DNA from: Deltaproteobacteria bacterium
Lineage (GTDB): Bacteria; Desulfobacterota; Desulfomonilia; UBA1062
Assembly (NCBI GenBank): GCA_011046135.1
Contig: DSBG01000027.1
Span: forward strand, 1-34,401
Reading direction: 5' to 3'
Length of the DNA stretch: 34,401 bases
In this document: positions 1 through 34,401 of the stretch, one piece after another
How positions within the stretch are numbered: the stretch's first letter is position 1
Layout: every line of letters begins with the position of its first letter
The notes under the pieces: generated by a model
Databases searched by the model: none
Told to the model about the DNA's origin: nothing
Seen by the model: only the letters and a program-made list of their open reading frames with translations
Position numbers and translations under genes: made by a program

Positions 1-712
1 CAGATATACCGAACTCATCCTGCAGCGTTGGTATTCCACGAACTTTGCCTTCGCCCCATGGCCAAATGGCGGTTGCCTCTCGTTTCCCCTGTTTTCTCCT
101 GGATACATTGACGCTGTGATCTGCGAGGATCTTCATGGACTCGAAGATGAGCTCTCTGAGAAAGGGGTCGTTGGGAAGAAAGTTGTCCACATACTCACCG
201 ATGATGTCATGGGGGGGGGTTGTCCTCAGGTCTGGGAACTCATATCCGTTGATGACCATGAGGTGCCGGTATTCCACACCAGGATATACCCTGATTTTCT
301 CGTTGCTTCTCAAGAGTTCCTTGAGAGACTGAACGACCTGGGCCGCCTCGGTTGTGGAAATGTGGTCTGAGCAGTAATCTTCCATGATGTAGCCTGGTTC
401 TCTCTGGGTCAGTGTTACAAGGTTGATTCTGAAGGCCGTATCCTGCTCGGACAGTTCCACCCCCATACTCGTTGCCTCGATGGGTGCCCTCCCTGAATAA
501 TACTTTTCAGGATCGAGGCCGAGAACCGTCATGTTTGCAACATCACTGCCCGGGGGAAATCCTGTCTTGATGGTTCTCACCATTCCCAGATCTCCCCGCG
601 AAGCCAGCTTGTCCATGTACGGAATATATGCAACATCCAGCGGCGTTTTATCTCCGAGTTCCTTCAGTGGTTCGTCGGCCATGCCGTCGCCGAGAAGAAT
701 GATGCTTTTCAA
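1..712 (-). CDS. apgM: apgM-family phosphoglycerate mutase / proposed homoserine kinase (3' end outside window)
   Basis: This is an alkaline-phosphatase-superfamily enzyme of the cofactor-independent phosphoglycerate mutase (archaeal type, COG3635) family. It starts at a TTG (712) preceded by a strong GGGAGGAG ribosome binding site 5-7 bases upstream, and 237 codons are visible before the window edge. The N-terminus reads LKSIILLGDGMADEP, the metal-binding DGMAD signature. It is followed by GSDVANMTVLG, which places the metal-binding/nucleophile Ser after GSD, and later by TTPPHDI and RREATAIWPWGEGK, all typical of the family. It lies 92 bases downstream of homoserine dehydrogenase on the same strand. 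This pairing underlies the known 'proposed homoserine kinase' subfamily (TIGR02535), so the enzyme may phosphorylate homoserine for threonine synthesis rather than act in glycolysis. Family membership is secure; the substrate is inferred. A run of nine C (211-219 on the plus strand as G) lies in the coding sequence. Confidence 0.88.
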   Translation of the reverse strand, partial: MKSIILLGDGMADEPLKELGDKTPLDVAYIPYMDKLASRGDLGMVRTIKTGFPPGSDVANMTVLGLDPEKYYSGRAPIEATSMGVELSEQDTAFRINLVTLTQREPGYIMEDYCSDHISTTEAAQVVQSLKELLRSNEKIRVYPGVEYRHLMVINGYEFPDLRTTPPHDIIGEYVDNFLPNDPFLRELIFESMKILADHSVNVSRRKQGKREATAIWPWGEGKVRGIPTLQDEFGIS

Positions 713-767
713 AGTCGCTCCTCCCTCTGTAAACGCTGTTGCTCGATCACGAACTCACGCTGCCCCA

Positions 768-794
768 GATACGACAGAACTGGATGATCGTATC
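768..794. repeat. Inverted repeat between hom and the apgM-family gene
   Basis: GATACGA (768-774) and TCGTATC (788-794) are perfect 7-base inverted repeats separated by 13 bases, in the 92-base spacer between hom and the downstream apgM-family gene. There is no T-tract on the minus strand, so it does not look like a simple terminator. It could be an RNA stem that protects or separates the two messages, or an operator. It could also be chance. Confidence 0.4.
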
Positions 795-804
795 GAATGC
801 GTTT

Positions 805-2130
805 CTACTGCGTGTTTTTAAGCTTCTTGTCTTCAACCCGTATTACGACAGGGTCGCCATCGACTTCCTGCAGTCTGGCGATATCCTTGATCGCGCTCTT
901 AACGTTGGATTCTTTCGCCTCGTGGGTCATCATGATCACGGGCACGTGGTTTTTGTCATCCGCATGGGCTTTCTGAATCACCGATACAATACTGATGTCT
1001 CTCCTGCCAAGTATCCCTGAGATCTTGGCCAGAACACCCGGTCTGTCTTGCGCATTGATTCTGATATAGTAGTTTGTGAGGATATCTTCGATGGGCATGT
1101 ACGTTTTAGGCCTGGAGAGGTCTTTCCGGTAGCCGAGATGTGGAATTCTCCCAGCAATACCTGCACGGATATTCCTGGCAACGTCTGCGATGTCACTCAC
1201 CACTGCCGATGCGGTGGGCATCATTCCGGCCCCTCTTCCGTAGAAGAGCGTCGAATCTACGATATCTCCCTTTACATAGAACGCATTGAACACACCGTCG
1301 ACCTTGGCAAGAAGGTAATTGAATGGAATGAGCGTCGGGTGAACCCGAGCCTCAACGCGGTCTCCCCGGTCGATTGTCAGCGCCAGGAGCTTGATCTTGT
1401 ACCCAAGTTCCTGTGCATACTGGACATCGAGGATATCAATATGGGATATCCCTTCGACGTACACACCGTTCATGTCGGGGGGAACACCGTAGGCAAGGCT
1501 TGTGACCAGGGCGAGCTTATGGGCCGCATCGATGCCTTCGACATCCAGTGTCGGGTCTGCCTCTGCGTATCCGAGCTCTTTTGCCTTGAGGAGCGCCTCG
1601 TGAAAGGTTGCACCGCTTTCGCTCATATCAGTGAGGATGAAGTTGCAGGTACCGTTGAGAATGCCGTAGATGAAGGTGTAGTTGTTGGCAACGAAGGCCT
1701 CACGCAGTGTCTTGATAATGGGAATTCCCCCGCCCACGGCCGCCTCGTAGTAGAGATCTTTTCCGTATTTGAGTGCATCTTCAAAGAGCTCTTTTCCTTT
1801 CGAGGCGAGAAGAGCCTTGTTCGCCGTTATCACGTGTTTGCCATTCTTCAGAGCATTCTTGATGAAGGTGCGTGCGGGTTCGATCCCACCGATGAGTTCG
1901 ATGATGATGTCGATTTCCGGGTCATTGATGAGGCGTTCCGCATCGGAAGTGAGCATGCCCTCAGGGATTCGGATCCCCCTGTCCCTGGAAAGGTCCACGT
2001 CTGCAATTGATTTTAACGACAGGGAAAATCCGAGCCGATCTTCGATAAGCGCGTGGTTCTCGAGCAGCGTCTTCGCTACTCCAGTCCCAATGGTCCCCAG
2101 ACCGATAAGCCCAATCTGTATTCGTTCCAT
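805..2130 (-). CDS. hom: Homoserine dehydrogenase with C-terminal ACT domain
   Basis: The enzyme reduces aspartate semialdehyde to homoserine with NAD(P)H, the branch-point step to threonine and methionine, in the cytoplasm. The 441-residue length is standard for the monofunctional bacterial form. The Rossmann motif GLGTIGTG is at residues 10-17, a conserved ANKALLA (K105) follows, and the signature GYAEADPTLDVEG is at about 188-199. Residues of about 355-432 form a regulatory ACT domain (starting near INAQDRPGVLAKISGIL), expected to mediate threonine feedback. ATG 2130 is preceded by AGGAG at good spacing. lipA ends 75 bases upstream and the apgM-family gene follows 92 bases downstream on the same strand, which suggests a hom plus homoserine-kinase-like pair. 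The identification is very secure. Confidence 0.97.
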   Translation of the reverse strand: MERIQIGLIGLGTIGTGVAKTLLENHALIEDRLGFSLSLKSIADVDLSRDRGIRIPEGMLTSDAERLINDPEIDIIIELIGGIEPARTFIKNALKNGKHVITANKALLASKGKELFEDALKYGKDLYYEAAVGGGIPIIKTLREAFVANNYTFIYGILNGTCNFILTDMSESGATFHEALLKAKELGYAEADPTLDVEGIDAAHKLALVTSLAYGVPPDMNGVYVEGISHIDILDVQYAQELGYKIKLLALTIDRGDRVEARVHPTLIPFNYLLAKVDGVFNAFYVKGDIVDSTLFYGRGAGMMPTASAVVSDIADVARNIRAGIAGRIPHLGYRKDLSRPKTYMPIEDILTNYYIRINAQDRPGVLAKISGILGRRDISIVSVIQKAHADDKNHVPVIMMTHEAKESNVKSAIKDIARLQEVDGDPVVIRVEDKKLKNTQ

Positions 2131-2205
2131 GGCAGCTCCTGCGTTGCACTGTGCATGATGTCGTTGTCAAGTATACCTTGAAACACGCCAGAAATATAGT
2201 TGATT

Positions 2206-3144
2206 TCATCCGGGCGAATTCATCGTGTTCCCCTTGGGGCCTAGGGAGTTCCGGGAAGTTTTAAGCAAACCGAACCGATCGAGAAGTTCATGGGAACGGT
2301 AGGAACTTCTCACCAGAGGCCCTGCGAGAACAACGGGCAGACCAAGAGATTCTCCCAGGTCTTTCCACCTCTCAAAGTAATGTGGCTCCCAGAATCTTGC
2401 CACCGGAGTGTTGAGCCTGGTCGGTTGCAGATACTGACCGATGGTGACGACATCGCACGAGGCGTCACGGAGATGTTCGAGAAGTTCCAGGATCTCTTCT
2501 TCTGTTTCCCCGAGACCAACCATGAATCCCGATTTGACGATGAAGTCACCAGAAAATTTTTTTGCATGCGTGAGGAGAGAAAGGCTCGTTTTCAGACGTG
2601 CCCTGGGCCTCACGTGAGGGTACTGCCTCGAAATCGTCTCAACATCATGGCTAAAAATCTGGGGGTTCTGTTCGAGAACCATGTCCAAATGGTTCATGTT
2701 GCCAGAAAAATCCGGGGTGAGTACATCGATAGTGGCTGCCGGGAGCACCTCCCTGAGCGCACCCATGGTCCTCACAAAGGCTGATGCGCCCCCATCAGGA
2801 AGATCATCCCTGGTTACCGAGGTGATGACCACATGATTCAGTCCGAGGGCAGCTGCTGTAAGGGCAACATGTTCCGGTTCGTCTGGATTCGGATCTTCAG
2901 GGACCCCCTTCTTGACCGAACAGAAGCTGCACGACCGGGTACAGGTGTCTCCGAGGATGAGAAATGTTGCGGTGGGCAAGGAAAAACATTCACAAATATT
3001 GGGGCAGCGAGCCTCTTCGCACACGGTGGAGAGTGCAGCTTGACGAAGGCATTTTTTCATGTTCCTGAGCGTTTCCTGATCCCTTGAGCGCTTCAGCCAC
3101 GAGGGGAGTCTTTTCGGGGGTTCGTCAGGTATCATCTGGTTCAT
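2206..3144 (-). CDS. lipA: Lipoyl synthase (radical SAM)
   Basis: LipA inserts two sulfur atoms into octanoyl groups on lipoate-dependent proteins such as the glycine cleavage H protein or 2-oxoacid dehydrogenase E2 subunits. Two iron-sulfur cluster motifs are visible. The auxiliary C-x4-C-x5-C cluster is C42, C47 and C53 (in CEEARCPNICEC), and the radical-SAM CxxxCxxC is C68, C72 and C75 (in CTRSCSFC). The C-terminal RSSY motif, which supplies the serine ligand of the auxiliary cluster, is present in GPLVRSSYRS. The 312-residue length is normal. The start overlaps the end of the upstream LapA-like gene by 20 bases, and an in-frame ATG nine bases further in (3135) is an alternative. Neither has a clear ribosome binding site, so translational coupling is likely. 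No lipB is seen in the window. Confidence 0.97.
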   Translation of the reverse strand: MNQMIPDEPPKRLPSWLKRSRDQETLRNMKKCLRQAALSTVCEEARCPNICECFSLPTATFLILGDTCTRSCSFCSVKKGVPEDPNPDEPEHVALTAAALGLNHVVITSVTRDDLPDGGASAFVRTMGALREVLPAATIDVLTPDFSGNMNHLDMVLEQNPQIFSHDVETISRQYPHVRPRARLKTSLSLLTHAKKFSGDFIVKSGFMVGLGETEEEILELLEHLRDASCDVVTIGQYLQPTRLNTPVARFWEPHYFERWKDLGESLGLPVVLAGPLVRSSYRSHELLDRFGLLKTSRNSLGPKGNTMNSPG

Positions 3145-3448
3145 CTGATTGCCCGGAGGATGTCTCTTGATCGAGCTCTTCGTATTTTAGTCGCATCAGT
3201 TTCCTGAGTTCATCGACCCGGGCAAGGGCAACTCGCTCCTGGGCTCTTTTGGCAAAGCCATTCCTGATGCCACAGACAAGGGCGGTGAAAGATCCCATGA
3301 GGAGAGAGATGAAAAGGAGCAGGTACAGCGGGAAGGTCTGTGAGGAATACCCGAAGAAATGGACTACGGCAAGCTGTTGATTCGAGAGGCCAAACAGGAT
3401 TCCCGCGATCAAGACACCGATCAGGATGATGGCCTTGCCATACATCAC
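3125..3448 (-). CDS. LapA-domain (DUF1049) inner-membrane protein
   Basis: This is a small protein of 107 residues with two predicted membrane segments, at about residues 5-23 and 38-60, followed by a basic then acidic cytoplasmic tail (KRAQERVALARVDELRKL, then a Glu/Asp/Ser-rich end) that could form a short coiled coil. The layout and the pattern LFGLSNQQLAVVHFF match the LapA/DUF1049 family. In E. coli LapA helps adjust LpxC turnover and lipopolysaccharide synthesis, but whether that role holds here is unknown. Translation probably starts at the GTG (3448) overlapping the HIT gene stop as GTGA, or at the ATG directly after it (3445). The last 20 bases overlap lipA. Confidence 0.8.
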   Translation of the reverse strand: MMYGKAIILIGVLIAGILFGLSNQQLAVVHFFGYSSQTFPLYLLLFISLLMGSFTALVCGIRNGFAKRAQERVALARVDELRKLMRLKYEELDQETSSGQSDEPDDT

Positions 3449-3912
3449 GAGAGCTTCCCCATGATTTTTTCGCGGGTTTTCTCAATGTGCTCTGATATGA
3501 TGTGGGTTTCGCTCAGAACAGGCATGAAATTTGTGTCACCGTTCCATCTCGGAACGATGTGAACGTGAAGATGGTCGGCGATTCCCGCTCCTGCCACCGT
3601 GCCGATATTGCATCCAATGTTGAATCCCTGGGGATTCAGAGATGACTGTATGGCAGAGACAATCTTCTTTACCATCTCCAAAATGCCTGTAAACTCATTT
3701 TTCTCGAGATCCAGCAGGTGCCCTATGTGGCGGTATGGGGCAACCATGCAGTGGCCGGTGGTATAGGGAAAACGGTTCATGATGGAGAAACAGTGCTTCT
3801 CGCGCAGGAGGATGAGATGATCGCCATCGGCCGGAGCACTGCAGAGTATGCACGAGTTCTCTTTTGGCTTTGTGATATACTCCACTCTCCATGGTGCCCA
3901 GATCGTGTTCAT
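3445..3912 (-). CDS. HIT-family nucleotide hydrolase/phosphorylase
   Basis: This is a histidine-triad protein of 155 residues. The catalytic motif HLHVHIVPRW gives H114, H116 and H118. A zinc-type CILC pair (C21, C24) follows an N-terminal WAPWRVEYI, a pattern seen in the Ap4A phosphorylase/HIT branch found in many bacteria and actinobacteria. The likely role is cleavage or phosphorolysis of dinucleoside polyphosphates or AMP conjugates in the cytoplasm; the exact substrate cannot be read from the sequence. The start overlaps the stop of the upstream phosphodiesterase (ATGA), and its own stop overlaps the start of the LapA-like gene (GTGA), so the three genes are surely cotranscribed. Confidence 0.9.
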   Translation of the reverse strand: MNTIWAPWRVEYITKPKENSCILCSAPADGDHLILLREKHCFSIMNRFPYTTGHCMVAPYRHIGHLLDLEKNEFTGILEMVKKIVSAIQSSLNPQGFNIGCNIGTVAGAGIADHLHVHIVPRWNGDTNFMPVLSETHIISEHIEKTREKIMGKLS

Positions 3913-4397
3913 AGTCCGATAATATCTCCCTGTATTGATCCTCTGGTGATTGTCATTATACCGATAGATTTCGTGTTTGTAAATCGTGAGTCAGTGGGAG
4001 AGCCGGGATTGAAATAGAAGATTCCATCCTCCCTGCCGCAGAAACTCTGGTGGGAATGTCCATAGACGAGGGCATCGATATCCTGAAAAGATCCCCTGAT
4101 TCGTGCACGGATTCCCAGGGGCGATCCCCATCCATGGATGATGCCGATGGTCACGTTCTCGATGAGGATCGTACGCATGGATGGATAGTGATGAGCCACG
4201 GACGCTTCATCCATGTTGCCGCATACGGCAAGCACTTCTTTACCGAGGGCATGAAAGGGATCGAGTACGCTTGCAGCTGTTATGTCACCTGCATGAATGA
4301 TGAGATCCACATCATGGAACTGTGTTTTGGCAATGGTTTCAATGAGGGGGTCCGGCCCTCTCAGGTGGGTATCTGAGAGCACACCGATTCTGGTCAT
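3909..4397 (-). CDS. YfcE/MJ0936-family metallophosphoesterase
   Basis: This is a compact calcineurin-like phosphodiesterase of 162 residues. All metal-binding motifs are present: SDTHL (D9, H11), GD (D38), GNMD (N61), a lone histidine in IIHGWG (H88), and GHSH (H114, H116). Family members hydrolyse phosphodiesters such as bis-pNPP, or cyclic nucleotides, with Mn2+ or Ni2+, but the natural substrate is mostly unknown. The gene is followed by the HIT gene with a 3-base overlap, and it lies 47 bases downstream of the nucleotide-sugar dehydrogenase on the same strand. No signal peptide is seen, so it is cytoplasmic. Confidence 0.92.
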   Translation of the reverse strand: MTRIGVLSDTHLRGPDPLIETIAKTQFHDVDLIIHAGDITAASVLDPFHALGKEVLAVCGNMDEASVAHHYPSMRTILIENVTIGIIHGWGSPLGIRARIRGSFQDIDALVYGHSHQSFCGREDGIFYFNPGSPTDSRFTNTKSIGIMTITRGSIQGDIIGL

Positions 4398-4444
4398 ATC
4401 TTACAAAATACGAAAATCATCATGGGATCAAGGGGAGAATGACA

Positions 4445-5701
4445 TCACAAGTATGCATCAGCATCGGGAAAGAGATTTTTTACATCGTAGACGACACATC
4501 CGTCTGCCTTGAGTCTCTCGAGATCGAGATCCCTGAACACGTCGTGTGCGACTGCGACCATGATGCCTTCATAGGTGCGGGTGAGGTCTTTTACGTCAGA
4601 GATCAGGTTGATTCCGTACTCGGAGTTTACCTCGAAGGCATCTGCGATGGGGTCGAAGACATCGACCATGCAATCAAAATCCCTGAGCTGATTGATGATA
4701 TCAAACACCTTGGAATTCCTGATATCCGGACAATTTTCTTTGAATGTGACGCCGAGAATCAGAACTGTTGCGTCAGTGATACGATGGGATTTTTTTACCA
4801 TGAGCTTGATGAGCTGGGTTGCGACGTATCGTCCCATTCCGTCATTGAGTCTTCGCCCGGCAAGGATTATCTGGGGGATGTATCCCATGCTTTCGGCCTT
4901 GTGCGTGAGGTAGTAAGGGTCGACGCCGATACAGTGTCCGCCCACGAGACCGGGGCTGAAAGGCAGAAAATTCCATTTTGTCCGTGCAGCCTCAAGAACA
5001 TCCTGGGTCCTGATGTCCATTTTTGCAAAGATCATGGCGAGTTCGTTGATGAAGGCAATGTTGATGTCTCTCTGGGCATTCTCGATAACCTTTGCGGCCT
5101 CTGCCACCCGTATGGAAGGTGCGAGATGGGTTCCTGCCGGTATGATGGACTGATAGAGGGAATCGACAATCTTGGCAATCTCTCGAGTGGATCCGGAGGT
5201 GACTTTCTTTATGGTGGTGAGCCTGTGACGTGTGTCACCGGGGTTTATCCGCTCCGGACTGTAGCCGCAGAAGAAGTCGACGTTATACCTGAGCCCGGAG
5301 GTTTTTTCGATGACGGGAACACACTCTTCCTCGGTGGCTCCGGGATAGACCGTGGACTCAAAGATCACGATGGCCCCTTTCCTGATCACGGATCCCACTG
5401 TTGCGCTCGCCTGTTTCAAGAGGGCAAGGTCAGGCCTGTTGAAGATATCGATGGGAGTTGGCACTGTAACGATGAAGACCGTGCTTTCCCGCAGATCGTT
5501 CTCATCACAGGTCAGATGGAGATGTTCTGCAGCGTCGATCTCTTCGGGACGGACCTCCCTGGTTCGATCGATTTTCCGGTTCAGTTCACCAATCCGTATG
5601 GCATTGATGTCGAACCCGACGGTCGGGTAGCGTTTGCCGAATTCCACCGCAAGGGGAAGACCAACGTAGCCGAGCCCGATGACAGCGATATGATGTTCCA
5701 T
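4445..5701 (-). CDS. tviB: UDP-N-acetylhexosamine 6-dehydrogenase (TviB/WbpO type)
   Basis: This is a nucleotide-sugar dehydrogenase that oxidises C6 of a UDP-hexosamine to the uronic acid with two NAD+, supplying precursors for capsule, Vi-type or O-antigen polysaccharide. The 418 residues open with the NAD motif [16 protein letters not shown]. The catalytic cysteine is C257 in [12 protein letters not shown], with supporting K204 and N208 in [12 protein letters not shown]. The N-terminal pattern [12 protein letters not shown] and the DRTREV segment resemble WbpO/TviB (UDP-GlcNAc/GalNAc) more than UDP-glucose dehydrogenase; that subgroup choice is by eye. An AGGAGG lies about 15 bases before the ATG, further than usual, but no in-frame start exists between them. 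It is the first gene of the minus-strand run. Confidence 0.9.
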
Positions 5702-5906
5702 ACGATTTACTTGCGTCCTCCTCTCACAGTCACAGTCCTTTCGTACTCATTCCACATATCGACCCGGATAATCAAATACTATATTCGCTTCTCGGGAGAT
5801 GATCGGGGGAACCATCGGTTCACCCGGACCAATGCCGTGCAGTTTTCCGAAGCTCACGGGATTGTGCCCTGGGGAGTTGAGGGGGATCCTGTCCCGTCTG
5901 CCTGTC

Positions 5907-5935
5907 TTGACACCGTATGGGAAAAGCAATAAGAG
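5907..5935 (+). promoter_or_regulatory. Candidate sigma-70 promoter of murI
   Basis: A perfect -35 TTGACA (5907-5912), a 17-base spacer and a weak -10 TAAGAG (5930-5935) precede murI. The expected transcript start near 5942 leaves a leader of about 30 bases before ATG 5974. An upstream in-frame ATG at 5917 falls inside the promoter spacer, which argues for the later start. Confidence 0.55.
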
Positions 5936-5973
5936 ATCTCACGAACAACAACGTGTTCCCATCGAGGGTGGAT

Positions 5974-6771
5974 ATGTCGAGAACAGTACAAAGGATCGGT
6001 GTGTTTGATTCAGGGATTGGAGGGTTGACGGTCCTGAAATCCCTGATGGAGCTGCTTCCCCACACAAACATGGTCTATCTGGGAGACTGTGCTCGTCTCC
6101 CCTATGGAACTAAATCTCCCAAGACCATCGTACACTACTCCCTGCAGTGCTCAAGGTTTCTCGCCTCAAAAGACATCGATCTGCTGGTTGTTGCATGCAA
6201 TACCGCGAGCGCTCACGCGCTGGGCGCCCTCGAGCAGGAACTCGAAATCCCTGTGGTGGGTGTTATCGAGGCCGGTGCACGGGCTGTTATCGACTCGGGT
6301 GGCAGGAGGGTCGGCGTCATCGGAACCCCGACGACGATCAGAAGTGGTGCGTACGTTCGGATCATGCATGAAATTGAACCTGATCTGGAGATCATTTCCC
6401 AGGCATGTCCTCTCTTTGTGCCCCTGGTGGAGGAAGGATGGTTTCAAGACGAGATAACCGAGCTGGTTGCCAGGCGATATCTTTCCGGGATGATTGAAGC
6501 GCGGATTGATACCCTGTTGCTGGGATGTACCCACTATCCCCTTCTCAAGGGGATCCTCGGGAACATCATGGGCAGCGAGGTCCAGATCATAGATTCCGCA
6601 TTCTCCATAGCACGGGTGGTGGAGGAGATTGTTGGTACACCCGCCAAAGATCTGACCCACGCAGAGGTGGTGTACTACCTCTCGGATCTCTCGCCGAGAT
6701 TCATCGATATAGGAGAAGTCATCCTCGGTCATGAAATGAAGTATGTATATGACGTGGATCTTTGTGTATAA
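5974..6771 (+). CDS. murI: Glutamate racemase
   Basis: MurI converts L- to D-glutamate for peptidoglycan, in the cytoplasm. From ATG 5974 it has 265 residues, a normal length. The substrate-site FDSGIGGLTV (D12, S13) is near the N-terminus, and the two catalytic cysteines are C75 in VACNTAS and C185 in GCTHYPLL. The start at 5974 is preferred over the in-frame ATG at 5917: it has GAGGG six bases upstream, the protein then begins just before the conserved FDSGIGG, and the 5917 codon lies within a good promoter. The gene begins the plus-strand block. The EF-G paralogue starts only eight bases after its stop. Confidence 0.96.
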   Translation: MSRTVQRIGVFDSGIGGLTVLKSLMELLPHTNMVYLGDCARLPYGTKSPKTIVHYSLQCSRFLASKDIDLLVVACNTASAHALGALEQELEIPVVGVIEAGARAVIDSGGRRVGVIGTPTTIRSGAYVRIMHEIEPDLEIISQACPLFVPLVEEGWFQDEITELVARRYLSGMIEARIDTLLLGCTHYPLLKGILGNIMGSEVQIIDSAFSIARVVEEIVGTPAKDLTHAEVVYYLSDLSPRFIDIGEVILGHEMKYVYDVDLCV

Positions 6772-6779
6772 TAGAGGCT

Positions 6780-8810
6780 ATGAAGGGACAGGAAAAAGGA
6801 AAACGCCTCTCTCGTGTGAGAAATATCGGTTTTGTCGCACACATCGACGCCGGCAAGACAACCGTTACAGAGCGCGTGCTCTACTATGCGGGAAAAATTC
6901 ATCGGATGGGAGAGGTACACGACGGACAGGCCACCATGGACTGGCTGCCGCAGGAGCAGGAAAGAGGCATAACCATAACTTCTGCGGTAACCACCTGCGC
7001 GTGGAAGAACCATGAGATTCACATTATCGATACCCCGGGGCATGTCGACTTCACCATCGAGGTAGAACGGAGTCTGAGAGTCCTCGATGGAGCGGTTGTC
7101 ATCCTCTGCGCAGTGGGTGGGGTCGAAGCACAGACAGAAACGGTGTGGCAGCAGTGCAGGAGGTATCGGGTTCCTGCGCTGGCCTTTGTAAACAAGCTGG
7201 ACAGACTTGGTGCCGATTATGCGGCAGTCATCGAACAGATCGCATCTCGTCTGGAAGTGACACCCGTTCCCATTCAGATTCCGTATTACCAGGCAGACAC
7301 CTTCAAGGGCGTGACAGATATCATCACGTGGAAAACCCTCATCTGGGACGACGATACCCTGGGAGCAACCTACACGGAACAGCCCATACCCGAGGATGCA
7401 CTGCAGGAGGCTCATAGAGCCAGGGAGAAACTTCTTGAAGTGTTGGCAGACTATGATGATGACATCACTGAACTGTACCTCAGGGGAGAAATCCCGGAGG
7501 AAACAAAGATTAAACAGGTTCTCAGGAAACTCGCCCTTGAAAACCGCATTATCCCGGTCCTTTGTGGTTCAGCCCTCAAAAACAAGGGGATACAGACCCT
7601 CATCGATTCGATCATCGAGTATCTGCCCGCACCTCCAGAGGTAATACCTCCCTCGGCACATGACAAAACGACCGGCGAGGTGGTGCCCCTGATGATGGAT
7701 TCGGACGGGACACTGGTTGCCTATGTCTTCAAAGTCTATGTCGACGAAGGAAGGAGGATGGTCTACCTCAGGATTTACTCCGGAAAGCTGCGTGTGGGAG
7801 ACGAAGTTTTCAACACTACCAGGGAGACTCGAGAAAAGGTCGCACGTCTGTTTGAAATGCACGCACATCACAAGCAGCGGATTGATCAGGCCGTAGCGGG
7901 AGACATTGTAGCGGCAGTCGGCCTTAAGGAAGCGAAGACCGGAGATACGATCTCCGAAGAAGGTATGGCCCTCGTCCTTGAACCCATTGTGATCCTCAAA
8001 CCGGTGATATCGGTTGCCATCGAACCGAAAAACTCCGAGGCTTCGACGCGTCTCCAGCTTGCTACGCAGAAGATCATGGAGGAGGATCCCACCATCAAAG
8101 TCCACGAAGACCCCGACACCGGACAGGTCATCCTCGCCGGGATGGGAGAACTCCACCTCGAGATAGCCCTTGATCGATTCAAGACGGCTTTTGGGGTGGA
8201 CATCAATGTGGGCAAGCCCCAGGTCTTGTACTGCTCTACCATTCATCAAACATCACGAGCATCGAAGGTCTTTGAAAAGGTCATCGGGGATACCCCCCAT
8301 TATGGTCACGTAGTGCTCAACGCACGACCCGGGAAACGTGGAGCAGGAAACACCTTTTCCGTGGATTCCAGCCTTGACGGCGGAATGAGGGATTACGTGC
8401 TTGCCGGACTCTCTGAGGCGTGCCTTGCCGATCCGTTGACAGGGTATGAGGTTGTTGATATAGACGTAACCGTAGAGAACGTGGAAATTAATGAAAAAAC
8501 AACAGGCCAGGGATTGAAGATTGCGTCCCAGATGGCACTGCAGGATGCAATCAGAAAAGTGGGATCCGTTCAACTTGAACCAGTGATGGAAATGGATGTG
8601 CTTACACCCGAAGAGTCTGTGGGGGAAGTCGTGGGAGACCTGAGTTCGAGAAAAGCGAGTATCGTCGGTGTGGTCATCAAGGCGAAAAGCCATTCGGTCA
8701 AGGCGTTGGTTCCCCTGTCCCAGACATTCGGTTATTCCACGGCACTCAGATCGCTCACCCGTGGCAGAGGGAGTTTCAGCATGAAATTCCACGGGTTTGA
8801 CAGGGTCTAA
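6780..8810 (+). CDS. fusA: Elongation factor G paralogue (EF-G2/spdEFG-like)
   Basis: This is a translational GTPase of 676 residues with the full EF-G layout. It has G1 AHIDAGKTT (residues 20-28), switch II DTPGHVDF (84-91), a G4 NKLD, and the beta-barrel, III, IV and V domains. The switch-region sequence TMDWLPQEQERGITITSAVTT and the loops resemble the second EF-G copy of Geobacter-type bacteria. The gene is not in a str operon (no rpsL, rpsG or tuf nearby), so it is probably an additional EF-G with a translocation- or recycling-specialised role; that split is known for spdEFG1/2 pairs. ATG 6780 is chosen because conserved sequence begins soon after; a TTG at 6762 is in frame but overlaps murI. 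The gspC-like gene follows within six bases. Confidence 0.92.
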   Translation: MKGQEKGKRLSRVRNIGFVAHIDAGKTTVTERVLYYAGKIHRMGEVHDGQATMDWLPQEQERGITITSAVTTCAWKNHEIHIIDTPGHVDFTIEVERSLRVLDGAVVILCAVGGVEAQTETVWQQCRRYRVPALAFVNKLDRLGADYAAVIEQIASRLEVTPVPIQIPYYQADTFKGVTDIITWKTLIWDDDTLGATYTEQPIPEDALQEAHRAREKLLEVLADYDDDITELYLRGEIPEETKIKQVLRKLALENRIIPVLCGSALKNKGIQTLIDSIIEYLPAPPEVIPPSAHDKTTGEVVPLMMDSDGTLVAYVFKVYVDEGRRMVYLRIYSGKLRVGDEVFNTTRETREKVARLFEMHAHHKQRIDQAVAGDIVAAVGLKEAKTGDTISEEGMALVLEPIVILKPVISVAIEPKNSEASTRLQLATQKIMEEDPTIKVHEDPDTGQVILAGMGELHLEIALDRFKTAFGVDINVGKPQVLYCSTIHQTSRASKVFEKVIGDTPHYGHVVLNARPGKRGAGNTFSVDSSLDGGMRDYVLAGLSEACLADPLTGYEVVDIDVTVENVEINEKTTGQGLKIASQMALQDAIRKVGSVQLEPVMEMDVLTPEESVGEVVGDLSSRKASIVGVVIKAKSHSVKALVPLSQTFGYSTALRSLTRGRGSFSMKFHGFDRV

Positions 8811-8815
8811 ATCTT

Positions 8816-9679
8816 GTGATGTTCAGACAGAGCCGATGGGTCATCGACCTGGTTGTTGTTACCCTGTTTCTCTGGGTGGCTGCGGGAATCATTGCGTCTA
8901 TCGCAGGACAGATGCTCTACGAGTTTCCCCGTGAACGTACGGGAAAACAGGCGACTGCTCTTCAAACCACGAAACAATCTTCCCCGAAGCAGGCTTATGA
9001 TATCATCGTGCAAAGAGATCTTCTCCAGGTTCCGAAAAAACGGCCGGCATCTTCAACCGAGGTGGTTATTGAACAGGATGTTGTCAGGCCTGTCGCCGAA
9101 ATGGGACTGTCTCTCAAAGGTACGATCACTGGTCCGAAAGAGATCTCCCGTGCCATTATCGAAGAAAAGAACGAGCAAAAAAGCTACAAGATCGGTGAGA
9201 ATGTCAAGGGGGCGAAGATTCTTGCCATATACCGGAACAAGGTAATCATGGATGTAAACGGTCAGGAACAGATGCTCATCGTGGAAGAACCCCGCAGTTC
9301 TTTGCAGGCGAGCGCCCCACGGAGAAGAGAGGCGAGGGCCCCCACGAGGCCTGCTGTACCTGAGCAGAGGGAAGAACGTCCTTCCGGGATGACCGATATC
9401 ATGAGGAACCTCGATCAGTATATCGGCAAAGCCAGGGTGGTTCCCTATTTCAGGGAGGGCGAACCCTACGGATTCAGGGTGAGTAATGTCACCGATGAGG
9501 CGCTCATCTATGAACTCGGAGTACGCTCGGGAGATATCATCAAATCGGTCAACGGAATACCCGTACGAACGCCCGAGGATGCTTTTCTCATGTATCAGGA
9601 ACTCCAGAATGAATCATCGGTGGAGCTTGAGCTCGAGAGACAGGGTCAGTCTACGACGATCAACGTGCCCTTGAGATAA
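8816..9679 (+). CDS. gspC: Type II secretion protein GspC-like, with C-terminal PDZ domain
   Basis: GspC links the inner-membrane platform to the secretin in the periplasm. The protein has 287 residues (GTG 8816; ATG 8819 is an alternative). One membrane anchor is at about residues 10-30 (VVVTLFLWVAAGIIASIAG). An HR-type periplasmic domain follows at about 70-160, with the pattern MGLSLKGTI...SYKIGENVKGAKI...NKVIMDVNGQ, then a proline/arginine-rich linker. A PDZ domain ends the protein (about 205-287, with ALIYELGVRSGDIIKSVNG). The order and motifs fit the GspC/PulC family. No strong ribosome binding site is visible, and the close spacing after the EF-G gene suggests readthrough transcription and coupled translation. 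Confidence 0.88.
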   Translation: MMFRQSRWVIDLVVVTLFLWVAAGIIASIAGQMLYEFPRERTGKQATALQTTKQSSPKQAYDIIVQRDLLQVPKKRPASSTEVVIEQDVVRPVAEMGLSLKGTITGPKEISRAIIEEKNEQKSYKIGENVKGAKILAIYRNKVIMDVNGQEQMLIVEEPRSSLQASAPRRREARAPTRPAVPEQREERPSGMTDIMRNLDQYIGKARVVPYFREGEPYGFRVSNVTDEALIYELGVRSGDIIKSVNGIPVRTPEDAFLMYQELQNESSVELELERQGQSTTINVPLR

Positions 9680-9714
9680 GAGACCCTCTGGTAAGAGGAT
9701 GGGTAGTACGTACG

Positions 9715-11256
9715 ATGTTTGAAAAGTATTTCTCTCTCTCAGAAAACCCATTTAACCTCACCCCTGATCCGAAATTTCTCTTCATGGCCCGGCAACATCA
9801 GGAGGCTCAATCCTTTCTCGAGTATGGCATTCAGCAGCGCAAAGGGTTTGTTCTCATCACCGGGGAGGTGGGGACAGGCAAGACAACCCTGTGCCGCTCT
9901 CTCATGGCTTCGCTCTCGCCCAAGGTGCGTTCTGCCCTGGTGCTCAATCCCTCTCTCTCGGACATCGAACTTCTCCAGACCATCAATCAGGATTTTGGTA
10001 TCAATGGGACTCACACCTCGAAAAAGACACTTCTTGATACACTTTATGATTTCTTGATCGAAACCTTTGTCCGCGGGGAAAATGCCGTGCTCATCATCGA
10101 TGAGTGCCAGAATCTCTCTCCCCAGGTGCTTGAACAGATCAGGATGCTCTCGAACCTGGAGACGGAAAAGGAGAAGCTTCTCCAGATCGTCCTGGTCGGG
10201 CAGCCCGAATTGGGTACCATGCTCTCCTGTGAATCCATGAAGCAGATAAACGACAGGATCGTTTTGCGATATCACCTGTGGCCGTTATCCAGAAGGGACA
10301 CGAGAGAGTATCTCTCCCACCGGCTCGTCGTGGCAGGAGCGAAAGGTGACGTTCAGTTCACGCCATGGGCTGTAAGGTGCATCTATGCGTATTCGAGGGG
10401 GGTGCCGAGGAAGATCAACGCAGTTGCAGAGAGAGCTATGCTGGTCAGCTATCTGAATTCAAGAAAACAGATAACCAGAGCCTCGGTGCGCACCGCCGTC
10501 AGAGAACTTCAGGGAAACTATGAATATGCGAACAACAAGCCCGGGTTTCTGTTTCCGGTGATATCAGGCATGGTGGCCGTGGTGATCATCGGCATCATGT
10601 GGCCTTCATTCTTCACGGACCTGTCTGATATCCTCAAGCCCGCTGTTGTCGCCACAGAGACAACTTTTATCGGGGAGGTCATGCCGCCTCTGGAGGAGAC
10701 CTCTGGAGAAGGAGCTGTGCAGTCGATTCAGACACAGACTCCGTCGGCATGGGCGATTCCACACTATAAAGATGCGCTGGAGATCCTGGCTCAGATACCT
10801 GATGGACTCAACGGTCCCGACATCTTGAACCTTCATCCCATGCCAGATCACCTCAAGGAAATCCCCTATCCATCGATCGTCTCCGTGCATGGAGGATATT
10901 TTGTTCTGGTTCAGGCGGGTGATGAGTATGTAAGGGTTGTGGGAAAGGACAAGGCCGTACTCGAGATGCCCATGGAGGAGTTCATACCCCTGTACCAGTG
11001 GAATCTCATGCTCACCCACGCACTTGCGCTGAAAAAAGATATCTATACGCTGAATGATGAAGGGCCGGAGATTGCAAGAATTCAGCAGCTTCTTCTCCGC
11101 TTCGGCTATCTCCAAGGTGAGCCACAGGCAGTCTATGATCTCAATACGGCACGTGGTGTGGAAACGCTTCAGGAACGATTCGGTCTGAAGCGGGACGGTA
11201 TTGTGGGCCAGGATACCATGACGCTCATTACCCTCCTGGAAAAGAGTGGACGATGA
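9715..11256 (+). CDS. gspA: GspA/ExeA-like AAA ATPase with peptidoglycan-binding domain
   Basis: ExeA-type proteins use ATP to help insert the secretin through peptidoglycan. The 513 residues begin with the family start MFEKYFSLSENPFNLTPDP. Walker A is GEVGTGKTT (residues 50-58) and Walker B is VLIIDECQN near residue 125. A membrane segment lies at about 278-300 (FLFPVISGMVAVVIIGIM). The periplasmic part has a segment like the C39-peptidase-type domain of other GspA proteins (around IVSVHGGYFVLVQAGDEYVRVV). It ends with a peptidoglycan-binding repeat (about 445-508, ARIQQLLLRFGYLQGEP). Its stop overlaps the next gene by four bases (ATGA). Its position between gspC and gspD supports a secretion role. 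Confidence 0.88.
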   Translation: MFEKYFSLSENPFNLTPDPKFLFMARQHQEAQSFLEYGIQQRKGFVLITGEVGTGKTTLCRSLMASLSPKVRSALVLNPSLSDIELLQTINQDFGINGTHTSKKTLLDTLYDFLIETFVRGENAVLIIDECQNLSPQVLEQIRMLSNLETEKEKLLQIVLVGQPELGTMLSCESMKQINDRIVLRYHLWPLSRRDTREYLSHRLVVAGAKGDVQFTPWAVRCIYAYSRGVPRKINAVAERAMLVSYLNSRKQITRASVRTAVRELQGNYEYANNKPGFLFPVISGMVAVVIIGIMWPSFFTDLSDILKPAVVATETTFIGEVMPPLEETSGEGAVQSIQTQTPSAWAIPHYKDALEILAQIPDGLNGPDILNLHPMPDHLKEIPYPSIVSVHGGYFVLVQAGDEYVRVVGKDKAVLEMPMEEFIPLYQWNLMLTHALALKKDIYTLNDEGPEIARIQQLLLRFGYLQGEPQAVYDLNTARGVETLQERFGLKRDGIVGQDTMTLITLLEKSGR

Positions 11257-11975
11257 GCTCAATCTACGAGGCATTGCAGAGATCTCAGCAGGGAAAGCCT
11301 CCTGTGGCAGCTCCGGCTACCTTGACTGAAAAATCATCGAGGAACGTGGGCGTGCTGATTTCTGTGGCACTTTTTTCCATCGCACTTGTTGTTGCAGGGA
11401 TCGTAGTTTTCGGGTTTTCGGGAGCAAAAAAAAACACGCAAGAACACAGGTTGATGCCCCCTGCCGTAGCAGTTCCCTCTTCGGAGAACTCGTTTGACGA
11501 AACAGCGAGTGCTGTGTTCCATGCAGGGGAAGAGCGGTCACTTCCCGGTGATGCAGAGACAAAGGCCCTGATAGAAGGACATGGAGATGTGGAAACATCC
11601 CTGAGTCTCGGCGCCGCGTTCTATGAGCGGGGGGACTATGAGAATGCGCTGCTCACCTACATGGAGGTGCATCGGTACTACAGGTCAGATATTAGATTGT
11701 TGAATAATATCGGAAGTGTGTTATTAGCTCTGGGAAAGGCTGAGAAGGCGGTTGAATTTTTCATGCAGGCACAGAAACAATCAAGTACAACGGTGGAGCC
11801 TGTATACAACATCGCGTGTGCGTATGCGCTCATGAAGAAGCGGGATGCAGCCCTTGAGTCCCTGCTGGCTGCCGTGGCCATGCATCCGGAAGTGGCTGAG
11901 TGGGCACGGAATGACCCTGATCTCTCTTTTCTTTCAGGGGACCCCGTGTTTGAGGCTATCCTGGAGAGGCACTGA
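11253..11975 (+). CDS. GspB-like membrane protein with TPR repeats
   Basis: The 240-residue protein opens with MSSIYEALQRSQQGK, resembling the cytoplasmic N-terminal tail of GspB/ExeB proteins. A single membrane helix follows at about residues 32-55 (GVLISVALFSIALVVAGIVVFGF). The periplasmic region at about 110-225 has at least two TPR-like repeats (LGAAFYERGDYENALLTYMEVH, then NNIGSVLLALGKAEKAVEFFMQA). In Aeromonas ExeA and ExeB form a complex that places the secretin; the neighbour here is gspA-like with a four-base overlap, which fits. The TPR part in place of the usual GspB domain is a variation, so the label is by context and the N-terminal pattern. Confidence 0.72.
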   Translation: MSSIYEALQRSQQGKPPVAAPATLTEKSSRNVGVLISVALFSIALVVAGIVVFGFSGAKKNTQEHRLMPPAVAVPSSENSFDETASAVFHAGEERSLPGDAETKALIEGHGDVETSLSLGAAFYERGDYENALLTYMEVHRYYRSDIRLLNNIGSVLLALGKAEKAVEFFMQAQKQSSTTVEPVYNIACAYALMKKRDAALESLLAAVAMHPEVAEWARNDPDLSFLSGDPVFEAILERH

Positions 11976-11991
11976 TCTACAAGGGGGAAAC

Positions 11992-14199
11992 ATGAATAGT
12001 CGACGGGTTATCGCTGCAGTGGTTTGTATGATCTTTCTCATCTCCGGTGAACTCTTTGGAGCCAGGCTTATCCCCGATGAACATGCCGACAGTATCCTCA
12101 AGGAGCAGCAGGCACTCCAGAAGAGGGAAATCAGGAGGCAGCAGATGCAGACCGAGACACCTTCGGTGCCACGTCCCTCCCAGGAGCCGAGGACGCCACC
12201 CGAGGAGATGCCGCCTGTGGAATCGTATGCAGAGGAGAACACGGTTCCCGTCAGTGTTTCCAGCGCCGTTGTTCAGGAGGATTCCACCAAGTACGTAACC
12301 CTGGATTTCGACGGTGTGGATATCAAGGTCTTCATCAAATTCATCGCGGATGTCACCGGCAGGAACTTCATCATTGATGATAAGGTCTCTGGCAGGGTAA
12401 CCATTATTTCACCGAGAAAGATGGCCATCGATGAGGCCTACAATGTCTTTTTGAGCGTGCTTGAAGTCAACGGACTCGGAACCGTGCCTTCGGGGGAGGT
12501 GACCAAGATCGTCCGGGCGGCGGATGCCATTACCAAGAGTCTCGATACTGCCGTTGATCCCCCGACAATCAAGGACGACATGATGATCACGCAGATCATC
12601 CCCCTTCGGTATGCGGACGCAAACAATATGAGGACACTCTTCACCCCGCTCCTGTCCAAGGGTACCTCCCAGATTCTTGCCTATCCCCAGACCAATGTGC
12701 TCATCATCACCGACACCACGTCAAACATCAAGAAAATCCTCGAAATCCTCGAAATCATTGATGTGACGGGATTTGCAGAAGAATTGAGGATTATCCCCCT
12801 TACCTATGCCTCAGCAGCGGACCTGAGCGCCAAGCTTGGCGAGATCCTGCAGGAGGGGAGAACTGATCAGGTCGCTCGACTGCGGGATATCAGGAGACAG
12901 GATCTCGTTGCCGATACCTCAACCACGAGGATCATTCCCTACGAGAGGACGAATTCCCTCATTGTCCTTGCCCCCCCGCAACGTGTGGAGGATATCGAAA
13001 AGATCATCAAACGGCTGGACATTCCAACTCCGAGCGGAAAAGAAGACATTCACGTCTACTATCTCCAGTATGCTAATGCAGAGGAGCTTGCCAAGGTTCT
13101 CTCCGATGTTCCCACCCCTCAGAGCCCTGAGGCAGCCCCCGTGCCGGGAACAGCACCCGGGGCCAGAACCACTGCGACGGCGATGCGTACCACGACGAGT
13201 GCGAGAGACGAGATCAAGATTACCTCGGACAAGGAAACAAATGCACTGATTATCTATGCAGATCCCTATGCCTACAAGACCATCGTGGAAACCATAAAAC
13301 GACTGGATATCCCCCGCAGGCAGGTCTACGTAAAGGCCCTCATTATGGAGATAAGTACCCAGAAAGATTTCAAGGTGGGCGTGGAGTGGACCTTTTTCGA
13401 CGATTTCACCTATGATAGCGGTAACCGCACGGGCGGTGTCCTGGCAAGAACCGGGCGGAATTTTGTCACCGGGCCGGGAGATCTTCCCAGCGGAGCCCTC
13501 CTGGGTATCGTGGGAGAAGCAATCACGATCAACTCAAACGGCACACAGCTCACCTTCCCGAACATCACCTCCTTTATCAATGCCATGGCGGTAGATTCTG
13601 ATGTCAACATCATCTCCACCCCTCAGATCATCACCATGGACAACAAGGAAGCGGAAATAAAGGTTGGCGCGAACATTCCCTATGTCACCAGGGAAGATAC
13701 CGACACCACCAACATCAACAGAACGGTGCGCACCTTCGATTACCGCGACGTGGGTGTGACGCTGCGCCTGACTCCCCAGATCAATCAGGAAGGGAACATC
13801 CGGCTTGAGTTGTTCCAGGAGAGTTCGACCCTCGTTCCAGGACAGGGAGAACAGCAGTTCGCCCCGACAACACTGAAGCGATCGGCCAACACCACGGTGA
13901 CGATCAAAGACGGCAGTACCATGGTCATCGGCGGACTCATCGGAGACACGCTAACTGTGGGGAATACCCGGATTCCGCTACTGGGAGATATTCCGCTTCT
14001 GGGTCACCTGTTCAAATCCACGGCAAAGAACAGGGAAAAGACGAATCTCTACATCTTCCTCACGCCTCACATCATAGACACTGAAGAACGAGTGGAAACG
14101 CTCTACCAGGAGAAACAGCAGGAGATCCAGACATCCACCTCTTCCAGCAAGAAGGAGAGGGTCTACGGGGACACGGTGCATGAAGATTCAAACCCTTGA
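11992..14199 (+). CDS. gspD: Type II secretion system secretin GspD
   Basis: The outer-membrane secretin pore has 735 residues from ATG 11992. The ATG is preceded by AAGGGGG and starts a clear signal peptide (MNSRRVIAAVVCMIFLISGELFGA). After a Gln/Arg/Pro-rich linker come the N0 domain (VTLDFDGVDIKVFIKFIADVTGRNFI), N1-N3 domains (IIPLRYADANNMRTLF, IIPLTYASAADLSAKL, VYYLQYANAEELAKVL), and the secretin core ending near TNLYIFLTPHI. The N3 loop (PTPQSPEAAPVPGTAPGARTT) is Ala/Pro-rich. The C-terminal tail is short and polar. The reading frame stays open 49 codons upstream into the preceding gene, but the signal peptide and ribosome binding site fix the start. The last 20 bases overlap gspE. Confidence 0.96.
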   Translation: MNSRRVIAAVVCMIFLISGELFGARLIPDEHADSILKEQQALQKREIRRQQMQTETPSVPRPSQEPRTPPEEMPPVESYAEENTVPVSVSSAVVQEDSTKYVTLDFDGVDIKVFIKFIADVTGRNFIIDDKVSGRVTIISPRKMAIDEAYNVFLSVLEVNGLGTVPSGEVTKIVRAADAITKSLDTAVDPPTIKDDMMITQIIPLRYADANNMRTLFTPLLSKGTSQILAYPQTNVLIITDTTSNIKKILEILEIIDVTGFAEELRIIPLTYASAADLSAKLGEILQEGRTDQVARLRDIRRQDLVADTSTTRIIPYERTNSLIVLAPPQRVEDIEKIIKRLDIPTPSGKEDIHVYYLQYANAEELAKVLSDVPTPQSPEAAPVPGTAPGARTTATAMRTTTSARDEIKITSDKETNALIIYADPYAYKTIVETIKRLDIPRRQVYVKALIMEISTQKDFKVGVEWTFFDDFTYDSGNRTGGVLARTGRNFVTGPGDLPSGALLGIVGEAITINSNGTQLTFPNITSFINAMAVDSDVNIISTPQIITMDNKEAEIKVGANIPYVTREDTDTTNINRTVRTFDYRDVGVTLRLTPQINQEGNIRLELFQESSTLVPGQGEQQFAPTTLKRSANTTVTIKDGSTMVIGGLIGDTLTVGNTRIPLLGDIPLLGHLFKSTAKNREKTNLYIFLTPHIIDTEERVETLYQEKQQEIQTSTSSSKKERVYGDTVHEDSNP

Positions 14200-15874
14200 G
14201 GGTGTTCTGCTGGACATGCACCTCATTGATGAGGTTGCTCTGGAAAAGGCGCGACAGGTCCAGCTGGACAAAGCCGTTCCCCTGCAGGAGGCGCTTCTCC
14301 TGACTGGAGCACTGAACGATTCAGATGTGCTCCAGGCCCTTTCCCGTCTCTGGGATATTCCCCTGGTTCAGATCATCTCTGAACTCGAGGTCGACCCTGC
14401 AATCCTTGATAAGCTCCCTGTTTCCTTTCTCCGCAGGTACTCCATGGTTCCCATCAAACATCAGGACAACACCCTGCTCGTTGCCGTTCATAATCCTGCG
14501 GACCAGGAGCCCCTCTTTGACATCACGAAGATTCTCTCGCTAAGAGACGTGAGGAGGGTACTTGCACCGAGACAGGAGATACACGCCGCTATAAACCGGC
14601 TCGTGGAGATGAAGGAAGAGAGCGCAAAGGATGTCATGGAGGATATTGAGGAAGAAGAGGATGAGATCCTGAAAGAACTCGAAAACATTCAGGATATCAC
14701 CGTGATGGAGACAGAAGCCCCCATCATACGTCTGGTGAACAGACTCATGGTGCAGGCCTTCAGGGAACGGGCTTCAGACATCCACGTCGAGCCGTACCAG
14801 ACAGACGTGAAAGTAAGATTCAGGGTTGACGGCATACTGCATGATGTACTCAGCCTTCCCAAGCGGATCCACTCGGCCGTGGTTTCCAGAATCAAGGTCA
14901 TGGCCTCCCTCAATATCGCAGAGAAACGCCTTCCCCAGGACGGAAGGATTGGCATTAAGCTGGGAGATCATTCCGTTGATCTCAGGATCTCATGTGTTCC
15001 CACGGTCAACGGTGAGCGCGTAGTCATGAGAATTCTTGACAAATCCTCCGTGCTTCTCGGACTCGAAGAACTGGGGTTTTATCCCCAGGATCTCGCCATC
15101 ATCGAGCGCCTGGTGAAGCAGGAGCACGGGATTATTCTCGTGACCGGACCTACGGGATCCGGAAAGACGACCTCGCTGTACTCAATGCTGAACCGCATAA
15201 ACTCCCCGGACAAGAACATCCTCACCATCGAAGACCCAATCGAATACCAACTCAAGGGGATCGGCCAGATCCCGGTCAACACCAAGGTGGGTCTCACCTT
15301 TGCCTCCGGACTGCGTTCCATCGTACGGCAGGACCCGGATATCATCCTTGTGGGAGAAATTCGAGATCTCGAGACAGCAGAAATATCCATTCAGGCAGCA
15401 CTCACCGGTCATCTCGTGTTTTCAACGCTGCACACCAACGACTCCTCCAGCGCCATTACCCGACTGATAGACATGGGAATCGAGCCATTTCTCGTGACCT
15501 CGTCGGTCAATTCCATCGTGGCCCAGAGGCTCGTACGAAAGATCTGTCCCTCATGCAGGCAGGAATATTTCCCCGAGAGCGAGAGTCTCCTGGAGATAGG
15601 CCTGTCAAAGGAGATGATCCACAAGGACGGGTATCTCTTCCGTGGTGCAGGATGCAAGGACTGTCTTGAGACAGGATACAAAGGACGCACAGGCATCTAC
15701 GAAGTCCTGAACATGAGTGACACGATCAAGACCACGATTCTGAAGACCTCTGACTCGAACCTGATCAAAAAGGTCGCCGTCGAGGAGGGATTCCACACGC
15801 TCAGGGAAGATGGAGCCAGAAAGGTCGAGGACGGGATCACGACCATCGAAGAGGTCCTGCGGGTCACGCAGTAG
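14180..15874 (+). CDS. gspE: Type II secretion ATPase GspE
   Basis: This is the cytoplasmic hexameric ATPase that powers pseudopilus extension. Of its 564 residues, the N-terminal region (about 1-140) is the GspE N1/N2-type domain. Walker A is GPTGSGKTTS (starting at G323, K329), the Asp box is EDPIEYQ, Walker B is DPDIILVGEIRD, and the His box is LVFSTLHTND. A tetracysteine zinc site is formed by C456/C459 (CPSC) and C492/C495 (CKDC), typical of GspE/PilB. A strongly acidic linker (EDIEEEEDEILKELE) is at about 155-170. The gene overlaps gspD by 20 bases. No gspF follows; radA begins two bases after the stop. Confidence 0.96.
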   Translation: MKIQTLEGVLLDMHLIDEVALEKARQVQLDKAVPLQEALLLTGALNDSDVLQALSRLWDIPLVQIISELEVDPAILDKLPVSFLRRYSMVPIKHQDNTLLVAVHNPADQEPLFDITKILSLRDVRRVLAPRQEIHAAINRLVEMKEESAKDVMEDIEEEEDEILKELENIQDITVMETEAPIIRLVNRLMVQAFRERASDIHVEPYQTDVKVRFRVDGILHDVLSLPKRIHSAVVSRIKVMASLNIAEKRLPQDGRIGIKLGDHSVDLRISCVPTVNGERVVMRILDKSSVLLGLEELGFYPQDLAIIERLVKQEHGIILVTGPTGSGKTTSLYSMLNRINSPDKNILTIEDPIEYQLKGIGQIPVNTKVGLTFASGLRSIVRQDPDIILVGEIRDLETAEISIQAALTGHLVFSTLHTNDSSSAITRLIDMGIEPFLVTSSVNSIVAQRLVRKICPSCRQEYFPESESLLEIGLSKEMIHKDGYLFRGAGCKDCLETGYKGRTGIYEVLNMSDTIKTTILKTSDSNLIKKVAVEEGFHTLREDGARKVEDGITTIEEVLRVTQ

Positions 15875-15876
15875 TA

Positions 15877-17232
15877 ATGGCGAAACAGAAGCGTATTTAC
15901 CGCTGTACCTCCTGTGATGGCGTCTTTCCCCAGTGGATGGGAAGATGTCCCCAGTGCAGTCAGTGGAACACCCTCGTCGAAGACATTCTCGGCGAAGAGA
16001 GACTGGTTGCAGGTGCTCAATTGAGGCAGGACGTTCCGGTCAGTCTTTCAGAGGTGGAAATCACAGATCAGGCAAGGAGACCGTGCTCCATCGATGAACT
16101 CGACAGGGTACTCGGTGGAGGAATCGTTGAGGGGTCTCTCGTGCTGATCGGAGGGGATCCTGGTATCGGAAAATCCACCATGATGCTCCAGATGGCACAC
16201 CGGCTTTCACTCAATGGTATGAAGATCCTGTACGTGAGCGGAGAAGAGTCAGCGGTCCAGTTGAAGATGCGCAGCACCAGGCTCGGGATCGATGCGAAAA
16301 ACATCATGGTCTATCCCGAGGTCATTCTGGAACGAGTGAAGGAACAGATCACCTCCATCAGGCCGGACCTGGTGATCATCGATTCCATCCAATCCACCTT
16401 CTCATCTCAGATCGAGGCAACTCCAGGGAGCGTCACCCAGATACGGTACACCTCGGGTGTCCTCATGGAAATCGCAAAGGGGATGCATATCACCGTATTT
16501 GTAGTCGGTCACGTGACAAAGGAAGGGTGGATTGCGGGTCCAAAGATGCTGGAGCACCTCGTGGACACGGTGCTCTATTTCGAGGGAGACAGCACCGGGG
16601 CCTACCGGATCCTCAGAGCCGTGAAGAACAGGTTCGGAACAACGGGGGAGGTCGGTGTGTTCGAAATGAAAACCACCGGTCTCCATGAGGTGAGAGACCC
16701 TTCATCACTTTTTGTGCACGGTCTGGGTGGAGAGAGCGCTGGAAACTCGGTTATGGCAACGATCGAGGGAAGCAGGTCCTTTCTCGTCCAGGTGCAGTCA
16801 CTGGTGAGCAAGACGACCTTCAGCATGCCCAGGAGGATCACCATAGGCTCGGACCTGACGAGGCTCACCGTGCTCCTGGCAGTACTGGAGAAAAGAGCGG
16901 GAATCTTTCTCTCCCAGTCGGATATCGTGGTGAATATCGCAGGTGGCATGAAAGTCAGTGAGCCGGCCCTCGATCTCGCCCTGGTCATGGCTGTGGCCTC
17001 GAGCGCACTTGACAGACCCGTTCCCAGGGCAACGGTCTGTATCGGAGAGGTTGGGCTCAACGGGGAAATGAGACCAGTCAATCACATGGAATCTCGGCTG
17101 CGGGAGGCTAAAAAGATGGGGTTCATTCAGGCGCTGATTCCCGAGCAGAATCTTGACACCATGGTTTCCGTTGTTGGGGTGAAGCTTCTCGGCATGCCCC
17201 ATGTCCGTCTGGCCCTCGACGTGCTTGGATGA
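15877..17232 (+). CDS. radA: DNA repair protein RadA
   Basis: RadA (Sms) is a RecA-related helicase that drives branch migration in homologous recombination. It has 451 residues, the usual length. The N-terminal zinc finger has C10, C13, C24 and C27. Walker A is GGDPGIGKS (residues 92-100), the RadA-specific KNRFG motif is at 250-254, and a Lon-like C-terminal domain (from about 270) carries GGMKVSEPALDLALVMAVASS. The TAATG junction after gspE suggests cotranscription with the secretion genes, though there is no functional link known. Confidence 0.97.
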   Translation: MAKQKRIYRCTSCDGVFPQWMGRCPQCSQWNTLVEDILGEERLVAGAQLRQDVPVSLSEVEITDQARRPCSIDELDRVLGGGIVEGSLVLIGGDPGIGKSTMMLQMAHRLSLNGMKILYVSGEESAVQLKMRSTRLGIDAKNIMVYPEVILERVKEQITSIRPDLVIIDSIQSTFSSQIEATPGSVTQIRYTSGVLMEIAKGMHITVFVVGHVTKEGWIAGPKMLEHLVDTVLYFEGDSTGAYRILRAVKNRFGTTGEVGVFEMKTTGLHEVRDPSSLFVHGLGGESAGNSVMATIEGSRSFLVQVQSLVSKTTFSMPRRITIGSDLTRLTVLLAVLEKRAGIFLSQSDIVVNIAGGMKVSEPALDLALVMAVASSALDRPVPRATVCIGEVGLNGEMRPVNHMESRLREAKKMGFIQALIPEQNLDTMVSVVGVKLLGMPHVRLALDVLG

Positions 17233-17246
17233 GAATCAGGCCGGAT

Positions 17247-17268
17247 TCCTCTTCGGTAAGGATTTTTT
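17247..17268 (+). terminator. Weak candidate terminator after radA
   Basis: TCCT (17247-17250) pairs with AGGA (17259-17262) around a loop holding CTTCGG, followed directly by six T (17263-17268). The stem is only four base pairs, so the case rests on the T-run and the position just after the long plus-strand block. Confidence 0.3.
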
Positions 17269-17334
17269 CCTAAGAACCGTCATCCCCATGGTGCCCGGGA
17301 AGACCAGAGGGGTGCATTTATAACCATCCGGTCG

Positions 17335-17376
17335 GAAACCATGACATCAGAAACCATGACATCAGAAACCACATCA
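17335..17376 (+). repeat. Tandem 15-base direct repeat abutting a promoter
   Basis: GAAACCATGACATCA occurs twice head to tail (17335-17349 and 17350-17364), followed by a third, shortened copy GAAACCACATCA (17365-17376). The array ends three bases before the -35 box of the orphan gene that follows. This is the usual place for a regulator that contacts RNA polymerase, but no known binding site was recognised. Confidence 0.85.
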
Positions 17377-17379
17377 GGA

Positions 17380-17407
17380 TTGACTTTTCCCTCATAAGAG
17401 CTACAAT
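17380..17407 (+). promoter_or_regulatory. Sigma-70-type promoter of the orphan gene
   Basis: TTGACT (17380-17385), a 16-base spacer and TACAAT (17402-17407) lie about 65 bases before the start codon of the orphan gene. Both hexamers differ from consensus by one base. Confidence 0.7.
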
Positions 17408-17471
17408 ATCTGCAGGGTGCGACGGGAAGTATTCCCTTGACCGGAAACTCCCTAAAGACGATAGGATTGTC

Positions 17472-17819
17472 ATGAGACGATACAATATCTATGCGACAGT
17501 CCCCTCCGTGGGCAAGTATGAACTCATCAAGGAAAATCTCTGTCCCTGCGGCATTCAGGAGGAGGATTACTGGAACGAATGCTTCACGTGGGAGGAGTTA
17601 AAGACCATTATTCCCTCCTTGAGGGCGAATGGATGGAAGGTGAGGGTAGAGCCCATCAGCGAGGAAGACTGCATTGGTAAAATGCATATATTTTCATTTA
17701 CTTATGGGGTCAACCATGATTTCAAGCTTTTAAGAATCGAGGCACTTCGCATCATTATGGTTCGAGATTACGGTGTGCAAAAATCACAAAAACAACGTTT
17801 AGGCCCATTCAGGTATTGA
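17472..17819 (+). CDS. Hypothetical protein, 115 residues
   Basis: I do not recognise this protein. It begins MRRYNIYATVPSVGKY at an ATG with AGGA six bases upstream and a convincing promoter about 65 bases before it. It has no signal peptide or membrane helix. The first two thirds look like a compact mixed fold, with a CPC pair (near residue 25), NECFTWEEL, and an acidic EPISEEDC. The last third (after about residue 70) is basic and lies in more AT-rich DNA. The segment WEELKTIIPSLRANGWKVRVEPI has a helix-turn-strand look. The stop codon overlaps the -35 box of the next gene's promoter. It stands alone between radA and the IHF-type gene. Confidence 0.6.
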   Translation: MRRYNIYATVPSVGKYELIKENLCPCGIQEEDYWNECFTWEELKTIIPSLRANGWKVRVEPISEEDCIGKMHIFSFTYGVNHDFKLLRIEALRIIMVRDYGVQKSQKQRLGPFRY

Positions 17820-17845
17820 CACGGCCGGGTTAACGCATTAATAAT
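17816..17845 (+). promoter_or_regulatory. Strong sigma-70-type promoter of the IHF/HU gene
   Basis: TTGACA (17816-17821) with an 18-base spacer and AATAAT (17840-17845) precedes the IHF/HU gene by about 50 bases. The -35 box contains the stop codon of the orphan gene. The stretch after it is AT-rich. Confidence 0.7.
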
Positions 17846-17894
17846 TTTATGCAATTAGATAATTTTTCGTTGAACCATAAAAGGAGGTTCTTCT

Positions 17895-18185
17895 ATGGGC
17901 ACCTTGACCAAGAGCGGAATAATCGATGAAATCGTTCTCAATACGGGCCTCTCGCGGAAAGAGGCAAGTGATGGAATAGAAACCTTTATCGAGATCGTCA
18001 AATCAAACCTGGTCAAGAAGGAATCGGTCAGCATATCGGGTTTTGGAAAGTGGAAGGTGAGGGAGAAGTCGTCCCGCAGGGGGAGAAACCCCAAGACTGC
18101 TGAAGAAATCACGATCTCTCCCAGGTCTGTTGTGACCTTCTCACTGTCCAACGTGCTTCGATCGAAACTCACCAGCAAGGCCTGA
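17895..18185 (+). CDS. ihfA: IHF/HU-family DNA-bending protein (IHF alpha-like)
   Basis: This is a 96-residue nucleoid protein that binds and bends DNA as a dimer. The N-terminal LTKSGIIDEIVLNTGLSRKEA and the body VSISGFGKWKVREK match the family. The flexible arm carries GRNPKT, including the proline that intercalates into DNA; the family's RPGRNP is RRGRNP here. The C-terminal VVTFSLSNVLRSKL is closer to IHF alpha than to HU, but the chain choice is not certain. The ribosome binding site AAAGGAGG is strong and the promoter is close to consensus, so it is probably well expressed. It is a single-gene unit. Confidence 0.9.
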   Translation: MGTLTKSGIIDEIVLNTGLSRKEASDGIETFIEIVKSNLVKKESVSISGFGKWKVREKSSRRGRNPKTAEEITISPRSVVTFSLSNVLRSKLTSKA

Positions 18186-18375
18186 ATCAATCATCTCGCT
18201 GATTCCTCTGTGCGGGCTTTCGTCGGGGATTCCGCTTTCGGGGGATCGGGAATCAGAAACTCGTTCACGTGTCCTCCCCGTATGTTCAGGCGCATGCCGG
18301 GGATTTTATTCAGTCACGATTCAGACACACGACACAGAACGTCTCGGGTACAAGAAAGATGCCGGGGATGCGGGA

Positions 18376-18398
18376 AACCCGGTGAGGAACACCGGGTT
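18376..18398. terminator. Hairpin between convergent ihfA and ferredoxin genes
   Basis: AACCCGGTG (18376-18384) and CACCGGGTT (18390-18398) form a perfect nine-base-pair stem with a five-base loop. It lies 23 bases after the ferredoxin stop codon in the minus direction, where it is followed by TTTCCC, a short T-run. It is best read as the ferredoxin gene's terminator, and may also act on ihfA transcripts. The 18186-18375 stretch before it holds no gene that I can support. Confidence 0.55.
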
Positions 18399-18421
18399 GC
18401 GTGATTGAAGACCTGAGAAGA

Positions 18422-18778
<357 letters not shown>

Positions 18779-18813
18779 TCATTGACAGAGAGAGCCCCCG
18801 GACTTCTGGAGTC

Positions 18814-18843
18814 TTGACCAGTATCGGCTAGCGTGCGTATAAG
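18814..18843 (+). promoter_or_regulatory. Promoter adjoining the cysteine-cluster gene start
   Basis: TTGACC (18814-18819), an 18-base spacer and TATAAG (18838-18843) lie directly before ATG 18853. Transcription would begin around 18849-18851, leaving only about two to four untranslated bases. Confidence 0.6.
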
Positions 18844-18852
18844 TGATGTTCC

Positions 18853-19545
18853 ATGGCTACTGATACTCAATCTATGCTCTCTGTCTTGCGCGACAGATCG
18901 TACTTCTTTGATGAAGGGATCTGTTTCGAGTGTCTCAGATGTGGTTCCTGCTGTACGGGCGAGCCCGGTGTTGTCTTTGTTGAAGAAGCAGAGAAAACCA
19001 CGATAGCCGACTTTCTCGGGATATCGAGGCAGGTGTTCATTGAGCGATGCCTTTTCCCAATTGGTGACCGCCTCAGCATCAGGGAAACCGATGATTTCAG
19101 GTGTATTTTCTATGAGAACGGGTGCTCCATCTACCCCGTGCGTCCTCTCCAGTGCAGAACGTTTCCCTTCTGGGCACAGAACTTCAGGTCGAAGAAGGCC
19201 TGGAACGAGACCCTGCGCAGATGTCCCGGAATCGGCACGGGGCGGAGATACACAAAGAACGAGATCCTCGATCTCATTACCTGCAGCATGCATCTCTTCG
19301 AAGATGTGTCCGCCATGACGGTTTCTGGAGAAGATGCTCATGGTTCATCCGGCATGGAGTGCGCTGATTCCGGCATAACCTGGAACGTGTACAGACAAGA
19401 CGACAACGGGCACACCTTCCTGGTCTCCGTGCATGGATCACGAAGCGAAGCGCTCCGCAGGCTTCGCGCATTCGAGAGAAAGACCCACAAGCAGGTATTC
19501 TGGGTGGAGCAGACCCCGAAGGAACAGGAGTCCAAAAGGAGATGA
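18853..19545 (+). CDS. YkgJ-family cysteine-cluster protein with extra C-terminal domain
   Basis: The N-terminal 150 residues belong to the CxxCxxCC (UPF0153/YkgJ) family, thought to bind zinc or iron. C24, C27, C30, C33 and C34 are in CFECLRCGSCC, followed by FRCIFYENGCSIYPVRPLQCRTFPFW and a further cysteine in LITC. About 80 further residues follow. Their last part (NVYRQDDNGHTFLVSVHGSRSEALRRLRAFERKTHKQVFWVEQ) looks like a small alpha-beta domain, distantly like short SPOR-type repeats. The role of the family is not established. ATG 18853 has no visible ribosome binding site and sits directly after a promoter, so the message may be leaderless. The HAD gene follows 42 bases later. Confidence 0.85.
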   Translation: MATDTQSMLSVLRDRSYFFDEGICFECLRCGSCCTGEPGVVFVEEAEKTTIADFLGISRQVFIERCLFPIGDRLSIRETDDFRCIFYENGCSIYPVRPLQCRTFPFWAQNFRSKKAWNETLRRCPGIGTGRRYTKNEILDLITCSMHLFEDVSAMTVSGEDAHGSSGMECADSGITWNVYRQDDNGHTFLVSVHGSRSEALRRLRAFERKTHKQVFWVEQTPKEQESKRR

Positions 19546-19587
19546 CACGGGACGTCATGCGTCGTTATTGCACGGGAGAGCAGATTC

Positions 19588-20244
19588 ATGGGGTATGAGG
19601 CCGTGATTTTCGATCTGGATGGCACGCTCTTGGATACCCTGACGGATATCGCCGATGCCATGAATGCCGTACTCATCCGATTCGGTTTCCCCACGCACAC
19701 GGTTCAGACCTATCGGCGTTTCTTGGGTGATGGCCTGGAGGTTCTGGTGGAGCGTTCGCTGCCTGAGGATCGTCGCACCAGAAAAGAGATCGATCGGTGC
19801 GTGACAGGTATGAGGCAGGAGTACGCGCAACGGTGGTGGAAAACCTCACGTCCGTATGACGGTGTTCCTGAGATGCTAGACAGACTTTCCGCCGATGGTA
19901 TCATGATGGCCATCCTGTCCAACAAGCTGGAGGTCTTTACCAAGCTCATGGCAAGGTCCCTGCTCGGATCCTGGACCTTCAAAGAGGTGGTGGGTCTCAG
20001 GCCGGATCTTCCCAGGAAACCCGATCCAACAGGGGCCCTTGAAATATCACGAGCATTGGGAGTTTCCCCTGAGCGGTGCGTTTTTGTCGGTGACTCGGGA
20101 ATTGACATGATGACTGCTGTGAGGGCAGGGATGGTTCCTGCTGGCGTACTGTGGGGTTATCAGGAACGGGACACCCTCGCCGCGGGAGGAGCCAGACTAT
20201 TCCTTGGCCATCCCCTGGAGATTGCAGAGTATCTTGCGTGCTGA
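19588..20244 (+). CDS. gph: HAD-family phosphatase, phosphoglycolate phosphatase-like
   Basis: This is a 218-residue HAD hydrolase. Motif I is IFDLDGTLLDT (nucleophile D9, acid D11), motif II is the serine in LSNK, motif III is RKPDP (lysine), and motif IV is VGDSGIDM. The cap is of the small helical (C1) type and the protein is near Gph/PGP length. Phosphoglycolate phosphatase is the most likely annotation, but HAD phosphatases are hard to assign by sequence, and beta-phosphoglucomutase or pyrophosphatase-like activities are alternatives. ATG 19588 has a GGGAG-type site upstream. Confidence 0.86.
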   Translation: MGYEAVIFDLDGTLLDTLTDIADAMNAVLIRFGFPTHTVQTYRRFLGDGLEVLVERSLPEDRRTRKEIDRCVTGMRQEYAQRWWKTSRPYDGVPEMLDRLSADGIMMAILSNKLEVFTKLMARSLLGSWTFKEVVGLRPDLPRKPDPTGALEISRALGVSPERCVFVGDSGIDMMTAVRAGMVPAGVLWGYQERDTLAAGGARLFLGHPLEIAEYLAC

Positions 20245-20304
20245 TTTGAGGCAAGACAGCCCTCTCGCGTGATTCTCCCCTGATGCATGTTTCGGTGCGG
20301 GCGA

Positions 20305-20322
20305 AAAGCACGGTGCTGCTTT
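20305..20322. terminator. Hairpin between convergent gph and arsR-type genes
   Basis: AAAGCA (20305-20310) and TGCTTT (20317-20322) pair around a six-base loop CGGTGC. The right arm overlaps the stop codon of the ArsR-type gene. It lies between two converging genes, and on the minus strand it leads into TTTTCGC. The stem is short, so this is a weak call. Confidence 0.35.
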
Positions 20323-20681
20323 CAGGATCTGATCTGCTCGAACCCTTGTGCAAGCAGGTTCTTCACCTGCTCGTGCCTCAGCCGATAGTACACAACCTTG
20401 CCGTTCTTCCGGGCCGAGACAAGCCTGGCCCTGCTCAGGGCCTTGAGCTGGTGAGAAACAGCTGACTGGTTCATTGCGAGGACAGCCGCGAGATCACCCA
20501 CGCACAAGGGAGATGCGCACAGGGCAAAGAGAATCTTGAGTCGTGTCGCATCGCCGAATGCCTTGAAAAAAAAGGCCAGCTCCTGGAACAGGTCCTCGTT
20601 GCCCGGCAACCGTTGCTTGACCAGAGAAACGGTGTCAGGTTGAATCAGGCGCTGAGTGAATATCGTATCTTCCATTGACAT
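20322..20681 (-). CDS. ArsR/SmtB-family metal-responsive repressor
   Basis: This is a 119-residue winged-helix repressor. The DNA-recognition helix is VGDLAAVLAMNQSAVSHQLKALSRARLV (about 61-88), with the wing ARKNGKVVYYRL. C60 sits in SPLCVGDLA, at the position of the ELCVCD metal site of ArsR/CadC, and H103 is in the last helix (YRLRHEQVKNLL) near the SmtB alpha5 site, so metal or thiol sensing is plausible; the ligand set is incomplete by eye. ATG 20681 lies against its own operator and promoter with no leader; ATG 20675 is an alternative start. No metal efflux gene is beside it. The neighbour DUF554 gene is divergent. Confidence 0.88.
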   Translation of the reverse strand: MSMEDTIFTQRLIQPDTVSLVKQRLPGNEDLFQELAFFFKAFGDATRLKILFALCASPLCVGDLAAVLAMNQSAVSHQLKALSRARLVSARKNGKVVYYRLRHEQVKNLLAQGFEQIRS

Positions 20682-20697
20682 ATGAATATATGTTCAT
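20682..20697. promoter_or_regulatory. ArsR/SmtB-type operator
   Basis: ATGAATATATGTTCAT is a 16-base imperfect palindrome with 14 of 16 positions symmetrical. It resembles the SmtB/ArsR consensus built on ATGAACATATATTCAT. It covers the -10 box of the repressor gene and touches its start codon, which is the expected place for autorepression. Confidence 0.7.
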
Positions 20698-20713
20698 TTG
20701 ATGGGTTCGTCAA
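20685..20713 (-). promoter_or_regulatory. Promoter of the ArsR-type gene
   Basis: On the minus strand TTGACG (20708-20713), a 17-base spacer and TATATT (20685-20690) form a strong promoter. The -10 is within the operator. Transcription would start at or within a few bases of the ATG codon at 20681 or 20675. Confidence 0.7.
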
Positions 20714-20840
20714 GGTCTTTTCACTCTCTATCTTCGGAAAGCCCTTTTCATGTTTTTGACATTGACCCGTAGATCGGCATCGGGTAGGAACATGCAAGGT
20801 TTTCCGATGGTAGGTGTTCGTACAAGGAGAAAGGATTTTT

Positions 20841-21518
20841 GTGCTCGGAACCACAGTGAATACGATCTCGGTGCTTGCTGGTAGTGCACTGGGTATCTTT
20901 GCAGGAAAAAGAATTACCGAAGAACTCAAGGATATTCTCATGCAGGCCCTTGGCCTTGCCGTGGTTGTTATCGGTCTTCAGATGGCGCTCTCCGCTCAGA
21001 ATCTCATTCCGTATGTTGTCTGTCTCCTGCTCGGGGGGATTACCGGAGAAGTGCTCGGCATCGAACAAGGCCTCTCGCGTTTTGCCGAGTGGCTCAAGTC
21101 ACGGTTCAACCAGGGATCTACAACCTTTGTTCAGGGCTTCGTGACCGCCACCGTGCTCTATCTCACCGGCGCGATGATGATCGTGGGATGCATTCAGGAC
21201 GGCACTGTCGGAGACTCATCCACCCTTGTATTAAAATCTCTGCTCGACGGGGTAGCATCCCTCGTTCTTGCTTCTACGCTCGGTATCGGAGTGGCATTTT
21301 CTGCCCTTCCGGTATTCGTTGTCCAGGGGTCACTCACGCTGCTCTCCGCGAAACTTCTCTTTCTCCAGAACCCCGACGTCCTCGCTTCCGTAACGTCCAC
21401 GGGGGGAATGATGATCCTCGGTATTGGGATAAATCTGTTGAAGTTGACGCAGATACGCGTGGGAAATTTTACCCCGGGCCTCATCTACGCGATACTCTAC
21501 CCCCTGGTTTTTGTATGA
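20841..21518 (+). CDS. DUF554 family membrane protein
   Basis: A 225-residue integral membrane protein of the DUF554/YdfK family; the function is not known, and a transporter-like role has been suggested. It starts at GTG 20841, preceded by AAAGGA five bases upstream, and begins VLGTTVNTISVLAGSALGIFAG, the family's N-terminus. Seven or so hydrophobic segments are visible, among them LGLAVVVIGLQMAL, LIPYVVCLLLGGITGEVL, FVTATVLYLTGAMMIVG, and the C-terminal LIYAILYPLVFV. It is divergent from the ArsR-type repressor, with about 160 bases between starts. It could be regulated by the repressor, but the operator lies closer to the repressor gene. Confidence 0.88.
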   Translation: MLGTTVNTISVLAGSALGIFAGKRITEELKDILMQALGLAVVVIGLQMALSAQNLIPYVVCLLLGGITGEVLGIEQGLSRFAEWLKSRFNQGSTTFVQGFVTATVLYLTGAMMIVGCIQDGTVGDSSTLVLKSLLDGVASLVLASTLGIGVAFSALPVFVVQGSLTLLSAKLLFLQNPDVLASVTSTGGMMILGIGINLLKLTQIRVGNFTPGLIYAILYPLVFV

Positions 21519-21579
21519 GCGCACCCGCCGAGAACAGCCCCGCGTGAGTACGGCCAGGTGAACCTGGAAAGGAGGAGGT

Positions 21580-22140
21580 ATGGCATCGTTTCTTCTCAGG
21601 CCAGATGAGAGCATGCTGCTTGTCATCGATGTGCAGGAGCGGCTTCATAAGGTCATGGAATCAGAAATGAAGGATCTCTCTGTCAAGAACACCATCATCC
21701 TGCTCGAAGTGGCACGCGTGTACGGCATCCCCCTCGTGCTCACCGAGCAGTATCCCAGGGGGCTGGGAAAGACCATCGATGCCCTCGAGGTGTATCTCCG
21801 CGAGACCCCCCATCATGAAAAGCTCCATTTCAGCTGTTATCGGGATGATTCCATCCGGTCCGTTCTCGACGCACACACGCGCAACACCGTCATTGTCGCA
21901 GGGATCGAAACCCACGTGTGTGTGCTCCAGACCGTGCTCGATCTTTGTGAAGCCGGGTACCGGGTGTTCGTGGCAGGCGATGCTGTGTCCTCACGAAGGG
22001 CATCCGACAGGATCATGGCCCTTGACCTGATGGCACGAGCAGGGGCACTGGTGTGTTCCACCGAGACGATCTCCTTCATGCTCATGGAAAAGGCCGGGAC
22101 TGACACCTTTAAACAGCTCTCTGTGCTCTTCAAAGAATGA
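21580..22140 (+). CDS. Isochorismatase-family hydrolase
   Basis: A 186-residue cysteine hydrolase of the isochorismatase/nicotinamidase fold. The likely catalytic triad is D17 (LLVIDVQERL), K81 (HHEKLHFSC) and C114 (GIETHVCVLQT), with the cis-peptide GIE before the cysteine. The short N-terminus and lack of an added carrier domain argue against isochorismate lyase/hydrolase activity in siderophore synthesis. It is closer to the YcaC-type or generic members, whose substrates are not known. The ribosome binding site GGAGGAGG is strong. It follows the DUF554 gene by 61 bases. Confidence 0.87.
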   Translation: MASFLLRPDESMLLVIDVQERLHKVMESEMKDLSVKNTIILLEVARVYGIPLVLTEQYPRGLGKTIDALEVYLRETPHHEKLHFSCYRDDSIRSVLDAHTRNTVIVAGIETHVCVLQTVLDLCEAGYRVFVAGDAVSSRRASDRIMALDLMARAGALVCSTETISFMLMEKAGTDTFKQLSVLFKE

Positions 22141-22281
22141 TCGTCATACAGGGGGCATGAACACGGGAAAGGCAGACCTGAAGGGTTGAGAAGACAAGAT
22201 TTCTCAGGGTTGGTTGTCCTTGGGGATCTTCTTTTCCTGCAAGAAAAAACACCCGGTTCTGTTCGGGAGAAAGCATTATTA

Positions 22282-22319
22282 AGCCCTTGAAAACCATCTG
22301 TCTTGTATGCTAAAGGGCT
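22282..22319. repeat. Inverted repeat in the region upstream of rpsB
   Basis: AGCCCTT (22282-22288) and AAGGGCT (22313-22319) are perfect seven-base inverted repeats enclosing TTGAAA and TATGCT boxes. The spacing between those boxes is only 13 bases, too short for a standard promoter. The repeat may mark a regulatory site for the rpsB operon, or the stem may be a terminator after the isochorismatase gene. The rest of 22141-22417 carries no gene. Confidence 0.35.
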
Positions 22320-22348
22320 GACCAACACACACGTCCCTGTCACTAAAG

Positions 22349-22390
22349 CGGGATCCCGGTGTCCTCACCAGAGGATTGGACCTGTAGGAC
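22349..22390 (+). promoter_or_regulatory. Candidate structured rpsB leader
   Basis: Upstream of rpsB there is a palindrome CGGGATCCCG (22349-22358), then GTCCT (22361-22365) pairing with AGGAC (22386-22390). The inner CCA/TGG of CCAGAGGATTGG can form a smaller stem within it. Autoregulation by S2 through its leader is known in other bacteria. This is only a structural suggestion, not a match to a known leader. Confidence 0.3.
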
Positions 22391-22417
22391 GGAGGAAAAA
22401 ACCGAGGAGGAAGTACA

Positions 22418-23317
22418 ATGTCAGTCGTAACAATGAAGCAGCTCCTGGAAGCAGGGGTGCATTTCGGTCACCAGACCCCACGATGGAATCCCAAGATGAA
22501 GCCCTATATCTTTGGTTCAAGGAACGGGATTCACATCATAGACCTGCAGAAAACAGAAAAACTCTTTGAAAAGGCCTGCGATGCTGTCAGGGAAACGGCA
22601 GCTAACGGCGGCAAGGTTCTCTTTGTCGGCACAAAAAAGCAGGCACAGGACGCCATTGAGGAAGAGGCACAGAGGGCTGGTGCATTCTATGTGAACTATC
22701 GGTGGCTTGGCGGTACCCTGACGAATTTTGCTACGATACGCAAGAGCGTGGACAAGCTGAAGTGGCTTGAAACAATCATAGACAATGGAACGATAGAAGA
22801 CTATCCGAAAAAAGAGCAGATCAGCATGAAGCGTCATAAGATGAAACTCGAGCGATCTCTGCGAGGCATCAAAAACATGAACGAGCATCCAAACCTGCTC
22901 TACATCGTGGACCCATCGAGGGAATATATCTCGGTGATGGAAGCGAAAAAACTGAGGATCCCCATCGTTGCCATCGTTGATACGAACTGTGACCCGACAC
23001 TGATCGACTATGTGATTCCCGGCAATGACGATGCCATCAGGGCAATCCGCCTCTTCAGCTCCAAGGTGGCGGATGCCGTGGAACAGGGCAATGCACTCTA
23101 CCATGAAAAACTTCAGAGCTCCCTCAAAGAGGAACTCCCCTCAGAGGAAGAGGCCGGTGAGAAGGAACGTGCCCCGCGGGAATCCTATGGCAAGGATCTC
23201 GAAGGTGATATCGAGATTATTGTGAAAGAAGGGGCTGAGCCCCTTGACAGTGAACGTGACGGCGAAGAAGACCTGGATGATTTCCATGACGAAACTGAAG
23301 AGGAAGACATCCTGTAG
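22418..23317 (+). CDS. rpsB: 30S ribosomal protein S2 with long acidic C-terminal tail
   Basis: The core (about 1-232) is standard S2: [28 protein letters not shown] at the start, then [28 protein letters not shown]. After the helical [16 protein letters not shown] the protein continues for about 65 residues that are rich in Glu and Asp (for example [18 protein letters not shown] at the end). Typical bacterial S2 is about 230-260 residues, whereas this one is 299. The start has a GGAGG seven bases upstream. The order rpsB-tsf-pyrH-frr is the classic translation cluster. Confidence 0.97.
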
Positions 23318-23336
23318 CAAACAACGGAGGTGAACA

Positions 23337-23936
23337 GTGCAGATAGCATCGGATGATGTGAGAAGGCTCAGAGAGAAGACTGGGGTAGGAATCATGGACT
23401 GCAAGAAAGCGCTTGCAGAGACGAACAATGACTTCAATAAAGCGGTAGAATATCTCAGGAAGAAAGGTATTGAGGTCGCAACCAAGAGATCAGGGAGACA
23501 TGCATCGCAGGGAATGGTCGGGTCGTACATCCACCTGGGGGGAAAAATCGGAGTCCTTGTCGAGGTCAACTGTGAAAGTGATTTTGTGGCGAAATCCGAT
23601 CAGTTCCTCGCCTTTGTGAAGGATCTTTCCATGCATATCGCGGCCGCGAATCCCTCCTGGGTTGTGCCGGAAGAAGTTCCAGCGGAAATCCTGGCCCGAG
23701 AGAAGGAAATTCTGGGCGAACAGGCCCTGAAATCAGGGAAGCCGGAAAAGATCGTGGAAAAAATCGTCGAGGGGAAACTCAAGAAGTTCTACTCGGAACA
23801 GTGTCTCATGGAGCAGGCCTATGTCAAGGATCCAGACAAGACTATTCGTCAGCTCCTGGATGAACTCATGGCAAAGACGGGAGAAAAGTGTGTTATCAGG
23901 CGTTTCGTCCGGTATCAGGTGGGTGAAGAGCAGTAG
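23337..23936 (+). CDS. tsf: Elongation factor Ts, short form
   Basis: EF-Ts exchanges GDP for GTP on EF-Tu. This 199-residue copy has the N-terminal UBA-like module (DVRRLREKTGVGIMDCKKAL) and the core signature (VLVEVNCESDFVAKSDQF), but it is short compared with the E. coli protein (about 280), as in Thermus and many deltaproteobacteria. It starts at GTG 23337, with GGAGG six bases upstream, 20 bases after rpsB. It overlaps no other gene. Confidence 0.96.
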   Translation: MQIASDDVRRLREKTGVGIMDCKKALAETNNDFNKAVEYLRKKGIEVATKRSGRHASQGMVGSYIHLGGKIGVLVEVNCESDFVAKSDQFLAFVKDLSMHIAAANPSWVVPEEVPAEILAREKEILGEQALKSGKPEKIVEKIVEGKLKKFYSEQCLMEQAYVKDPDKTIRQLLDELMAKTGEKCVIRRFVRYQVGEEQ

Positions 23937-23939
23937 ACA

Positions 23940-24665
23940 GTGTCTCTGAGATACAGGCGCATACTCCTCAAGCTGAGTGGAGAGGTTCTCGGTGGAAAAG
24001 CGGGATTCGGCATTGATCCCGAGGGACTGAAGATCGTAGCTGCACCGGTACGGGTAGCCGTGGAACTCGGTGCCCAGGTAGGCCTTGTCGTCGGAGGAGG
24101 AAATATATTCCGGGGCAGTGATCCGAACATAGTTTCTGACAGGGTGCCTGCCGACTACATGGGTATGCTGGCAACCATCATCAATGCCCTCGCAGTTCAG
24201 GGCGAGCTCTTGCGTCAAAGGCTGTCATGTATTGTCATGAGTTCTATCGTGATACCGCAGGTGACGCTCCCCTTCGGAGCAAGAATGGCCCGGGATTATC
24301 TTGAAGAGGGATACGTGGTCGTATTTGCAGGCGGAACCGGAAATCCCTACTTTACCACGGATACGGCTGCAGCGCTCCGTGCGCTGGAAATCGAAGCAGA
24401 CATCCTGATCAAGGCAACGAAGGTCGGTGGCATTTATGACAAGGACCCCGTGCTGTTCGATGATGCCGAATTCTTTGCCGAGCTTGACTATGATATGGTT
24501 CTTGAGCGAAACCTGAAGGTTATGGATTCAACAGCAGTGAGCTTGTGCAGAGACAGCAATCTGGAGATGAGTGTTCTCGATATACATGATGAGAACAATA
24601 TAAGACTCCTGCTTACGGGAAGCCCTGTTGGTTCTATCGTTGCGGCCAGGAGGAGGGTGGTATGA
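23940..24665 (+). CDS. pyrH: Uridylate kinase
   Basis: PyrH phosphorylates UMP to UDP for pyrimidine nucleotides. It has 241 residues, the standard length. The motifs RILLKLSGEVLGG, GGGNIFRG (phosphate-binding), FAGGTGNPYFTTDTAAALRA and KATKVGGIYDKDP are all conserved. The start is GTG 23940, three bases after the tsf stop. The frr start overlaps its stop by four bases (ATGA), so the two are translationally coupled. Confidence 0.97.
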   Translation: MSLRYRRILLKLSGEVLGGKAGFGIDPEGLKIVAAPVRVAVELGAQVGLVVGGGNIFRGSDPNIVSDRVPADYMGMLATIINALAVQGELLRQRLSCIVMSSIVIPQVTLPFGARMARDYLEEGYVVVFAGGTGNPYFTTDTAAALRALEIEADILIKATKVGGIYDKDPVLFDDAEFFAELDYDMVLERNLKVMDSTAVSLCRDSNLEMSVLDIHDENNIRLLLTGSPVGSIVAARRRVV

Positions 24666-25219
24666 TTGATGAAATCATCAATGACACGAAGAATGATATG
24701 GAAAAGACCGTGGATGCAATGAAGCACTCCATCATGAAGCTGAGAACGGGAAGAGCGTCCATCGGGATTATGGATGGGATCATGGTTGATTACTACGGAA
24801 CCCAGACACCGCTGAACCAGCTTGCAACCCTGGCTGTACCCGAGCCGCGGCTTATCACCATTCAACCCTGGGACAAGGGCGCGGTTACACCCATCGAGAA
24901 AGCCCTCCTGAAGTCGGAACTCGGGCTGACCCCAAACAATGACGGAAAGATCATTCGCGTACCCATACCGCCTCTGAATGAAGAACGACGAAAGGATCTC
25001 GTGAAACTGGTGAAGAAGATGGCCGAAGACTTCAGGGTCGAGATCCGGAATCATCGTAGGGATGCGAACACCCTGCTCAAAGAGCTTGAAAAAGACAAAG
25101 AAATCAACAAAGATGAATTGAAAAATTCTCAGGACAAGGTGCAGGAGAACACGGGCCTATACATAAAAAAGATCGATGATCTGCTCTCTGCCAAGGAAAA
25201 GGAAATCATGGAGATTTGA
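24662..25219 (+). CDS. frr: Ribosome recycling factor
   Basis: Frr splits post-termination ribosomes together with EF-G. Its 185 residues are standard length: the three-helix domain with LRTGRAS, the hinge and domain II GTQTPLNQLATLAVPEPRLITIQPWDKG, then RKDLVKLVKKMAEDFRVEIRNHRRDANTLL. It ends the rpsB-tsf-pyrH-frr cluster. It overlaps pyrH by four bases. The EF-G paralogue at 6780 is a possible partner in recycling. Confidence 0.97.
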   Translation: MIDEIINDTKNDMEKTVDAMKHSIMKLRTGRASIGIMDGIMVDYYGTQTPLNQLATLAVPEPRLITIQPWDKGAVTPIEKALLKSELGLTPNNDGKIIRVPIPPLNEERRKDLVKLVKKMAEDFRVEIRNHRRDANTLLKELEKDKEINKDELKNSQDKVQENTGLYIKKIDDLLSAKEKEIMEI

Positions 25220-25340
25220 GAGATCATCCACGTGGGGCGTTCCCAGCACTCTCTCATGGAATCCCGGGCAGGTTTTCTCATATAACAGCCAGAATACACG
25301 AACCAGTCCAGAGTATGGAGGATGCCAAGGAGGAGCATCA

Positions 25341-25826
25341 ATGAATCCAAAGAAAGAGGACACGATGACTTCCCGGTTTATGATGTACTTTAAACCTCAG
25401 AATCTCTCTGAACTGAGAGTGATTTCCCGCATGCTCAATATTGCAATGGTGGATTTTGTAGGAGCTGCCCTCGAAGCCTATGTTTTTAAGAGAGAGAGCC
25501 AGATCGGTGGCACAGTTCCCGCCAGGGGACAGAAGCGGTATGTCGGTCCGCGCAATGACACTTCTGACAAGCGAACCCGGTATGTCATGCGTCTTGACAA
25601 GGAAATCGTCGAGAAGGTGAGGGATATCGCGTTCATGGATAACAGAAGGTTCACTCATGTGTGTGATGATGCCGTGGCGAATTTCATCAGGTTCACCAAA
25701 GAAAGAAAGAACTACAAGAATGTATGGACCTCCCGTTCAGATGTAGAGGCTGTACGTGGAAGAAAGAGTGTTCGCTCCAGCAGGGAGATTGCGTCGCTCC
25801 TGGAAGAATACAAGAAACTGGGATGA
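25341..25826 (+). CDS. Hypothetical protein with two ribbon-helix-helix-like units
   Basis: I do not recognise the family. From ATG 25341, which has AAGGAGG seven bases upstream, the protein has 161 residues; ATG 25365 is an alternative. Residues 12-50 and 80-118 align without gaps (7 identities of 39 and many conservative matches), each with a short strand (RFMMYF / RYVMRL), a helix (LSELRVISRMLNI / VEKVRDIAFMDNR), a turn and a second helix (DFVGAALEAYVF / HVCDDAVANFIR). That is the ribbon-helix-helix pattern of Arc/MetJ-type DNA-binding dimers, here doubled in one chain. A basic linker joins them, and a basic, Ser/Arg-rich tail ends in SREIASLLEEYKKLG. Sequence-specific DNA binding is inferred. 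It is close to the frr cluster but has its own start. Confidence 0.68.
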   Translation: MNPKKEDTMTSRFMMYFKPQNLSELRVISRMLNIAMVDFVGAALEAYVFKRESQIGGTVPARGQKRYVGPRNDTSDKRTRYVMRLDKEIVEKVRDIAFMDNRRFTHVCDDAVANFIRFTKERKNYKNVWTSRSDVEAVRGRKSVRSSREIASLLEEYKKLG

Positions 25827-25924
25827 GTGCACAGACAGTGTAAGCCCTGCACTCACCAACCAGGCATGCACTCACCCTGAGCGGGGCACGCCGTTCGCCG
25901 TGCTCTTCGTGGTGTAAAGCCGAC

Positions 25925-27412
25925 ATGCTGATTATCCATGACCGGGGAGTAAATGATGTGGCCCGGTGGTTCAGGGCCTCCTTTGGGGGAACGCTCTGGT
26001 GCATCGCCCTCTATACCCTCTATGGATATTTCCTCGTACGCCATCACGCAGGCCTCATTTCCTCCGGGATGGAGCTTCTCATCTCCTTCGGGATGACCCC
26101 CCTCATAACCCCCGGTGATGACGATCTCACGTCAATGACCCACCTGCTGGGAAGCGCTCTGTTTTTCGGCTGCACCCTCGGAGTTCTCAACGCACTCGTG
26201 AATATGGCTGCATCCGTACGTGTCTTCACTATTGGAATGCTCGGGAAGAGAGACGCGATTCTCTACCTCGTTCTGGGTGGAGTCTGTTCCTATTTTTCAT
26301 ACAGCAGGGAATTCCCCGTTCTCTCCCTGATATTCGGATTTTTCTGCCCCCTTGCATTTTTTCTCCCCTGGATAGCAATCATGAGAAAGGCACGTCAGAG
26401 GAAGCGCTCCCACATGAGGTGGCTTGTGTTTCTGGGCATCATGTGCTCACCCTTCCTCTTCCTGGCCGCGGCAGGATCGTCCTCGTATGAAACCATACGG
26501 GATTCCCTGCTGTTGACGCGCGCTGGGCAGAGCCTTTCTGCTTTTTACTATACCCATACCCCCCTTGCCGCACATGTCATTGCACCTGTTGCCTCTCGGG
26601 ACCAGAAGGTGATTGCAGTGAGCTCATCAATCGGCAAGATAGGACCTCTTCCTCATGGCACGCTGTGGATTCGAGCCAAAGACCCCTGCAGTGTTTCAGG
26701 CAGCTCCCTCGTCCTGAGCCGGGAACCCCTTGCATGTCAATCCATAGTGATCGAGGATTCGCACGCAGCAAACCAGAACAACCGCATCTTCAGGGAGTAC
26801 GGCACGGCCTTCGATCACAACAGAACCATACGATCAGCTATCGGCCTCTTTCTGTTCAAGGGGCCTGTTTTTCTGATACCCCTCCTTTTTCTTGCATGGC
26901 TCTCCCTGTGGATCGCAGACGTTTTTGAGCGGTCCAGGGTGCTCTCTTTTCTCATGATCACCGTGTATATCCTCGCCTTTCTTCCCGCAGCCCACACCCA
27001 GGTGCTCAGAGGCCGTCTTGTGCTGGACCCTGAGAGGATCCACGAGTACATCCTCTCAGAACATGAAACGAAGCGCTACCTCGCCATCACCACGTACCCG
27101 GAGAGCTTTTCCGTTCAAGAAATCTCACGGTACGCCCAGGACAGCAGTGCGAGAATCCGCATCAATGCCCTGCTCGCAGCGGCCCAGCACAAGAATCAGG
27201 GTTACTTCGCTCTGTTTACCCGGGCACTGAAAGATCCCCAGCTGAATGTCAGGACAAAGGCCTGCTGGGGCCTGGGTTTGATGGGTACACAGCAGGCGCT
27301 CTCCGTTCTCGAGGACGTCCTCGTGCATGATTCATCCTGGTATGTGCGCGGATATGCACATGGTGCCATTGGCCGCATCCGTCCTGTTTCCCGTGTCGTG
27401 GAAATGCCCTGA
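25925..27412 (+). CDS. Multi-pass membrane protein with C-terminal HEAT-like repeats
   Basis: I do not recognise the family. The 495 residues carry about six hydrophobic segments: roughly 20-38, 75-98, 112-151 (probably two), 165-183, 311-333 and 338-355. Between about 184 and 310 is an extracytoplasmic-looking or soluble loop. From about 395 to 487 there are HEAT/PBS-lyase-like helical repeats (SARIRINALLAAAQ, NVRTKACWGLGLMGT, SWYVRGYAHGAIGRI), often protein-protein contact surfaces. ATG 25925 has no clear ribosome binding site; GTG 25958, with GGGGAG eight bases upstream, is a plausible alternative start that would lose 11 residues. The neighbouring RHH gene is on the same strand, about 100 bases before. 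Confidence 0.65.
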   Translation: MLIIHDRGVNDVARWFRASFGGTLWCIALYTLYGYFLVRHHAGLISSGMELLISFGMTPLITPGDDDLTSMTHLLGSALFFGCTLGVLNALVNMAASVRVFTIGMLGKRDAILYLVLGGVCSYFSYSREFPVLSLIFGFFCPLAFFLPWIAIMRKARQRKRSHMRWLVFLGIMCSPFLFLAAAGSSSYETIRDSLLLTRAGQSLSAFYYTHTPLAAHVIAPVASRDQKVIAVSSSIGKIGPLPHGTLWIRAKDPCSVSGSSLVLSREPLACQSIVIEDSHAANQNNRIFREYGTAFDHNRTIRSAIGLFLFKGPVFLIPLLFLAWLSLWIADVFERSRVLSFLMITVYILAFLPAAHTQVLRGRLVLDPERIHEYILSEHETKRYLAITTYPESFSVQEISRYAQDSSARIRINALLAAAQHKNQGYFALFTRALKDPQLNVRTKACWGLGLMGTQQALSVLEDVLVHDSSWYVRGYAHGAIGRIRPVSRVVEMP

Positions 27413-27509
27413 GACATACTGTAGGCGAGTAGTATTCGAGCACGGTCTCACCGGGTGTCTTCCCTGTGGCTCAGTTGTTATTTCATGAGTTGTGTGCTAG
27501 GCATCACCC

Positions 27510-28379
27510 ATGCGTACCTATCCCGAGTGTGTGGCCTGTCTGGTGAGGCAGGCTGTTGACCTCACCTTGAACAATGTCCCTGAACATGAGCAGCACGCTG
27601 TTTTGAAGGTGCTCGTAACAGGTATCGCCAACGCTGATTTCTCGTTGCCACCACCCATGGTTGCCATGGAGATGTATGAACTGCTCAGGACCTGTACCGG
27701 AATCGAGGACCCCTACGCTGCCGCAAAGAATGCCTCCACGCACAAGGCCCTGGGATATGCGTCAGAACTATCGGAACTCATTGCTCGCAGTGCAGATCCC
27801 CTCGACACGGCCATGCGCATTGCCGTTGCCGGCAACATCATAGATTTTGGGATCAACTCGCCTGATCCCGGGCGCATCCATGAAACCGTATCCAAAGCCC
27901 TGCACGCGTCCTTTGCCATTGACTACAGCCCGGAACTCAAGGAGAGGCTCGCGCTGGGGGGCAACGTTCTCTATCTTGCAGACAACGCAGGCGAGATTGT
28001 TTTTGATCGTCTGTTGATTCAACAGATCGGGCCGGAGAGGGTAACCTGTGCCGTGCGTGATATGCCCGTGATCAACGACGCAACGCTCTCTGATGCGACA
28101 CGATCAGGACTGAGCCAGATCTGCAGGGTGATTACAAGCGGTTCCCGTGCACCGGGAACTCCTCGCCAGATGTGGACAGACGAATTCAGGCAGCATTTTC
28201 AGGAGGCAGATGTCGTGATCTCCAAGGGGCAGGGGAACTTCGAGACCCTTTCGCACATAGACCGGGATGTCTTTTTTCTCTTCATGGTGAAGTGCGGGGT
28301 CATCTCCCGGGAAGTCGGTGCTCCCCTGCACAGCTTCATTGCCTTGAAACAGCCGGAAAAGCAGGATGGAGCTCCCTGA
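27510..28379 (+). CDS. DUF89 metal-dependent phosphatase
   Basis: A 289-residue DUF89-family protein. The family is a metal-dependent (Co2+, Ni2+ or Mn2+) phosphatase group proposed to repair or dispose of damaged phosphometabolites. The metal/phosphate motifs are present: N109 and D112 (AVAGNIIDFG), D158 and N159 (LADNAGE), RDMPVINDAT (N189, D190), and SKGQGNFE near K239. Two N-terminal cysteines C7 and C10 (CVAC) may bind metal. The N-terminal MRTYPECVACL resembles the archaeal-type subgroup. It is followed at 240 bases by the GH13-like gene, consistent with a phosphosugar neighbourhood. Confidence 0.86.
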   Translation: MRTYPECVACLVRQAVDLTLNNVPEHEQHAVLKVLVTGIANADFSLPPPMVAMEMYELLRTCTGIEDPYAAAKNASTHKALGYASELSELIARSADPLDTAMRIAVAGNIIDFGINSPDPGRIHETVSKALHASFAIDYSPELKERLALGGNVLYLADNAGEIVFDRLLIQQIGPERVTCAVRDMPVINDATLSDATRSGLSQICRVITSGSRAPGTPRQMWTDEFRQHFQEADVVISKGQGNFETLSHIDRDVFFLFMVKCGVISREVGAPLHSFIALKQPEKQDGAP

Positions 28380-28382
28380 CTG

Positions 28383-28498
28383 GAGAACGTTCTCCTCAAG
28401 AGAACCTCCCGTGACTGTCTCACACAGTTCTCTGCATCCCATACTCCTGGGCACGGGAACACGAAGCTCCCATGCCTGTTTGACCCAATCATGAGAAC
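28383..28498. promoter_or_regulatory. Cluster of five GAGAAC/GTTCTC half-sites
   Basis: The sequence GGAGAACGTTCTCC at 28382-28395 is a perfect palindrome just after the DUF89 stop codon, giving GAGAAC (28383-28388) and GTTCTC (28389-28394). More half-sites occur at 28400-28405 (GAGAAC), 28427-28432 (GTTCTC) and 28493-28498 (GAGAAC). Five copies in 116 bases is far above the chance rate of about 0.06. It lies between the DUF89 gene and the GH13-like gene, so it may be an operator cluster for the latter; a possible terminator role for the first palindrome is an alternative. The rest of 28380-28617 has TTGACT boxes but no well-placed -10. Confidence 0.55.
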
Positions 28499-28617
28499 AC
28501 CGTTGTGCCCAATTCACGCTTGACTTTCTTCCTTGACTCCCTAGTGTATCTAAAAGAAAGCATGCGAAGGGTTGCAACGACGAGAAATCGGAGAGCATAA
28601 AGTCAGGGCAGGGGGTT

Positions 28618-31600
28618 ATGTTCGAGTTCCACATCTCAAGACAGTCACGGAACAGATATGAGTTCGACGATACGCTCTTCTCGGTGAGGGGAACCGTTGT
28701 CTTCGCGGAGTACGCTGTTGCTGCGCGGTTTGCAGAAAAGATGAACCAGATGAGAAATGCGTCTCAGCACCCTGATCTCTCGGTGTCTGCAGGAGATGTC
28801 TATGCCATGGGCCTCATCGACGAGATCCTCCACCTCATGGTTCAGATCTACCGTGAGAACGTACGGCCCACCATTCTCGCCGATGCCTACTCCTGGGCGC
28901 AGACACAGGTCGGTGATGTAGAGTCCACCCTGGCGCTCTTTGCCGATCTCTTTCCGAGTACTAAGGTGTACCGAGGTGAGGTGTCTCCTCCGGCCTCCAT
29001 CAGGGGAGAAACCGGAGGAATTCCCAATACCGAGATCAGCCTGGAAGAGATGCTCATGCTCTTCCTGGCAAACGAGAATCCGGCGTTTTACCGGTACCGG
29101 GAACTCTTTGATGACGCTCCTCTGGTGAAACAGAGCAGGTACCCGGAGATCCTCAGGAGTCTCGAGGAGTTTTTTTCATCCCAGCCCCCCATGGATCCCT
29201 CCGGGCAGACGCTGCTGGATCTCCTGAGGGCTCCTGCTCGGGCAGCTCCGCATTCGCTCTACGGCCAGCTGGAGTACATCCGCACACACTGGGGTGGTCT
29301 TCTGAAAGACCTGCTCGTGAATATACTCAAGGGCATGGATTTCATTCAGGAGGAGCGAAAGCGGTTTGGTGCAGGGCCTGGTCCTGCACCTGTCCCCTCG
29401 TTCAGCCTCAAGGACCTCGAAGACATTGAACGATTCAGCCTCGATGATGACTGGATGACCAGGCTCGTGCTCATTGCCAAGAGTGTCCACGTGTGGCTGC
29501 ACCAGCTCTCGAAGAAATACGCCAGTGAGATATCGAGGCTCGACCAGATCCCAGACCAGGAGCTCGAACTGCTTTCGCGATGGGGAATTACCGGGTTGTG
29601 GCTCATCGGAATCTGGGAGAGAAGCCCTGCCTCCCGGAGAATAAAACAGCTGACGGGAAACCCCGAGGCACTCCCGTCTGCCTATTCCATCTATGACTAC
29701 ACGATCGCCCATGACCTTGGGGGAGACGAGGCCTTCGACGTTCTCAAGACGAGGGCTCTTCGGTATGGAATCATGATGGCGACGGACATGGTGCCGAACC
29801 ACACCGGGATTTTTTCCCGGTGGGTGATCGAGCATCCCGAGTGGTTCATCCAGCTCAAAGGCAGTCCCTTTCCCTCGTATAGCTTCAGCGGAGAAGATCT
29901 CTCCGGGGACGATCGCTTCGAGATCAAGATCGAAGATGGATACTGGGACCAACGGGATGCGGCCGTTGTGTTCAGGTGGAAGGATCGCCACACCGGCGAG
30001 GAGCGATTCATCTACCACGGCAACGATGGAACCGGTATGCCCTGGAACGATACGGCCCAGCTCGATTTCCTCGAAAAAGAGGTGCGTGATGCCGTGATCA
30101 AAAAGACCATCGAGATCGCCAGGCGGTTTTCCATCATACGGTTCGATGCAGCCATGACCCTGGCAAAAAGGCATTTTCAGCGGCTGTGGTACCCGCTTCC
30201 CGGTTCAGGGGGTGATATCCCCTCGCGTGCCGCCCATTCCGTCTCACCCCAGGAATTTGAGCGTCTCTTCCCTGTCGAATTTTGGCGCGAACTCGTGGAC
30301 CGTGTTGGTGAAGAGGTGCCGAACACCCTCCTCCTGGCAGAGGCATTCTGGCTCATGGAAGGGTATTTTGTCAGGAGCCTGGGCATGCACCGGGTGTACA
30401 ACTCTGCGTTCATGAACATGCTCAGGGAAGAAGAAAACAGCAAGTACCGTGATGTGATGAAGAATGTCCTGCGGTTCAATCCCGAGATTCTCAGAAGGTT
30501 CGTGAACTTCATGAACAACCCGGACGAGGAATCTGCAGCAACCCAGTTCGGAAAGGGAGACAAGTATTTCGGGGTGGCGACGCTCATGGTGACCATGCCG
30601 GGGCTTCCCATGATCGGGCATGGCCAGGTGGAAGGGTTCTCGGAAAAGTACGGCATGGAATATGCTCGTTCCTACTGGGAGGAGGCCCTCGATGAGGAGC
30701 TGCTGAGACGTCACGAGCAGGAAATCTTTCCCCTCCTGAAACTGCGGTCTCTCTTCAGCGGGGTTGCACAGTTTGTCCTCTACGATGTGGTAACGAAAGA
30801 TGGTCACGTCAACGAAGATGTGTTCGCCTATTCCAACAGGGAAGGTTCACAGCGGGTGCTGGTGGTCTACAACAATCGGTACGCACGGGCATCGGGCGTT
30901 ATTCAGCGATCGGTGAGCATGAGCACGCAGTCGCAGGGGAAAAGGCGCATTCTCCAGAAAACCCTTGCCCAGGGTCTTGATCTCAAGGATGAAGAATCCC
31001 TCTTCTACCTCTTCACGGACATGAGAAGCGGTCTCGATCATGTCCGCTCCTCTGCCTCGATGGCGGCAGAGGGCCTCAGTGTTGAGCTCGATGCCTACCA
31101 GACACAGGTGTTCATGAATTTCCGGGAGGCGCGGGACCACGATGGACAGCTTGCCCGTCTCGTCGAAAGGCTGGGTGGCCGTGGCATACCCGACGTTGTG
31201 GAAGCGCTCAGGGAGCTGTCCCTGGAAAAGGTTCTCACTCCTTTCAGAAGGCTCGTCCATCCCGAGGTCTTGAGGGGGGTCGTTGAAGCAAAGGAAGTGG
31301 AAGATGCATTCAGAGACCCCTGTCGGGCCTTTCTCTTAGCTGCAGCAGAGCATGCTTCTTCATCAGAGGATACAGAGAAAATTCTCCGGGAGATGGAAGC
31401 GCTGCTCTCTGCCGTTCTCAGGCTCCAGGAAGGACCCAGCGAACCCGGAGAGAAGAAGCGCCGGAAAGAAGGTTCTTCCCTGATCAGGATTCCCGCGGAG
31501 AGCACCCCGTCCCTCGAAGATGTGAGGATCCTGATGATCTGGGCCCTGGTGAGTAGAATGGGCGTGCTTGTCTCCGAGCGTGAGGTACCTTCTGCCAGCA

Positions 31601-32046
31601 GGGCGCTCATGAACGAGTGGATGCTCACCAGGGTGATTTCCGAAACGCTCGGAACCCTGGGCGCTGATCATGGCCGCGCCTCCCGGGAACTTCTCCTGAT
31701 TCAGATCCTGACCTCTCACCAGGACTGGTACGAGCGTCTGGTACAGGATTCGGTATATGTCTGGGTCAGGGAATTGTTCTCAGACAGCGACGTGAAGGCA
31801 TATCTCGGCATGAACTCCTTTGATGAGCGGTGGTGGTTCAACCAGGAGTCATCAGAAGACCTGCTTGCCTGGCTTTTTACCATCTCCGAAGTTCTCCTGT
31901 CTGCCGGGTTTTCTTCCAGGATCACTGCTCGGCAGAAGGGAAAGAGACTCCGGATTATCAGGAGGCTTTCGGAACTCGCCCGGGAATCGGGATTCGACGT
32001 GCAAGAGTTTCTCCGGGCAGTCGGGCGCTCTTCCGAGGGTACCTGA
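28618..32046 (+). CDS. Large GH13-like (alpha-amylase superfamily) protein
   Basis: The 1142-residue protein has a GH13 catalytic barrel at about residues 318-720, flanked by a long N-terminal region (1-310) and a long helical C-terminal region (about 850-1142) that I do not recognise. Conserved region I is DMVPNHTG (D390, N394, H395), region II is RFDAAMTL (R508, nucleophile D510), region III is LLAEAFW (acid/base E575), and region IV is FMNNPDEES (D636). The usual histidine before the region IV aspartate is P635 here. A motif GHGQVEGFSEKYGMEY follows. Catalysis on alpha-glucans or maltose-type substrates is inferred; it has no signal peptide, so it is probably cytoplasmic. It starts at ATG 28618 with AGGGGG just before. 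DUF89 lies upstream, glmM downstream. Confidence 0.85.
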   Translation: MFEFHISRQSRNRYEFDDTLFSVRGTVVFAEYAVAARFAEKMNQMRNASQHPDLSVSAGDVYAMGLIDEILHLMVQIYRENVRPTILADAYSWAQTQVGDVESTLALFADLFPSTKVYRGEVSPPASIRGETGGIPNTEISLEEMLMLFLANENPAFYRYRELFDDAPLVKQSRYPEILRSLEEFFSSQPPMDPSGQTLLDLLRAPARAAPHSLYGQLEYIRTHWGGLLKDLLVNILKGMDFIQEERKRFGAGPGPAPVPSFSLKDLEDIERFSLDDDWMTRLVLIAKSVHVWLHQLSKKYASEISRLDQIPDQELELLSRWGITGLWLIGIWERSPASRRIKQLTGNPEALPSAYSIYDYTIAHDLGGDEAFDVLKTRALRYGIMMATDMVPNHTGIFSRWVIEHPEWFIQLKGSPFPSYSFSGEDLSGDDRFEIKIEDGYWDQRDAAVVFRWKDRHTGEERFIYHGNDGTGMPWNDTAQLDFLEKEVRDAVIKKTIEIARRFSIIRFDAAMTLAKRHFQRLWYPLPGSGGDIPSRAAHSVSPQEFERLFPVEFWRELVDRVGEEVPNTLLLAEAFWLMEGYFVRSLGMHRVYNSAFMNMLREEENSKYRDVMKNVLRFNPEILRRFVNFMNNPDEESAATQFGKGDKYFGVATLMVTMPGLPMIGHGQVEGFSEKYGMEYARSYWEEALDEELLRRHEQEIFPLLKLRSLFSGVAQFVLYDVVTKDGHVNEDVFAYSNREGSQRVLVVYNNRYARASGVIQRSVSMSTQSQGKRRILQKTLAQGLDLKDEESLFYLFTDMRSGLDHVRSSASMAAEGLSVELDAYQTQVFMNFREARDHDGQLARLVERLGGRGIPDVVEALRELSLEKVLTPFRRLVHPEVLRGVVEAKEVEDAFRDPCRAFLLAAAEHASSSEDTEKILREMEALLSAVLRLQEGPSEPGEKKRRKEGSSLIRIPAESTPSLEDVRILMIWALVSRMGVLVSEREVPSASRALMNEWMLTRVISETLGTLGADHGRASRELLLIQILTSHQDWYERLVQDSVYVWVRELFSDSDVKAYLGMNSFDERWWFNQESSEDLLAWLFTISEVLLSAGFSSRITARQKGKRLRIIRRLSELARESGFDVQEFLRAVGRSSEGT

Positions 32047-32245
32047 ACTCCACCACGGGGGTCAATGAAGGTCTGGCTCTTGTAACGTTTGGTGAGCAGA
32101 GGACGGCCGGGTTTCTGATCCCAATGGATCATGACCGCGGCCTTTTTCTGATACGGCTGCAACGCATGATATTTCCGGTTGTTTTGATGGCAGAAACTGT
32201 GCTACGAAGCCGCCGATAACGAACTGAGACTCAAGGAGGGTGCCT

Positions 32246-33595
32246 ATGGGCAGATTGTTCGGTACAGACGGTATCAGGGGAGTTGCAAACATCCACCCCA
32301 TGACAGCGGAGATGGCCCTCAGGATTGGTAGAGCAATTGCCTACGTATCCCGCCAGCGGGGCCACACGCCCCGGATCCTGATAGGAAAGGACACCCGCCT
32401 TTCGGGCTACATGCTGGAGAACGCCCTGGTATCAGGCATCTGTTCCATGGGAGGAGACGCTCTCCTCGTGGGTCCCATGACCACCCCCGGGGTCGCCTTC
32501 CTCACGGTGAGCATGCGCGCAGACGCAGGGATTGTGATCTCGGCATCCCACAACCCGTTCCAGGACAACGGGATCAAGATCTTTTCCCGCAATGGGTTCA
32601 AGCTTCCCGATGCCAAGGAGAACGAGATCGAGGAACTCATCAACATGGATGACCTCTCGAGCCTGCACGTGGAGCCCCATTCTATGGGCAAGGCCTACCG
32701 CATCGATGATGCCCGAGGCAGGTACATTGTCTTCCTCAAAAAGTCTTTTCCTCAGGACTACTCCCTCGAGGGCATGAAGATCGTCCTCGACTGTTCCAAT
32801 GGTGCGACCTACAGGGTCGCGCCGGAGACCTTCTTCGAGCTTGGTGCTGAGGTGATCACGCTCTTCGACGCCCCTGACGGAAAGAACATCAACAAGGACT
32901 GCGGCTCTCAGCAGCCCCAGGTGCTGGCCCATGAAGTTGTCAAGAACAGGGCACACGTGGGGTTCGCCTTTGACGGGGATGGAGACCGGGTTATTGCCGT
33001 GGATGAAAACGGAGAGGTGCTCACCGGAGATCAGGTCATCGCCCTGTGTGCCGCTGTCATGAAAAAGCAGGGAACGCTCAAGAAGAATCTTGTGGTCAGC
33101 ACCGTCATGAGCAATATCGGCCTCGGTCTGAGTCTGAAAACCTTTGGCGCCAAGACCATCGCGACCAGGGTTGGTGACCGGTACGTTCTCGAGGAGATGG
33201 TGGCCAAGGGCGCTTCCATCGGCGGTGAGGATTCAGGTCACATCATATTCCTCGACCACCACACCACGGGAGACGGGATCATCTCGGCTCTGCAGGTGCT
33301 CAACGCCATGAAATACGAAGACAAGCCCCTTTCCGAGCTCGCGAAGATCATGAAGGTCTACCCCCAGAAGCTCATCAATATCGACGTCACCTCGAAACCC
33401 GACCTGAGTACCATACCCGAGATCGCGACCGTCATTCAGGAGGTGGAAAAAGAGCTTGGAAAGAGCGGCAGGGTCCTGGTGAGGTATTCCGGGACTCAGC
33501 AGATGTGCCGGGTGATGGTGGAAGGCCCGTCCGAGAAGGAGACGGAAAGCTGCTGCAGGCGGATTGCAGATATCATTACCCAGACCATCGGGTGA
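32246..33595 (+). CDS. glmM: Phosphoglucosamine mutase
   Basis: GlmM interconverts glucosamine-6-phosphate and glucosamine-1-phosphate, for UDP-GlcNAc. From ATG 32246 it has 449 residues. The phosphoserine is S101 in ISASHNPFQDNGIK, and the metal-binding loop is FDGDGDR. The opening GRLFGTDGIRG and the closing phosphate-binding RYSGTQQMCRVM are conserved (RYSGTE/Q-type). ATG 32246 is chosen over GTG 32240 because AAGGAGG lies six bases before it. About 200 bases separate it from the GH13-like gene; 32047-32245 holds nothing else that I can support. Confidence 0.96.
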   Translation: MGRLFGTDGIRGVANIHPMTAEMALRIGRAIAYVSRQRGHTPRILIGKDTRLSGYMLENALVSGICSMGGDALLVGPMTTPGVAFLTVSMRADAGIVISASHNPFQDNGIKIFSRNGFKLPDAKENEIEELINMDDLSSLHVEPHSMGKAYRIDDARGRYIVFLKKSFPQDYSLEGMKIVLDCSNGATYRVAPETFFELGAEVITLFDAPDGKNINKDCGSQQPQVLAHEVVKNRAHVGFAFDGDGDRVIAVDENGEVLTGDQVIALCAAVMKKQGTLKKNLVVSTVMSNIGLGLSLKTFGAKTIATRVGDRYVLEEMVAKGASIGGEDSGHIIFLDHHTTGDGIISALQVLNAMKYEDKPLSELAKIMKVYPQKLINIDVTSKPDLSTIPEIATVIQEVEKELGKSGRVLVRYSGTQQMCRVMVEGPSEKETESCCRRIADIITQTIG

Positions 33596-33684
33596 GTCAC
33601 ACAGTCTGGAAGGAGTCTCTGAACGGAGTGAACAAGGTTTCTTGATAGCACCCGTTCACAGACCAAGTAAAGAGGAACGAACAG

Positions 33685-34401
33685 ATGAAGCAGGCTTGCA
33701 GAGAAGCGGTCGGCACGCTCATCTCCCGGGGCGTCAGGATCCTGAATCCATCCACCGTGGAGATCGACGAGACGGTCAACCTCGAGAGAATATCCCCTGA
33801 GGGAGTCGTCATCTATCCCGGGTGCAGGATCGGGGGGAGCAAAACCCTCATCATGAAGGGTGCACGGCTCGGAGGGGAGGCTCCGGTAACGGTGAAGGAC
33901 TGCCAGATCGGACCGGATGTCGAACTCAAAGGAGGGTTTTTCTCCACGTCTGTTTTTCTGAACAAATCCAGCATGGCCTATGGGGCGCACGTGAGGGATG
34001 CATGCATCCTGGAGGAAGAGGCGAGCGGTGCCCATTCCGTAGGTCTCAAACAGACGATCCTTCTGCCCTTCGTGACGCTGGGGAGCCTCATCAACTTCTG
34101 TGATTGCCTCATGGCAGGGGGAACGAGCCGGAAGGACCACTCCGAGGTGGGGAGTTCCTACATCCACTTCAACTACACGCCGAACCAGGACAAGGCCACT
34201 GCTTCACTGATCGGGGATGTCCCGCGCGGCGTCTTTCTCAACCAGAGGCCGATCTTTCTCGGGGGGCAGGGGGGGCTCGTGGGCCCTGCTCTCATCGGGT
34301 TCGGAACCGTTCTCGGTGCCGGCATCGTCTTCAGGGGGGATGTTCCGGAAGGGGGAATGCGGATCATGGGCGAGGGACCAAGGGGATTCTCCCGTGAGTT
34401 C
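33685..34401 (+). CDS. Left-handed beta-helix sugar-nucleotide-type protein (3' end outside window)
   Basis: The frame is open from ATG 33685 (AGAGGA eight bases upstream) to the window edge, 239 codons. After a short N-terminal helix it enters hexapeptide-type repeats (GVVIYPGCRIGGSKTLIMKG, VTVKDCQIGPDVELKGG, MAYGAHVRDACILEEEAS), then an insert with KDHSEVGSSYIHFNYTPNQDK and a further repeat stretch (LVGPALIGFGTVLGAGIVFRGDVP). This matches the left-handed beta-helix domain of GlmU-like UDP-N-acetylglucosamine pyrophosphorylase family proteins, but the N-terminal nucleotidyltransferase domain is absent from the visible part, so it could be a stand-alone acetyltransferase or a scaffold. Position after glmM fits UDP-GlcNAc or cell-wall/LPS precursor synthesis. 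Confidence 0.8.
   Translation, partial: MKQACREAVGTLISRGVRILNPSTVEIDETVNLERISPEGVVIYPGCRIGGSKTLIMKGARLGGEAPVTVKDCQIGPDVELKGGFFSTSVFLNKSSMAYGAHVRDACILEEEASGAHSVGLKQTILLPFVTLGSLINFCDCLMAGGTSRKDHSEVGSSYIHFNYTPNQDKATASLIGDVPRGVFLNQRPIFLGGQGGLVGPALIGFGTVLGAGIVFRGDVPEGGMRIMGEGPRGFSREF

Follow-up and report, generated by a model that had tools for sequence, protein, structure and literature searches.

GH13_48 and GH13_49 were put forward in 2024, the former with the protein AmyB as its representative, the latter with an Asp directly preceding the acid/base as its feature, as described in PMC11239784. For GlgE, the residues N395, K355, N352 and Y357 are given as phosphate ligands (PMC4526890), and in Pontibacter a DUF3536 GH57 has been reported beside GlgE-pathway genes, with 4-alpha-glucanotransferase activity suggested (PMC11206854). 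GH13 proteins with an altered site have precedents, e.g. BmaN1 with its aberrant triad (PMC5347038).

Here we describe P0001, a GH13-type protein encoded in a 34,401-nucleotide stretch of deltaproteobacterial DNA (contig DSBG01000027.1), the whole of which is called the window below. Region IV of this protein reads VNFMNNPDEES, i.e. it has NPD, with P635, where NHD is usual. In the titles and abstract starts of the open-access literature we found no paper that names this NPD clade or discusses a proline in region IV.

Gene product and domain organization

The gene and the features of its product are collected in Table 1. Residues 315-700 match the Pfam model PF00128 Alpha-amylase (E 1.9e-9; 37.7 bits against a cut-off of 22), and above the Pfam cut-off there is nothing but this catalytic domain. 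The NCBIfam matches are all far under their cut-offs, the best being haloarchaeal MalA (NF041321) with 38.7 bits versus 875, and no model of its own was among the Pfam or NCBIfam matches of P0001. The PF00128 match and the triad D510, E575 and D636, which is invariant in the readable family rows, place the protein in GH13, as was originally predicted. The prediction that a signal peptide is absent also agrees with our results, since none is apparent and the highest 19-residue Kyte-Doolittle window within the first 60 residues is 1.08. Large minus-strand ORFs overlapping 28618-32046 were not accepted as genes.

Table 1. Features of the P0001 gene and its product (positions in the window).
Feature	Position	Strand	Residues	Remarks
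GH13-type protein P0001	28618..32046	+	1142 aa	stop included in the coordinates; ATG start
N-terminal all-helical domain	28618..29442	+	1-275	EFHISR right after the first two residues
Catalytic (beta/alpha)8-type barrel + domain B	29443..30762	+	276-715	
Region I DMVPNH	29785..29802	+	390-395	D390, N394 and H395 in 96/96
Loop HGNDGTGMPWNDTAQL	30016..30063	+	467-482	97% conserved; pLDDT 61 over 471-480
Region II RFDAAMTLA	30139..30165	+	508-516	nucleophile D510
Region III + next helix	30328..30417	+	571-600	acid/base E575; 96-99% conserved; pLDDT 47-69
Region IV VNFMNNPDEESA	30502..30537	+	629-640	P635 in place of the usual His; D636 is the third catalytic Asp
Beta-sandwich C domain, usual for GH13	30763..31143	+	716-842	
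C-terminal helical region	31144..32043	+	843-1142	poorly conserved

Predicted structure

The AF2 model of P0001, built from 88 sequences, has a mean pLDDT of 84.2 and a pTM of 0.65, and it is laid out in the four successive domains of Table 1, with the barrel at about 276-715. VIA fold matches to other GH13 structures cover about residues 270-837. The top match is AmyB (4gkl; Z 24.7, rmsd 3.3, 406 aligned residues), followed by 3dhu (Z 23.8, rmsd 3.4, 394 aligned), GlgE (5lgw; Z 23.3, rmsd 3.5, 420 aligned) and TVA II (1wzl; Z 22.9, rmsd 3.9, 413 aligned); matches that differ by no more than 1 Z count as tied. Since the matches reach about residue 836, the stretch after the barrel opens with a GH13-type beta domain. 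In other words, the AF2 model has the GH13 barrel and the C beta domain, and it is weak at the active-site loops.

It is conspicuous that the best conserved stretches of the barrel have the lowest pLDDT, i.e. residues 471-480 (pLDDT 61, conservation 0.97), 581-590 (47 and 0.96) and 591-600 (61 and 0.99), the mean conservation of the barrel being 0.81. These loops may be mobile and close on the substrate. As the pLDDT is lowest precisely at the conserved active-site stretches, the geometry of the active site is not established by the model.

N-terminal and C-terminal flanks

According to the original prediction, about 310 residues before and about 290 residues after the barrel resemble nothing known. 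For the N-terminal flank this is borne out in substance, with the boundary nearer to residue 275. Folded alone by AF2, the N-domain (residues 1-280) gives an all-helical model with a pLDDT of 85.6, and a Pfam family was found in it in none of 87 members. A comparison of its sequence profile with the PDB gave no significant match (best E 0.76), Foldseek gave no match at E 0.001 or better, and the best VIA match has only a Z of 2.7 (rmsd 7.4, 112 aligned), although a new fold is not thereby proven. The N-domain profile matches 84 of 199 Anaerolineae genomes, nearly always at the site of the GH13 match, and in one genome (G164) there is an N-domain fragment but no GH13 match that passes the threshold. 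Within the Anaerolineae sample the N-domain is thus essentially restricted to the NPD-type barrel.

For the C-terminal flank the original statement holds in part: the first 127 or so residues are the usual GH13 C domain (716-842), and the last 300 (843-1142) are indeed extra. The median identity to P0001 is 0.46 for the N-domain, 0.673 for the barrel, 0.449 for the C beta domain and 0.245 for the C-terminal helical region (860-1142). In 11 of 20 extra loci the tail extends only 75-132 residues past the C domain, so the helical region is not essential to the family. No Pfam family was found in this region in 14 sequences. A comparison of its profile with the PDB gave mainly designed helical bundles (best 1.4e-5), which were discounted as an effect of composition.

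Active-site residues and the region IV proline

The invariance of the active site was assessed in 96 distinct NPD family rows (101 minus five identical ones), one of which is blank in regions III and IV. D510 is present in 96/96 rows, and E575, N634, P635 and D636 in 95/95 readable rows. The same active-site residues and NPD recur in 20/20 further loci that were picked so that the shortest and the most divergent are among them and do not duplicate any earlier row. The replacement of the region IV histidine by proline, as originally noticed, can therefore be put down neither to chance nor to an error in sequencing. Region IV reads NHD in the nine short paralogs from the own genome and its taxonomic family and in the three plasmid relatives that were placed in the tree.

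The same position varies among GlgE proteins. NTPD is found in the solved GlgE of Streptomyces coelicolor and NTPDIL in two GlgE neighbours from KSB1, whereas a Rhizobium johnstonii protein annotated as GlgE has NTHD. GH13 catalysis therefore tolerates a proline in region IV, and since both Pro and His occur among GlgE proteins the proline is not specificity-setting by itself. This weakens the expectation that the His to Pro exchange should alter substrate binding. The NTHD of the annotated Rhizobium protein also led us to reject the region IV proline as a diagnostic of phosphate use. We met no characterised close homologue that shares this proline, the finding named at the outset as one that would speak against a new group; GlgE has been characterised, but it is a distant relative, with 17-19% identity in structure alignments.

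Distribution of the family

Relatives were searched with six peptide patterns in species genomes, and at least 582 of at least 588 candidate stretches were confirmed. Of the matches listed, 80 loci were kept, belonging to Chloroflexota (48), Myxococcota (5), Pseudomonadota (3) and nine other phyla with one or two each; 13 are unplaced, several of them KSB1 by name. A sample of 199 genomes was taken from the class of Longilinea, which we take to be Anaerolineae, and the NPD family is present in 85 of them at E 1e-100. Of 42 genomes sampled from the own class, 20 contain a match at the E 1e-10 level, and each of these 20 is from the taxonomic family of P0001. From 94 references six fragments were excluded, which leaves 88 in the reference set A1; identity to P0001 across this set is 44-61% at full length, and the full-length architecture is kept across phyla. 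Set A6 consists of 14 of the 88 A1 members. Set A2, with 77 proteins, is a selection, so no rates were drawn from it.

No relative was found in phage records. A viral structure library gave one GH13 match, from a giant virus, at E 1.5e-4 and TM 0.22. Eight plasmid records match, each partially (29-48% of the query) and with less than 30% identity.

Phylogenetic placement

The barrel tree (IQ-TREE, C20 PMSF) has 33 rows, including 14 of the 88 A1 rows, 12 sequences from E. coli and plasmids, two KSB1 GlgE, four of the nine NHD paralogs and one NHD protein from Nonomuraea. The NPD rows group together (100/99), as do the short NHD proteins (100/100), and the two clades are joined with 98/95. GlgE falls apart from both. 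The tree has long branches, several of them leading to E. coli references, which makes the wider placement unsure. In this 33-row tree, which is smaller than the full CAZy subfamily set, P0001 thus sits in a separate GH13 clade that, judged from sequence, is a good candidate for a new subgroup, and the original suggestion to this effect gains support. GH13_48, to which the best fold match AmyB belongs, has no sequence in the tree.

Two of the plasmid NHD proteins are annotated as 'alpha-amylase family glycosyl hydrolase'. As a separate observation, NHD proteins on Caballeronia and Rhizobium plasmids adjoin a gene annotated 'glucosidase', and that on the Rhizobium plasmid matches MGH1-like and GH63 models.

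Gene neighbourhood and co-occurrence

Directly upstream of P0001 lies a DUF89/ARMT1-like phosphatase and downstream a GlmM-like phosphohexomutase; the window also encodes a HEAT-repeat protein, and further ORFs in it are presumably rpsB, tsf, pyrH and frr-like genes. The window yielded no glucan gene. In the 20 same-family neighbourhoods (window included) the neighbour genes of the window recur in part, and one neighbourhood has GlgA as the sole glucan gene. In three of them a large SIS/GATase protein, 1218 aa long in the one scanned, adjoins the family gene.

Over all 81 loci, glucan-metabolism genes stand beside 18, with 29 gene matches among 850 neighbours; four housekeeping control queries in the same neighbours gave one match. 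By locus count the glucan neighbours are GH57-DUF3536 (12), GlgC (5), GlgA (4), TreS (2), MalZ-like (2) and GlgB-like (1), and GlgE-like neighbours occur at three loci, two of them true and one a partial match of 32%. The remaining 63 loci show no glucan gene, and many flanks are short. Ten of the 12 GH57-DUF3536 neighbours are convergent at position +1, i.e. not co-directional, and in the KSB1 locus L039 the family gene, GlgE, TreS, a GlgB-like gene and a GH57 gene are all co-directional. These neighbourhoods elsewhere in the family support the earlier proposal that the protein may act on intracellular glucans.

Co-occurrence within genomes gave no such signal. In the 199 Anaerolineae genomes the NPD family is found in 16 of the 33 with a DUF3536-family protein versus 85/199 overall, PF00343 phosphorylases, present in 176/199 genomes, show no association, and GT5, found in 49 of the 50 carrier genomes (the own one and those of 49 of the 80 loci), occurs in 12 of 14 controls as well. 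GlgE is above the cut-off in just six of the 50 carriers, so the NPD protein is not tied to the GlgE pathway.

Proposed function

We believe, with a probability of about 0.55, that P0001, from a separate and as yet uncharacterised clade, is a cytoplasmic, catalytically competent GH13 enzyme which acts on an intracellular alpha-glucan, probably in glycogen turnover, and is likelier a transferase. That it is a catalytic GH13 protein at all is highly probable. By homology the reaction would be a retaining double displacement, in which D510 would attack the anomeric carbon of an alpha-glucosyl donor, E575 would serve as acid/base and D636 would help to distort the donor, after which the glycosyl-enzyme would hand the sugar to an acceptor. 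An alpha-1,4-glucan or maltodextrin inside the cell is the likeliest substrate, the enzyme would take part in the building or turnover of glycogen, and we lean towards a glucanotransferase rather than a plain hydrolase. With the region IV histidine the usual contact to the sugar at subsite -1 would be gone, and other invariant active-site residues may compensate for it. The two most conserved loops at the site, predicted to be flexible, may shut as a lid, and the N-domain, kept family-wide, probably binds glucan, dimerises or shapes the acceptor side. More speculatively, and we think improbably, the clade, spread over many phyla, has rebuilt its -1 subsite around the invariant NPD and two near-invariant mobile loops, together with the retained N-domain, whose fold has yet to be solved, for a glycogen-modifying reaction outside the present list of GH13 activities, which may be e.g. 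priming, chain-length-setting or branch-specific transfer.

If P0001 simply hydrolysed maltodextrin freed from glycogen, as an intracellular alpha-amylase or alpha-glucosidase, this would fit the maltogenic amylase AmyB and the cyclodextrinases among the nearest folds as well as the apparent lack of a signal peptide. We consider it unlikely, since the constraint on the active-site loops and the retained extra domain exceed what an ordinary amylase would seem to need. It is also rather doubtful that P0001 is a GlgE-like phosphate-using enzyme, which would transfer glucosyl or maltosyl units from or to phosphate with the proline as part of the adaptation. Such an enzyme would accord with the same proline in the GlgE of S. 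coelicolor and KSB1, with GlgE being among the nearest folds and with two KSB1 loci in which glgE is the next gene downstream of the family gene. However, the His of the annotated Rhizobium GlgE implies, if the annotation holds, that the proline is not needed for this chemistry, and the phosphate ligand N395, which follows the nucleophile, is replaced by A511, invariant in 96/96 rows and the sole firmly anchored column among the ligands. The other three, N352, K355 and Y357, align to G471, M474 and W476 in a low-identity loop whose columns are not firmly anchored. The scarcity of GlgE in the carrier genomes and the absence of PF11896 from P0001 point in the same direction.

A small or different sugar in place of a glucan, with P0001 acting e.g. 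as a trehalose or maltose isomerase or on an amino-sugar or glycoside, is suggested by the GlmM-like neighbour in the window and in several same-family genomes and by the SIS/GATase protein in three of them, and the lost His contact could suit another sugar at -1. Yet apart from the own locus the GlmM-like neighbour occurs in just two other loci of the 81, and glucan genes adjoin the family in other phyla, which makes this reading quite improbable. Finally, the GH13 barrel might be imagined to serve glycogen metabolism without catalysis, as a scaffold or a regulator, given the uncertain active-site geometry of the model and the replacement of a canonical active-site residue; with the triad and the residues of regions I, II and IV invariant in every readable row such a role is hardly credible.

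The preferred reading, a glucan-active enzyme of the NPD clade, would have some bearing on carbon storage: the family is frequent in Anaerolineae and present in many other, mostly uncultured lineages, and if it is active on glycogen it would be a missing piece of storage metabolism in the organisms that carry it. Together with the His/Pro variation within GlgE, the NPD clade also provides a natural test of the function of the region IV histidine.

Comparison with known systems

The nearest relatives found are the short NHD-type GH13 proteins of about 500 aa, one of which is encoded in the same genome (G000:C94); a characterised member was not seen among them. They have in common with P0001 the motifs WERSPxSR, HGxDP...PWxDTAQ, DMAML/DAAMTL and GLHLF or GLPM..GQxEG, but they have NHD, lack both flanks and are only about 25% identical over the barrel. 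GlgE, the GH13_3 maltosyltransferase (e.g. PDB 3zss), resembles P0001 in its GH13 barrel, its glycogen context and, in several cases, the proline (NTPD), whereas its N and S domains are different, it falls in a separate clade and its identity in the structure alignment is as low as stated above; the GlgE N/S domain PF11896 is not among the Pfam matches of P0001 at E up to 1, and a profile comparison of the family with one GlgE gave a probability of 44. Thermotoga neapolitana AmyB (4gkl), the best fold match, shares 18% identity and is a 420-residue chain without such flanks. Against the match to haloarchaeal MalA stands the GH13_49 hallmark, the Asp before the acid/base, which is missing from the P0001 family and replaced there by an invariant alanine (A574).

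Genes surrounding the P0001 family

In three genomes the gene of the P0001 family, i.e. relatives of the NPD-type GH13 protein of the window, is followed immediately 3' by a very large protein and then by a GlmM-like gene; SIS/GATase_6 domains are present in the one copy of the three that was scanned. The neighbourhood survey also placed the family in GlgE-pathway clusters of KSB1 genomes, immediately 5' of glgE. A DUF89/ARMT1-like phosphatase occurs in 7 of the 20 neighbourhoods from the window's taxonomic family, the window's own included. The 497-aa ORF at 4439-5932 of the window had no Pfam match at 1e-5.

An uncharacterised short NHD-type GH13 paralog is found in the same genome as P0001. 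Its plasmid relatives adjoin a gene annotated 'glucosidase', which in the Rhizobium plasmid copy is GH63/MGH1-like according to model matches.

Coordinates of the features
Feature	Location	Remark
DUF89/ARMT1-like damage-control phosphatase	window 27510-28379	immediately 5' of GH13 gene
Very large downstream protein	L145:11557-15210	SIS/GATase_6, 1218 aa
Very large downstream protein	L012:4413-8078	
Very large downstream protein	L013:3350-7102	
KSB1 GlgE-pathway cluster	L039:6919-8901 and beyond	P0001-family gene adjoins glgE upstream
KSB1 GlgE-pathway cluster	L048:13421-15400	P0001-family gene adjoins glgE upstream
Short NHD-type GH13 paralog	G000:C94 (L122:1160-2647)	window's own genome
Rhizobium johnstonii annotated GlgE	L121:7708-10932	1074 aa

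Comparison with GlgE

The annotated GlgE of Rhizobium johnstonii, which has a long additional N-terminal part, carries NTHD where Streptomyces GlgE has NTPD. The His/Pro difference in region IV is thus natural variation within a single annotated activity, GlgE.
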